Below, in pieces: positions 1 through 64,000 of a DNA stretch of 64,000 nt. The DNA comes from Antedon mediterranea. Lineage: Eukaryota; Echinodermata; Crinoidea; Comatulida; Antedonidae. The stretch covers positions 13,023,001 through 13,087,000 of the forward strand of contig NC_092673.1 in NCBI RefSeq assembly GCF_964355755.1, written 5' to 3'. Both the position numbers and the translations under genes were made by a program. A model generated the notes under the pieces. The model ran no database searches. It saw nothing but the letters and a program-made list of their open reading frames with translations, and had not been told where the DNA came from. The number at the start of each line of letters is the position of its first letter. Position 1 is the stretch's first letter.

Positions 1-159
1 CTTCACAGTCGATTGCGTACATCCTTTGCCAGACATCTCCATATCATTGGCGAGAGTAAAAATAAACACTATTTAAAACATAACATATTTACACAAAAGC
101 TAACATCGTAATCAACTGTTCAGTATTGTCAGTGTTGGTATTCAAGGTTAAAAATATAG

Positions 160-650
160 CTGTGCTGCCATGTAAAAACGCATTCTTAGGGACGTGTCAG
201 ATGTAGATGTTCAAATGATATCTTGTGGAGGCGGCGCAATCCTGGGCAACTTCTGTTTAGCCCAATATCCCACTCGTACAAGTCAAGCAATTGAGTCCAT
301 TTGATGTCCTATTTAGCATACTGTATAAGAAAATGAAATACGTAATACGTAATGAACAGAATATATATTTTTGTAAAACACAAATTTGAGAGTTGAGGTA
401 ATTCAAAATGATAGTGATAACAACTAAATTTACATGTAAGTGTCTTGTTGTGGTAACTAGAATTCTCAAAATTGTTTCTTGTGGTTTTAAGTAGATGAGG
501 CACATTACATATAAAATATACAGTCCTTGCTGGATCTACATGGTGCACCGAAGAATAAACTGTGGATTTTTCACCGGGAGCTGAATGAAAACGATAACAT
601 TTTCTATTTGGAGAGGCACCATCCGAGACCATTGCCCTAACTTCAAATCC
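160..650 (-). pseudogene. P-element/THAP9-like transposase, C-terminal fragment
   Basis: Two minus-strand blocks resemble the catalytic part of P-element-superfamily (THAP9-like) DDE transposases. The first (632 down to about 433) carries MVSDGASPNRK and VYFICNVPHLLKTTRNN, a family hallmark. It ends at a plausible GTAAAT donor. After an intron of about 125 bp with an AG acceptor next to position 308, the second block reads IKWTQLLDLYEWDIGL and later CPGLRRLHKISFEHLHLT, as in the helical region after the catalytic strands. A stop then truncates it near 190. The THAP domain and N-terminal half are not seen nearby. A second, unconnected P-element fragment lies at 55.3 kb. I infer a decayed transposon copy. 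Family assignment is from motif memory and is fairly confident; the exon boundaries are less so. Confidence 0.75.
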
Positions 651-785
651 ACTAGCTTCAACTAGTTCAATTGTTCACTCGTTGCAGTTAAAGTGGCATA
701 GTAGCCAATAGGCGCATGAAGATCAGAAAATATCCCCCGAAGCATTAAGACAAGAACGTGTGACGCAACTGTGCATTGTGCATTA

Positions 786-2447
786 GGCGTCATCTACAAA
801 TTATTTCAGACCACAGAGACGCGTCTGAAAACTTGCAACCCATCAGACGCGTCTGTCCAATGCTGAACCTCATTAACGATCTATTATGAATATTCATGAG
901 CTACCCAATCGCGGCGAAAACGCGTCTGTGTGATTAAAACCCGTCTTCGTTGTTTAGTAGGTAAAACAATAGAAAACGCGTCTGAGTGATTAAAACCCGT
1001 CTGTATTGCTTTTATGGTGAAACAACATTGGTATCATTTCACAGAACCAACAAATCTGAGACTAGGCCTAGGTTATCCTATTTGGACGGAAATTCGTCTC
1101 ATCGGGCCTCTGGGCCTCTGGACTTCAGCTCATGCAGAGAGAAAGAAAGTCTAGGCTAGCCTAGTTTCGGCGGCCTACACTACTAGGCCTATAAATTACT
1201 TAACGCTCCTACCTTGGGTTAGCGAATTATAAAAACAACGACACCTAGGCCTAGGCTAGGATATGAAAAATAAATATATATTCCATATTAAGATTTAACA
1301 TAGGCCTAGGGCCTAGGCCTTTTAAAATGATTACGACATGTGTAAAGAAAAAGGCTCGACCAGAATTTGGAGGGGAAAAACATGTGAGCAGTTTAGAGCT
1401 AGAGAGAGTATTAGGTTTCATGTCATGCGACACAAAATCCAGGTACACGATCTTTACTGTTTTATCGTCGTCAGACGGCAGCCGCCAGAGTATCGCGTTT
1501 CATGCCATGTGACAAAAAAAACTAGGTCTGTATTTATTACGGTCTTCTGTCGGCAGTCTTTTTGAGCGACCGACTGAAAACGTTCTGATACTATATTTAG
1601 AATGAATTGTTTACGATCTTTTTTTCTCGGCATCGTTCTGGATGGACTGGACGTTCGCTATATGTTTATTAGTTGGCCTGTTCGTTGAGGTTCACCTGTG
1701 TTGGATCGCGTGTCTCTACGTTGAGTAGGTAAACACGCACGAAGGAAACGATTACGATTAAAAAATATTATATATTTACAACTTGGTCCTCCGCCAGTTA
1801 AATTTAAAACATTAATTTCACACCTTCTTACTTCACTAAGAACATCGTAGGGTTGTTTATTTAGGTTACAAACTCCCTACGAAGTTCAGAACGTAGCTCA
1901 TTGAAAGTTGTTTATTGAGGTTACGAAGCCAAACAATGGAACCTACGAAGCCAACAACGTAGCCTACAAAGCTACTTCGTAGGTAAAGTTGCAGTATTTT
2001 CTTTCTGTACTGTAGGTCAATAGTTTGAGTGATTCCATGTTCCAAAAGTTAACTTTAACGTTTTTGCATGTGGTAAATTCACTCTTTAGCACAAGAAAAA
2101 TAAAATCGCAAAAATAAAAGGTCGCGAATAAATAGAAACGAAAATTTGCGCTTTACAGTATACTCTGTCGGCGGTAAACGGGTATACCTGTACTGATTTG
2201 TTTGTCTTACTGCCGGTTGTAAATAATAATTTAATATCATTCACTCTTGCATGTAGCGCGTTTAACACCAGTACACAGTATAACAATGTGCAGTCAGCCG
2301 TATATAGGGGCGGGGCCATAGTCGAACATGCATATTGGCGTCTAGACGCAGCCAAATCAGACGGGTTTTGAGACGCGTTTTTGGGTAAACAATAGAAAAC
2401 GCGTCTGGACGCTGATTTGTGGTCTGAAATAATTTGTAGATGACGCC
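786..2447. mobile_element. Non-autonomous PIF/Harbinger-like DNA transposon (1662 bp)
   Basis: Perfect 30-bp terminal inverted repeats, beginning GGCGTCATCTACAAATTATT, occupy 786-815 and 2418-2447. They are flanked by the 3-bp direct repeat TTA (783-785 and 2448-2450), which fits the TWA target preference of PIF/Harbinger transposons. No transposase is recognisable inside. Both subterminal regions carry repeated ACGCGTCTG motifs: near 818, 847, 919 and 975 on the left, and inverted near 2375-2400 on the right. A 30-bp direct repeat occurs at 917-946 and 973-1002. The interior also holds an AGGCCTAGG-rich stretch (about 1060-1325) and CTACGAAG-type repeats (about 1870-1985). Perfect ends suggest a fairly recent insertion. 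Superfamily is inferred from the ends and target site only. Confidence 0.8.
1060..1325. repeat. AGGCCTAGG-rich palindromic simple-sequence cluster
   Basis: Dense overlapping AGGCCT, CCTAGG and GGCCTA hexamers (for example TAGGCCTAGGGCCTAGGCCT near 1301-1320). Similar clusters recur at 8225-8330, 45285-45870 and 57000-57095. Individual hexamers are self-complementary, so these stretches can form many alternative hairpins. No coding role is seen. Confidence 0.7.
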
Positions 2448-2450
2448 TTA

Positions 2451-2667
2451 AGCAGATATTGTTGATTGGGCATTATTTTGTCTTTTCCTTAATTGAAATA
2501 AATTTGGTCGCAATACTGTACATAAACTACAACGTTCTTGGTCCTTAGGAATAAATAGATTGCACTTGTTGTGGTATTTCCCCATTTGGCCCCTTCTTCC
2601 ACTCTATTATCTCCTTAAAATCATCATTCCCAATGCAAATTTTTTTTTGAAAAAACATCCTATCATA
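2451..2667. other. Short intergenic stretch, nothing recognised
   Basis: AT-rich sequence between the Harbinger-like element and the next gene's 3' end. No coding or repeat signal was found. Confidence 0.5.
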
Positions 2668-3283
2668 CTAATGATCTTTATATCTAAATTGTAAAAAACT
2701 TCTTTTCTGGCAAAAGCTGAAATTATTCCAAACTGTTACATTTAAAATTACTTGGCCTGTAGGTGCTAATTGAATGACTTGATCACCATTTCGCCAACAT
2801 ATAAGACCATTATCGCGAGCTTCTTGTTCTAAATCTGCTAATGTCCTACTACCTGTACTGATACACAAAGTTTCCTCAGCTCCACATGGACAAATATGCT
2901 CTTCGTATTTAGCAACAACAATGTTGGTTTTCACAGTTTTTCTGTCAGAGGTTTTTATCTTCTTGGTTTTGACTTTCCACCGGTTTAGTTTCATCGAGCA
3001 GCATTTGCAAATATAATATGCATGGATACCTATAAATTAGAAAATAAACAAGTTTAAAAAAAAATAATGCGGGCAGTGAGAGTTAACATTTACAGTACAA
3101 AGAATATATTTTTAGATACATGAAAAATATTGTTCGTTTACCTTCTACATCAGATTCAACATCAATCTCTAACGCATCACAGATTAGTTTTGCCACTGCT
3201 TCTTTTTTCAATGGTGCCCTATCTGTCCATGAAGGAGGGTTTTCGCAACCGCAAAGCCTGCATACACTCAGAATTTTTTCCAT
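2668..3283 (-). CDS. Two-exon gene with a CxxC...CxxC zinc-binding domain, unknown function
   Basis: Exon 1 (3283-3142) starts MEKILSVCRLCGCENPPSW, the ATG lying directly after an AG acceptor, so a 5' non-coding exon probably lies upstream. It ends at GTAGAAG|GTAAAC. Exon 2 (3029-2668) joins in phase (GG|T) and supplies the second pair, YYICKCCSMKLNRWK, followed by basic sequence and CPCGAEETL. The domain is therefore C-x2-C, about 48 residues, C-x2-C, an arrangement like ZAD or other treble-clef protein-interaction zinc fingers. The encoded protein is about 167 residues with no broken frames, which is unusual in this window. I do not recognise the family. It could be a host gene or a domesticated transposon N-terminus. 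Start and splice choices rest on consensus only. Confidence 0.55.
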
Positions 3284-4075
3284 CTGTAATAAGTAACAAC
3301 ACGAAATGGTAAATTTAAAATTTTTTATAACCAAACAATTAAGGTTGTAGACATGTTCATACAAAAGAAAAATTAACAACCTGGGCCTAACTGAACATGG
3401 TATCAATAATTAATAAATACTACTGTCAGAACAAGTAAAATTGTTTTTTGATTATTTAGGCCTAGTAGTCTAGTAGTAAAAATTTAAAATTTTGACCCAG
3501 CCAGTAGTGTTCTTTGCATGGATGACAACTACAGTATGCCTAAATTTATCCTTAGAACATAAACTTTAATTTTCCGGGTGTTGTCACTTTTTAAAATTAC
3601 CCGAACATGCAAATTATAGAGGTACATCTATAAATCGATCATATCTTAACAATGCTTTTCTCTATTGAACTAATTTTGGTACCACTTGATTTAGAAGATA
3701 ATAATAATCTATATATTAATGCTACTAAATGTTTCTCGTAATTTTACGTATCTCCTCCAAAACCACTGAAAGATAAGTGCTTACATTTGGCACACTGATG
3801 TTTATTGAGGGGCCGCACACAATATTCTGTCACTTTCCTGAATTTTAAGGATAAACACTAAAAAAGGGCAAAAAATAGCAGTAATTTGACGTCACAGCGA
3901 CCATGTTACGTCACTGTATAAACTATGCAACGTTCTCTGTTGTGTACCGCTATGGCCGGATACCATGCCAGGCCGCTAAATAAACAGTCTTTAGTCAACC
4001 GTATCGAATGATCGCGCCATTGAAGTTTTAAATAATTACACCTATCCTTGGAACAAAATGTATTTTTTAAATCAC
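3284..4075. other. Intergenic region upstream of the C4-zinc gene
   Basis: AT-rich with short AGGCCTAGTAG motifs near 3459-3475. It probably contains the 5' end of the minus-strand gene at 2668-3283. I see no other coding or repeat signal. Confidence 0.4.
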
Positions 4076-4145
4076 GGTTTGGCTCACTGAGCAAATCGCC
4101 GTGACCATTAATATCAATGTTCAGGACTTCGAGTTCGAATCTGCG
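4076..4145 (+). repeat. tRNA-like SINE head (A box and B box)
   Basis: TGGCTCACTGAGC (from about 4080) resembles an RNA polymerase III A box, and GAGTTCGAATC (about 4130-4140) resembles a B box, at tRNA-like spacing. A-rich sequence follows (4155-4310). This fits the head and body of a tRNA-derived SINE. I could not fold a full cloverleaf, so a functional tRNA gene is unlikely. Confidence 0.35.
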
Positions 4146-4599
4146 ACATGGTTAAATTAAAAAATCAAAACTAGACCTCAATCTAATAATCTAATTACAA
4201 AACTAGCAAAAGAGATACGAAACCTCATACGCACACAAAAAGCAAAATATAATAAACCATGAAATAACAAAAATGTAAATGAACACAAAAAAACCACAAA
4301 TGGATTAACGAAAAATACACCTGAAATATAGTTTGGTATTACTTTCGTTAGTGTCCGCGCGCATCATCTTATTTCAACATCATGCATTTTTTTGTGTTGA
4401 TTTCAAGTCCGTAAGAGGCTGTGGTTTCATTATGCCAATACTTCTCAATTCTATAAATTACCAATTCATATGTTCACATTGAAATTTTTTCAACTGCCAA
4501 CTGATTATCAGAGTTCAACCTGCATCTCCCTCTCATGTGCACCCTAGATTAATATTCACACAGCGACTTCCCATATCCAGTATTGCTTTCATTTTGTAG
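4146..4599. other. A-rich intergenic DNA
   Basis: Long A-rich stretches on the plus strand (about 4155-4310), possibly a decayed SINE tail, then AT-rich unique sequence leading into the 3' end of the LINE. No gene is seen. Confidence 0.4.
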
Positions 4600-6560
4600 C
4601 TCATAGTTTACTTAAAAGTGAAGGAATACTTGTATAACAAAATCCATGGCTTTTTATGAGTGATATGATATGAAGAGTGCGCTTATTATGATACTTACTC
4701 ATCCCATGCGAATTAGTATATAACCATATATCAAAGCCGACAAAAACTGCGACTGCTAGTAATAATTTATTTCGGAACTTCACTTTTGTAACAGTGGCAC
4801 ACTTCACATTTTGAAGGTGCGTCCAACAACAATATATAATAAATGAAAGCACAAGATAGACAAAAACATAGGCAATCTTACTTAATCTACATACGGTAAC
4901 ATGTAATAAACTCATTCATTCCCCTCCCTCCCCTTCTCCAAATATAACAAGTACAACATGTAATTTAAATACAGTACATGATTACTCTTAATCTACAAAA
5001 CCAATCACTAAGGGCTTGTTTGACTACAGACGAGCAGAATGTATTGGGAATATCTTTGAAGTTACGAATACAATCAAATATATCATTGGCGTTACCTTTC
5101 TTAAATATATTTTCTATACAGCTTAAAATCTTATAACTGAAGTAATTAAAATGACAATTGAAGGCAATTAAAGAATCAAGTAATAACCTCGGCCAACGTC
5201 TTTTTTCCATCTTTAAAACTCAATCTATGAAATTATTTTGTATGTCTGATATAGGTATCCAGCCAAGATATGAAGAGTGCGCTTATTATGATACTTACTC
5301 ATCCCATGCGAATTAGTATATAACCATATATCAAAGCCGACAAAGACTGCGACTGCTAGTAATAATTTATTTCGGAACTTCACTTTTGTAACAGTGGCAC
5401 ACTTCACATTTTGAAGGTGTGTCCAACAACAATATATAATAAATGAAAGCACAAGATAGACAAAAACATAGGCAATCTTACTTAATCTACATACGGTAAC
5501 ATGTAATAAACTCATTCATTCCCCTCCCTCCCCTTCTCCAAATATAACAAGTACAACATGTAATTTAAATACAGTACATGATTACTCTTAATCTACAAAA
5601 CCAATCACTAAGTGCTTGTTTGACTACAGACGAGCAGAATGTATTGGGAATATCTTTGAAGTTACGAATACAATCAAATATATCATTGGCGTTACCTTTC
5701 TTAAATATATTTTCTATACAGCTTAAAATCTTATAACTTAAGTAATTAAAATCACAATTGAAGGCAATTAAAGAATCAAGTAATAACCTCGGCCAACGTC
5801 TTTTTTCCATCTTTAAAACTCAATCTATGAAATTATTTTGTATGTCTGATATAGGTATCCAGCCAAGGTCACCGTATAATGCTGTTCGTGGAGTATTACG
5901 AGATGCTTTCAAAATGCATCGGGCCATTTGCAGTTGCAACCGTTCAAGTTTATCGGTATCGCAACTACTACCGCACCACACAGAACATGCATATAGTTAA
6001 TTGAAGGAAGAGCAATTGCTTTCCACAAGATATTACCATAATATACTCAATTTAAGTTATTACAATGGTCAATGATGGATTTTATATACGCAATAAGGCG
6101 ATTTCCTTTCTTAATTACATCATCAATATGAAAGTGATCATTGAGGTTATATTTATAGTGATCTACTTCTGAAATACCATGGTTACCTAATTTCCAAATT
6201 TTAGTTTTATTAGTACGCTTGCCAATAACCATGAGATTGTACTTTTCATAATTAAATTGCAATTTCCAAACTTGTGAAAACATATTTTTCATTTTGTGTT
6301 CATTGTCTGCAATCAAGACAACATCATCAGCCCAAAACAACCCCCCTAACCAAATACCATTAATTCTTACACCAATATCATGGGATCTCAGAAGTTTTGT
6401 AAACTCATTTTATAAATATGCAGAACAACACCGATGAAAGGACACACCCTTGTTTCACACCTTGTTCAATACCGAATGCCTCTGTATATATATCTCCAAA
6501 TTTGTCCTTTAATATGTTTATACAACAGATCTATGATTTATATATACTTTTCTATATGTG
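4600..6560 (-). mobile_element. LINE-type non-LTR retrotransposon fragment (RT and C-terminal region)
   Basis: Reading from 6560 downward, pieces of reverse transcriptase appear in order: the segment before the GVKQGCVLSSVLF motif (about 6480-6420), then FWADDVVLIADNEHKMKNMF at 6340-6280, a variant of the catalytic F/YADD box, then the thumb and C-terminal region with GNILWKAIALPSINYMHVLC. The downstream WMEKRRWPRLLLDSLIAFN region is present twice because of a 600-bp tandem duplication. Frames are broken in several places (near 6346, 6040 and 5870), so this is an inactive copy. The KQGC motif and the C-terminal layout point to an RTE/R2-side LINE rather than the CR1-like elements elsewhere in the window, but the clade is a guess. 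Confidence 0.7.
4668..5867. repeat. 600-bp tandem duplication inside the LINE
   Basis: Positions 4668-5267 and 5268-5867 are direct copies with an offset of exactly 600 bp. By eye only about five substitutions distinguish them, for example near 4745/5345, 4820/5420, 5013/5613 and 5140/5740. The copies are adjacent without spacer. This implies a young local duplication, or an assembly artefact, superimposed on an older LINE. Confidence 0.9.
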
Positions 6561-7029
6561 CTAATGAAATATTGTCGGAAGTGTCATTTTTCTCACCATC
6601 TGATCTTTGACCTGGGCCTAACATATCTCTTTAACCATTTAAAGATATGATAAAATTTAGTCTAATAGAACATTTTGGCAAAATAGGACCACAAGTGAGA
6701 TTATTAACCTTTAACTATATTTTGACATGCTTTTGGTATTTAGTAATACTTTTTTCATAGACTCAAATGGGATTTGATATAATTATAATAATGGTAATAG
6801 TCTAATGGTTAATTTTTTCATAAAATGGCCAAAACTTCAGTTATAATTGTAATATATTTAATTATTTACCATAGTAAATCTATGGACAGGTTTTTTTTTT
6901 CTAAAATGATTTGTATTGTGCTATTATACATACTGAAACTAATAATATTTTAGATAATGCTTGTTGCATTTTATTGTGTGTTTTCCACATCTTCTACGTG
7001 ATCATTGCAATTATAAATATTTTGACATT
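6561..7029. other. AT-rich intergenic stretch
   Basis: No coding similarity or repeat structure was recognised. It contains short poly-T and poly-A runs only. Confidence 0.4.
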
Positions 7030-7935
7030 CCATCACTACAACCACATGATCCAGTACATCGTAGTCCCTTTGAGCGACAACTGCAGCTAGCTCTAGAGCA
7101 TGAAGTACGTCCACAGAATATCAGTTGTCAACAATGTTGGTATGAGTTCTTTGGTGCTTTCATCAATGTTCCATCCATAGTTGGTTGCTGCTGGGATATC
7201 CTGATTGCTTCTTGTTGACTGTAGCCAGACACATGTTTGGTAATGAGCCCTCTTTATATGGATTTTCCCCCTCAAAAATAACTTTAAACGTAGCTTGTAG
7301 TGGATTTCACTGTGGTTGCATTATAGTACAGCTTGCATACAAATTCTTCTACATTTCTGTTGACATTTGCAACAAGGGGAAATCTTCAAAACACCATCTA
7401 GAAGGCTGCTTCCATGCTGCTTTCTTTGAAATTCCATGGAATTGGCTTACAGTATCACAACCACTTATAGCATGGAATAAATGATTTTGTACAATATTTA
7501 CAGGCAAATTGATGCACCGGCACATATTTTGGCTGTTTATCCAAACCTCATAAGTGAGAAGATCCCAGAAATGTAAAAGTAAGACGAGAACATCTGTATC
7601 TCTACTCATGATTATTGTACATTTATAACCAATGGCTTTTGCATCAATTGTATGGAGGATTATCCAAGTATCGGCTTCCTCGTGATCAGATTGTAACTTA
7701 GTTGATGATTCCACTCTGAAATCGTCAACAAATCCACCAGCAGTAACTATTTCTCTGTTCATTGTTCCTTTTTCCACAAGTGATGTAGACAGGAAATCAG
7801 TAAGGTTGGTCTTGTTTTCTGACATATCAATAAATGACTTCCAATTATCTGGCAAAGGTTCTGATGGTTCATTGATAATTCGCCTAAATGGGTTTGCTTC
7901 TTTTTCCAGCTCGTTTGACACGAGTACCACTTTTA
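7030..7935 (-). pseudogene. Multi-copy 'EADT/GCDTVS' family protein, C-terminal fragment
   Basis: The longest open part (7930-7349, 193 aa) contains QSDHEEADTWIILHTIDA, MSRDTDVLVLLLHFW and HAISGCDTVSQFHGISKKAAW. These are hallmarks of a large multi-copy protein family annotated as uncharacterised in cnidarian, echinoderm and other invertebrate genomes. A frameshift near 7300-7349 moves the reading frame, and the family C-terminus continues at 7275-7093 with HIKRAHYQTCVWLQS and NYGWNIDESTKELIP. The conserved acidic residues (HEEAD, SRDTDV, GCD) suggest a metal-dependent nuclease-like fold; that is inference. Copy number and decay suggest a mobile-element gene. The N-terminal part is missing here. 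A second relic carrying the earlier modules lies at 60.4-62.3 kb. Confidence 0.65.
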
Positions 7936-8923
7936 ATTGAGCCCTTTAGGTACTGGTCGAAAGTACAGTAACATCTATTCTAGTACAGTTAGGGATGTTC
8001 CGAAAGTTGCTGAAGTTAATGCATCTGCTAACTTACCAAATTGCGTGGGACCTTTTGGCTTTCCACCTATGGCCTATATATTCGGTAACCCTATATATTC
8101 TCGCCTAATAATAAATAGTTTAGGCAGCCTAGGTCTACATACAATTAATATTAATAGTAAATACTATTAATTATTGAATAACAAATATCATAATATTATT
8201 AAGCTAAATATATTGAATAATTATATGTAGCTAGGGCCTAGGCCAAAGCATCGGAACGCCACCTAAAACACAACACTGAATTGCCTAGGCCTAGATTGGC
8301 GGCTAGGGCCTAGGAGCGCCTAGGCAGGTCAAGCACTCCCCCAGAGCCACGCTCGTAAATGAAAGCAGCAGCCTGCAAATTAACCACCGTGCTCTTGGAA
8401 CAAAGTGGACGAACAATTAACATGGTCTATTAAAAACTTAAACAATTTATCTTTTTAAGTACCTAAGTTTTAATATGCCAATACGTGCAGAAAACTTTAA
8501 TAATACAATTTAAAAATACATAAAATATATCTATCTACGAATCTATAAAACTTGAAATTGACTTCTTCTTGACTGATCTTTTCGTGTTTGGTATTAAATT
8601 GCATGTTTCAAAAGCTAATTAAAATTCTGTTAAAAAACGGCTGGATTTGCGACCATGTACACTGTTATTCCCATATTTAGAAATCGTTTGTGTTTTATTT
8701 ACTTTACACGCCAAAACTCGCCGGTAGAGGCCGGTGGTCTAATGGTGTATACACAAAGTACTACCGGAAATGATAAGATCTACAGGCTCGCGACACTTTG
8801 TAATGCTGTAGCATAGGAAATTATGTTTATTAAGGCAGAATTAATTAGGTTATAAACAAGCGATTAAACATTAGCATCTTCTTCTGTATATTTCCTCCAT
8901 GGTTTTACCATACTCCGATTGAT
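7936..8923. other. Intergenic DNA with an AGGCCTAGG cluster
   Basis: Contains an AGGCCTAGG-rich cluster at about 8225-8330. The rest is AT-rich. No exon or element was recognised. Confidence 0.4.
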
Positions 8924-8979
8924 TTACACATGCACATTCTCATATAGTATCATCTGCGGTAAAAAAATAAAAGTTTTTC

Positions 8980-10123
8980 TTACAATGATATCATGTATAT
9001 CAACGTCATTTACATCGATTATCGTTTTCGTTAATGTTGTTGTCTTCTTCGTTGGCAATGGTATCATGCATACTGTATCAACGTCATCAACAATATCGAT
9101 CTTATCTTCATAATTTTCGTTAATGTTGTTTTCTTCGTTGGCAATAGTATCATGCATATCAACGTCATTAACATCGATGTTATCTTCAAAATTTTCGTTA
9201 ATGTTGTTGTCTTCTTCGTTGGCAATGGTATCATGCATATCAACGTCAATAACAACATCGATCTTATCTTCATAATTTTCGTTAATGTTGTTGTCTTCTT
9301 CGTTGGCAATGGTATCATGTAGATCAACGTCATTAACATCAATCTTATCTTCATAATTTTCGTTAATGTTGTTGTCTTCTTCGTTGGCAATGGTATCATG
9401 TAGATCAACGTCATTAACATCGATCTTATCTTCATAATTTTCGTTAATGTTGTTGTCTTCTTCGTTGGCAATGGTATCATGCATATCAACGTCATTAACA
9501 ACATCGATCTTATCTTCATAATTTTCGTTAATGTTGTTTTCTTCCTTGGCAATGGTATCATGCATATCAACGTCATTAACAACATCGATCTTATCTTCAT
9601 AATTTTCGTTAATGTTGTTTTCTTCTTCGTTGGCAATGATATCATGTATATCAATGTCATTAACATCGATCTTCATAATTTTCATTAATGTTGTTGTCTT
9701 CTTTATTGGCAATGGTATCATGCATATCAACAGCATTAACAACATCGATCTTATCTTCATAATTTTCATTAATGTTGTCTTCTTCGTTGTCAATGGTATC
9801 ATGTATAACAACGTCATTAACATCGATCTTATCTTCATAATTTTCATTAATGTTGTTGTCTTCTTCGTTGTCAATGGTATCATGCATATCAACGTCATTA
9901 ACAACATCGATCTTATCTTCATAATTTTTGTTAATGTTGTCTTCTTCGTTATCAATGGTATCATGCATATCAACGTCATTAACATCGATCTTATCTTCAT
10001 AATTTTCGTTACTGTTTTTGTCTTCTTCGTTGGCAATGGTATCATGCATATCAACGTCATTAACATCGATCTTATCTTCATAATTTTCCCTAATGTTTTT
10101 GTCTTCTTCGTTGTCAATATCAC
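8980..10123. repeat. 81-bp tandem repeat array
   Basis: Direct repeats of 81 bp (for example 9301 to 9382) with shared GGCAATGGTATCATGCATAT and TCGTTAATGTTG cores. Units alternate between forms with one or two AAC codons and one or two TTG codons, giving 75-84 bp lengths. Divergence is low in the centre and higher at both ends, as expected for unequal crossing over. Confidence 0.95.
8985..10123 (-). CDS. Acidic 27-residue coding minisatellite (81-bp unit)
   Basis: About 14 tandem units of 81 bp (variants of 75, 78 and 84 bp) encode on the minus strand an Asn/Asp/Glu-rich 27-mer containing NEEDNNINENYEDK and DVDMHDTIA. Nearly all length variants are multiples of three, so the frame is kept from 10123 to about 9665. 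There a 5-bp deletion (CTTATCTTCAT shortened to CTTCAT) shifts the frame, after which the acidic phase resumes in another frame down to about 9100. Upstream, LLSSDIDNEED is preceded by a pyrimidine-rich AG acceptor near 10150, suggesting this is one exon of a larger gene. The plus strand is also open but hydrophobic and antisense. Function is unknown; low-complexity acidic repeats are typical of disordered extracellular or calcium-binding proteins. Confidence 0.5.
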
Positions 10124-10311
10124 TCGATAGTAAGAAATTAGAAACTAATAATTGAAAAGCAGTACAATATTAATTTCTATGCTGGAGATTGTATTATTAT
10201 TATTTATCATAATTAATTGTATTATTTTGTTTGTAAACTATATGTAACTGTTATTTATTTTCTTTGTTATGTTATTGTAATACCGTATGTGTTACATGTA
10301 TGAAATGAAAT

Positions 10312-10470
10312 AGTTAGTCTTCGGTCTCTTCATTGTCTTTGATAACTGTCATGGCGAGACATGTGTTCCAACCACCACCGTTTAAAAAGGTTACATGTAC
10401 GGGTAGCGGCAGGTTTTGTAGATCACCATCAACTATGGTATCCTGTGTGATGGTAAACAAGAAATTTGTC
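10312..10470 (-). CDS. Possible terminal exon, unknown protein
   Basis: After an AG acceptor (either near 10470 or at CACAG near 10447) an open frame reads TIVDGDLQNLPLPVHVTF then NGGGWNTCLAMTVIKDNEET and a stop near 10315. The composition looks coding, unlike its AT-rich surroundings. It lies upstream of the acidic repeat on the same strand, but its own stop argues against one shared transcript. Family not recognised. It could be a chance open frame of about 50 codons. Confidence 0.3.
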
Positions 10471-10689
10471 GTCTGGTGTTGCAATTACGGCCTCAAATGG
10501 ACGTGTTAAACTATAGGATAAATTAAAAAGAAAAAGAAGATTTTTTTTTTATGTATCATTGATATTTGTATATTATGTATCAGGCATATGGGATAAACCC
10601 ATTAAAACGAAGGACGGCCATACATTGCAAAATAAAATAATTTGAACGTAACAGTAGAGAAAATCCGAACTGGATTGAAAAATATAGAT
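10471..10689. other. AT-rich spacer
   Basis: No coding signal. The right end carries the left arm of the palindrome described at 10677-12516. Confidence 0.4.
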
Positions 10690-10692
10690 TAA

Positions 10693-12425
10693 CGCCCGTA
10701 TTCTTAAACCGGACTTTAGTCGTAGTTCGAAGTTCGACTTGAAAATGTCGTAGTTCGAGCTATTACTTCAAATTCGATTCAAAAACGATGTATCCAAAAT
10801 TTAACTTTTCATGTTGTTCATATCAAAATGTATTGCTATTAAATTACTCAATGTACAGAGGAGAGTGACGTGTGTGCTTCGTTCGTCCAACACAAGCATG
10901 ATGATGGAAGGGGGAAATTATGTTACAATGTTTATGACGTACCTTGATGACGGGTGTCCTTATGTAAAATATTGGTCGATTATAGCTTGTCTGTAGACTC
11001 TACCAGCTAATGCATCCTCTACATTTTCATCACCATTAACTTCTTCATCGATTTCAATATCTACATCATCCCGTATAAATTCTACATTTCTTATAATGGT
11101 GATGTTGTGTAGGCAAGCTACAGCAACTATGGTTGTTAGGGTTGTTTCAAGCTTTAAGCGTAAATAATTTAAACAATTGAATTTACGCTTCCAGTTCCCA
11201 AACAACCGCTCAACTGAATTCCTGGTTCTAATTTGGGACCGGTTGTACCTCTGTTGAGGCCTCCTATCAGGATTGATAACTGGTGTCAGGAGGTACCTCT
11301 TGCACCCATAACCAGAATCTCCAAGTAGCACACCATTGTGTACTCGACGTTCAAATTCTTCGCAAATTAAACTATTTTCAAAAATACGAGAGTCGTGCAC
11401 GGACCCTTGCCATCTAGCAACAATGTCTCTAATCATTAGACGATGGTCACCTATAACTTGGACATTTATAGAAAAATATCCCTTTCTGTTCCGAAATAGT
11501 TCGGCTTCCTGTCCACCTGGACAAGGTATCCGTACGTGCGTGCAGTCGATACATCCGATTACATTAGGGAAACCAGCAATCGCCCTAAATCCTTGTTGAA
11601 CGATATCTCTGCCATCACCCATTGGAAACACAATCCACCTTCTATTCTCCTGTGCTAAAGCTCGAGAAACTTTTGCGATTATTCTGGAAAGGGTAGTTGC
11701 GATATGTTTTTTGCATCCCCGTGCATTAACTGAAATGTTCCAGTAGCAAAATAGCGTAGGGCTACGCAAACCTCTAACAACGGTGGTATTGTTGGGTGAC
11801 CACCACCTCCTCTTGTATCCTTACGTAAATCAAGAATTCCTAACAATTCAACAATAATCTCTTTAGAAACCCGATACCTTTGGACGAATTGGGAATCGTC
11901 ATAATCAAATAGGGGGTTTGAACGATCTCTTATTACTTCAATTTCACGATAATTTAAGCGATCATATCGCTGAACACGGGCGTTGAATTGCCTCGCCATG
12001 GTTATTAAAAATGGCGGATCAAAATAAAGTCCAACTTAACCAAGTTAAGTCGGACTTCAACATTACAAAAAAAGCCATTTATGACACGGTGTTAAAAAAC
12101 CCCAATTAGCATTATCAAAATAAATATAAAATAATATTGTAATGAGCTAATAAAAAACTAGACATTTCATAATTCAAAATGCAACAAAAGTGATACGTTT
12201 ATTCACGACACCTTTTTTATAAACATCGTTTAAAAACCATTTAGTCGACCATTTAGTCTGCCCCATCCAGGACTAAAAAAATCGATCAAAATCCGTCTTG
12301 ATTTAGTCGAGGTTGGCCTGAATTAGTCGGCGATTTAGTTGAAGTTCGGTTTATGAATTAAAATGACGTCATTTTTAAAGTTTTAGCTCGAACTACGACT
12401 AAAATCCGGTTTAAGAATACGGGCG
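10693..12425 (-). mobile_element. PIF/Harbinger DNA transposon with one frameshift
   Basis: Terminal inverted repeats of 38 bp with one mismatch, beginning CGCCCGTATTCTTAAACCGG, lie at 10693-10730 and 12388-12425. The 3-bp target duplication TAA flanks both sides (10690-10692 and 12426-12428), the TWA site typical of the superfamily. The 1733-bp element encodes only a HARBI1-like transposase on the minus strand; the Myb/SANT-like second gene common in Harbinger elements is absent. Intact ends and a single frameshift indicate a recent insertion. Confidence 0.93.
10960..11999 (-). pseudogene. HARBI1-like transposase (one frameshift)
   Basis: The N-terminal part (11999-11679) starts MARQFNARVQRYDRLNYREI and holds the helical region through LEVCVALRYFATGTFQL. 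The C-terminal part (to 10960) carries the DDE_Tnp_4 core: GCIDCTHVRIP (first Asp), the WQGSVHDSRIF segment, GDSGYGCKRYL and RNSVERLFGNWKRKF (catalytic Glu). Alignment of the two overlapping frames around 11695-11700 suggests loss of one base, the only disruption seen. Without it the protein would be about 340 residues, normal for HARBI1-type nucleases. It binds element ends and cuts at TWA sites in the nucleus. It ends with an acidic stretch containing DDVDIEIDEE. The ATG at 11999 sits about 390 bp inside the right TIR, leaving space for a promoter. Confidence 0.9.
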
Positions 12426-12518
12426 TAAGTGCCAACAGGAAAATATTCCGAATATCTGCAGAGGTACCATCTCGTCATTCGGATTATTTTCCAGTTGGCA
12501 CTTAATCTATTTTTTTGC

Positions 12519-12837
12519 AGCATGCAATTCAACAACTGTTATCGCGATGAGGGCGTGATCAGGTTTCATTCTCCATCCACGTGTGAGACAAGTAGTGTCA
12601 CCATAAAGTTACTATAGTCGCATTTCTAGCTCTCTATGTAAAATGTATGTGCGCGAATGCAAACATAAATATGTTATATGTTAGCCCATGATATGAAATT
12701 GATGGGAGTGAGTTTAGTTGATATGGGTTGTGTTATTATATGGAGATATGACAGTCTTCTCTTCATTTAACTTCAGCATGTTGGTACTCATCCATTAACT
12801 ACCATTATTTATTAATTACCTATAAGTTTACTTGCGG
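12519..12837. other. Intergenic stretch, nothing recognised
   Basis: Mixed-composition DNA without coding similarity, between the palindrome and a retroelement fragment. Confidence 0.4.
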
Positions 12838-13015
12838 CAAGCATAAGTGAACCATCCGTCATAAGCTGATGTCTTTGGTAGGATCTTCACAGTCCCTAAA
12901 CAAGTCCGTGTAGTAGAAGTGAAAGTTAATGGTGGGATCAAAACTCGACCAGTCAATAAACTATGCCCACTAGTAGAATGCACCGAGGAGCAGAACTGTA
13001 CTTTGATAATCAAAA
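12838..13015 (+). pseudogene. LTR-retrotransposon (BEL/Pao-like) Pol C-terminal tail
   Basis: A short plus-strand frame reads VRVVEVKVNGGIKTRPVNKL followed by CPLVECTEE, matching the conserved tail of BEL/Pao-type Pol proteins (VRVVEV...G...TRPV.KLCPLE). Only this tail is visible. The upstream integrase and any LTR were not found. The assignment rests on one short motif, and a Gypsy origin is possible. Confidence 0.5.
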
Positions 13016-13340
13016 TAATCAATACTAATAAAATTGGAAATCACCGACGTCACCATTATTGGGCCTATCAATGTTCTGTTGCCTAGTGTTGTTGGTTACA
13101 CGTCTTTTTTCCTAAAAAATGGAATGCGATAGGTTTTCAAGCATGTTAAGTTAATAATACAAAATAGAAAGAATAGTTAAAATTACGTTACTGAAACATT
13201 TTTAGATGATTTTGTTAAGACAAGGTTGCATTACATTACTTATTCTAATATCTATAGATTTAGAAGTTGTTAAAAATAATTTTCTTTAGTTTGACATCAG
13301 TCTGTCAAGAAGTGGAGAATGTTCCGGAGATAATCATTAG

Positions 13341-13424
13341 AATAATAACCCTGGCGGATATGTGGTTGCTACGATGATGCAGAATAATAACCCTGGCGGA
13401 TATGTGGTTGCTAGGATGATGCAG
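13341..13424. repeat. 42-bp tandem duplication
   Basis: Two adjacent 42-bp copies (13341-13382 and 13383-13424) starting AATAATAACCCTGGCGGATA, differing at one base. It is too short to assign. Just downstream (13494-13530) are small hairpins around ACCGCCGTTTAGCGGT and GGTATATGCGCATACC. Confidence 0.85.
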
Positions 13425-14214
13425 ATGTCATTGTACTGATGTAATGTTAAATTCTTCTCCATAACACACAGCATTTACACTGTGTTATAAATTTTACCGC
13501 CGTTTAGCGGTATGGTATATGCGCATACCTGGCGCGTGTATGTGCGGACCTTAAATGACAGGTAATTCTAGCCAATCGTAGCACTGCGAAACAAAATGCA
13601 CTGAAATTTTACACACGAAAACGCGTTTGATAGGCGCGTCAACAATTCAGAAGCTGTAGATGTTATAAAATTTGATCGGACTTTGTAAAGCTATTAAACA
13701 TACTTAATTTAATAATAATTATTATTATAATAATTTTTAAAAAGTACAGTTAATATCTTGAATAATATAAATATGTACATATCTACTTCATATTGTTATT
13801 TAATGTCTTTTTAGTTGTTTTACAGCTGTTTCAAAAACCATCGTTTAGCATTTGTGACATGGTTGTTTTGCAACGACATGCACACGCACAGACAATTCAA
13901 CAGCTCAGACTGTGCTGTTATGTGTTTTATTATGTGAAGCTAGCAACTGTAGAAAAACTGAATAAAGTTAAAAATATACCTACCTGTGTTTTCATTTGAT
14001 AAACTTGTTTTATTCACTGAATTGATATGATTGATTTTAGTAAGGGCATCACATTTTAACATAACTATTTTGTAGGTGGTCTAATACAATCATCATGACT
14101 GAAACAAAATACACAAAAACTTTGGTTTGTTTGGTACTGTATGTGCTTTAAAAAAAATTTTTTTTTTTTATGGTGAAACAGGCATATTATGTCTATATAA
14201 TTATAGATACATTT
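13425..14214. other. AT-rich intergenic DNA
   Basis: One open frame of 68 codons at 13793-13999 matches nothing I recognise and may be chance. AATAAAG near 13962 could be a polyadenylation signal. No repeat is evident beyond short AT runs. Confidence 0.35.
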
Positions 14215-14870
14215 AGTGTTTTTTGGTGAAACTATCCCCTGCCGGACACCAACCCGGTATTTCTGAGTCGCGGTTTCGGGGTCATGATTTTATACAATTT
14301 ATACAATGATATATAGGCCTACAAGAACATAATTGGGTTTTCTCTCTATACACCATGGTTTTTTGTTTTTTTTTATGGTAAAACTATTCCCCGCAGGACA
14401 CCAACCTGGTATTTCTGAGTCGCGGTTTCAGCGCCATGATTTATATAGGCCTACAAGAAAAAAAAAATTACAAATAACGTATGATAGACAATGTTAACAT
14501 AAATAGGCCTGTGCTTTCTCTCTATATACAGTGTTTTTTTTGGTGTTTTTTTTTAAATGGTAAAACTATCCCCCACCGGACACCAACTTGGTATTTCTTT
14601 CTTTTTTTTTTTTTTTTTTTTTTTGTGTAATTTACACAATTTATACAATAATTTATATATAGGCCTACAAGAACAAAAACATAATTTTACAAATAACGTA
14701 TGATAGACAATGTTAACATAAATAGGCCTGTGTTTTCTCTCTATACAACGTGTTTTTTTAATTAATTAATAAATTTTTTTTTATGTTAAAACTATTTCCT
14801 GCTGGACACCAACTCGGTATTTCTTAGTTGCGGTTTTGGGGCCATGATTTATGTAGGCCTACAAGAACAA
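14215..14870. repeat. Diverged satellite with 150-220 bp unit, four copies
   Basis: A core AACTATCCCCTGCCGGACAC and following GGTATTTCTGAGTCGCGGTT recurs near 14228, 14388, 14565 and 14787. Each copy is preceded by a poly-T run and followed by ATATAGGCCTACAAGAAC. Copies differ in poly-T length and by many substitutions. The alternation of T-run, core and AGGCCTACAAG is consistent with an old tandem array. Confidence 0.8.
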
Positions 14871-15068
14871 AAAGTGCTCTCTGAGTATGGAGATTAAATA
14901 CTAACATTAGCCTTTCAACATTATCTCGAACTGGGGCATATTGTCTGGCGTCTGCATTTACTGCCGTGTTCGGACAACAGACCTAAAGTCCTAAACACAA
15001 GGGCGCATTCATTAACATGGGATATTAAGATGTGCAGTTTGGGCGGAATGTTCTGCTCAGGAAATATA
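14871..15068. other. Spacer, nothing recognised
   Basis: Short non-coding stretch next to the CLWC-family relic. Confidence 0.35.
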
Positions 15069-16364
15069 CTACAAAAGAAAATTCTCAATGCACAACAGCT
15101 GCCACCTCGTTGTTGCATAAAAATGTTGCACTTGTGAAAAAAAAAATATGGTCCAACCTACCGGCAAATTAACATACCTCTGGTGATCGAGAAGTCCCTC
15201 TAAGCATACCAGGACTCTCACCGAATTACGCAAAATCTCCTTGAAATGATTCCCAATAAAACATTGCGAATGGTATGCTTGATTTTTGACGTGCAGCTCA
15301 TCATCCAAAATTGAATTCAACAACTTTTCTCTTGGACCAATTATCCCTTTAACTTCTTCATATACTTCCGCCAATTCCTTTTCTGCTACACCCTTCTCCT
15401 TTTCCATCTTTTCTACGCTTTCCTTACAACTTTTTTCTCTATTGGTGTTCAAGCTGCTTTCTACATTGATGACAATGGAATTCCATATTGCACATAGTCC
15501 TCACCCTTCAAGCCCACACAATCTACATGAAACCATTTCCTATCCTCTTCCAACTCCTCATCACAGCTTTCGCATCTAATCCAGGAAATGTCCCCAGCCA
15601 CTACTCCTTCTACTTTATGCCTTGCGAGTTCACTAGTGGCTAGGGCACATTTGTCCGAAAGACCATTTCCACGTTGACGATTCATACAATTTCGAAATCC
15701 TTCCAGAAGTGAAACTTGATATCTTAAGTCGGCTCTTGATACTTCCGTCTTCTCTTCTAATTCTAGTTCTGTTATTTATTTGTTAATTTCGTAGCTTAAG
15801 TTAGTTAAGATGTTTTAAAAGGTACCAAGCTTGATTAGCTCTGGCTATATCTTGGCTACCTTTTGTATTGATTAATTGTTTGATAAAATAAAGAAGAAGA
15901 ACAGGGAAAAAATTACTTTACCTTTTCCGTTTTCATGTTCCATTCAACGAACGTCGGGTTCTCTTCGACATTTTTACTTCCGCTTTTCTCGCTATGTCCT
16001 CGATTTGCTTTGAAAAACGAACCGTGAGACCTAACATGATATGTAGTACTGGTGGAACTACATGCACCATGTCACTTCCCATTGGCAGTAATGGTGCCTC
16101 GAAGATTGAGTGGTGGAACTTGCTGTCTCCTTTATTTTTTTTATCTGCTTTGCAGTTTGCGAGGTCTGTGGCCATTTGTCCTGGTGTTCTTTCTTCGGCA
16201 TACCACGAGGCGTTTTCACACCAGTTGCCATCTTCAGATTTTACCATTGGTGAATGTGGACGAATGGTTCGTTCATTTACAGGCCTGTACAGGTCGTCAC
16301 GATGGATATAACACCACAGACAGGGGAAGGTAGACACCGGTCCGAGGTGGCCCACTTGAGCCAC
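15069..16364 (-). pseudogene. Multi-copy 'CLWC' family protein relic, three coding blocks
   Basis: Block 1 (16364-15922) reads GHLGPVSTFPCLWCYIHRDD, then HHSIFEAPLLPMGSDMVHVV and LHIMLGLTVRFSKQIEDI. After an apparent frameshift near 15970 it ends in NPTFVEWNMKTEK at a GGAAAAG|GTAAAG donor (15921). Block 2 (15685-15461) has a CESCDEEL...WFHVDCVGL motif resembling a PHD-type zinc finger. Block 3 (15452-15069) is a charged coiled-coil-like stretch ending LHVKNQAYHSQCFIGNH, the family C-terminal hallmark. The family is multi-copy and uncharacterised in cnidarians and echinoderms, and a better copy lies at 41.9-43.2 kb. Transposon origin is inferred from copy number and decay. Whether the PHD-like block belongs to the same gene is uncertain. 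Confidence 0.6.
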
Positions 16365-16751
16365 TCATAATTACTGACTGGTTTTTCACATTTTCTGTAG
16401 TGTTAACTCATTCTGCAAATGAACTGTTAAGTGTACACACCTAACATAGCTATGTCCTCGATTTGCTTTGAAAAACGAACCGTGAGACCTAACATGATAT
16501 GTAGTACTGGTGGAACTACATGCACCATGTCACTTCCCATTGGCAGTAATGGTGCCTCGAAGATTGAGTGGTGGAACTTGCTGTCTCCTTTATTTTTTTT
16601 ATCTTCTTTGCAGTTTGCGATGGATGGATGGATATAACACCACAGACAGGGGAAGGTAGACACCGGTCCGAGGTGGCCCACTTGAGCCACTCATAATTAC
16701 TGACTGGTTTTTCACATTTTCTGTAGTGTTAACTCATTCTTTGACATGTAT
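15991..16751. repeat. Local duplication with internal deletion
   Basis: Copy 1 (15991-16411) and copy 2 (16449-16742) are nearly identical, but copy 2 lacks about 145 bp (after GTTTGCGA near 16619), where a short ATGG repeat lies at the join. Both share GCTATGTCCTCGATTTGCTT at the start and TAACTCATTCT at the end. The duplication includes the CLWC exon. Confidence 0.9.
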
Positions 16752-16932
16752 CTCAAATGGTGGTAGCATGTTGTATCCTACACAACTTCTGCATTGATGA
16801 ATGAGATATATACAATCAAGTGGGATGTTGCAGATGAACATTACCAGCAGCCACATGTAGAAGATGAGCCTTTTGTAGAGGCCAATGCCATTAGGGCAGC
16901 TTTAGTACAGTACTTTGCCTATTTACTGTAAT
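16752..16932 (+). pseudogene. HARBI1-like transposase C-terminal fragment
   Basis: Plus-strand frames read VACCILHNFCIDE, a hallmark of the helix after the catalytic Glu in DDE_Tnp_4 transposases. After a frameshift come WDVADEHYQQPHVEDEPFVE and NAIRAALVQYFA before a stop near 16931. Only the last part is present. It abuts the duplicated CLWC block, so the insertion or duplication cut off the rest. It differs from the Harbinger copies at 10.7 and 37 kb. Confidence 0.7.
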
Positions 16933-17605
16933 GTAGACAAGAAAACATTCTGTAATAAATATTTTGCTATCTATAAATAATGTGCTGCAATTTCATTCAA
17001 TTTTTGGGTAAACATGCGAGACTTTATTCATAATTTAAAATATACGTTACAGTAATAATGAAATAACAAATAACTTGGAAAAGAAGACATCGAATATTGA
17101 ATGATTTTTTGTAATACAGCAATTGCATAAAGATACTGAATATGTAAATATGTGTACAATTTTATTTCTTAAAAATTAAAATGTAATACAGTAATAACCT
17201 TGTTCACAATTATACAGCAAAATGATGCAACAAGTAACTTTTATAATGCAATATAAGCAACTGCACAAGGCCATCCATTCTGTACTGTACATATGTAAAC
17301 ATTTTCTTTTTTGTTTTAGTACACCAATGAATTCATAATTAAAATTATACGGTAGTGATGAAATGACAATGGATTTTATAATGCACCAGCAACAATTGCA
17401 TATTAAGGCTACCTATTCTGTATGTACTTATATTTTAACATTTTTCTTTTCTTAAATTGATATAACTTCTTTTATGTTTTAATTACACTTAATGCACACT
17501 TCTAAATTTGACAGTAATATAGGGTTGCATAAACATTGTTTTTAAACTGGGAAAACGAATGTGCAACATGCAATAATACGTGAAAATATTTGCTCGCAGC
17601 GCCAA
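16933..17605. other. AT-rich DNA without recognised genes
   Basis: Mostly low-complexity AT-rich sequence with repeated TGTACAT and TTTTATAATGCA fragments (two similar segments near 17220-17290 and 17360-17420). No coding signal was found. Confidence 0.4.
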
Positions 17606-17913
17606 TGTTGTAAAACGGCCGAGAATATAATCAGATTAGCAGAAAGTAGTGTGGCTTACCTGTCGTTGTGGGCTGGTCTCTTGGGAGTTCATAGCCCAGC
17701 AATTTCCAACAGTAAACACTACAATCTTTATGTGGTATCTGGGTATCACGCACGGTAGACACTCAGTCTAATATTCCGATGAGCGGTGTCTGTTCTCCGT
17801 GTATCTGCTATTCCGTCTAAACCTCAAGAGAGCGCAGGTCTCTCCGGGACGGCACACATGACCTCGGGTCACTCGGTGGACCAAACCATTAAGCGGAGGG
17901 GTATTTCACTACA
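17606..17913 (-). repeat. Candidate 3' LTR (308 bp, TG...CA)
   Basis: On the minus strand the segment starts TGTAGTGAAATACC directly after the polypurine tract and ends CAACA, giving TG...CA ends. It contains ACGACAG|GTAAGCC, a consensus 5' splice site. No second LTR exists in the window, so the boundaries are inferred from the tract and the dinucleotides only. Just beyond the end lies TTGGCGCTGCGAGCA, which resembles a primer-binding site. Confidence 0.5.
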
Positions 17914-17921
17914 CTTCCCCC
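17914..17921 (-). promoter_or_regulatory. Polypurine tract (plus-strand primer site)
   Basis: Minus-strand GGGGGAAG immediately precedes TGTAGTG, the usual position of the plus-strand primer next to the 3' LTR. Confidence 0.5.
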
Positions 17922-18088
17922 GATTTTATAAGGCCAGGGCCGGCGCCCGGGTGGTCATGCTGTAAAAAAAAACAATAACTTCTGGTTAACGCTAAGATAA
18001 CTGAATCTGGTGCATCTTCTAGCACCTTACAAAAAATAACATAATAAAATAACTTAAAACTTCTGGTAGGCCGCCGGAATGGTCGGCT

Positions 18089-19600
18089 CTACACCATAAG
18101 GAACAGATCTCGGCCGTTCTTCCGGGTCAAGTCTAGAACTTGCTCGGCGTCCTGGCCCAAGATCCTTCCGACTACCTCGGTGCACCCACTCGTTGCCCCG
18201 GAGGAGCAAAGTGGGGCCCATCGGATTCCAGTAGCAGGCGAAAGATGTGTAAAGCTGAAATAGGTCAGGGGGAAAACACTCCTAAACCTATCGGCCATTA
18301 GCACAGTCGATGAGAAATTATGCAGTAGAATGCGTACACATCTTTGAACCCGTGCTATCTGCAAGATGTTTAGGCAGTTCTGATAACACGTCTCCGCCGT
18401 CGGGTCGTTGCGACTGCCTCTTAGGTGCAGTCAAATCGCCAGATGGTGTCGAGGTGAGAAAACCTGTGCCAGTCAGCTACCGGAACGGAGTGGTCCAAGC
18501 CAATCTCCCCGAGCACCCGGGTAGCGCCGGAGCGCACCAAGGCCTTCAGTCGGGAGAGTTGACCAGGCGAGACCTTTTTGGGGTGCACCCCGACCCCCAC
18601 CTCATATCCCTCTCGCCGAAGGCGATGAATCTCCTCCGCTGAAGGGTAAGAGGGAGGATCGCAAAAGATGGCGACACCCCCAACAGGTCTTACCGGCTTT
18701 GTCTGGGCTCAAGCTGGTTCAGCTAGCAAGGTCTCCATCAGTGTGGCTCGAGGAGACAGCCTCAGAAAAGAGCGCAAACGGTCCGGGTGGAAGTGGGCGT
18801 CGAACGCTCTCATCGTGGTCCGCACCATCTTCTTCTGCCGCCTGGAGGGGGTCGGTGACCCGAGCCTCCTTTTGCGTTTTACGTTCTTAAGTCTGGTGGC
18901 CGGTGGCTGGGCGCGGCCAGTCTCGGCCTCAGCTTCGGCTGCGGCGGGCTGGGCGAGGGGATTCTCGGCCTCAGCTTCGGCGGCTAGCTGGCTCATCTTG
19001 GTGATGTCCATCCGCTGGGCCATCGCTACCATGTAGCGCCAATGGATTAGGGCCGCTGGATGGTTGAGTGGCACAAGGTTAAATCCTTCAGGTGGCTCAC
19101 CTCCGATCGCCACTTGTAGCTCGGACATCATCTCCAGTGTCCTCTGGTCGATGACGCCTACATGCGGACCAACAGCCCTCTCAGCATTCAGCTGGGTGAC
19201 CAGGTCGTCCAAAGTGGACTCCGGCCTACCCAATATTTCAACGGCGTACTTCCGCAGCAGGCAGAGCTTGGTCTGTGTTTTTTGCGGAGTCGACGGTAAT
19301 TTAAAACATGAGGGGAGGTGGTGCGACCACACGTGCCTCCTCATGTTGTGCACAGCCTCGAAGTTACATCCCGGAAACACGCACAGGTTTTTACGCCGTG
19401 GGCGTGAATCCTCGGTCGGCGCTGGATGGTGGTGGTTCTGGCGTTGACTCGAGGGCAGTATCTACGCCGGTCACGTCTCCACTGACCTCCGCCGTTGGTG
19501 CTGGGGTAGGTTCAGATGCGAGTAGTCGTCGCCAGGTTTCCTCCTGCTCCTCTCCCGACAGGGCACGCCACCGTCCATCGACTTGCCGTTGTTGTCTCAA
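18089..19600 (-). pseudogene. Extra retroelement ORF: zinc-finger-like segment plus TatD-like hydrolase
   Basis: Lies between pol and the LTR, where env would be. A Gln/Glu-rich N-terminus (19600-19391) shifts frame into CVFPGCNFEAVHNMRRHVWSHH, a C2H2-like motif with C-x4-C-x10-H-x3-H spacing. A helical Ala/Glu-rich linker with two AEAE tracts and a basic stretch (KNVKRKRR) follows. Then comes a TatD-family fold in order: FDAHFHPDR (HxH metal ligands, about 18800), a stop near 18706, GYEVGVGVHPKK, VLGEIGLDHSVP (Glu ligand, about 18500), and after a stop and frameshift HNFSSTVLMADRF and FPLTYFSFTHL. The end is EQVLDLTRKNGRDLF (about 18100). The usual LLLETDSP motif with the last Asp is not visible. 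TatD proteins are metal-dependent 3'-5' DNases. Role in the element is unknown. Confidence 0.7.
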
Positions 19601-19695
19601 CCCGATTTCGGTTGCGCCGAAAACAACTTATGGAGATACAAAAATACGAAGACAATTAAATAACGGTACCCTACAATCGCTTCAGCTTGGACTAC

Positions 19696-20823
19696 TCAGT
19701 CTCTGCAGTTAGCGCATTTGTAGCGGTCGATATTCAGAGCGTCTAAAGGTGAGACATTCACGCAGGCGCCATGGTACCAAACGTCACAGTAATCGCACTG
19801 AATCATGAATGACCCAGCCCAGGGCTTCCGGCAGGAACAGTATAGCGTTCCAGGCGCATCGTCGACGTTCTCCTCGCTCGGATCTGAAAGAGATAAATGA
19901 TAGTTAGTTATCCACCTCGGGAGCTGCCGGTCGTGACAGGGCTTGAGCTTGTCGTGGTTAAAAACCATCACTTTGTTCCTCAGCTTGACCCGGAACAGTC
20001 CCGGAGAGATAACTTGGATGATGATGCCGGGTCCCTTCCAAGGAGGACACAGCTTCTTGCATTTACCCTTCGGTTGGCTATTATCTAGCACATATACCTT
20101 ATCCCCACGGTCGTAGGGGCGTGAGAGGACACGGAGGTCGTAGTCTCTCTTCATGCGTCGCTGCGTTTCCCCCAGAGTAGCCCATGCTATGTCGTGTACT
20201 TCACGGATTGATTGTGTGAGAGCGGTCACGTAGCTATCGGGTGCTCGTGCAGTTGGAGGGTCGCTAGCTGTAAACATGAGATCGGCCGGAAGGTTGATCT
20301 CTCGTCCGAGCATCAGCATGTTGGGAGTGTACCCCGTCGAGCGATTCACCGTCGCCCAGAGGGCTCCAGTTAGCTGTGGTAGAAACACATCCCAATCTTT
20401 CTGCTGCCGGCCTACAAAACATCTCACAGCATCCATCAGTGTCCGGTTGTATCGCTCCACCTGGCCGTTGGCGGCGGGTCGGTAACTGGTGGTCCTGGTC
20501 TTGTGGATCTGTAAAACTTTACATAAAGAACTAAATAATTCACTTTCAAAATTACTCCCCTGATCAGAGTGGAGTTCCAAAGGCATCCCGAACCGGGAGA
20601 AGAAATTCCCTACCACGGCTCGGGCCGTTACCTCCGCTGTCTGACAAGGAAGTGGGCTCGCTTCAACCCACTTAGTGAATTGGTCCACCATCATGAGAAT
20701 GTATACATTGCCCATGTTGGTTTTAGGCAAAGGCCCAAGGAAATCGATATGTACCCGTTCCATGGGTGTACCTGCATGAAAGTTTGTTAAGGGATACCGG
20801 GCTTTACGGCCGGTTTTCTTATT
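19696..20823 (-). pseudogene. Ty3/Gypsy integrase with C-terminal PHD finger
   Basis: Recognisable integrase begins at KKTGRKARYPL (about 20820). Counting from an upstream ATG-frame at 20970, the catalytic triad is D76 (HIDFLGPLP), D136 (HSDQGSN) and E172 (NGQVERYNRT): D-x59-D-x35-E, exactly the retroviral-type spacing. The C-terminal domain contains YDRGDKVYVL, WKGPGIIIQV and NHDKLKPCH. The last 48 residues (19842-19699) are a PHD finger: CSC, CDYC, H, C, and CANC give Cys4-His-Cys3. It resembles PHF8/KDM7 PHDs, including aromatic-cage positions (Tyr before the first Cys, a Met before CDYC, Trp in VWYH). The frame is open from the core to the stop. The HHCC domain is deleted, so integration activity is unlikely. 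Confidence 0.9.
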
Positions 20824-21460
20824 ATGAAGGGTCGTCTTTGCGCTCCAACCACCGCAGGATAGGCTGGAGATCAGCATCCTTACGTTGTTGGTCCCGGAGT
20901 TCGCTGACGGAGTACCCCCAACATCGGGCGGTCGGTGTCTCCGGCTGAATCGATGTGACCATATCTCCATCCTGTAAAATACAAATATTAGTTAATCCCT
21001 TGGAAGCCCGGGTTACTTCCACGGTCGCTCGACCACCCGGGTCCCATACAAACCCCTCATTACCCACTCCTCCACTTGCCTGTCGAATCTGGGAGATGGG
21101 TACGACGTCGTCGACATCCTCCCGGAACCGGGCCCATTTCGCATGCGTCCTACGGCAGTAGGTGCAACCCCCACAGGGCAGGTCGTCCGGAGTGATGGCA
21201 CCGTGCTCACACCCCCCAAGACGGGAGAGTGCGTCTGCATTGGTGTGTAAACTACCTCGCTGGTGCTCGACTACCATGCTATACTGGCTGAGCTCCTCCA
21301 TCCAACAAGCTAGTTGTCCTTGGGGACCTTTGAAATTAAGGAGCCAGGTTAGACTGCTGTGGTCGGTTCTTACCCGGAAAGGCTGGCCCAGCAGGTAGTG
21401 GCGGAAATGCCGGGTCATATACACAATGGCCAGCAACTCCTTACGAGTTGTGCACCAGTA
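20822..21460 (-). pseudogene. Gypsy RNase H domain and linker
   Basis: Starts at a broken edge with TRKELLAIVYMTRHFRHYLL, then FRVRTDHSSLTWL, the RNase H strand with catalytic Asp, and HTNADALSRLGG, the conserved ADALSR end of the domain. A Cys-rich linker CGGCTYCRR follows and then a region ending LERKDDPS at 20822. Reverse transcriptase should precede but is absent. The normal continuation into the H2C2 zinc domain is also missing, since the reading jumps to the integrase core at the same position. Cellular role: degradation of the RNA strand during reverse transcription. Confidence 0.88.
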
Positions 21461-21534
21461 ATGACAAGCTTACAACCATGGTTTGTGTGCATCAAACTTT
21501 GCAGATGTGCTTGCTCGCGATGAAGATTGAGAGT

Positions 21535-23193
21535 TTATATCTGGAACATTGATTTGCTTAACTTATTGCTGCTTGAGAAGGAAGAGATGACTGCTGACTT
21601 GACTGGTAATAATGTGAAGGATGAAGCTGAATAAGGCATTGCATTTGCTGCATTTGGTTTTTGTCGGTTATTGAACATTTGTCCAAGCACTGTATACAAT
21701 TCTAGTTGTCGTTGATGAGCTTGTTCGGCTTCTTTGTGCCATTGTACGGCTTCTTCTCGTCTCTGTTCTTCGGACATGAGTAAGTTTTGTTGAAGTTCCA
21801 ATTGGTGGCTATGGTGAGACGCACCAAATTGTTTGCTGGCTTCTGCAATGGACTCCGTAAAACATGATACAATTTCATCTACCTTTGCCTTTTTTTTTAA
21901 CCAAGATAGAGAAAATTTTAACTATATCTATATCGTTTTTAGGTAGTTTGGCTTATTAAAGACTTCCAATTAATATTAGGTGAATATTAGGTAATATGGC
22001 TGTCTTTAGGCCAAGTTACTAAATCAATGTTACTTCAGTCTACATAGGATCATCTTATTTAATTGTTCTTAATTAGGAATGATTAGATTGCATGTAAACA
22101 AACGTACCTTTGCCTTTTGTTTTTGATTGTTGCTTCTCCTGTTTATCCTCAGGAGTGGAAGATTCTTTTCTTTTTCTTGCAACTGGTGTAAATAGATCTA
22201 TGAAAAATGTTTGTGTTAATGCCAAAAACAATGAAGTACTATTATATTTATTCTTAACTGAACATATTTAGAGTTGTTTAGATTGAATGACAATGTTTTT
22301 TCATTTGCAAGTACAACCTAAACACTAGATTTGTTTTACAATACAATTGTCAAGAATGGTCACAGATAATTGTTATTTAAATGTAATGGACACACCGTTA
22401 TTAATATAATTATGAGTATGCCTACCATCAACTACATCCTCTGTCAGAATGTCATCTTCCTGGAGAAGATCCAGAAGATTAGACTTGCCATCGTCTTGTG
22501 TCCCTTCGGACAAATTTGATTCATCAGTAACTGTAAATTGAAACAATAATTTTTAATTTAGTTTTAATAGACAGTGTGTTGACCTTTTTTTTTTTTAATT
22601 AAGTAAAGTTGCTGTAGGCATACATGCCAATGATTAAATACATTTTCCAATTTAATCTTATTAATTAAAATTTTAAAGCTAAAAGTCAGATTTGTGTAAA
22701 ACAAAGGGTTTCCCAAACAAAGGCCCTGCTCCTCGTGACTGAAGAGAACAATAACATCGGCCTAGATTTAGGACATAATATATCTGATTATATTGGTAGA
22801 TAGTATTTAATCTTACCTGATGGTTCATTTGCTTCAAAAGTTGTGGCATCCATTCCATCCAGGACGATGTTTGGCCTGCTGACAGGTCGATCTCCAAAAA
22901 TGGAGTCCATTTCGGGGAAGTACAGCCATTCTGTAGGGGGACTTGTTATTTTCATCTTTTGCGGCAGTGTATTGTCGTCGCAAATTCTTGCATTTGTTGA
23001 TGATTTGTTTGTTGAAATCGTATCCGTTTTCACACAATTTTTTCGCGATTTTAACATAAATGGACGCGTTTTGTCTTGTCCCGTCAAATCCAACTTGTAT
23101 ACGCTCTTCTCCCCATATTTCTATCAACGCATGTGTTGCAGCGTCACTCCAACCTCGGTTGCCTGTTGCTGACTCATGCAATGTTTGTATCAT
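21535..23193 (-). CDS. Myb/SANT-like (MSANTD-type) DNA-binding gene, four exons
   Basis: Exon 1 (23193-22817) encodes NRGWSDAATHALIEIWGEER, KIAKKLCENGYDFNKQIINK and RRQYTAAKD, a trihelix Myb/SANT-like domain. After a 1-base insertion or 2-base loss near 22935 the family's WLYFPEMDSIFGDRP follows. It ends at CCATCAG|GTAAGA. Exons 2 (22530-22426), 3 (22197-22108) and 4 (about 21890-21535) are supported by GT/AG sites; 1 to 2 and 2 to 3 join in phase. Exon 3 is basic (ARKRKESSTPEDKQEKQQSK) and exon 4 is a Gln/Glu-rich coiled coil (EEQRREEAVQWHKEAEQAHQ). Such proteins bind DNA, and some are the partner gene of PIF/Harbinger transposons. The frameshift suggests a recently inactivated or polymorphic copy. 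The exon 3/4 junction is not clean in phase. Confidence 0.7.
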
Positions 23194-23786
23194 TGTGTAT
23201 TAAATGAGTTAATTGCCGCTTTTATTTTGTATTAATTTATTTAGTTTATTGATAACATTTGTAGTGTGAAAATTGCCAGCATGAAAAAAAGTCGAGCCTG
23301 ACGCATCGTCTTTTGAATGACTTATCTTTTTTATTTTTAAATAAACATTTAGCGTCATACAACGATTTCTTTTTATTTACTTTAAAAACGATAAGATAAT
23401 ACACAAGCGGCATCTTTTGAATACTTATTTTGGTATCAGTCCTTCCTGAATACAGTAGGAATAGGCTAGGCTGTTGATTATTACCATGGAGATGACATAA
23501 TATCCGACAAAAGCTGGTTAGTAAATAATTAATTACATTGGAGAGGTCAACTTGTCCCCCGAGGCTACTTAAAAAGGCTACTTCAGATACTCCAACCGGC
23601 CAAATTCCAGATGGTATAGTAATTACACGGAATCTATTTCTGTTTATACAACGCGCCAACGTCAATGCGTGTAAATTTAGCGTGTTGTATAAACGGGCCC
23701 AGAGACAGAGTTACCCACCCTCACATATTGAGACCTATGTAAGAAAATCACTTATCCAGAGTGAAATATAAGGGCTGATGTTCCAC
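23194..23786. other. Putative upstream region of the Myb/SANT gene
   Basis: Contains GC-richer patches around 23530-23700 without recognised domains. Could include promoter sequence of the minus-strand gene. Confidence 0.35.
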
Positions 23787-24101
23787 TTAAGATAGCTTTT
23801 CCAATAGGATATGCGGTTGCATTAGATTAAAGGCTGGTGAATAATCAATGAATAAGCCTCTCGCATATGTACCCTTCTTGTCTAAATGTGAACCAACAAG
23901 ATGTAGGAGGGCAAGTATGGCTTCATCAACCCCACAATCACACTGGTAAGCAAATTGCATATTGTCAAGATAGTCATTAAATTCCTTCATTAGTTGCCCT
24001 ACTGGGCGGAAATCATTAATCACTTTAGGAACAGGTATTATTTCGGACATTTTCCATAGTTCCGGAATAACACCAGATTTTAAGGAACATTCAAAACCCA
24101 T
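23787..24101 (-). pseudogene. Non-LTR retrotransposon RT fragment
   Basis: A single open frame of 104 codons shows the early RT motifs of LINEs in order: SGVIPELWKMSEIIPVPK, NDFRPVGQLMKEFND, LDNMQFAYQCDCGVDEAIL, and FIDYSPAFN...QPHILL (the catalytic Asp region, usually FIDFSSAFN). The segment between FRPV and MKEF is shorter than in intact elements, so there is an internal in-frame deletion. The rest of RT is missing downstream. A Rex/CR1-like origin is likely. Confidence 0.85.
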
Positions 24102-24946
24102 TTACACATGATCTGGTCATTTATCTTTATTTACTATTTCTTAACATCCAATGGATCTATTTTTATACATTCTGAATCAGGCAGTTTCCCTTTAAAACTC
24201 TGCGTATTAGGGCATTAGGGAGATATTATTATTATCATATTATGGCGTATTACAGTAAACTCCACCTAAGTTGAATCTAATGGGACCGATCAAGAAATGT
24301 GACTTTTTATTTTATTTATGACTACTTTTACAGAAAAGTAGGCATAGGCCTATACCACATACTCGAATCCAGCCAGGCCCTAGCCTGGACGAATAGAGCA
24401 AGGTCTGGTTAGTTGTTAGTTTTCAAATGTCATTACGTCCAATTTAACTTTTGTTTAGTTATGAACATTACTGTACCAATATTTTAAAATTAATTTGATG
24501 TCTGTTCAGCCATTCTCCATGGTTCAGCCACCCCGCGGTAGAGTCAATCGTAGAGAAAGCTGAATGCAGAGTGGGCGCCAATGATGTGTTAAATACAGCT
24601 TTTGATCCAATTCTCGTCGACCGGTACATTATAAAAACACAGTATACATTTTTTACACTTTAATAAGTTTTCAATCTTTAATAAATACAATATGTTTTTT
24701 TAAAGAAATCGGATGTTTAAATTCCGCGGCAAAATCATTTGTTTTTGTAGGCAGCATATTGCCATCAATGCGAATATGCATAATCGATTGTTTTTTTCTG
24801 AACCAGGTCCTTGTCACTTACATAACTTTGCGGACAAATTTAAGACTCGCGCTAACTTCTCGGGTCTGGTTTTGCATCGTATGAGATTACTGCGAGCCTA
24901 CGAAATAAATTTTAAATTTACCGTATATGAAACAGCCGTGTCCAAA
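24102..24946. other. AT-rich intergenic DNA
   Basis: No gene recognised. A conserved-looking open frame at 24713-25096 overlaps the inverted repeat and is not convincing. Confidence 0.35.
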
Positions 24947-25089
24947 CTCATTAGTTTGTATGCCGTATCTTTACAAACAGATATAACAAAGTATTCAGGA
25001 GATCCTAACAATAGTAGCCACCATATCGAAACATCCATCATCATCATCATCATCGTCATTTGTAAAGGTATGGCATACAAACTAATGAG
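24947..25089. repeat. Short fold-back element with (ATC)n in the loop
   Basis: CTCATTAGTTTGTATGCC (from 24947) and its complement at 25059-25089 form arms of 31 bp with 29 matches. The loop of about 80 bp contains an ATC microsatellite. Size and structure fit a MITE or hairpin. Confidence 0.8.
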
Positions 25090-25797
25090 ATGTTAGCAAA
25101 TGTTTAAATAAAAACACTGAATAATGGTGATGAAGGCTTTAATAACATGCGTACCCCGCCACATATTATACACTACACTAGTCATGTTCCAACAGGTTTG
25201 ATGGAACCGACACAAATGTGTCATCATGATTGTGCATGAAGATGCTTTTCTTAACAATGTGTGTCACTTGTATTAGTACCGTGGACAACGGTTTGACCTT
25301 CTGGATATGATGGCATAATCTCATTTCCTCATACGCACGTATTTGAGGATGCCTTATTTGATTGAAAGTAAATACCAAGCTGGTAAATTTAAAAGCATTT
25401 TTCTTAAAGCACTGATTGTAACAGCCAAAACTTTAGAATGAGATATCTCTGGAAGTAGACATGATATCAAGATATTTTTTTCAGCATTTTAAATCTTGGA
25501 TTATGTAGTTTTAGTATTTGTGAAAATCTCAATTTTGAAAATTCCAACTTATGTCTGCTTTCCCTTGCATGTGCCACATTTGGTTGATGTTTTAGGCTAT
25601 TTTTGTTGGATGATTAATTATAATTAAAAACTACCATAGATTTGTAGTAGAAGTTAAATGTTTATTTAAAAATTACCATAGATTGTAGGGAATTGCTGTC
25701 ATAAAATTGACGCAACGAAAATGTGATCAATTGACTGTTCGTGACTTTGTGTTGCATCTGTACAATGAGGAATTAAATACTTTTCAAATGTTAATAT
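25090..25797. other. AT-rich intergenic DNA
   Basis: Two similar ACTACCATAGATTTGTAG / ATTACCATAGATTGTAGG segments near 25630 and 25670. Otherwise nothing recognised. Confidence 0.35.
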
Positions 25798-26990
25798 TAG
25801 TATTATTATTATTATTACTTGTATAGCGCACATTTATACAACATTTAATTATAATCAGCGGCGTTTCACATCAATTAGTATCGTAACATTGTTTGAAATA
25901 TAGTGCTTTTAAATGCTTTTTAAACTGATTATAGTCTAAGTGTTTAATGTGACTTGGTAATCTGTTCCAAATTTTGGGTCCTGCTACGGCGAACGAACGG
26001 TCAGCAAATTTCTTTCGTTTAATTCGTAGGATTGTCAGGTTATAATTGCTGGTGCTTGAACGAGTACTGCGAGAAACATTCCGCACAGTAAGAATATCTC
26101 TCGGGTAACTTGGAGCGGAACCTTTAAGCGAACGCCATACAAGACACGCTATTTTGAATTGACATCTATGAGACATCGGAAGCCAGTAAAAGGATCGCAT
26201 GGCGTTTAGTTGCACTGTCATACCGACCTTTCCTGACAATTATTTTCGCAGCTTGGTGCAGTAACCTCTTCATTGGAGCAAGGTATTAGCAGGTAGACCA
26301 TAATACAATGCATTGGCGTAATCAATATGTGACAGCACGAGCGATTGAACTAGTTGTTGGCAAAGGTCCTTGGAGAGAAATTTGCGGATTTGACGAATAT
26401 AGTATAAATTAACAGCTATCGTTCTGCATTTATCACGTATGTGGTTCTTGAAAGATATTAACACCAAGGTATTTTACAGATGAACCACGTGTTATTCTGT
26501 CCTGACATACGATGATATGATCTTTCTCACATTTCAGGAGTTGAGCTCTGCTTCCCAATAGTATGAACTCTGTTTTTTCACTGTTCATTTTTAGTCTGTT
26601 GGACTTCATCCAGTCGTTGATGGATATGAGGCACTCTTGTAATTTGGTGATTGTATTTTCCATACTAGAACTAGAATTTGGATTAAATGAATCATACACT
26701 GAGTGATCATCGGCATATCCCATCACAGAAATATCAAACTTACTGATATGATCTTGTAAAGTGCTGGCATATATGGTGTATAGAACTGGACCGCATATAC
26801 TACCCTGAGGTACAGAGAAGGACAAATTGGCTTTCATCCACACTCCGTCAGGTCAGGTGACAAATTTAGGCGTTTTTTATTGACAAAAGTCTCTTGATAA
26901 AAAGAAGAGCAATCTAAATAAATACAATTTGGTGTGTCTAGGTCTTGTGAATTCTGCAGATACGTCAGAGGTGGCACTTTTTTCATCGAC
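25798..26990 (-). mobile_element. CR1/L2-type LINE 3' half with (TTA)n tail
   Basis: From the right: a degraded CIYLDCSSFYQETFV region (about 26900), then SVPQGSICGPVLYTIYAS, SVMGYADDHSVY (catalytic YADD), WMKSNRLKMNSEKTEFILLG and VKYLGVNI (26843-26440). Next come IRDKCRTIAVNLYYIRQIRK and LVQSLVLSHIDYANALYYGL (26467-26270), and a C-terminus RSFAVAGPKIWNRLPSHIKH (26239-25871). Frames break near 26450, 26250 and 26830. After the stop, GTGCGCTATACAAG and a TTA/ATA microsatellite (25798-25820) form the typical CR1/L2 3' end. The 5' part is truncated near 26990. Endonuclease is absent. Confidence 0.9.
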
Positions 26991-28982
26991 TAGTTAAGAT
27001 CCACAGAACACTCTTTGCGCTGCCTTTCCAGAAAGCGTGTGTATTTCCCTATGCACAAGTGCAACAATATTTTTAAGCCCACTACCTTCCAATATACCCA
27101 AGTGAATTCATAAATGTGTGAAAACAGCCCAACATCAGAACAGTCGACTACTCTGCGATGCATTTAAAATGATTTCCTCAGCTTTACAATACAATGGTTG
27201 GTCAAATATTATTACTGGTAACATGCCATGTTTTGCTGTAAGACTGCAAAATACTCCAAATGTTGAAAGAACGCATGTCTTATCTCCAGAATGTCAATCA
27301 TTGACTAAAATACTATTGACGATTGTTACTTACTTACTGATAGATTAGTATTAAAAAAATGGAATTCTTGTCTTCTCAATGATATTTAAATCAGAGAGTT
27401 TTTGTCGTGCAATGACTATTATCTTTTGTGCAGGTTTTATTGCTACAATTATTCCCCAATAATGGAATGTCCCTTTCCCATCCAATGTTATGTTATTTTT
27501 TGGTCACAAAGAAAATCTAAAGGAATATAGTTGGCAGCAATTGTCTTAAACCTTCATCGTATGAGGAACAGAATCCCATTCTATTGAGGCTATTTACAAG
27601 AAACTTGGACTGTGTCATATGGTGCACCCGAGATTCCAATACTTTTCTTGTTATCTTCTGTCTTTACCTTTGTTATATGCGGATTCAATCAGTAGATAGT
27701 CATCAAAATCTGATTATATTATAGATTCAAGGTTTAATGAGCCATGCCGCTGTTTCTTTTGGTTTTTTTCATCACCACTCTGCTTCTCAAAGTACTGAAT
27801 GACCTAGTTTGATTATTAAGATTAACTTATATTTGTTGTTATATTATTTATGCACGTAGTAGACCTGTTTGCATTTTATTATATCAAAGTAGGCATAATG
27901 CTGTAATACATGTCTTCTCTTTCATTGTGACTACACTACATGGCACCCAGCAGACACCCATTTTTATTGTCTTTAAGTAACCCTCTATTAGTAACTAGTT
28001 CACCTGGGCTGCCGGTCTATCTGTCTGGATATCTACATAATGCTAGCAACAACACAACTTTATTTCTATGATCTGTACTTCTCTACCTAAACGGGCAAGA
28101 ATCAATAACAAAAATGCAACAAATGTTCATAAAAATGCAGAAATATCTGGATAATTTACTTGATAATACCATGCCAGGTGAGAATTTATTTAAATAGATT
28201 TTCTTGCTTGTAGCCCTACCAATTGCTGATTTTACCTGTAAACTCGTGTTAAGTTTAAGCCACTCTACCATGCTTTTAAATTCATTTTCAGACACTTTAG
28301 ATTCTGTGAAGGTAAGTACACATTACGTAGTCTTTGTAGTTGTTGACAATCTTCATCAATGGCTATTATGCACTGTTTCATGTCATGGTTTGTTTGGAAA
28401 CAAGGATGGAAGAAAAATGAAACACGTTTTTCTTGACAAACTGGATTTCAGACAGGACTTATTTCATAAACAGTTTTCTCACGAGTCCCAAAGCGAAATT
28501 TGTGTTCTGTGACTTCACCAATCCCATTTTTTCATCCATTCTAGATTCGCTTTTCAAAACATGCTATACCTCTAAGTGCAATGCACTGCCGTCCAAAAAA
28601 AAGTATAGCTTCGGCAACAGTTCTAATTATATGCCTATTTCTTTCAATGTTTTTCTTTTATTCTTCATCAAAATAAATATCTATGTTATTCTGTGGTGTC
28701 TCTACAGAATTGACCAAGTGATGCTGATGCAATCATTGAATTTATGTGATATTGATTTTGTTGATGTGATTTTGCTTTTTCATTTAGTTTATATATGTAT
28801 AAACGGCGTATTAACAAAAGCCCCCATCCGTTTCCTGTCACTGGCAGGGACCATCAGTGCGCAATGAATGCAGAATGCGGCATCCAACGACGGACTATAC
28901 ACCATACACGCATAATCTTTTAGGTACTTTAATTTGAATTGGCGTTGGCAATTATGTAGAAAGCGTGATTGGTTTTTTTAAT
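26991..28982. other. Region without recognised genes
   Basis: Contains open frames at 27118-27348 and 28433-28867 that match nothing I know. A strong donor-like site TGTGAAG|GTAAGT occurs on the plus strand near 28312, and CAG|GTAAAAT on the minus strand near 28237, in an overlapping open stretch (28204-28312). Strand and exon assignment are ambiguous. No repeat structure seen. Confidence 0.3.
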
Positions 28983-28990
28983 AGATAGTA

Positions 28991-29256
28991 CTATTCTTTT
29001 ATGAATTCAGTATTTTCGTCGGCGTCTACTGTACGATCTATGCTAGCTGACCTATTATTGTTAGTAGTAGTACTAAGCATAGTGTCATCATGATCCCCAA
29101 CATCCACGGCCTGTGTTTCTTTTTTTGTCTCATTTGTTTCACCTTCTTCTTGCCCATCAGCTCGGTCTCTCTTAGTCTTACTCATCCACTGACCCAGAGA
29201 CTTGCATTTTTAGCAGCTGCTTTTCTTTTCCGTTCATTTTGTTCTTTTCGACCCAT
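28991..29256 (-). CDS. Lys-rich N-terminal exon, hAT/ZMYM-type transposase-like (tentative)
   Basis: MGRKEQNERKRKAAAKNASL (29256 downward) shifts frame near 29195 into MSKTKRDRADGQEEGETNET and an acidic Thr/Asn-rich end before a stop at 28991. A short Lys-rich start followed by a low-complexity acidic stretch resembles first exons of hAT or ZMYM-like genes, but no zinc finger or catalytic motif is present to confirm this. It may be an isolated exon or a decayed pseudogene. Confidence 0.3.
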
Positions 29257-29539
29257 AATGATAATATTGTAATAAATGACCATTGCTGAGTAGCCTACAG
29301 GGAATACAACTTGTAAACAGGCTGACTATGGCACACGGTACAATATTGTTCACTTTATTTGATGTTCACTTGTTTGTATGTGCCGCGCCATCTAACACTA
29401 CAGTGTGTGTTGGCATGCGGTACAATATTGTTCACTTTATTTTTTGTGGTACTGTACCTGGTTGGTAAAAAATTACTGAATGACTATGATTTCTTTATTA
29501 TAAAATACATTTATATTAAATAAACAAGATGAAGGCTAG
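29257..29539. other. Spacer with an 80-bp-spaced direct repeat
   Basis: CGGTACAATATTGTTCACTT occurs at about 29337 and 29417 as a direct repeat extending about 25 bp. Nothing else recognised. Confidence 0.5.
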
Positions 29540-30250
29540 AGAATATAATGTATAATACACTACAGATTTATTTTACACTCTCTCAAAATACCTCTCCCAC
29601 TCTAAACCTCTTTTTCACACCCTAAATACCCTAAACATTTTTGACATTAATAAATTGCAAACTGCCCTCTTCATGTTTAGGTACTCAAATAACAAACTAC
29701 CATCCACTTTCAACGGTTTCTTCACTAAAAATAACGAACTACACAAATATAACACTAGGAACGCAAACCACTACATTTCCAAAAACTTTAACAGTAAGCA
29801 AATACTTAACTTTATACTACATACCGGGTCCCCTACTCTGGAACTCTCTTAATCCGTCAATAACTAATAGCAAAACAAATAATACTCTAAAAATAAACTA
29901 CAAATCTTATCTAATAAATTAAATTAATTATTTTGATCATATTAATACCTTATAATTAATTTTAATTAGGCAAATCATATAAATAGCGTTTGTCATTCCT
30001 GTCGTCCTTGTCGTGTTTGTATCGTCGTACATGTTCGTCCCTGTCTGTCAGTAGCTAACCTTCACCTTATGCTTATTATTATTTTTAACTTTTTTATTCT
30101 TTCTGGTGGATCCAGGCTTTAAAGCCCCTTGGGGTTTAAATGGTATTCTCCATGCATAATGCAACTATTATTTACTTAATTTCCAACCACTTTTATATTT
30201 TGTATAATGTTTGCATTATGTGAATAAATTTGAACTTGAACTTAAATTGA
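29540..30250 (+). mobile_element. LINE 3' end: RT C-terminal region and 3' UTR
   Basis: Plus-strand frame: DINKLQTALFMFRYSNNKLP, NELHKYNTRNANHYIS and, after a frameshift near 29850, LWNSLNPSITNS. These are the C-terminal motifs of CR1-type LINE ORF2 (YNTRNS...LWNSLP). The 3' UTR (about 29925-30245) ends in a TGAACTTGAACTT short tandem tail, the normal terminus for these elements. Everything upstream is missing (5' truncation). Confidence 0.82.
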
Positions 30251-30504
30251 ATTTTAAGACCCTATAAAATGAGGACCTTTTGCAATTTTCAATAATGGTA
30301 ACCGACAGAAAACGTACAAGGAGAACGTCCTTTTTACCCGAGTCATTATCATTCCGAGAATCATCGTCTACACTTCCTAGAGAGGGGCGAGCTCACCCTC
30401 TAGTTTTGAAAAATTTAAATTGACTAAAATAGTGCATACAGTACACAATGAACAAATTCAGTGTAAATAAAATCTCCATAACAAAGTGCATTTATTGCCA
30501 CATA
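30251..30504. other. Spacer, nothing recognised
   Basis: AT-rich unique DNA between two LINE tails. Confidence 0.35.
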
Positions 30505-30506
30505 AG

Positions 30507-30537
<31 letters not shown>

Positions 30538-30560
30538 CCTTTATTGCATCAAGTAACTAC
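30505..30560 (-). repeat. (AAAT)n LINE-type 3' tail
   Basis: Plus-strand (TTTA)n at about 30505-30540 followed by TCCTTTATTGCATC; on the minus strand this is GATGCAATAAAGGAAATAAA, a typical LINE 3' terminus with a microsatellite tail. No coding part is identified upstream on the minus strand. Confidence 0.5.
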
Positions 30561-31161
30561 ATAATGAATACAAAATCACAAATAATACATTAACTAAACT
30601 AATCATAAAGTAACTTTAATTGGCAATTCAATTCTGTTAAACTTTAGTATAAAATATATAAATTTTAAAAACAAATGTTTTTGAAAAGGATACAAACACA
30701 TACACACATGGAGGTCATTGTCAAACTGCTGTTGAACATCTTTGTATTTCTACTGGTTAAAAAAATCGTTTAAAATACCCAATATAAATACTGTAACCAT
30801 GGCAACAAAAATGGAATGTTAATTCTTTTCTTGTTTATTCGCCTTTGGGATTAGAGTGATTGCTCCCTGTTTTTGAGTGACTGAAAGGTTACCTTTATAT
30901 TAAGGCTGATGGTGTTCTAGGAAGGGGCGTCCCTGATGTTGTTGGGATGCGAGATGTTGGGTCAAGTTTTTTGTTTCATACATGGGATCAAGTAGGCAAG
31001 TCAGGACCGGTCTCTGTAAGTGATGATGTTGTTCGTTGTCATATTGAGGGGGTCAGTAGCTTGTCTGTGTCAACGGCGGCAGGATTGAATGGAGGGAAGC
31101 TGATTTTGTCCACCTCTGAGTTTTGTTGACCGTCACATCAACACGTTGCCTTCCTAGTGCC
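30561..31161. other. Region without recognised genes
   Basis: A 60-codon open frame at 30947-31129 has GC-richer, Gly/Ser/Val-rich sequence that I do not recognise. It might be a relic of a reading frame on either strand. Confidence 0.3.
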
Positions 31162-31590
31162 TCAGGTAGTCGCATTGATAGTTATATGGCGACGTAAAAA
31201 GTTACGCGCCCATCGACAACCATGCAGATTATACACAAAAGGGTTCGGTCTACTATCGGCATCCAGAAACTTCTTTACCACTCTCTTTATTTCTGTCATC
31301 GTTAATAATAATAATAATAATAATAAGATTTTTATAGCGCACATACCACTCCAAAGTGCTCAAGGCGCATTTCTAGACTACCATAGCCAATCTTCGCCAT
31401 CCCTATCGCCCATCCCACTTGTTCTTTCTGTCTTGATAAATAGGCTCTGGTTCTTTGAGTCGATTCACTTTGCGTACTCACGACTTAGGAACACCGTACA
31501 TTCGAGCAGCTGCTCCAAATGAGAGCTCTCCCTTTCTTACAGTCAATACGTACAAGCTCCTAGCTCTATCTATTTTTTAGTTTTCTTTAC
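31162..31590 (-). pseudogene. Pogo/Tigger-like transposase N-terminal fragment, interrupted
   Basis: Minus-strand frames read RKGELSFGAAARMYGVPKS, a psq-type helix-turn-helix, followed by a stop (near 31475) and RKVNRLKEPEPI. Beyond an inserted LINE tail, VVKKFLDADSRPNPF and GCRWARNFLRRH appear, as in the CENP-B-like second helix-turn-helix of pogo/Tigger transposases. The catalytic DDE region was not found further downstream. The two halves are separated by a 115-bp insertion (31303-31420). Short motifs only. Confidence 0.55.
31303..31420 (-). repeat. CR1/L2 3' tail insertion with (TTA)n
   Basis: AATAATAATAATAATAATAA (plus strand, 31303-31326) followed by TTTTTATAGCGCACAT and AAAGTGCTCAAGGCGCAT, the well-known LINE 3' end sequence. 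It shares GTGCGCTATA with the tail of the LINE at 25.8 kb, so probably the same family, here reduced to a SINE-size piece inside the pogo-like fragment. Confidence 0.75.
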
Positions 31591-31805
31591 GTTTTTCTTC
31601 TTTTACTCTCTTTCTTATTTGGCTGCTTCTTCTTTTTTTTTCTCTCGTAATCAACAAAAACAAATTTCAACACAGCATTTACAAGGCATTGTCTTTTGCA
31701 ATTAAAATAAAATACATGAAATATAAATAAACAACTTAAATATTGAAGATTTTGTTTTACTTGTATTCAGTATATTTTATATAGAATTTGTATTTATTTC
31801 ATAAT
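31591..31805. other. Spacer
   Basis: Pyrimidine- and A-rich DNA; nothing recognised. Confidence 0.35.
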
Positions 31806-33289
31806 TTAATTACCAAGCAAATATGGTATGACAAGTATTGCTGCTGTGGCTTGTCGAGTAGAAGAAGATGTTCCAACAATTTCTGTATCAACTTGATCAA
31901 ATATACCGTAATCGTCACCACTGATTTTGTTGGATGCTTTTCCAAGTGTCAAAATATCAGTAGCTACATTCTCCAGAGAACATCAAAATTTTGTATGCAA
32001 ACAACTACCCATCAAACATTTAAATTCATTGTCTAGACTTTCAAATTGAAATAAACATGGGAACTCTTCTTTAATTTCTGAAACTGGAGGGTTCAAATTT
32101 ATAAACTGACGTCTTTGAGGATAGGTGATTTCCATTCTTCGCTCTATTAGCTTTTGATTTGGTACATTTTTCTTGTTTTCCTTCTTCATATCATCTTTAT
32201 GTTTTGTCAGTGTTAGTTCATCTTCCCCTTCTGGTATTTCAACTGCAAAGTTTACTTCTCCTCTATTAGCCTGAAAATTGAATTAAAGAAATAGTAATAA
32301 GTAAAAATATTAGCGATAACAATTAAAACAATATAATTTTGATAATTACATGGCAATCATAACAAAATGGAATCATTACCATAGCCAAAATAGCTGTGCT
32401 ATTTCATAGTCATAGTCATATATACTTTATTGTCCATTTAAAAAACAGAAATGTGATTTGAAAACTGGCAAAATACAAAAATATAAAATACAATTTACAA
32501 AAAAACACACAAAAAGTTAAGAGGCTAAAAATTGTTAAAATTAGATAAAAATTAATATCGGTTACATTTTACCTTTGTACTCTGGAGTTATATAAGTGTA
32601 TAGCATTAGGTACAAACGAGCACCTAAACCGTTTTTTATTTAAAGTTAATAATACAGATACTCGCTTTCTTCAACTGGGATTCTAGAGCATTCTGTTTTG
32701 GATTATTTCGTTTTAAAGGGCCTTCTGATTTTTTGTTTCTACGGACATTTTTCATTTTGTCACGTATCCGCTCCTGCCATCCATCTGTTCCACTCCCTAG
32801 ATTTTCTTTCAAATATGGATACTTTTGTATTAAAGCAATACAAACTTCTTTTCGTTGCTGCCTACTTGGAATGTATGTATATTTCAAAATTTCTTCTGAT
32901 AAATTGTCCAATATTTCTTTCCTTTGGCTCCAATTTAGAGGTTTTTTGTAGTACAGTGCATCTTGCAAATCTTTTTGAAAAACGATCTTCATTTATAGGA
33001 AATTTGGTTGGAAATCTTTCATTGAGATAGTAAGACAAGTTTCCAGTGCATGTTTCATCTGAACTTGACTGGCTGTCTTTTTCCATTGCGGAGTCATCAG
33101 AACTCTGGGAACGATGTCGGAGAAATTGTATTTCGTAAACTAGCGTCTAATGAAAAAAGATCACTAGAACATATCCTCTAGAAGTAATGTGGAATCAGAC
33201 TCACAGGAATCATTTAAGACGTGAATAAATGTAGGATGTGATGAGTTAGATTCAAAGAGAGGCAGGCATCTTAGAATGGTTCTGTCCAT
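31806..33289 (-). pseudogene. SAMD3-like gene, broken in places
   Basis: A short first block (33289-33165) starts MDRTILRCLPLFES. The next (33110-32636) carries LSYYLNERFPTKFPINEDRF and, after a frameshift near 32980, DLQDALYYKKPLNWSQRKEI, EEILKYTYIPSRQQRKEVCI and KYPYLKENLGSGTDGWQERI, the conserved region of SAMD3-like and related multi-copy proteins (YP...R..V...LV.KYP.LKD....W). After an intron with LINE sequence, the last block (32270-31806) has ERRMEITYPQRRQFINLNPP and FPCLFQFESLDNEF. A stop or frameshift near 31982 then separates TDILTLGKASNKIS and TAAILVIPYLLGN. Function of the family is unknown; many copies look transposon-associated. At least two disruptions, so likely a pseudogene. 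Confidence 0.65.
32400..32560 (-). repeat. LINE 3' tail in the SAMD3-like intron
   Basis: Minus-strand TTAAATGGACAATAAAGTAT followed by ATATGACTATGACTATGA is a typical LINE terminus with short tandem tail. It lies inside the inferred intron (32271-32635). Confidence 0.6.
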
Positions 33290-35435
33290 GCAAAGTTATT
33301 TGCACCCGCTATATATAGGTTAAATGTCAAAATAATGTGTTTCTTGACATTGAGCACCTTTAAGTCACTACCAAACACCCAGTAGTTACCAAGTTAATGC
33401 AGGGTCTATATTTTGACCATGTTGACCTTTTGGCCCCTGTACTGACCAAGCATCCCAATTTTTTTTCGGCCAACAGCAAAAAATCGATTTATGTTGATAT
33501 AAGGAAGCAAAAAAACATTGTTAATATAGTTTGCTAGAGGGTGCAAGTAAACCCCTTCTGGCTCCCCAACTATAATCAATATTTTGACAGTTCTTTTCAC
33601 ATTAAAAATGTATAAAACGTACTATTACATATCACAATAACAATAATGATAGCATGTACTTGAAGGGTAGGAAACATGTATTACTCCTACTGTTATTAAT
33701 TATCTATACTAGATGGTTCTCAAATACACAGTAATTTCAGCGTAACAAAACTGGCGATTTCAAATGTACTATTATATAATACATTGTCGTTTACAGAAAT
33801 GAATAAATAGACACAATGATTTATGTAGTCAACTAAAATTAGCACCCTGGGAATTACTTCCGAAGGAGAAACTTATCACAAAATGTTTGATTTGGGACTC
33901 ATTTAAAGAAACCCAATTTGTGTTTTGTATGTAACATTAGGTTTGAGGGATGGGAAAGTGGATAGGTACAAAGAGGAACAATTTTTAAATATATTCTTTA
34001 TCCACTCAGTAACAAAATATTTTGTTCATGTTTTATAGGCCTATTAATAATATACCTCTAAATACAGTAAAACATTTGCGATTTAATACTTTGTTAAAAC
34101 TATCACTGTCATAATCGATTATTATTACTGCAAGTTTATTCTCAATGGGCCCATATATTTACCTACCATATGCGTTAAACCAAGGGCTCATAAATTTACC
34201 TACTTGTGTTAAACCAAACTCTGGCAGATTGAGAGATTGGGATGTTCCATTCATCGCAAATCAATACATTTGCATAATCGTATATTAAATCTATCAAAAT
34301 AGTATTTTTTAAAGAAAATCGGCCTGTCTTCAACATTATGATGCTGTACTCTAGCTGTTCAACCGGTTTTCAGCTATTAAAAACAATTATCGTAGGAGGA
34401 GATAGGAAAATGCGAAGCCTCCTCGCATTTTTGTGGCGGGTATTTTTCAAGATGGACATCCATTAGACAGTGTATACCACGATCGGAAAACACCCCTATT
34501 TGGGGCAAATCGTTGAACCTAAATTCGTTTTAATCGTCAATAACTAATTATCTAACTTAATTTAATTAGTAAACAGGGTTACATCAGGTGGTTAAAATCA
34601 GTACCGAAAGTACGAACCAACTTTATATACCATCGAGTAAAAATTCTAGAAGTAAGGCGCGATTTACCGAATTTTGCCCTTACGTAAATTTATATATAGA
34701 TATAAATTATGGTTAATTCTGACATAGGTGAGCACAATGGAAAAACTTTGGTACTATTCTCCTCCTTATATATACCTACAGTACCTTAGATGTACCGCGA
34801 AACGTAGATTTGATAACATCAGTTTTCAGTACGCGGGTTGGAGTAATTTCCGGGTTCACGATAAGTTCACATGTTCACGTTGCTACTTCCTGGTTTCAAC
34901 TAAGTTGGCCGTTAGTGGCTATATAGCCATTTTAGTTTTTTGTTTATTTTCGGATCTTACCGCGAGTGTGAAGGTTCGGTAGTTAAAAAATAAAAATTAT
35001 ACTGCAAATCAATAAAGATCAAATTAAATATACGCCATAAAGCATGGGAATATATTGTGGGGAATAGTATTATCAAATTAAATAGGGAGATTTGATGATA
35101 AGACATTTTGTTTAAAATCGAGTGAAATCCCGATAGCCGAGTTTTATTGAGTAAGCTGGCAGGAATAACTGTAGGCTATCTGTGTCCCGTTAGGACCGGG
35201 ATGTCTGCCCATGTTGCAAGCCATCTAAAACGTCTTCTTTCCGCGGAAGTTAGTTTCAAAAGATGTTTAAATTAAATAATGTATTAATTATTAGGATGAC
35301 ATTTATTTGAATACAATTTACCATGCATTTGTTATTCTTTTTTTACCACTTTTTATATATCTATTAGAGGATTTTAATTGATTATAAATGTTACCATATT
35401 ATTAAAACTAAAAAATTTAACATATCCCTTGAATA
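33290..35435. other. AT-rich region without recognised genes
   Basis: Nothing coding was recognised. A 9-bp-stem hairpin (AAAATGCGA / TCGCATTTT) lies at 34407-34431. GTCCCGTTAGGACCGGGA near 35184-35201 is a small imperfect palindrome that could be a retroelement end just upstream of the DIRS fragment. Confidence 0.35.
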
Positions 35436-35439
35436 ATAT

Positions 35440-35850
35440 CGACAGCCCCTCGGGTTTTTACAAAACTGATGAAGCCAGTCGTGGCTCATTTACGAAAGAA
35501 AGCGATGAAGGTCGTAATTTATTTAGACGATCTGATCCTCATTACAAAATCCATAGAAGAATGTGTGCAACAAAGGGATTACATTGTTCAATTTTTCAAT
35601 CAGTTAGGACTGACAATAAATACGGAAAAGTCATCTGATCAACTCACAAACGACCGAAAAAATGAAAAATATTCAATCCACATGCAAAAACATAATAAAC
35701 CATCCAGTGATAAAAGCGGATGCACTTGCAAGCATCCTTGGGAAAATGACTGCCACTTCAGAAAATATACTTCCAGCTCCCCTATTCTACAGATCACTTC
35801 AATCCGAACTGATTCAATCCCACATATCAAGGTCAAATAAAAATTATTAA
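35440..35850 (+). pseudogene. DIRS-type reverse transcriptase fragment
   Basis: Reads PRVFTKLMKPVVAHLRKK, then MKVVIYLDDLILITKS with the catalytic YLDD box, and LGLTINTEKS. After a frameshift near 35660 comes LASILGKMTATSENILPAPL...FYRSLQ, the connection between RT and RNase H characteristic of DIRS-like tyrosine-recombinase retrotransposons. No recombinase or terminal repeats are linked on this strand. RNase H is not seen. Two frames are used, so the copy is inactive. Confidence 0.82.
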
Positions 35851-36251
35851 ACCCCAGTATTCAAGAGACCCATTGCTTACATCGATTCAACGGTGCGTCG
35901 AGAAAGACATACAAGACACTGCGGGTTTGAAATCATTTAACCGATTTTATCATATACCCACATCTAATACAGTAGTGGCTAGAGCATTGTGACTGATACC
36001 TACCTCCCAATAGAAGGCACAGTAAGTTTTCATCATTCAATCAAGAAGTGTAAACTAAAGACATTTGTACAACTTGCCAAATCACGTAAGATCCTGTTCC
36101 ATAGGCACTTGCAACGGCTGATGGTGTTCCAGTGAAGACAGACAAGGCAAAGCTCATGCATGCACTGTATTTTGTTGCGAAGATACAATTTTTAGCATTA
36201 TAAAATGAGGACAATGATCTTTAACACCCCCCAAAAAATATTCCCCACCCC
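35851..36251. other. Spacer after the DIRS fragment
   Basis: Possibly decayed DIRS downstream sequence (TATACCCACATC near 35955), but no motif is clear enough to call. Confidence 0.3.
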
Positions 36252-36605
36252 CTATCCTTCCTTACTTTTTTTGGTAATTAAAAGGCAACGCATTCTGAAA
36301 TTAATGGAATTTGTAACGGGCAATCTATCATCTCCAATAAAATAATCACATGCTTGTTCAAGGCGACTGTTAGATCTAGTTATGTGCATTACAAAACATT
36401 TGTCAGTATTTAGTAGCATTTTGTTCGTCACACACCAGTTGTTAATAGCATGAAGATCCGACTGCAAGATCATTTCATCATTATCATTATGGTTATCTTT
36501 ATCTTTGTTTTTGTTTCTGATGGCTCTGTATATGAGAGTATCATCAGCATATTGTTGTATCTGTGATTCAATGCAGGAGGGGAGATCGGATACAAAGAGG
36601 AGAAG
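36252..36605 (-). pseudogene. LINE reverse transcriptase fragment
   Basis: Reads LLLFVSDLPSCIESQIQQYA, with YADDTLIYRAI as the catalytic box, then LQSDLHAINNWCVTNKMLLN, KCFVMHITRSN and VTNSINF, as in CR1/RTE-like elements. An insertion of NKNKDKDNHNDND replaces the usual short linker after the catalytic box, which looks like expansion of an AT-rich microsatellite. It is joined in frame at the upstream side to a DIRS recombinase segment. Confidence 0.85.
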
Positions 36606-36840
36606 AACCGACGTAGGAGGACGCTCACGATGCATGCCTCGCAGGAGGTGCGTGATAACAGAGTTAGAGACCGTCGAACCGTCCGGAAACACCGGCAATA
36701 TAGCCGCGATGGCCAACTGGTAACCTGCAATCGTGCCGGGTTGCAACCCCGAATTGAACAGGAAAAATAGAAAGTCACAGATCTGACCCAGAGACGCAGC
36801 TTTTTTACCAACATTGAAACGATTAGCACTTTGAAAATGT
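36606..36840 (-). pseudogene. DIRS-type tyrosine recombinase N-terminal fragment
   Basis: Minus-strand frame GKKAASLGQICDFLFFLFNS, then GLQPGTIAGYQLAIAAIL, FPDGSTVSNS and ITHLLRGMHRERPP matches the N-terminal core-binding domain of DIRS/Ngaro recombinases (SP.TI.GYR.AI....... LL+G....RPP). It ends at PPTS (36609) exactly where LINE sequence starts. The catalytic Arg-His-Tyr domain is missing. Confidence 0.75.
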
Positions 36841-36904
36841 AATTACTACTAAATATTCCTAAAATATGTTGTTTTGTAGACAGAAATGTTTTCCATAATG
36901 TGCT

Positions 36905-37690
36905 GGTACCGTTGATGGTACCCACCTACCAATCTCGGGTCCATCAGGGAATAAGGAGGATTATCATTACAGGAAAGGGTGGTACAGCATCATACTTCAA
37001 GCTGTTGTTGACCACAAGTATAGGTACCATATAACAATTTACAGCTGTTGTAAAAAGTATCAATAATGTATTTAGCACTGTTTTTAAGGTCTCTTAATAA
37101 TTATTACAGATTTACTGATATATATGCGGGATGACCAGGTCACACACATGATGCTAGGGTCTTTGTCCACTCAGCACGTTTCTTAAAAATGTTTGAATAT
37201 TACTATACATACTATACATGAAATGCAATTTAGATACTGTAAATAATATGCCATTTCCCCTTTTTTTGTTATGTAGAAAAAGAAGCAGTTAAATGGAGTG
37301 GATGTGCCAGTCTGCTTGATTGGCGATCCTGCTTATCTGTTGCAGCCATGGCTGATCAACAACAATCATCTGACTGAAAGCCAACGTAATTTCAACCGGG
37401 GATTAAGTTCTGCCAGAGTTGTGCTTGAAAATGCTTTTGGAAGGCTTACAGGGCGATGGAGAAGACTGCTGAAGCACGACGACACCTCTATCATATTTTC
37501 CAGCAACACTGTTGCAGCCTGCTGTGTGTTACACAACTTTTGTGAAATTCACAAAGATGAATCGACCCACAGTGGGATGTGACAAGGGATGAGGAGATGG
37601 AACAAGGTTTGATTCAACCTGATGCTGACCCAATCAACGATAACAGACCTGAAAGAGCAGCTGATTTAAGAGATGCTAATTTAAATTAAA
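36905..37690 (+). pseudogene. HARBI1-like transposase with three exons
   Basis: Exon 1 (about 36905-37023) reads DGTHLPISGPSGNKEDYHYR and KGWYSIILQAVVDHKYR, and ends GTATAG|GTACC; a base seems lost just upstream (near 36900). Exon 2 (37110-about 37191) joins in phase, R|FTDIYAG, then a TGA where the family has Trp, then PGHTHDARVFVHSARFLK. Exon 3 (37277-about 37690) gives VPVCLIGDPAYLLQPWL, NRGLSSARVVLENAFGRL, the catalytic Glu region, and AACCVLHNFCEIH. All three DDE blocks are visible. One nonsense codon and one frameshift make it inactive. The multi-exon structure contrasts with the single-frame Harbinger copy at 10.7 kb. Confidence 0.85.
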
Positions 37691-37939
37691 TTCACTGTAC
37701 AAAGTTAAAATACCAATAAGCTTTGTTTTTTTTTAAAATTTTGTTTGTATTATATACATAAAATGGTATCGCCAACACCTTAACCAAAGAAATGCAAGAA
37801 TAACTTCAAACATTCATTTTGTCAACAGTTTATTTTTATCTTTCACCCACCCGAGTGATGTTGATCTAATGTAATTTTAATTGTTTTTTTATCATCCGCA
37901 AATAATCTACACTTCTACTTACTGTTATTTGATGAAGGA
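37691..37939. other. Spacer
   Basis: AT-rich, no recognised element. Confidence 0.35.
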
Positions 37940-39345
37940 CAGACAGTTGCGATACACAACTTCTTTCAGGGGACATTGACACAAATCCTGGACCAGACAG
38001 GCCTAGGTCTGTTCCAGTTATTCTGGTTGTGGTGCAAGCACTTCTAAAACATGCTACTGATAATTGCTTGTTTATCAAAAACCAACATGGGTTTTTACCT
38101 AATAAATCATGTGCCACGCAACTTGCAACTATTATCCATGACTGGTCCTCTATTTTAGATAAAAGATCTCCATCCCATATTGATGCCATTTTTTTAGATA
38201 TCTCGAAGGCCTTTGACCGGATGCCTCATGACATTCTCCTCAATAAGCTTTCCCAGCAATTTAACATTACTGGTGATATATGGTACTGGTTAAAGTCTTT
38301 TTTAATTAAAAGATACCAAAAGGTTCAATTTAAAGGGTCTTCATCTAACTGGGTGGAGGTAACCAGTGGGGTACCTCAAGGCAGTGTACTCGGTCCCATT
38401 CTTTTTAACTTTTTTATTAACGATATTATTTGTTCACTTAAATGTAAAACTGCTATTTTTGCTGATGATACTCTTATTTATAATGCAATTAACTCTCCTC
38501 AGGATTCTCTAAACCTTCAAGTTGATCTGGACCGACTTGGTCTGTGGAGCCAAGCAAATCGCATGCCTTTCAATGTTATGAAGACGAATGTCCTGCATGT
38601 CACACGTTCGCGTAACAGACAGTTCTCTAAATACCTTTTGTTTGGCTCTCATATTAGTCCGGTGACAAAGCTAAACGTATGTTGGGCTTTGTTTGGAGTG
38701 TGGCTGGACATGCTTCGACCAGTGCATTTTTGTCTTTGTACAAAAGTCTTGTTTTGCCTGGTCTGGAGTATGCGCAACCTGCTTGGTTTCCATGGACGAA
38801 GTCTTTGTCAGATCAGCTTGAGGGGGTCCATAGGAGAGCAACTCGTCTTGCTCTCAAACAGCATCGTGGACAGATGTGCTTTGAGGAGAGGTTAAATTTG
38901 CTTTCAGTTTCATCTTTGTCTGTTAGAAGAGATAAATTTCTTATTATATTTTGTTTTAAGGTTCTGGTGGGGTTTCTGGACTGCAGCACAGTTCATAACT
39001 GTATTTTAATAAATACTCGTCACAATGATCGCTTGTGCTTCAGACATCAAGCATCAAGGACACAGGCTTTTTTTCCATTCTATAGCAATCAGGTTACCCC
39101 GTGTCTGGGACCAGCTTCCCAGAAAGCCCATCAGCCTTCATTAGAAAAGTTCATATTCATTTTGTTTCGCTGTAACTGTATTTTGTCTTTACGTCTTTTA
39201 TGTATAAACTGACTTTGGGGTTGGGTCAACCGGCTCAGCTACAGTGATTAAGTTCACTTAGGTTGACCCTGGTCTCCCCAATTTCAGTTTTTTTGTTTTG
39301 TATATACTTAAATAGACCAAATAAATAATGAAATGAAATGAAACA
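37940..39345 (+). mobile_element. CR1/L2-like LINE with a 2A-like NPGP motif, internally deleted
   Basis: A frame open from about 37935 starts SCDTQLLSGDIDTNPGP. The D-I-D-T-N-P-G-P core resembles the 2A ribosome-skipping consensus D-x-E-x-N-P-G-P. It runs directly into the RT: VVVQALLKHATDN (38029), KNQHGFLPNKSCATQL, FLDISKAFDRMPHDILL, GVPQGSVLGPILFNFFINDI, TAIFADDTLIY (catalytic), and WSQANRMPFNVMKTNVLHVT. After a frameshift near 38690 the C-terminal region follows: LVLPGLEYAQPAWFPWTK, VHRRATRLA. The endonuclease and early RT are missing, so a deletion joined the N-terminus to the middle of RT. The 3' end is AAATAAATAATGAAATGAAA at 39319-39345. Confidence 0.88.
37963..37998 (+). other. 2A-like oligopeptide coding segment
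   Basis: LLSGDIDTNPGP in frame with the downstream reverse transcriptase. The Glu of the consensus is replaced by Asp, which may weaken skipping. 2A-like sequences are known at the N-terminus of sea-urchin non-LTR retrotransposons. Confidence 0.65.
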
Positions 39346-39900
39346 AGAGGAACGCAAACCACTAGGGTACTATTGCTGGCCACCAGTCGCGTTATTAGCC
39401 GTAATTAACTCCATTACTTAGTTATTATTTAAACTTATTAGTTCAAATTTTAAATGTTTAATGTTATTGTTTTTAATTCAATAATTCAATATATGATGTA
39501 TGATGTTTGGTTTCTTGTTAGTATAAGTAGTTAATTTACTATCACATTCAATCTGTAAAAAAAGAGAATAAATTATTGTGTTTATGATTGTTATTTACGA
39601 TCCAAGAAAACCTGTGCGAATCACCGAGCCATGACGAATGACGGAAGGTCATCACGGAGTCATTTGCGTGACCAAGGCAAACGTAGCACTTGATAATTGG
39701 TTTATCGAAAGTAAATTTTTTTTTAAATCATCAAAATTACTTACTTTTACTTTATTTGCCGATGACTCCAGTATATTATATAACCACAACAATTTAAATA
39801 TACTGTATTGGATAGTTGGTGATTGGTTCAACGCAAATCAAATGGCAATAAATATATCTAAAACTAATTAAATAATTTTCAGACTAGGGCAAAAAAGATA
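39346..39900 (+). pseudogene. Second LINE relic with FADD box
   Basis: LTFTLFADDSSILYNHNNLN followed by DWFNANQMAINISKTN (39745-39871) is an RT catalytic box and the following helix. Frame continues after a stop with IIFRLGQKRYDKTLK. Upstream (39350-39640) is UTR-like AT-rich sequence starting at ACAAGAGGAACGCAAACCAC; part of this may be another LINE 3' end. No other RT motifs are visible. Confidence 0.65.
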
Positions 39901-40480
39901 TGATAAAACCCTCAAACAAGTAAAGAACACATGAAGGCCGCCAGGCCAACCAACGTTTGGCTGATGCTGTTGCTGCATCTCCCAGCAGCATTTAGGCTTT
40001 GATCCTGAGGACTGCAAAACCAATGACAGACCTCTGCTGGACCAGCATGCAGAATAGTGGGGTTAGTTAGGATATTTTTTTCTCTCTGCGCTACGCGAAA
40101 TTGATCAATGTCTTATGAGTCGGCATGGACAACCTGGACCATGTCAAAACAAAAAGAATCCTCACGCAACTAGATTTAAAGATCACCTGATGAACCTTCT
40201 TCCTGAATGGAATGTGTTTTCTAAAATGAATAAAGGAAGAGGACATATATATCTAACAAATGAATTACAAGAAGAGGATGCTCTGATTTTGATGCATGCT
40301 GCTGCTAATGCAAAAGCTCTGTCTTTAGAATTAGAAACCCTTTGATGGTTCATTTATATCTGACTCTCTTTACAACACCAGTCAGTAAGGAGTTTCTTTA
40401 ACATAGTACTGTGCCCAACATAACATCACTTAAGGAAAAAGAAGAAGCCAATGATAGAACAAAAATGGATGACAGACAGG
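39901..40480 (+). CDS. Unrecognised 76-codon open frame and flanks
   Basis: The frame at 40115-40345 starts MSRHGQPGPCQNKKNPHATR and continues FKDHLMNLLPEWNVFSKMN, with a later DALILMHAAANAKALSLELE. The composition is protein-like and charged. It faintly recalls a segment before the conserved region of EADT/GCDTVS-type proteins, but I cannot confirm that. It ends in a stop before the minisatellite. Confidence 0.3.
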
Positions 40481-41100
40481 AGATTGCCTGTAACATTTCA
40501 CAGCTACTAATATACAATGCTTGTAAAGGTTGCCTAGAAACAAGATTGCCTGTAACATTTCACAGCTACTAATATACAATGCTTGTAAAGGTAGCCTAGA
40601 AACAAGATTGCCTGTAACATTTCACAGCTACTAATATACAATGCTTGTAAAGGTAGCCTAGAAACAAGATTGCCTGTAACATTTCACAGCTACTAATATA
40701 CAATGCTTGTAAAGGTAGCCTAGAAACAAGATTGCCTGTAACATTTCACAGCTACTAATATACAATGCTTGTAAAGGTAGCCTAGAAACAAGATTGCCTG
40801 TAACATTTCACAGCTACTAATATACAATGCTTGTAAAGGTAGCCTAGAAACAAGATTGCCTGTAACATTTCACAGCTACTAATATACAATGCTTGTAAAG
40901 GTAGCATAGAAACAAGATTGCCTGTAACATTTCACAGCTACTAATATACAATGCCTGTAAAGGTAGCCTAGAAACAAGATTGCCTGTAACATTTCACAGC
41001 TACTAATATACAATGCTTGTAAAGGTAGCCTAGAAACAAGATTGCCTGTAACATTTCACAGCTACTAATATACAATGCTTGTAAAGGTAGCCTAGAAACA
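40481..41100. repeat. 62-bp minisatellite, 10 copies
   Basis: Exactly 620 bp of a 62-bp unit starting AGATTGCCTGTAACATTTCA and containing GCTTGTAAAGGTAGCCTAGA. Copies differ at only a few positions (for example GGTTGCC in copy 1, GGTAGCATAG near 40900, GCCTGTAAAGG near 40955). There are no spacers, so this is not a CRISPR. Uniformity suggests recent expansion. Confidence 0.97.
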
Positions 41101-41878
41101 ACATCCCATTCCTCATCAAAGGTAATACTTTTTTTACGCCATCGGCTGTTATAGAAAAATACTATAATGCTAAAATATCATTTGGTCAAAAATTAGCCTC
41201 TAAATCAGTAAACTTTCTAATGTCTGCTGAAAATATATCGAGCATGATCGGTCCAATTAAGGTTATGTAATGGACAATGGCAACAGCATAAATTTATTTT
41301 TTATCATTTTAAATCAATATTTCTCTCAAATGACATGATAACTTTTGTGGAACTTTTGGCTCAAGCATTCCTATATTATAGTTTAACAATAGACAAAAGT
41401 TCTTTTATTATGCTTAATAAAGAACGGGAAAAAATCTTTTCAGCTTCACCGTAAGGCCTACATTGGAATATGTCACCAATAATGAGAAACACAATTCCCT
41501 TTGTGAAAATATACTAACCTACTATTCAAAAGAAATTTATAATACTTAACCAATAAAATGATCGCCGTGGTTAGGATTCCGGCACTGGAAGTCAACTGCC
41601 TATTGTAACAAATTCCGACAGACACTAACAGTGAGACAATCGGGCCCTCGCCATCTAAACCTGAAAAAAACATTTCTCTAGGAAATGGTGGGTAAAGACG
41701 ATAGTGAATAAAAGACAAATTTTTAATTAAAAAAAAAACTAATATTTCAGTAACTGTATTTATGTAATGAAACCGGCTGCAGGGTTATTATCTTTACGCA
41801 TGCCTTTTTCCGATCAGTGTGCGGTGTGCGTTCCTCCAACGTTTTACACTTGTTCTGTCATCTAATTCATTACACAAA
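41101..41878. other. Spacer upstream of the CLWC gene
   Basis: AT-rich. Position 41770-41870 could hold a promoter or 5' UTR of the next gene, but no motif stands out. Confidence 0.35.
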
Positions 41879-43190
41879 ATGAACTACATTGAACCTGGGA
41901 GTGCGAATATTCACGAAGTGGTTGCAGATGTAAGGAATAGTTTTCAGTGGGTTTGCTTAGATCACAAATTAGATGTTGAAATTTGTGATGGAGTCCATGA
42001 AACAGCAAACATAACATCAACTTCTTCTATAAATAGAGACAAGGTTCTTGCAATGGTGTCAGACTGCCAGCTGGCATGGAACCAGCTACGAAAGCTAGAA
42101 GGTAAACAGAACAATTGTGTAATTAAATAAAACCATGCACATGCAATTTAGATACAGTCAAATATGTCTAGTAATCAAGCAAGACTATATTATTAATCCA
42201 TTTATGTACTAGATATGTGGAAGGAGACAATAAGATTGGAGAAAAAGATGCGGCAACGGCAAAATGATCTAATTGGGGATCATTTTAAAATGAAAAACAT
42301 GAAAAAAGTGGTATTTTCATACCTCGATGAACACACACGGTACGTTGAATTTAAATGTAAATATGTGCTTACAACTGTATAACAGTTGTGAATACAGTAC
42401 TTACTTTTACAACTATACTTTTGTTCATAACGATTTTGCTATGGAAATATACGTAAAGAGACATTAATTAAAAACTGAATAAGTATTTGTTACTAAAATT
42501 GTTTGCAGACTGTACAACCTTTCTCCTAATAAGAACGCGATTTGGCTGAAGTTCGGTGGGGATGGAGGTGAGAGTACAAAGTTTAAAGTACAGATATGCA
42601 GCCTCGCGAAACCCAATTCAATCAAAACAATAACATCATAGTTGTACTCATATTTGATGCCCCAGACATGATGTTCAATGTTAACCGCACTCTTCCATCA
42701 GTGGCCCATCAAGTTGTTGCTTTGAACGGGGAAAAATGGCGGTAAAAATACAACTAGTATATCAACTTAACAATTATGTGATTGTGGATGTGTATATATG
42801 TAATAAACTAAAAATATATGTATAATTTCTTTCAGCAATTACAGAGTTTTCTGTTTTGGGGACTACGAGTATCTCACAAAACTGTATGGAATAAATGGAC
42901 CAAATGGTAAACTATTAATTTATTTCATCATCATTTAATTTATACAAAATCATCCTAAGCCGAGGACAATTTTATTTATACTATTGCATATTTTAGCATT
43001 TTTTAACATTGCAAATAAATTTGAATACTTTTAGGTCGATACTGCTCACTCTTGTTAGAAACCAAAGCTGAAATTCAATTGAAGTCACCACCTGCCAAAC
43101 AGCGCTCATTGGCTTCCATAAGAGCCAACTACATTGCATTGACACACACAAATATATATATAATTATATATTATTTTTTCCCGAGAAATC
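41879..43190 (+). CDS. Multi-exon 'CLWC' family gene (N-terminal and middle part)
   Basis: Five exons with GT/AG junctions join in phase: exon 1 (41879-42101, MNYIEPGSANIHEVV), exon 2 (42213-42339, LEKKMRQRQNDLIGDHFKMK), exon 3 (42509-42741, NAIWLKFGGDGGESTKFK, then IVVLIFDAPDMMFNVN), exon 4 (42836-42906, NYRVFCFGDYEYLTKLYGIN) and exon 5 (43035 onward, YCSLLLETKAEIQLKSP). The FGGD, FxxPD and FGDYE..YGI blocks match a widespread uncharacterised multi-copy family; the Asp pattern suggests an RNase-H-like fold (inference). A frameshift near 42630 in exon 3 interrupts KPNSIKT. The CLWC signature is degraded to YCSLLLE. A relic of the downstream part of this family sits at 15-16.4 kb. The C-terminus is not found. 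Confidence 0.65.
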
Positions 43191-43260
43191 TTATGTATGA
43201 GAATTTTACAGTAGGCTGGGGTCTAGTTCTTTCCTTTATTGGAACAAGTCCTATTAAATA

Positions 43261-45100
43261 AATATGCATGGTATTGATGCGTTTATCAATTTATACACAG
43301 TCAACTAAAGTCACATTAATATACAACCCGTCGACATCAAGCTTCCAGTGTTCCAAAAGAACTATTTTACAGTATCACTCAGAAAAGCCATATCCAAGAA
43401 GTCCATGTCATTGGGCAAATACTTCATGAGGCTGGCAACACAGATAAGAGACTTGATGTGGATAAGTCCCTTGCACTTATGACAGATTGTCACTTTGCTT
43501 AGCAGCAACTTTGATTCCGGCATTGCCGACGTAAATGCCGACATGATGTCACTAGACGCCGGCAAAAAAATCGTGAGCCATGCCTAGCCATGCAACAGGA
43601 TCAATGTAAAGAATTTCCGATGTAAACAGTAGATTTTTAAATGTCACATGTTCAATGTTATTGCTGCATATTCTACTTACACCGCATTGACAGTTTATCT
43701 TTTGAGCATGATCAATGGCCGGGCGAGCGCAAGGATGCCAGGGAGAACCTTTATTTTGGGTTATACCATTATTATTCATGGGGAATTGTTAAGCGATAAA
43801 AAAGCATATATTGAACATTAATCCAATACAATAAAACATAACACAAGAAACACTGAAATTAACCTTTTAATATACATGGATATTTACAGAAAAACAATCA
43901 TTATAGTTAACACATCCTTCTTTGGATTTTATATCAACCTATGAAGTACCATATAATTTACCCTTCTAATTCAAAATGATGAAAACAAAGACGTTTGAGA
44001 ATTGGAAAACATTTGGGGTATGAGGTGGATGAGAAAGGGATGCGTAAATGCAAGTGCGTACGTAAAGGGGAAAGGTAACATGAAGCTTAGTCATTTTCGC
44101 AATCATATTAAAAAAAGTGGATTGCATATGACAGCAGTGTTACGACTTGGAGAGCGACAGAAAGCAGCAAACTTAACAACAGTAACTGTGGAAGAAACCC
44201 AGCGCTGAAGAACCTGATGCTCCAAAAACAAACTACAATGATACCCTATCTCCATCAGATAATGCTTCGACAGAGACAACTGACACGAAAGTTTCAGTTG
44301 TGCCACTTGTTAGTTGCTCAGGAGAAACAATCTTTTAGATTGTACAGTAAAATAGATATTGTACATACACAATCTTCGGATACTAATCAGGTTTTTTAAT
44401 GACCAGATTAGTACTCCGAAAAACCCAACAATGAAAAAATTAGGCCCAAAGCTGAAAGGGGTGTTAGGTGGGTGTACTTAGCTAAGTCATGTGTTATACC
44501 TTACAAGCATGGGCGACATTTCAAAATTCTTGACTCCTCTTCGCAAGGCCCTCTAGGCTATGGAGCTCATTCTCCCAGAACTGATCACGGTATGCAAGAT
44601 CGCAATCGATCATGTTACCGAATTATCCGAACTCCTAGATAACAGCAATAACGCAATTTTCGAGACAAGAGGGAACGATATTATAAAACTTTACTTAATT
44701 AAAGATATCAGTTCATCAAGACATGCAGACAAGAAATACCTAAGATACGTCTGTTCACCACTCTTTCCATACATACTCGGTAATAATTAAAACTGTATTT
44801 TAGGCTTATCATTGCTTTAGAAAGTGATGATAAGCCAACATCTGTTAAACTGTTAGGCATTTTTATTTTATAGATAAAAGGCAAATTAAATTGAACACCA
44901 CCATACTGCTTTGAATTGCCAATAAAGTAAAACATTTTTTTTACCTCACAGAAAGAAATATGAGAGAGTTTACGAAACACGACGGGAGCTCAGACAACGA
45001 GTGATTGACACTGCGCCTGCGTAAGTAATTTCACCAGTTGTCGTCTGGTAGAAGACAACAGCAAAATTGCTGTTTTGCAGTTCACAGTGCACGAATAAAA
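43261..45100. other. Region with unassigned open frames
   Basis: Minus-strand frames at 43362-43779 (Cys-containing, for example VTICHKCKGLIH and CQCGVSRICSNN) and plus-strand frames at 44002-44208 and 44560-44790 match nothing I recognise. A 10-bp perfect stem hairpin, GGCTTATCAT / ATGATAAGCC, is at 44806-44838. The segment 44990-45110 lies just upstream of the next gene and is a likely promoter and 5' UTR. Confidence 0.3.
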
Positions 45101-45109
45101 AACACAAAC

Positions 45110-47105
45110 AATGACTTCTAAATTAGCTGCCCAAAGTATGTATATTTGGTTATGTTTATATTTAAAATGATCATCAATTAAATAATGGGATCCTAAATAA
45201 TGTTTGCATCGATTTCTGATTTATGACCTAATTTAATAATAGATAAAATTATCACTTAAAATAAAGTGCCATTTGCTGCCTAAAAGTAGGCTAGGCCTAG
45301 GCCTAGAAAGAATAGGCCGCAGGTAGGCGCACCTAGGCTAGGCCTAGTAGCTATTACTATCTAGGCCTAGGCTACTAGGCCTAACTAAACTACGGCCTAT
45401 TCTATGCCTAGTCCTCCTACATATACTAAGTCACTAACTAGGCCTAGCCGGCCTAGCTAGGCTGGGAAGGCCCTCTATTTTTTAACCTCCTATTCATAAT
45501 GCCATGCTCGTAGGTAGGCCTAGGCCCCTAGGCCAGGCCTAGCTAGGCTAGGCCTAATTGTTTTTTTTTTAAATATAGGTAGGCCTAGCCTAGGCCTATA
45601 TATTTTTGTGGCAATAGAAGTTGAATATATATGTTTAGCCTGGGGTGTCACGAAACCTCAGACCACGAAAGCTCAGACTCCCTAAGACCTAAGATCACGA
45701 AAGCTAAGACCCAACACCTAAGATTACAAATACTAAGATATACTACAGCTTACTACACCCGTTTAGCCTAGCTAGCATTAGACTAGCTTCTAAGGGTAGG
45801 CTAGGCCACAAATAGGTTCAAGGCCAGTGGCCCTAGCTAGGCTAGGCCTAGTAGTACTAGCTATATGCTAGTAGGCCCAAGCAAGACACACAAATTTAGC
45901 TTTTGGCGCAACCCATCCTACTTCTACTCTACTTCTAGAGACTAGCTAGGTCATACCAGTCATTTTTCATCCAGACCTGTCTACATTGGTTATACCTAGA
46001 CTTGGTTTTAGGCCTAGCCTACTATAATATACTGAGCTATAACAACATCAATGACAGAATACTTTTATTCTGTAGTGTTATTGATTGATATTACATACAT
46101 TTTTTATCCTATTTTAGCAAAAAAAATATCTCCAACTAAGAAGTGGTCTCCAGAAAAGGATGACCAGTTAGTGAAGGAAATTATTACATTGGATCCTTTT
46201 CAGTACAGAGAAAGAACGCAGCAACGCGGAAAAGTATGGAAAGACATTGCAGGCAATCTTTCACCATCTTTCGACTTTAACTTAGATGGAAGAAATGTAA
46301 GGGATAGATGGAATCTATTAAAGGACAAGTTGAATGCAAAATTGAATAATGAGATAAGAGGGTCTGGTATCGCTTCACCAGCATAATATCAGAAACAGAA
46401 GCTGCAATAGAAGATTTGCTAAGTCAGGAGAAAGATGCCTTAAACATAAGATCAGAGAGTAGTGATGCAGCCGCAGCACGAGCTGCAGGTGAAGAGCTAA
46501 GGAAGCGCTCATTAGAGACATTTAGACTAAATCAAGGTAAATTGATCTTGAAGACATATTTAATCCATTTTTGACATGTTTTTACTAAAAGTAAAGCAAT
46601 ACAAAGACAAAAATGTAGACAGAGATGATGTAATTAAAACTTGATCTCATACTACAATATGTATGGTAAGCAGTACGTAGACAAAACCATTTCTATCTGT
46701 CTATATAATGTACATGATATCATGTTGTCTATTTTTTCCCAAAACTAAGTATACCAATAATTTTGAGCAGTCATAGTTTATTGTACATGAAAAAGAATTG
46801 CTCAATATTATTATTTGGACATATATTTTTATATATTAACAGAGAGGTAAATGCCAAAAAAAGCAGAGCAAGTAGTACCATGGAATTTTTAAAAGTGAAA
46901 ATGGAGAGTGATGCTGCTGCTAAGAAGAAAGCTGAAGAGACGCAATCAAGTATGTTGTTGATGATGAAACAACAAATGGAATTAACTTGTCAACAGATAC
47001 AAAATCAAAACGTTCAAATGAATAAACAAATGGAGCTCATGCTCCGTATAATTGAAAAAAAAGTAATGCTCTACCTCTTAAGCCTGTTTTTCTGTCAGTT
47101 TTTAC
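45110..47105 (+). CDS. Myb/SANT-like DNA-binding gene, three exons
   Basis: Exon 1 (45112-45134) encodes MTSKLAAQ and ends at a GTATGT donor. Exon 2 (46117 to about 46535) joins in phase (A|CA) and gives KKWSPEKDDQLVKEIITL, RTQQRGKVWKDIAGNL and GRNVRDRWNLLKDKL, a Myb/SANT-like domain. A one- or two-base shift near 46385 follows, then SETEAAIEDLLSQEKDALNI up to a GTAAAT donor. Exon 3 (about 46843-47075) is a Met/Gln-rich coiled coil, KMESDAAAKKKAEETQSS and QQIQNQNVQMNKQMELM. The layout matches Myb/SANT proteins that accompany Harbinger transposons, although host genes of this type also exist. The intron between exons 1 and 2 holds the AGGCCTAGG cluster. A degraded inverted copy of exon 2 follows at 47.2 kb. 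Confidence 0.7.
45285..45870. repeat. Large AGGCCTAGG palindromic cluster in an intron
   Basis: The densest such cluster in the window, with blocks like GGCCTAGGCCTAGAAAG and CTAGCTAGGCTAGGCCTAG. It lies in the first intron of the Myb/SANT gene. A short direct repeat of CGAAAGCTCAGAC / CGAAAGCTAAGAC type occurs near 45660-45710. Confidence 0.85.
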
Positions 47106-47174
47106 AATGATTTAGTCTGAAATGAACCGCTTTACCTGCAGCTTGTGCTCCATCACTCCATCCATCTTATATTA

Positions 47175-47440
47175 ACTTAGCAAATCTTCTATGGTTGTTT
47201 CTGATGCTGGTGGACCAGACCCCCTTATCTCATTATTGAATTTTGCCCTCAACTTTTCCTTTAATATATTCCACCGATCCCTCACATTTGTTCCATCTAA
47301 GTTGATGTCAAAAGATTATTGCTTGCAATGTCTTTCCATACTTTTCCACGTTGCTGTGTTCTTTCTCTGTACTGGAAAGGATCCAGTATAATCATCTCCT
47401 TCACTAGCTGGTCATCCTTTTCTGTAGACCACTTTGTACA
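47175..47440 (-). pseudogene. Inverted degraded copy of the Myb/SANT exon
   Basis: On the minus strand (47440 downward): WSTEKDDQLVKEMIILDPFQ, RTQQRGKVWKDIAS, a shortened and frame-broken stretch, then DGTNVRDRWNILKEKL and NNEIRGSGPPASETTIEDLL. Closely related to exon 2 of the gene at 46.1 kb but in the opposite orientation, about 0.8 kb downstream. It lacks the bases that follow the first helix pair. Confidence 0.85.
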
Positions 47441-50400
47441 TTTAGTGCTTAGTAATATTTTTATTTACATTTCATCCAAAGACCATGAAGTATGGTCTTA
47501 TGATATTTCTCATGACTCAATTAGCCTTTTCTGTATCAGACCCTCATAGGTCATGAAGTTTAATAATAAAAGTGTATATATAAAGTAATTATAATTGTGC
47601 AATAATTGCAATAATTGTTTCGCCAATAGATGACTCGTGACTTTTTGTCGCTAAGAAACTGCTGTGCACTCGGTCCGGGATGCTGGTGCGTAGATGCCCT
47701 GTCCATACCTTGAAACAGTCTATGGGCATACACATTCCAGCCAATCTCACTACTACCAACTGTTCTGATGCACAATCTGTGCATTCGGTGCCGGTGTCCT
47801 TCTGATTACACCAGGTTGGCCTTGAATAATTACAATTTCAAATAAACAAATACTGAAATATTAATCATACTATTATTAGTTGTTATGTAATGTTAATTTA
47901 ATTTCTTTTAACCAGCTACTGAAAGTTACTGTCATTCCAAATGCAACAAAATCAAGTAATGATGTCAGTCAACGAACCGTAAAAAGAAGAACATCAGAGG
48001 TTCAGTGACTGAGATAAACAGTATTTGTAGGTGGAGAATCAAGATAATTATCTGAAGAAGTGCATCACCTTCCTTGAAAGTTGAATGTGGTCCTGGTTGG
48101 CAACAAATGAGAAAGCTAATAAGGTAAATAAAACAACTTTGATTGAATAATATGGTAATACAGTATAAGCACCACCAACATGTTTATTTAAATTTGCAAG
48201 TCTCTCCGATATTTAATATGTACTCTTTTTACCAATTCTATATCATCAGAACGAGAAATGATTTCATCAATTATTTGCTTTTTCAATAGGTATCAATCCC
48301 ATGCCTTCACATTTCCCTCAGAGTTTTCAAAAAATTATATGATCTGCTAAAATGTGAAGCTCATGAGATGGACAATCAACTCTAAAAGTTCAAGTATAGA
48401 AGTAGAGTACATTAAAAAAAAAACAGTGTACTCAATAGTGAAATAAAAAATAGTGAATAATTTATGCATTTCAATAATGAAATAGTAACTACTAATTGTT
48501 TTTTAGGCAACGTAATCCATCAGCAGACAGCAGAAATAACTTTGAATTCTGCATTGCCCAAAATGCTTTGAAAATTGAAGGAAGCAAAAAACAAATTGTG
48601 GTTCTACAGGATGAAACAGCTATTGAAGACAACATGACTATGCCCAGCTGGGACAGTCTGCTAAAGCCATTTTAACAAAGTTAAAAAACTTGTAAGTAAC
48701 AAATAATGGGCTTAGAGTGGCTAATGAAATTTACAAGATTATTATTATTATTAAACACAATAATTAAAAATATTGTATGTACTTTTAGAAAGAAACAATA
48801 ACTAAACTAAACAACTAAAACATTATATGGGCCCATTGCATGTGAAATGGATTTAGTGTTTAAAAAAATCAGGTAAACCAAAGAGCATACCCGGCCAGTT
48901 ACCATCAATGAAATAAATGAAATTGGTAAGTAGAATAATAGACATTTTATTTACATATTTTATTAAATTATGTAAATTATAAAAAACACAATATACAGTA
49001 TCTTTTTTGACAACGACATCAAGGATTTTTTCAAAGAATATAGGCAATATGGATATAACATTAACATATCACATGTTGAAGGTGCATGTTGTACTGGGCT
49101 TACTCAGTGGACTAGGCCAATACCAGTTTACTATCAAAACTGCCGAAATGTGAAATTAATAAAATGATTGAGTAACGTTCCAATTTTTCTGGACTGGAAT
49201 ACTCAATTCCATAAAGACGATTTTAGGAGTGCTCGAAGGAATTTTAAAATTCTTGTCTTCTATATCTATGAAACTTAATGAAAATCCAAAAAGTTTCTGG
49301 TCCTGGATGAAGGAGTTGCAAGGAAGCTCCAGCTCCATCCAAGTTATCGCATGGTGCGTGTCATACTTAAACTAATGCTAAAGCTAATTTATTTAATTAG
49401 TCTAGTGCACTACAGTAGTTGGCCAACAAGTTTGATGAGTGGAGAAATATATCGGATGTTATTAGTTTGAAAGATACTTTGTGGCACAAAATTAAACCAA
49501 AGTCGATCAGAGTTTGAGATCCAAAAATACCAATCACCATTCCAGTACAGAAAGAAACCTATATATTGGTACTTAAAGAGAGTGTATAGATATAAATTAT
49601 CTTATGTTTGGGTGTCAAGGAGATTAGTTAGTTATGGAATGATTTCCCAAAAATGATTTACTTGATAAAAAATTCTACAGATTCTTGTCTCGTTGATGAT
49701 ACAGCAAAATCATGACATGGGTATAATGACGTTACCCCATATATGGCATATCATGTAAGTGAATCAATTTCAATTAAAAGCTACTTTGAAACAAATTCTC
49801 GCAGCAAAAGTTTGAAAAAGTGAATGATAGATTTACAAATTGGTATTTCAGAGCATCAGACCACAGAAAATGGAATGCATTGAAACAAATAATGGAAAAA
49901 ACAAACCGAGTAGAGTTTTTAATGAGCAAGTGTAATAGGTTTAAACCCCAGTAAACATGTAGCAGTTGTGGTGAAAAGTGTCATAATAGCAGAAGTTGTA
50001 TTAATTTTAATAATGAATAAGGGGGTTTTTTTTCAGAGAGTATTTTGATATATTATGTTTATTGTTACTCCTATTTTTTTTGCTGAAAACAAATGTTAGT
50101 GGGAAGGGAAAGTCGACCACAATGTTTCCAGCAACTAGGCATTTCACTTAGGCAAGTATAGTGATGAAAGACAGCAGCAATCTGGATAGTAAACTAAAAG
50201 ATGAGGTGAAAACTGCACATGAAATCACACTACTGCATACCACAGAATGTCAGTTTTTTTCATTCCTCAAACCTAAAATTCAACCATCCTAATGAAGATA
50301 AATATGTACTAGCAGGGATCAGAAAACAAATTAAAAAACAATCATAAAGCTAAGAAAACCACAGAAAAGTAAATAAATCCAACCTTAACCTTCAAAAGAT

Positions 50401-51730
50401 TTACTTGCAGTTTTTTTTGGCTTTAAAGTTATCAACTGGGTTAATCTTGTTTTAAAAGAAATTTTCCAAGACATTATATAGGTATTCTTTCTAACCTTGC
50501 ATTTTGTAATTTTATTTCATGGCACCCGAGATGGAATAGGAGAGTATGTGATGAGACTTGAATAGTATGAAGAAATCAGTGGCAATATTAATATGGATTT
50601 TGTCTTTTATAAAGATTTTCATCCAAATTATAGTAATCGATCTATTGAATATACAGAAAAATAAATATGCACAAAATGTGAATTTATTTAAAATGCATCC
50701 ATTGGAGCAATGACTACAAATCAAACTTCATGCGTAACTACATTTCATAACTGCCCACTCTCTGTTTGCATTAAGGTCTCCGGTTAACATCATTTTATTG
50801 TCTGCTTCCATCTTTCTTCTAGCAGCTTTATCATCACTCCAGGCAAATGGTGTATTTAAATGTTTCCATACCAAATTAAAAAAATATCAGGAGTGTTTTG
50901 TTACATTTTCCATTACTGGTAGACTGTTTACATTTTGCGAATCTTGTTGAGTCTTTTTATAAAATTGTACATGTGATAATCCGGCTGTTTGCATTTTGTT
51001 GATTGCACATTTGGTATATCCTAAAACAGTGTCATTTCATGACAATCCATACATAAAACACACTCTTTATGACTTTTGTCAGGCTAACATCATCTGCTTG
51101 TAAGGGTAGATAACAGCATCAGTGTTATCAAATCTTTGCAGTATTAACAGAAATTTCGTCCCCATTATCCTCAGTTTCATAGTGTTATGTGCAAGTTCAG
51201 TTTCTTTTATTAGATTAGAAAAACATGGTCTCTCATTTGCAAAAATATTCTACTCCTACATAAAATGGTTAATTCGTATTAGTGCAAGAGAAATCACCAT
51301 TCAGGTATATTCTCTATTCCTGATGTAGTGGTGGTGTAATTCATATGCCAATCAATTGTTGCCGATACATTCATGTTTAAGCTGATCCAACAAACTTGAG
51401 TTAAACAGTCAACTATCCATTTCTGAAGTCAGATAGAAGCATAATGACTATTACAGTATACAGTATCTGTGGTATTCCAGAGACCTTCTTGGAAAGGAAC
51501 TGCAAGGACGGACAGAAAGTCGCGGTATGTAATGTAGCTGCATGAAGAAAGACACATCATGAAGTGTGCTGTTGGCACTAAAATTGATTATGTGAAGATA
51601 ACTATATATTATAGTTATCCACAAATCCACAATATTGACATTTTGTGCCTATATATTTACGTATATTAAGGAAGAAAAAGGAAACATTTATTTATTTTCA
51701 AACTTTGTAATCCGCCAAAGAGATATTATA
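47441..51730. other. Decayed region with scattered exon-like pieces
   Basis: Possible relics: 48508-48680 (RQRNPSADSRNNFEFCIAQN, then a mixed frame), 49240-49340 (NPKSFWSWMKELQGSSSSIQ, LINE-like), 49800-49930, and minus-strand 50900-50750 (WSDDKAARRKMEADNKMMLT). None has enough context for assignment. The AT-rich remainder shows nothing. Confidence 0.3.
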
Positions 51731-52073
51731 CTTGATACAGTCAACTTTCCCAATATCGGTCCCCCTCCAGACCGGTTTTCTGGACGGTAGGTTTATAGAG
51801 AGTGTTTGGTTACACCTTTTTTACACCTCATATTGGGTTGAGAACCCTCTAACTAGGCCTAGCTAGAAAGTATTCAGTATGTGGTGTATGTTGACTCAAC
51901 AAAGCTCTTATTATCAAATCATTACATTTTAGCATTTTAACTTAAAATGTATCATAGTTTTTAATTAATAATATCTGTAATTAGTAAGTAGTAATTCCAT
52001 TCGATGTTATTCTCCATCGCCGATACACCCACTGTAGGATGTATTGTACCATGGAGAAATAAGTATTTCTTCA

Positions 52074-52395
52074 TGATTGAACTAAGTTTATCGAAAATAA
52101 CAACACTGATGCCTAACACCTATCAATCAGAAAACATTTGTTGACTGGTCATCCACCACACACGCACACATGACATCATTTACTGGGTAAATGCATAGGC
52201 CACGCCTCCCTAAATCGGCCAAAAGGAAAAAAAAAGAGAAAAGCTTTTTGTGCTTTCAGCGTGTTACACACGATCTAGGGTGGAAGGTCAGATCCGACTA
52301 AGACAAAACTGACTGAATGTCTTTGTTTTCTGATTGATAGGTGTTAATTACGGCATCAATGTTATTATTTTCGATAAACTTAAGTTCAATACATC
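52074..52395. repeat. Fold-back (MITE-like) element
   Basis: Arms of about 55-60 bp: AAGTTTATCGAAAATAACAA and ACACCTATCAATCAGAAAAC on the left (52085-52133), with complements at 52332-52392 and a few mismatches plus a small indel. The central spacer of about 200 bp has no coding capacity. Outer flanks carry other AT-rich sequence. A target duplication was not identified with certainty. Confidence 0.85.
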
Positions 52396-55337
52396 GTTTA
52401 TTTTAACTGGGCGTTCAGTTTAGAAGGTATTTCTATTGTTTTTGACTGAATAATTTGGTCGATATTTGGAAATGGGGAAGTCGGTTTTCGGAATGGATTT
52501 TTGTACAGTAAGAATAGGCAATTTTAGCATAAAAACCGGTTTTCTGTGTGTATATATATATATAAATATTGAGGTCTGTTAGTATTTGCAAGAATGCAAA
52601 AAATACTGGGTCTTCTATACTTACCCCTAGGCATAGTCATTTCATTTTTAACTGCCCATTAAACTAGCTCCAGTCAAACTGGGCCTTGCCTGACTCTGGC
52701 TCTCAAATCATTGCGATGGCATAAACTTTTGAACACTGTAAATCATTAAACATGGAATTACATCACCTTCATTCCATCCATTAAGGGATTACTTGTAAGG
52801 CCTATTATGGGCAACAGAATCAGGAAAAGAAGATATTATTGTGAGTGAGATGGAAGTGAGTGACACTGACAGGAGTGGCCTTTTTTTGTTTAGTGACTTT
52901 ATGGCAGGACAATGCTACGAAGTTGATGAGTATTAGATATCACATACGGACGTATCAAGTTATATGGGGGGGCAAGGTAAAAATAACCACTACACTAGGT
53001 GACGTTTAATCCTAAAGGGTCTACTTCTAGAAAGTTGCTACATTTTCAGACAAGCCTCCATTAAACCATGTAAAAATTTGTAAGCAGGTGAACTATGGAA
53101 CCGATGTAGCAACCATGACCATACACTTTTTTACTGAGGTCAGAGGATATACAATAAAAGGTCCAGTTAGAAATTCATGTAGTGTTTGTGAGAAAGCTGT
53201 GGCAAAAAATGCCTGCCACATTTAATGTTTTATAAGAAAATGTAGAAGCTGTATTGATGCAAGAGAAAGCATTATTTTGTTAATAATGCTTATAGATATA
53301 TAGGGTTTTGTATGTTTCTGGAGATTAAAAGGATAGCTTAGAGTATTTAGTCGAATCTTCTGCACACGGAGTCTCTGAAGTAAAGATAACTGCCTGAGAA
53401 CGTATTAAAGACCTTCGTCTAACGATATATGAAACGATGTTGCAAGAATCAAGCCGGTACAGACATAGTTCTCGTTGTTCAGACAAGAAGCAATATGTCT
53501 TTGAGACAATGGAAGTTAAATTATTAGATGATGAAGTTGCTTTAAAGAGAGCATCTAATTCTTGAACCTGTCAAAAGAGGGTGAACACTAGATGGAAACA
53601 GACAATAACAGACAATAACAAAGAAGTTCTGTTGGCATTGCAATTGGAGAGGAGAAGGAGATAGAGAGCGTGCCAAAGTAAGAAAACAGCTGTGGTATAT
53701 GCTCTGTACGAGAGATTGCGTGATCCAAATTTGTTAATATATTATCTTGATTGAGTGAATAAATGTAATTAAATATGTGTGCATTGGGCAAAGCTCTATC
53801 AAGTGTAGGTGAACTATTGATGACAAAGTTCAAAATATTGAGCTCATATATTTTACTTTAAATGCAAATATGTAGAACATTCTGGGTTGTAGGGTAGCTA
53901 TAGGTAGCTATGTAAGTGAAATTTCAAGTGATGTTTATTCGTAATTCTGGAAGGAATTTTGCTTAACCAAACCATAAAAAGGTAAGAATGGTTGTGAGTT
54001 GCCTGGCCCTACATGACAGGAGAAGAAATTGGAAAGATTCTACTAAAAACAAACAAAATTACCACTAGTATATCACTCTATTTTAGGGGAAGAGTTGATC
54101 ATCAAAGTTATTTTTAATTAGCATAAGTAGACCTGACCCGGGTGGTAAATACTTCTTTACCAAAACTAAAACATTTTTCATTTTAAATAAAATTAAAAAT
54201 TACGTATTCCAAATATTTCAAATTGAGATACTTAGATTTAACTAATGATGCCTAATGCCAGTAGGCCTAATGTAAAAGGGAATGAAGTTCATGTATCAAA
54301 TCTAACAAAGGAAGATGCACTCAAGAAGGAGAGTTGTTATTTGAAGATATGAAATAGTTTATTCTTTGTAATTTCCTAGGATTTTTTAAATCCATTAAAA
54401 AATCATCACTGAGTATACTAGCATGCTAGTTGGTTGTGAGATGAACTGTTAATTAAGTTATGTGTGGGGATGATGATAAAGGTCATCAGTTTTTCAATGG
54501 GTCTATTACCTCAAATTGTAGAAACAATCTGGAACAGGTGCACAAGTTGTACAAGAGGTTATATAAAAAGAGCAATACATTTATTATACTGTACATGCAT
54601 TTGCCGATACTTTAGAACCATGGAAGGCAAAAGTTAGGTTCGACAAGCAGAATGGCTTTTTTTTTAATGGAGAGCAATGCATTCACCTTTTTATTTTCCA
54701 TATTTCAGTTGTACCAAGAATGTACCTTGAATGTAGCAATCTGAAATCGATGAAACCCACAAGATTTATTATGAAAAACATGTCTCTAAGAATATGTGTT
54801 TCTTTCCTGGATAACATTCATCTATCGAACCAAACAGTCTACCACCTTTTGGTAAGCATGAATTGAAATGTCTAGCAAATAAAGCAAATTTTTTATTGTT
54901 GCTAATAACACTCAAAGTTTAGAATGATATCTATGCTGAAGGGTCCACAAAAAACTAAGCCATGCAAAGAGTAGACATTTAAATTTTATAAAAAAAAAAG
55001 AATAAATTCAAAGTTATGTTGGTATAAGTTTAAAAAAAGTAGTTTTACTACTAAAGATTACAGTAATTTAGAATGCAATTTTATTGCAAAAAAAGAAAAC
55101 AATACAAAAATGTGGCTCAATAGCCCAAATTCATTTTAATCAAGCTAAAAGATAGAGATATAAATATATATATAATACAATATAGATAATTTATTACTGT
55201 CCGGGTTAAAGTATGGTTGAGGAACAGAAATTTAATGCTTTCAGCAACACCACTCTGTGGCTGCATGTATAAAGAGGTAAGAAGTTTTTTCAAACAAATT
55301 AGCATATAAACCTACAAAGAAGCAGATGACTTTAAAA
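52396..55337. other. AT-rich region without recognised genes
   Basis: A short Cys-rich frame near 53165-53265 (CSVCEKAVAKNACHI, later CRSCIDA) recalls a zinc-binding N-terminus of a retroelement, but it contains a stop and is not convincing. Otherwise nothing was recognised. Confidence 0.3.
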
Positions 55338-56010
55338 AAACGCTGAGAAAGTGGCAAGACCATTATCAGCAGATGTTAAACCAAATAAGATTCAGACTTT
55401 CAACTACAAATAGTCATGATAAAGACCAACAAACGGATGTTAAAATTCAACAAAAACTAATTGTTAAACAGAGAGTACGTATTTCTAGACTAAAACATGG
55501 CGTACGTAAACTAAAACAAACAGTAACAAGGCCAACAGCCATAAGTCGCATGCTCTCAGAAAAAAATGAACTTTCAAAACATAATGTACTTTAAAACTTT
55601 TCTGTACATCAAAACAGTTCAAAAAGTACAGAAAAGCGATAAAACGCATAGTGATACCGGACCGACAGACAGACCGACCGACCGACATAGTGAACTATTG
55701 AGTCGCGTCCACGCAACTAAAAAAAATAAAGGTACAAATGTTGGAATGAACAACATTGCTAGTATTATAGGTCAGGTAAAACGATACATTAAAGAACCAG
55801 CATTATCATTTTTCTCCTTACAGCTTAAGAATTCTGAACTTCTAACAAAAGCCAGGGGTAGAAGATGGTCATACAGTAACAAGGTGTTAGCCCTGTCACA
55901 CCATCAAGGCCCCAGGGCGTATGAATTTTGTAGACAAATATTCATTATGCCTACACCTTCATCTTTACATAAATGGTTGAAAAACATCGAAATTCAACCA
56001 GGGTTCAACA
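55338..56010 (+). pseudogene. P-element/THAP9-like transposase, N-terminal/middle fragment
   Basis: A basic coiled-coil region (QKLIVKQRVRISRLKHGVRK, 55440-55510) is followed, after a stop and a stretch with CCGA repeats, by NIASIIGQVKRYIKEPALSF, FFSLQLKNSELLTKARGRRW, YSNKVLALSHHQGPRAYEFC and MPTPSSLHKWLKNIEIQPGF. The GR+.S...K..AL....SP.AY and LP.P..L..W...I...PGF motifs are hallmarks of P-element transposases just before the catalytic core. The core itself is missing (the fragment at 0.2-0.65 kb is a different copy). Confidence 0.75.
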
Positions 56011-56528
56011 CCGTTCCATCTTCCGACATTACGCTTTCCACAATTTGTTTCCATTTTTGTCTGTTTATCGCAGGATGGTTTGTTATTGTGTTAGTGTCTA
56101 CATGTCTTATTTGATTCATCCAGTTATTTCTTGGTCTTCCTACGGGTCATTTTACTTTCCTGTTAGTTTACTTCATTGTTTGTTTGATTGGGGTATCATC
56201 CGGTAATCTAATTATGCGTTTAATAGCCGGATTTAAAAAGAGAAGAAGAAGCTGAAGCAACCGATGTCCACAAATTCTTCCCATGTGCAGTTCTTTAATA
56301 AATAAAAGTCATGGCTGAATAATGTGAAAGCAGACACCACGAGCTGGATGGCTATTGGCGATATCTAAACATCAGAAAAGACATAAAGTTTATGCTCACA
56401 GCAAGATTCAATCAAGATATTGTTGAAAACCTGTTTTCACAAACTTATGTAAAAACAATCAATATTGATTGAACAAGTTGTACTGCACATCTAATCAGTT
56501 TTGTGAATAAATAAAGTTTATATATATA

Positions 56529-56566
56529 AATCGGCAAAGTTCAACCAGGTTCAACATTGCCGATTT
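56529..56566. repeat. 38-bp imperfect palindrome
   Basis: AAATCGGCAAAGTTCAACC and GGTTCAACATTGCCGATTT are inverted copies separated by one base, with two mismatches. It could be a terminal repeat of a lost element or a cruciform-forming site. Confidence 0.85.
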
Positions 56567-56689
56567 GTCTGGGACGAATCGTAACTATTAGCCAATCACA
56601 CACTGAATATCAGTCGACGTCACTCGCGGCGGGAATCTGCTCTCATTATCGATCCACACAACATCGACGATTGCGATAATGATAGCAGC

Positions 56690-56845
56690 GACAACAAACA
56701 GTTTCGACGTGTCTCTTCTTAATTTTGTTGTCTCTACGACAAAGGTTTGAAGGGATTTAAAGATATGCGAACAAAAAGCAATGCATGGAGTGAGGTTGCG
56801 GCAAAACTAGGATGTACTGTTAAAAAATGCATCCAACAGAACTAA
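56690..56845 (+). pseudogene. MADF (Myb/SANT-like) domain fragment
   Basis: After a frame break, LYDK-like sequence continues GLKGFKDMRTKSNAWSEVAA and KLGCTVKKC, a recognisable MADF helix pair. It stops at 56845. MADF proteins occur as partner genes in some DNA transposons and as host transcription factors. The fragment is too short to decide. Confidence 0.5.
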
Positions 56846-56849
56846 AGTG

Positions 56850-58125
56850 TCCGGACAACATTTTCTTTGTTAATTTTGTGTTTTTATAGTTTATTTTGTA
56901 TTTACTGTTTGTATTGTTTAAGGGTCCCTAATGATCAGCTGATGCTGGATGGACCACCCTCATAAAATATTGTTGGAAAAAAAAAAAAAAAATAGGCACA
57001 TCTAGCCTAGGCCCTACTAACTAGCTAGGCCTAGTTCGCTAGCGTTCTCTACCTGCCTGCTGGATTTTGCTTTTTTAGTAGGTAGGCCTAGCCTTATCTT
57101 AATGATAAAACCGTAATTTAAAGAAAAATAGTACATTGCCTGGAAGTCAACGAGTTTTGGTTAAATTTAACTGTTATAGCTAAATCATTTTTGTTAATGT
57201 AATTTTTTTTATTTTTCATCTTCCTTAATGCAAATGGTTACAAAAAAATTACACTAACTACAACTATGGGCCACAGTTATTGCTTTTGAGGAGTGTACTT
57301 AAGTTAAAGAGAGTAATATATTTTTTTTAATAGTTCATACATGGTTACATTTACTTTAAAAAGCTTACAAATTCACCCTAAACTAGCAATTTTCTAGTAG
57401 CTTTTTCATGATTTCTAGTTTTTCTAATTTTAAAACTAGTATAGTAACAATGGTACTTGATTTGCCAATTCTGTAAATTCAATTTTTTTAGAAATTAAAA
57501 ATGTGCTAGGTCTACTGTAGCTAGCAAAGTTGGGTTACTAATTTCCGTTCTTTTCCTTACCCTGTTTTATAAACAAAATAAATAGATATGGTTTTTAGGA
57601 CTTTTGAAATAAAAGAGCTCTATAGGCCTAGTTAGAATAGAATAGAAGTAGGCATAGAGGCTGTAAAAAAGCTGTACTGTATTTCATCACAAAACTTTAC
57701 CTAGGTCCTCTTAGACTATTTACAATCACAACTTAGGACTCTTAAGTCGTGATCGGTAGTGACATGCTTGCATATTATTGACATTATTATTTTTAAGGAA
57801 GAGAGCTATTTTATTAGATCTAACTAAGATGAACCAGTCTTCCTAGCACATTAAAATCATGACAAATTAGTATTAATATAATCGGACTTTGAATAGGTTG
57901 TTTTAGTTTTAATAAAGTTATTAAATATTATCACTTCCATATAGAAAAAAAAACAAATGTTTTCACTAATAAAATGACAAAATAAATTTAAATGGTTACA
58001 TTCAACCACAAAACCATTTTGATGATATCTAAATGCTTTAAATTACATTTTTTCAGGTAAATAAATTTTTCTTTTTTAGATCCAATTTTTGGTCAAAGTG
58101 GATAACTAGGCCTTAGGCATATTCT
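56850..58125. other. AT-rich DNA with an AGGCCTAGG cluster
   Basis: AGGCCTAG-rich cluster at about 57000-57095. The rest shows no gene or repeat. Confidence 0.4.
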
Positions 58126-58131
58126 AGGATG

Positions 58132-59338
58132 CAGACGTTCCAACCCTCCCGATTTATCCGGGAGTCTCCCGAATTTTAACATCACCTCCCGGTCTCCGAA
58201 TTTTAAATATATCTCCCGATTTCACACATTTCTATAAAATTAAAATTCAGTATTATTGCATTAAATTAAAATCTATCTTCCCACGAAAGTTAATATTACA
58301 AATTAATTTAATCTCACACGTCGTACGTACCACCCCGTATGATACAACGAACATGTATTGTAATGTATGTAAAGATTGTATAGCATAGTACAGCATACTG
58401 TAAGGCGACGTCCTTTGTGTTTACCGACAGTATGTGATTCTTACCTTTAGCGATAAAGCTACAGTATCGCTTTATCAGTAGAGTAGGTGCACGTGTACTG
58501 AAAATTTTTCCTGGTTACAAGTTTGACCTAATTCCCATGCCCAGGGAAGGCATCATCGTCAGTGTAGTAGTAGTAGTACTGTGCGACGTCCTTTGTGTTC
58601 ACCGACAGTACGCGATGAATCTACAGAATCAGTAGTAGGCGCGCGTGTACTGAAATTGCTAGTTACAAGTTCTTTGACCCAATTCCAATGCCCAGGCATC
58701 GATCGTACCATCGTACAGTACTGTATGTATTATCACTGCGCATGTACCGGAAAAGTACTTGTAGTACTGTATTTTGCGTACATACTTTCGTGAATTGCAA
58801 TCAGTCGTGACATTTTCTGGTTTTACAGTATGTCGGAAAAACGTAGTAGCGTAGTTTGAGAGACTAAAGAAAGTTGTAAAAAGAAAAAATATAAAACTAG
58901 ATTTTCTAATGAATGAAAAAATACGTTTCCGTTTGTTAGTGCGAGTAATCAACACGCTACCGAGAGTGAATACAAGTTTTTTTGCACTATTTGTAACGTG
59001 AATTTGTCATGCTCACAGGGAGGAATCAACAATGTTGCTGTACACTCCAGTAAGTTGTTTGTTTTAATTTGTATTTTTGTTAATGAATTAATACAACTAA
59101 GTACAGATTTGATTTGTACTGTGAATGATTTTTTATTTAAGTGTATACAACAATATAAAGTTAGTAAATATAGTTTGATTTATAATCACCAAACAAGTTC
59201 TTTTCTTTTTGTTTGTATTACTCTGATTTGCAAAGAGCTGTCTTAAGATTCGTGTTGGTAGTACAGTATACTTTTATTCTTGAACGTTGGTGGCGGTATA
59301 CCCTCCCGATTTTTAATTCATTTAGGTTGGAACGTCTG
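58132..59338 (+). mobile_element. 1.2-kb TIR transposon (hAT-like, non-autonomous)
   Basis: Terminal inverted repeats CAGACGTTCCAACC (58132-58145) and GGTTGGAACGTCTG (59325-59338) are perfect over 14 bp and flanked by the 6-bp direct repeat AGGATG (58126-58131 and 59339-59344). Inside, a decayed first exon at about 58830-59052 ends in YKFFCTICNVNLSC...GGINNV before a GTAAGT donor, resembling the BED-like finger at the start of a hAT-type protein (with His of HGG replaced by Gln). A direct duplication of about 160-180 bp sits at 58400-58560 and 58580-58720, and CCCTCCCGATTT appears near both ends in the same orientation. No catalytic domain is present. The 6-bp duplication is unusual for hAT (normally 8 bp). 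Confidence 0.75.
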
Positions 59339-59344
59339 AGGATG

Positions 59345-59669
59345 TGACATTAAAAAAAATGGCATATTAAAAAAAAAACAAGGGGACAATACATCTTATT
59401 GCCTGGGTCTAATAATACTGTACCAAAGGAGATTACAATACCACTACTATTAGGCCGCCTACTAATAATATTAGCCTCTAATACAAAACTAAAGCTTGTT
59501 TTCCATTAAATCGCTACATCATGTCGACATGTATCGCCGACAGTTGTCCCCGACTTAGGATAGTGATTTTATGGAAACGCTCGTTGTAGGGTGTCAATCT
59601 GGTACTAAACTATGCATGCATTGACACCAAAAGCACAAAAAAGGTACGTACACACTTACGTAATTTGAA
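59345..59669. other. Spacer
   Basis: No recognised element. Short GC-richer stretch near 59520-59560. Confidence 0.35.
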
Positions 59670-59878
59670 ATGGCAGCAATTGCAAGACGTCAAATTTTAA
59701 TTTTAAAAAATGCTTCTGCTTTTATGGAAGCAAAAAAAGCAAAACCAATGTAAAATCAATAAAAAAAAGAAAACATCGATGTTGGGTTAGAAAAATCTAC
59801 CAAGAACGTACGAAATATGGACAGTACTCGACACTATTTAGAATTCTAAAAAGTGATGACCGAGAGTACTTTTACAGG
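59670..59878 (+). pseudogene. HARBI1/ALP1-like transposase first exon
   Basis: MAAIARRQILILKNASAFME, a stop, then RKHRCWVRKIYQERTKYGQY and TLFRILKSDDREYFYR ending at TTTACAG|GTAGCT. The WV+...+R..YG.Y..L...L..DD...F motif is the N-terminal region of HARBI1/ALP1-type proteins. The continuing exons were not found downstream. Confidence 0.65.
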
Positions 59879-60429
59879 TAGCTAAGAAAGTTAGTTAGTA
59901 AGTTAGTTATCATATTATGGTTAAAATATTATATAGAGAATTCAAAACCTAACTATTTTTAAATAAAATATCTTGATATTAGATTCCAAAGCAGCATCTT
60001 AATAATGAGCAGTCCTTACAATTAGGAAGACCTGAAAATAAGGAAATCGATGAGGCTGAGACCTGTACCCTTTTTTAGGACAATGATGAAGATCTTATAA
60101 CAATCAATGACTTAAAACACTAAAAATGAAAGAGTTTTGTAAAATTGTGTTTATTCCTCAAAAGACATGAAAAGAAAATTATCATCATCAATATACGGTA
60201 CTAAAATTATATTTTCAGAAGTTTAAGTAATTAAGTACAAACAAACTGCTCGTTTAATCTTTTCATAGAAATCAAAATCAATAAAGGGGATATTGAAGAG
60301 CAAAAATTTGAACTAATTGAGGCAGCTGCCAAATTAATCAATAGTATTATTATCAATTAAGTATGTCAAAAACTACAAATAATAAGGAATACCCTTTGGA
60401 TGATGAGTTAACTGTTGAAAATGGTTTGG
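59879..60429. other. Spacer, nothing recognised
   Basis: AT-rich. Any continuation of the HARBI1-like gene is lost here. Confidence 0.35.
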
Positions 60430-62320
60430 CCTACCCAGAAGTTTGAGGATTTTTTGTAAGAAATTATTTGTTGGAAAGGAGACTGAATTAAAGGTAGCAT
60501 CAATTGGCCAATCAATCATCCAAGCCGCAAGGCCTAGAGCAATTTATAGCTCCATTTCAATTGGGCTTTGCCATACAGATGCACCACCATTTCGAATAAA
60601 AATACCTAATAAATTCTTTAAATTTACTTTTAAAATAAGTTTTGAAATTTGAAGGAAATGCTGTCATAATTAGTATGGATAGGTTGTGTGACGTAGCGCA
60701 TGATAGCTCAGTTACCTTTAATACTGACAATGTAGACCACAACATTCAGATTCAGATTCAGATAGAAAGAATACATTCCATGGAATGGGTATGATAGCAT
60801 GTATCAAAAATGGAAAGGTATAAATATAACATCCGTTCCCAGAAAAATTTTCTCAAGCAGTCAGATATCAAAAGCATCTCATGTGAAAATGGTAACCTAC
60901 CATGAGTCAAGGAACATACTTAATTGTATGAAGCAGACATCCATATCTGAATGTGTTATATTTCATATTAAATTTTCCTAATGCTCAGATATTGGTACCT
61001 TGTTCGTTTGACCAAAATGCTCTGGGCTGTCGGTCACTGCCATCAAAATCACTTGCCCATATACTGCCATGCATTCTCCACTAGAGTTTGAGGTGTACCA
61101 AAAAACTAATCATTAAATACATGTAACCTAAAAGTGCATGAACTTCCCGGGGAAACAGCTGCAGATTATACCAAACACATCTCACATATTGCAAATATTG
61201 TCTGCTAAATCAAGAATGCGGATGGAGAAGAAATTCGACAGAAAATAATCAGATATTGCGAATACTATATAAGAGTCATTGTTAATCATGCCACCACAGC
61301 CAGCCTAAATGAAGTTTGGAATATGAGTTGAACTGCCATCTACATCCTCTGGATTCTATTTCAACTTCATGTACATCTTTAAAACAATTAAAGACAAACA
61401 TAATGTAACAGGTAATAAGATAATTTTTATTTTCGTATTAAACAAGGCTAATTTTAACAGATTTTTATTTGGTTAACAAATATTAAAATGTTTTTCTTAT
61501 TTTAAATTACAGGTGAGCGAATTTATGGATCAGACAGTTCTGCTGGTCAGTTGTCATTAGCCTTCACAACATTTAAAGATGGTTCAGACACCTAATATAC
61601 AATGGATAAAAACACTGATCCAATTCCCATACAATACAAAACAGTGAAAGCCACATAGCAAGCCAATCTTGTGGGACAATCACAGAAAAAAATCTATGAC
61701 AGTAAAGCCAACAACCAGACTACAATGGACCAATAAAGGTAAGTTATGTTAAAACAAGAATGACATTTTGTTTTCACACCTGAACATTAAAGAATACTGT
61801 ACACTTCAAGAACAGAATGTATATGTCGTAATTAATGATGAAGTTCGGTAGCTGAATGAAAATTGAAATCCGAACTTCCAATCACGGGTTAAATTTCATT
61901 CTTATCAATCTACCAAAGCTGAGGATACCAAATGGATTGGGAAAATGTTACAAGGAAAGAAACATCAGATACGCCTGCAATAGTTAAGCATATGTTTAAA
62001 GTATGTATGGATGTAACAAATATCCATCGCCAGCAGGTGCCAATATAAAGTGATGATCAACCATTTGCTATTGCAAAGCAGCTTTAATGGCAACATCTCC
62101 AGCAATTTGACGAGGACAAGATATTATAAATGATGTGAGGCCTGCATATTGAGCTGGCAATAAATGGTTGGGATATTGCTCTAAAATAGTTGTTGGTCAG
62201 AAACAACATCAGGAAGAGCCGAATCATTAACCTTTGCTAAGCATGTTAAGCATGCTCGGTATGCACACCAGTTTACACTTGTCTCCTTAAAGTTGAGATA
62301 ACGGGAATAATGAGACTGGA
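60430..62320 (+). pseudogene. Multi-copy 'EADT/GCDTVS' family protein, N-terminal and middle relic
   Basis: Pieces in family order: LRIFCKKLFVGKETELKVAS with SIGQSIIQAARPR and IYSSISIGL (60443-60600), then DNVDHNI...HSMEWV (60720-60790, frame-shifted TFHGMG motif), DDQPFAIAKQL...WQHLQQFDEDK (62045-62130) and TSGRAESLTFAKHVKHARYA with HQFTLVSLKLR (62205-62300). Stops and shifts occur every 50-100 codons. The matching C-terminal modules occur at 7.0-7.9 kb in another copy. Decay is advanced, and introns cannot be placed reliably. The long gap 60980-62000 holds only short hits. Confidence 0.65.
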
Positions 62321-63654
62321 TATGGTTGACAAACAAAAAGGGAAAATATCCACAATTTTTTTTTCGGAGATTGAATGAAACTACAGATGGTCTACCTTGC
62401 TTTTGTTAGATTTTTAGTTTTATGTTAAAATCATTTTAGCTGTATGCTTTATGAATATTTTCCTTGAACCAAACTCATTACTAGCGATGGCTACCCATTC
62501 ATCTGAGAGATATGGTGTAAGATATGGTATAATTATATGGGCAGAATTCATGAATGGCAGATTCCAGCAAAACAGTTCTTAAGATGGCCTTAGATCAGGT
62601 TGGAAACTATCTATTTTGTGAAAAATAAAGTTCCATCTAGGGTATGTGGTTCAGAGTTCACACGGTGTCAGATTTCACACGCCCACCTCATAAATATTCA
62701 TTTTTAAACAAACCCATCAACCAATCAAAACACTTTGCTCACTGAACTGTAAAATTACTTCTCTGCTTCGATCGTTGATCCAAGCAGTGTACAGCAAAAC
62801 TTTGAATCCAAAAAACCATATTTTGCAAGTCAAGGTAGGTACAAAACTTGAATTTTTCTTAATTACGCAATTAGCTAACGAGTATGGGCCACGTGCAAAA
62901 GCCCAAAAAATCTAAATTTAAAGAGATATACTTGTAATTTATGATTTATATGGTCTTTAATAACTGGCCAAACAAAAATAATTTGTTTGTCTGATGCTTA
63001 CGTCATCAACCGATTGTAGGGGAGGGTGAGCGAATACCAGGCCACTAAATCCCAGTTGGGTTCAAAATTCACCCGGTTGGTGGCGCTATATACTTTTTTT
63101 ATAATGTACTGGTTTTGGGTGATTAGATGCTTCTTAGCCATCTTAATTAGGCGTTTTAACCAAATATAACTCAATAAAACCGTTTTTTATTCAATAGCTA
63201 TAGTCCTAAATATTTAAAAAATTAAATAAATATAAAAATTAAATATTATTATTATTATTTTTTTTTTATTACAAATTTATATCAAGAATTAAATCAAGAA
63301 CATTAAAAAATTAGTACGTGAGGTATATTTCGGAAGCACGTGCGTGTGGGCCTGCTAACTAATGTTATTTAATTGGCATACTTAATATACATTATTGTGA
63401 TAAACATTATTCAAATAATCATTAAATTTTCTTTTTTTTTAAAGGTTATCTACAGTCATCTTTAATTTCAACAGTATTTATATTTAAATATTTACTTATA
63501 ACAGTATGTGTACCGTTTATTTTATACAGAGTGTAAATTATATTTTTTAATATTTAACAATAAATATATAACATTTACGAAGAAAACATTGTTTATTACT
63601 TATCATTTTTGTTTGTTGTTATTAACAATACTGCATATCATTTGTATTGGAATC
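62321..63654. other. AT-rich region without recognised genes
   Basis: Includes two similar GTTCA.A.TTCACACGGTGT / GTTCAAAATTCACCCGGTTG segments near 62650 and 63060 that may mark the ends of an unidentified element. Nothing coding. Confidence 0.3.
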
Positions 63655-63801
63655 CTTCGAACGAGTGTAGCATCAGATATTTTCCCGTGTTAGGATTGGA
63701 TCGTATAAAATCAAAGATCCATTCGGACATCAGAGAAACAACATCAATGAACATACTGATGCTGAAACATCTAAATCACTCATGTATACAATACAGATAA
63801 G
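63655..63801 (+). pseudogene. Possible hAT C-terminal (dimerisation) fragment
   Basis: A 63-codon frame reads WNPSNECSIRYFPVLGLDRI then KSKIHSDIRETTSMNILMLK. The ...RIKSK.RS...+..+..LM... pattern resembles the hAT dimerisation region close to the C-terminus. Weak, single-motif evidence. Confidence 0.25.
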
Positions 63802-64000
63802 TTGCTTCTTTAACCCTAAGTGTTAATTGTTTAATGCTGTTGTTTGGCATATTTATTTTTAACTGTTTTTATGTTGCGTTTTATTGTTCGATGTCATCAA
63901 GTTTATTTGTGTTTAGTACTGTATTGTGAAAAAAAAAGAGTTTAAAAAAATAAACCGTTCATCGTTATTAAACTTTAGATATGCCTGGACTACAAGACGG

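What the first reader, a model, noticed from the sequence alone, without database searches (positions are those of the whole stretch)
18089..19600. TatD-like nuclease in the env position of a Gypsy retrotransposon
Between pol and the candidate LTR lies a reading frame with a C2H2-like motif and then TatD-family motifs in the correct order (HFH, GVHP, GEIGLD, FSSTV...FPLTYFSF, and a C-terminal DLTRKNGRDLF). It has been disrupted but not scrambled. A metal-dependent DNase carried by an LTR element is unexpected. It could trim cDNA ends, act against competing DNA, or have been captured from the host.
Basis: partly seen in the sequence, partly recalled or inferred. Interest (0 to 1): 0.9.

Follow-up and report, generated by a model that had tools for sequence, protein, structure and literature searches.

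The report
Gypsy retrotransposon carrying a TatD-nuclease gene
A jumping gene in an unidentified, probably animal, genome really carries a DNA-cutting-enzyme (TatD) gene where retroviruses keep their envelope gene; one branch kept the gene while losing the cutting site, which hints that the protein is used for more than cutting.

Summary
Confirmed and extended. The window holds a decayed Ty3/Gypsy copy (minus strand): integrase with a PHD finger, then a zinc-finger-like/helical/TatD frame, then an LTR. The frame occurs at 26 places in this genome, 21 with integrase or PHD just upstream. In four copies bounded by LTR pairs and target-site duplications it is open and PF01026 matches above cut-off (best 1.7e-19). 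It belongs to the element and is not a neighbouring host gene; the two other TatD loci found look like host TATDN1/TATDN3.

Lineages A and C keep the metal ligands. B replaced nearly all of them, yet its TatD part shows dN/dS 0.27 against an older copy (p=4e-6; divergent stretches filtered out). A splice donor in the LTR and an acceptor at the frame's start suggest env-like spliced expression. Sister lineages D/E have a similar frame without TatD, so TatD looks added. In young B-type elements, full-pol copies deleted the frame, and TatD-bearing copies lack PR-RT-IN.

Best reading: an accessory nucleic-acid-binding protein that gained a nuclease, later inactive in B. Function is inferred. I found no published TatD-bearing LTR element in the library searched.

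The parts
20822..21469 (-). pol fragment: end of RNase H and linker
   Evidence: PF17917 E 2.4e-17; I saw nothing of pol 5' of here among the frames listed
19696..20991 (-). pol fragment: integrase core and C-terminal PHD finger
   Evidence: rve E 5.2e-15, PHD E 5.8e-8
19391..19627 (-). first piece of the accessory (TatD) frame; the acceptor-like site at its start is altered in this copy
   Evidence: 90% to L003 residues 1-70
18709..19461 (-). second piece: C2H2-like motif, helical stretch, basic stretch, TatD HxH motif (HFH)
   Evidence: HxH alignment; zinc finger and basic stretch by eye, no Pfam match
18421..18708 (-). third piece: TatD GVHP and GEIGLD motifs
   Evidence: PF01026 E 2.4e-5
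18089..18430 (-). fourth piece: TatD LHLRG, LLHNFSS, FPLTYFSFT and C-terminal DLTRKNGRDLF
   Evidence: PF01026 E 0.047, collinear
18175..18264 (-). TatD ExDxP motif (LLLESDGPH) in another frame
   Evidence: three-frame reading
17914..17930 (-). polypurine tract next to the LTR
   Evidence: alignment of window, L003, L004, L005
17606..17913 (-). LTR (TGTAGTG...ACAACA), 308 bp
   Evidence: window, L003 and L004 diverge right after ACAACA; 19 genome matches to 17609-17914
17660..17692 (-). candidate leader exon in the LTR: ATG, 11 codons in all, ending in phase 0 at the donor
   Evidence: also in L003, L004, L007 LTRs, not in L024
17653..17662 (-). candidate splice donor CAG|GTAAGCC
   Evidence: AGGTAAG in 1.55% of 2000 dinucleotide shuffles of this LTR
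17589..17605 (-). copy of the primer-binding site directly after the LTR
   Evidence: same word after the 5' LTRs of L012 and L003

Best explanation
The frame is a standing accessory gene of a PHD-bearing Ty3/Gypsy clade. It sits in the env slot and, like env, is probably translated from a spliced short mRNA (donor in the LTR, acceptor at the frame's start). Its core is a C2H2-like finger plus helical stretch with a basic region, most likely a nuclear protein that binds the element's RNA or cDNA. A TatD nuclease domain was added once, before lineages A, B and C split. In A and C it is predicted to be an active class-II (HxH) two-metal nuclease that could trim or clear ssDNA, abasic or hybrid intermediates. 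In B it has lost the ligands and would act only by binding. SHOWN by sequence: position, LTR bounds, domain match, ligand states, low dN/dS between copies, tree order (moderate support), splice-like signals. INFERRED: splicing itself, zinc binding, nuclear location, binding target, enzyme activity, benefit to the element.
For: Domain: PF01026 1.7e-19 (L003), 1.9e-8 (L012), above cut-off; L014 and L015 also above it; a profile of seven element TatD pieces finds E. coli YcfH 1yix 4.5e-6 and S. aureus 2gzx 7.1e-5. In the element: IN and/or PHD upstream on the same strand within 1.5 kb in 21 of 26 places; LTR pairs with TSDs around the frame in the 4 copies checked: L003 99.67% (GTACT), L012 99.66% (TTTG), L014 99.33% (GTAG), L015 100% (ATAG). 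Gag exists separately in L003's element (CCHC E 4.2e-6). Ligands. TatD part dN/dS: A L003-L004 0.16 (p 3e-5), A L003-L005 0.17 (1e-10), B L012-L021 0.27 (4e-6), C L032-L028 0.20 (8e-8). Signals: donor in 7 of 7 B LTRs tested and 4 of 5 A-type copies tested, leader ATG in phase in those 4; acceptor at the frame's start in 6 of 10 A- and C-type stretches (L003, L004, L007, L016, L008, L028) and in 9 of 10 B junctions. Order of events: integrase tree; frames without TatD in D/E.
Against: TatD-less B derivatives with full pol are mobile: 8 of 8 places L061-L068 share one deletion of almost the whole frame; LTR pairs 99.67 and 100% in the two checked. Acceptor-like sites arise in 21-51% of shuffles of the same short stretches, and 4 of 10 stretches, the window included, lack one at the frame's start. 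The dN/dS values keep only 21-codon neighbourhoods with at least 50% identity, which lowers them; with a 30% filter whole-frame values are 0.29 for L003-L004 and L012-L021, but 0.79 and 1.09 for pieces of the old B pair L021-L022. Among young B copies they are 0.49-0.74 on few changes, so selection after the B split is not shown. No Pfam zinc finger in A or B frames; 'helical' rests on a pLDDT-42 model; the link to D/E is modest (phmmer 6e-6; hhalign E 3e-4, probability 40%). No RNA or protein data.
Confidence: 0.5

Rival explanations
1. The frame is useful only as a working nuclease, for example to trim cDNA ends or destroy competing or host DNA.
For: A and C keep the ligand positions with dN/dS 0.16-0.20 on the TatD part in the best pairs. 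TatD enzymes are 3'-5' exonucleases and AP endonucleases (passages of PMC4176340 and PMC10085689).
Against: Lineage B lost the ligands in every covered copy yet keeps open frames of about 570 codons in L012, L014, L015 and dN/dS 0.27 against L021. Integrase does its own end processing (general knowledge).
Confidence: 0.2
2. Hitch-hiker: a captured gene with no benefit, decaying at different speeds in different lineages.
For: Clean loss in 8 of 8 B-type full-pol places; dN between A and B 0.58 for TatD against 0.15 for integrase (with a looser identity filter for TatD); many copies broken; L021-L022 dN/dS 0.79-1.09.
Against: Low dN/dS on the TatD part in A, B and C pairs; the frame kept while pol was lost in L012, L014, L015; conserved donor and leader ATG.
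Confidence: 0.2
3. Chance juxtaposition of a Gypsy remnant with a host TATDN gene.
For: The window copy alone could look so.
Against: Same order at unlinked places, inside LTR pairs with TSDs; of the 16 matches, 14 lie in element copies and 2 (L042, L043) look like intron-split host TATDN1 and TATDN3 (names by my reading).
Confidence: 0.01

Closest known systems
TatD nucleases, class II (TATDN2/TATDN3, YcfH, YjjV)
   Same: PF01026 domain, HxH and the other ligand motifs in A and C; best solved matches are YcfH and S. aureus TatD
   Different: Behind a C2H2-like and helical part, carried by an LTR element; lineage B lacks the ligands
QatD (TatD of the bacterial Qat defence system)
   Same: L032 scores 2.4e-15 against the NCBIfam QatD model and 1.4e-11 against PADLOC
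   Different: Far below the QatD cut-off (56.3 of 230 bits) and nearly tied with the general TatD model; Qat partner genes not sought
Env of errantiviruses and retroviruses
   Same: Position between pol and the 3' LTR; probable expression from a spliced short mRNA
   Different: No envelope match in L003 or L012
Additional ORFs of plant Gypsy elements, e.g. [quoted passage not shown]
   Same: Extra gene downstream of pol, sometimes nuclear or enzyme-like
   Different: Sense strand, TatD domain, enzyme lost in one lineage, probably animal genome
sORF2 of Drosophila MDG1-group elements (PMC11952523: abstract and passages)
   Same: A non-Env accessory protein serving an LTR element
   Different: sORF2 is a short membrane protein, mostly upstream of gag

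Membership tests
Ty3/Gypsy LTR element | pol order PR-RT-RNaseH-IN | tested here: met
   L049 (with L003 downstream) and window Pfam matches
Ty3/Gypsy LTR element | LTR pair, TSD, PBS, polypurine tract | tested here: met
   LTR pair and TSD in the 4 copies checked; PBS read in L012 and L003; PPT in A copies
Chromovirus | Chromodomain at the integrase C-terminus | tested here: not met
   PHD finger instead; no chromodomain match
Errantivirus-like with env | Envelope protein with fusion and membrane parts | tested here: not met
   No envelope family in L003 or L012 frames at E up to 1; a glycoprotein model (PF09595) at E 0.015, below cut-off, in a low-complexity stretch of the window piece; no membrane-segment predictor was run
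TatD nuclease family (PF01026) | Profile match above the curated cut-off | tested here: met
   L003 70.6 bits, L005 67.2, L012 34.5, cut-off 27; single window pieces below it
TatD class II | HxH plus E91, H127, H152, E201, D203 ligands | tested here: met
   L003, L032 and the window (E201 read); ligand set from passages of PMC4176340 and PMC10085689
TatD class II | The same in lineage B | tested here: not met
   letters present: first H changed in 9 of 9, GVHP H in 10 of 10, E91 in 10 of 10, H127 in 8 of 8, H152 in 9 of 9, D203 in 7 of 7; second H of HxH kept in 9 of 9
TatD nuclease family | TIM-barrel fold | not tested
   The predictor's rule does not list genome loci; only a window piece was folded, badly
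TatD nuclease family | Metal-dependent nuclease activity | not testable with these tools
   needs protein
C2H2 zinc-finger protein | Zinc-finger profile match | tested here: not met
   No Pfam zinc-finger match in the A or B frames; the C-C-H-H pattern is read by eye

The most novel reading that the evidence does not exclude
A two-part retrotransposon. One partner (L061-L068 type) has gag and full pol but has lost the TatD frame. The other (L012, L014, L015 type) has no PR-RT-IN core but keeps the PHD piece and an open frame for a catalytically dead TatD protein, and in L012 and L015 a divergent gag-like frame. LTR plus leader are 96.5% alike over 1089 bp (L012 against L061's element), and LTR pairs are 99.3-100% in the three and two copies checked. 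The dead TatD protein would be a nucleic-acid adaptor that secures packaging or chromatin targeting, so each partner supplies what the other lost.
Probability: 0.15. Interest if true: 0.85.

Novelty: new variant of a known kind. Interest (0 to 1): 0.62.

Why it matters
LTR elements with extra genes are known, but I found no report of a TatD nuclease in one (searches, limited to an open-licence library; most listed papers were seen as listings only). The clade shows gain, catalytic death and deletion of one captured enzyme beside a related pol, within one genome, so what accessory proteins do for retrotransposons becomes testable by comparison. It also warns that TATDN-like gene models in repeat-rich animal genomes may be element genes; a figure legend on the giant squid Hox region lists TATDN2 beside a pogo-element gene (PMC6962438; a lead only).

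Tried and rejected
Scans of viral contigs with four queries found none; tblastn in phages and plasmids with the 95-aa piece found none. PDB search of single window pieces found no TatD. Structure: the window piece gave pLDDT 42 and was not searched. Donor of the TatD domain: HxH and the YcfH/QatD scores point to class II but do not choose between host and bacterial sources; no tree of TatD was built. PHD in Gypsy integrases: searches listed nothing on it that I recognised (one passage read). Organism: not identified (354 Mb, 18 contigs); 'probably animal' is my impression from its elements and host genes. A match to PF09595 (a glycoprotein model, E 0.015) in the basic/Ala-rich stretch was judged composition. 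Genome-wide searches with the B gag-like frame and the B LTR did not complete, so partner counts are missing.

Full report
1. What is in the window. The window is C4:13023001-13087000 of a 354-Mb genome in 18 contigs, not named. On the minus strand lie a pol remnant, RNase H (20822-21469) and integrase ending in a PHD finger (19696-20991), then a broken frame (about 19627-18089), then a polypurine tract and an LTR (17606-17913). The frame reads, in order: an N-terminal piece; a C2H2-like motif, a stretch I call helical (predicted so in a poor model), a basic stretch and HFH; GVHP and GEIGLD; LHLRG, LLHNFSS and FPLTYFSFT; LLLESDGPH in another frame; and DLTRKNGRDLF. PF01026 matches two pieces collinearly (2.4e-5 and 0.047). 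No Pfam zinc finger is found. The copy has at least one stop and four frame changes, so it is a pseudogene.

2. The frame belongs to the element. A genome search with the 250-aa window piece gave 42 matches (53 candidates, all scored); 30 became loci, 12 did not and are not counted. With the PF01026 search (16 matches) and after merging overlaps, 26 places hold the frame; L026 is cut before the TatD part. L030 and L031 (no TatD) and L042 and L043 (which I read as host TATDN1 and TATDN3 exons) were set aside. Integrase and/or PHD sequence lies upstream on the same strand in 21 of 26 places within 1.5 kb; misses L009, L019, L024, L025, L041. Window, L003 and L004 share the sequence from the frame to the LTR end and diverge right after ACAACA. 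L003 has LTRs at C6:1080608-1080911 and 1089952-1090256 (one mismatch in 304) with TSD GTACT. B copies L012, L014 and L015 have pairs at 99.66, 99.33 and 100% with 4-bp TSDs. Upstream of L003 lie gag with a CCHC knuckle, protease, RT, RNase H and the integrase zinc-binding domain.

3. Lineages. A with older kin (12 places: window L002, L003-L010 after merging, L016, L024, L025), C (L028, L032, L041) and B (11: L012-L015, L019, L021-L023, L026, L027, L029). L003's 563-aa frame matches PF01026 at 1.7e-19 and L012's 570-aa frame at 1.9e-8. L003 is open to the end, but its last 40-odd residues read in another frame than in L005.

4. Active site. The ligand set is from passages of two papers: E91, H127, H152, E201, D203, with H62 important, in E. 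coli TatD (PMC4176340), and the HxH motif of class II (PMC10085689). Window, L003, L028 and L032 keep all seven positions tabulated, L041 the five covered; the other A-type copies show scattered changes, for example L004 two and L005 one. B, letters present: first H of HxH changed in 9 of 9 (C in 8, W in 1), GVHP to GVAP in 10 of 10, E91 to R in 10 of 10, H127 to E in 8 of 8, H152 changed in 9 of 9 (A in 8, R in 1), D203 to N in 7 of 7; E201 is G where I read it. The second H of HxH stays in 9 of 9. E91A, E201A and D203A each inactivated E. coli TatD (PMC4176340), while H127A and H152A did not, so B is predicted inactive as a nuclease.

5. Selection. TatD part, Nei-Gojobori with Fisher tests, keeping only neighbourhoods of 21 codons with at least 50% identity (this removes frame-shifted tails and lowers the ratio): A L003-L004 0.16 (p 3e-5), A L003-L005 0.17 (1e-10), A L003-window 0.36 (p 0.065), B L012-L021 0.27 (4e-6), B L012-L022 0.40 (2e-3), B L012-L029 0.29 (6e-4); B L012-L013 0.51 (0.22), B L012-L019 0.25 (2e-4), B L022-L029 0.54 (0.067), C L032-L041 0.42 (9e-3) and 0.23 (3e-4), C L032-L028 0.20 (8e-8). 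One search stopped at L012-L027 on a division by zero (no synonymous change) and that pair was dropped. With a 30% filter on whole frames or pieces: L003-L004 0.29, L003-L005 0.28, L012-L021 0.29, L012-L022 (C-terminal piece) 0.42, L012-L029 0.43, but L021-L022 0.79 and 1.09; among the young copies L012, L014, L015 and L027 0.49-0.74 on few changes. TatD dN between A and B is 0.58 (20% filter), against 0.15 for integrase (50% filter).

6. Expression. CAG|GTAAGC with an ATG 33 bases before it, open and in phase 0, is in 4 of 5 A-type LTR copies tested (window, L003, L004, L007; L024 differs), and AAG|GTAAGC in 7 of 7 B LTRs tested; AGGTAAG occurs in 1.55% (A) and 0.7% (B) of 2000 shuffles. In L003 the acceptor CATAG| is itself the stop that opens the frame, so splicing would join in phase 0, and the frame has no ATG before its zinc-finger motif. 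An acceptor at the frame's start was seen in 6 of 10 A- and C-type stretches; window, L005, L006 and L010 lack it by my criterion, and several stretches hold other acceptor-like sites. In B the pol stop TAA is followed by a pyrimidine tract, CAG and an ATG in 8 of 10 junctions asked for, and in L021; L013 was not found. Acceptor-like sites are common in shuffles (21-51%), so position and recurrence carry this point.

7. History. Integrase/PHD search: 100 matches listed, 97 of 888 candidates scored. I chose and read 3.2 kb downstream of 18 of them. L061-L068: no TatD frame, one shared deletion that spares about 21 codons. L074: B with TatD. L069-L071 and, in pieces, L073 (lineage E) and L072 (lineage D): zinc-finger-like and helical frames without TatD; no Pfam match above cut-off in the three tested, L069, L070, L072. 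L076 and L078, more distant, have C2H2 motifs there, below Pfam's cut-offs; L075 and L077 gave nothing clear. Integrase tree of 16 rows, midpoint-rooted and with a long-branch warning: (D,E) outside (A,(C,(B,B-deleted))), support 84/90 for the TatD-bearing side, 92/91 for C with B, 100/97 for B with its deleted kin. Simplest history: the N-terminal module first, TatD added once, ligands lost in B, frame deleted in one B branch. The N-terminal alignment to D/E is modest.

8. Division of labour. Stretches spanning L012, L014 and L015 hold no match (E up to 1e-4) to PR, RT, RNase H or integrase core but keep a PHD piece and the TatD frame. L012 and L015 also hold a frame of at least 699 and 706 aa (it reaches the edge of the stretch) with weak gag similarity; none was found for L014. 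L061-type elements have gag (638 aa in the two checked) and, in 4 of 8, an open pol frame of 1418-1419 aa. LTR plus leader is 96.5% alike over 1089 bp between L012 and L061's element; LTR pairs of the two L061-type elements checked are 99.67 and 100%. This may be ordinary parasitism by a defective element, or complementation; the data do not decide.

9. Known or new. Extra genes downstream of pol are known in plant Gypsy elements, including an enzyme domain in orchids (PMC11963269, passages and a reference title), and a non-Env accessory protein serves Drosophila elements (PMC11952523, abstract and passages). No listing joined TatD with an LTR element; passages on TatD or TATDN were read in three of the listed papers for this point, the rest seen as listings. 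TATDN2 is described as removing the RNA strand of R-loops (PMC12754012 passages); a role on RNA:DNA hybrids here is my inference. Hence: new variant of a known kind.

Noticed in passing
17589-17605: The window LTR is followed directly by a primer-binding-site copy, then other sequence: perhaps a leftover of faulty reverse transcription or recombination.
   Followed up: partly
10960-11820: DDE transposase (DDE_Tnp_4 E 4.5e-29), PIF/Harbinger-like by recall; the neighbouring frame 11679-12035 was not tested.
   Followed up: no
37936-38892: Reverse-transcriptase-like frame preceded by a 2A-like peptide (GDIDTNPGP; both recognised by eye).
   Followed up: no
15991-16740: Near-perfect direct repeats of 172 and 114 bases, 458 and 326 apart.
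   Followed up: no
8924-10169: Long repeat array, open in several frames, units of roughly 25 residues rich in N, D and E (not measured).
   Followed up: no
L069:1272-3047, L070:1150-2982: Lineage-E accessory frames of 592 and 611 aa with an extra N-terminal part and no Pfam match above cut-off.
   Followed up: partly
L054:1-2118: Gag-like frame (706 aa, reaching the edge of the stretch) of a pol-less B copy without Pfam match; about 30% alike to the gag of L061-type elements.
   Followed up: partly
C10:14474650-14491497: L004 copy: two LTR matches 16.8 kb apart on one strand, so perhaps carrying other insertions.
   Followed up: no
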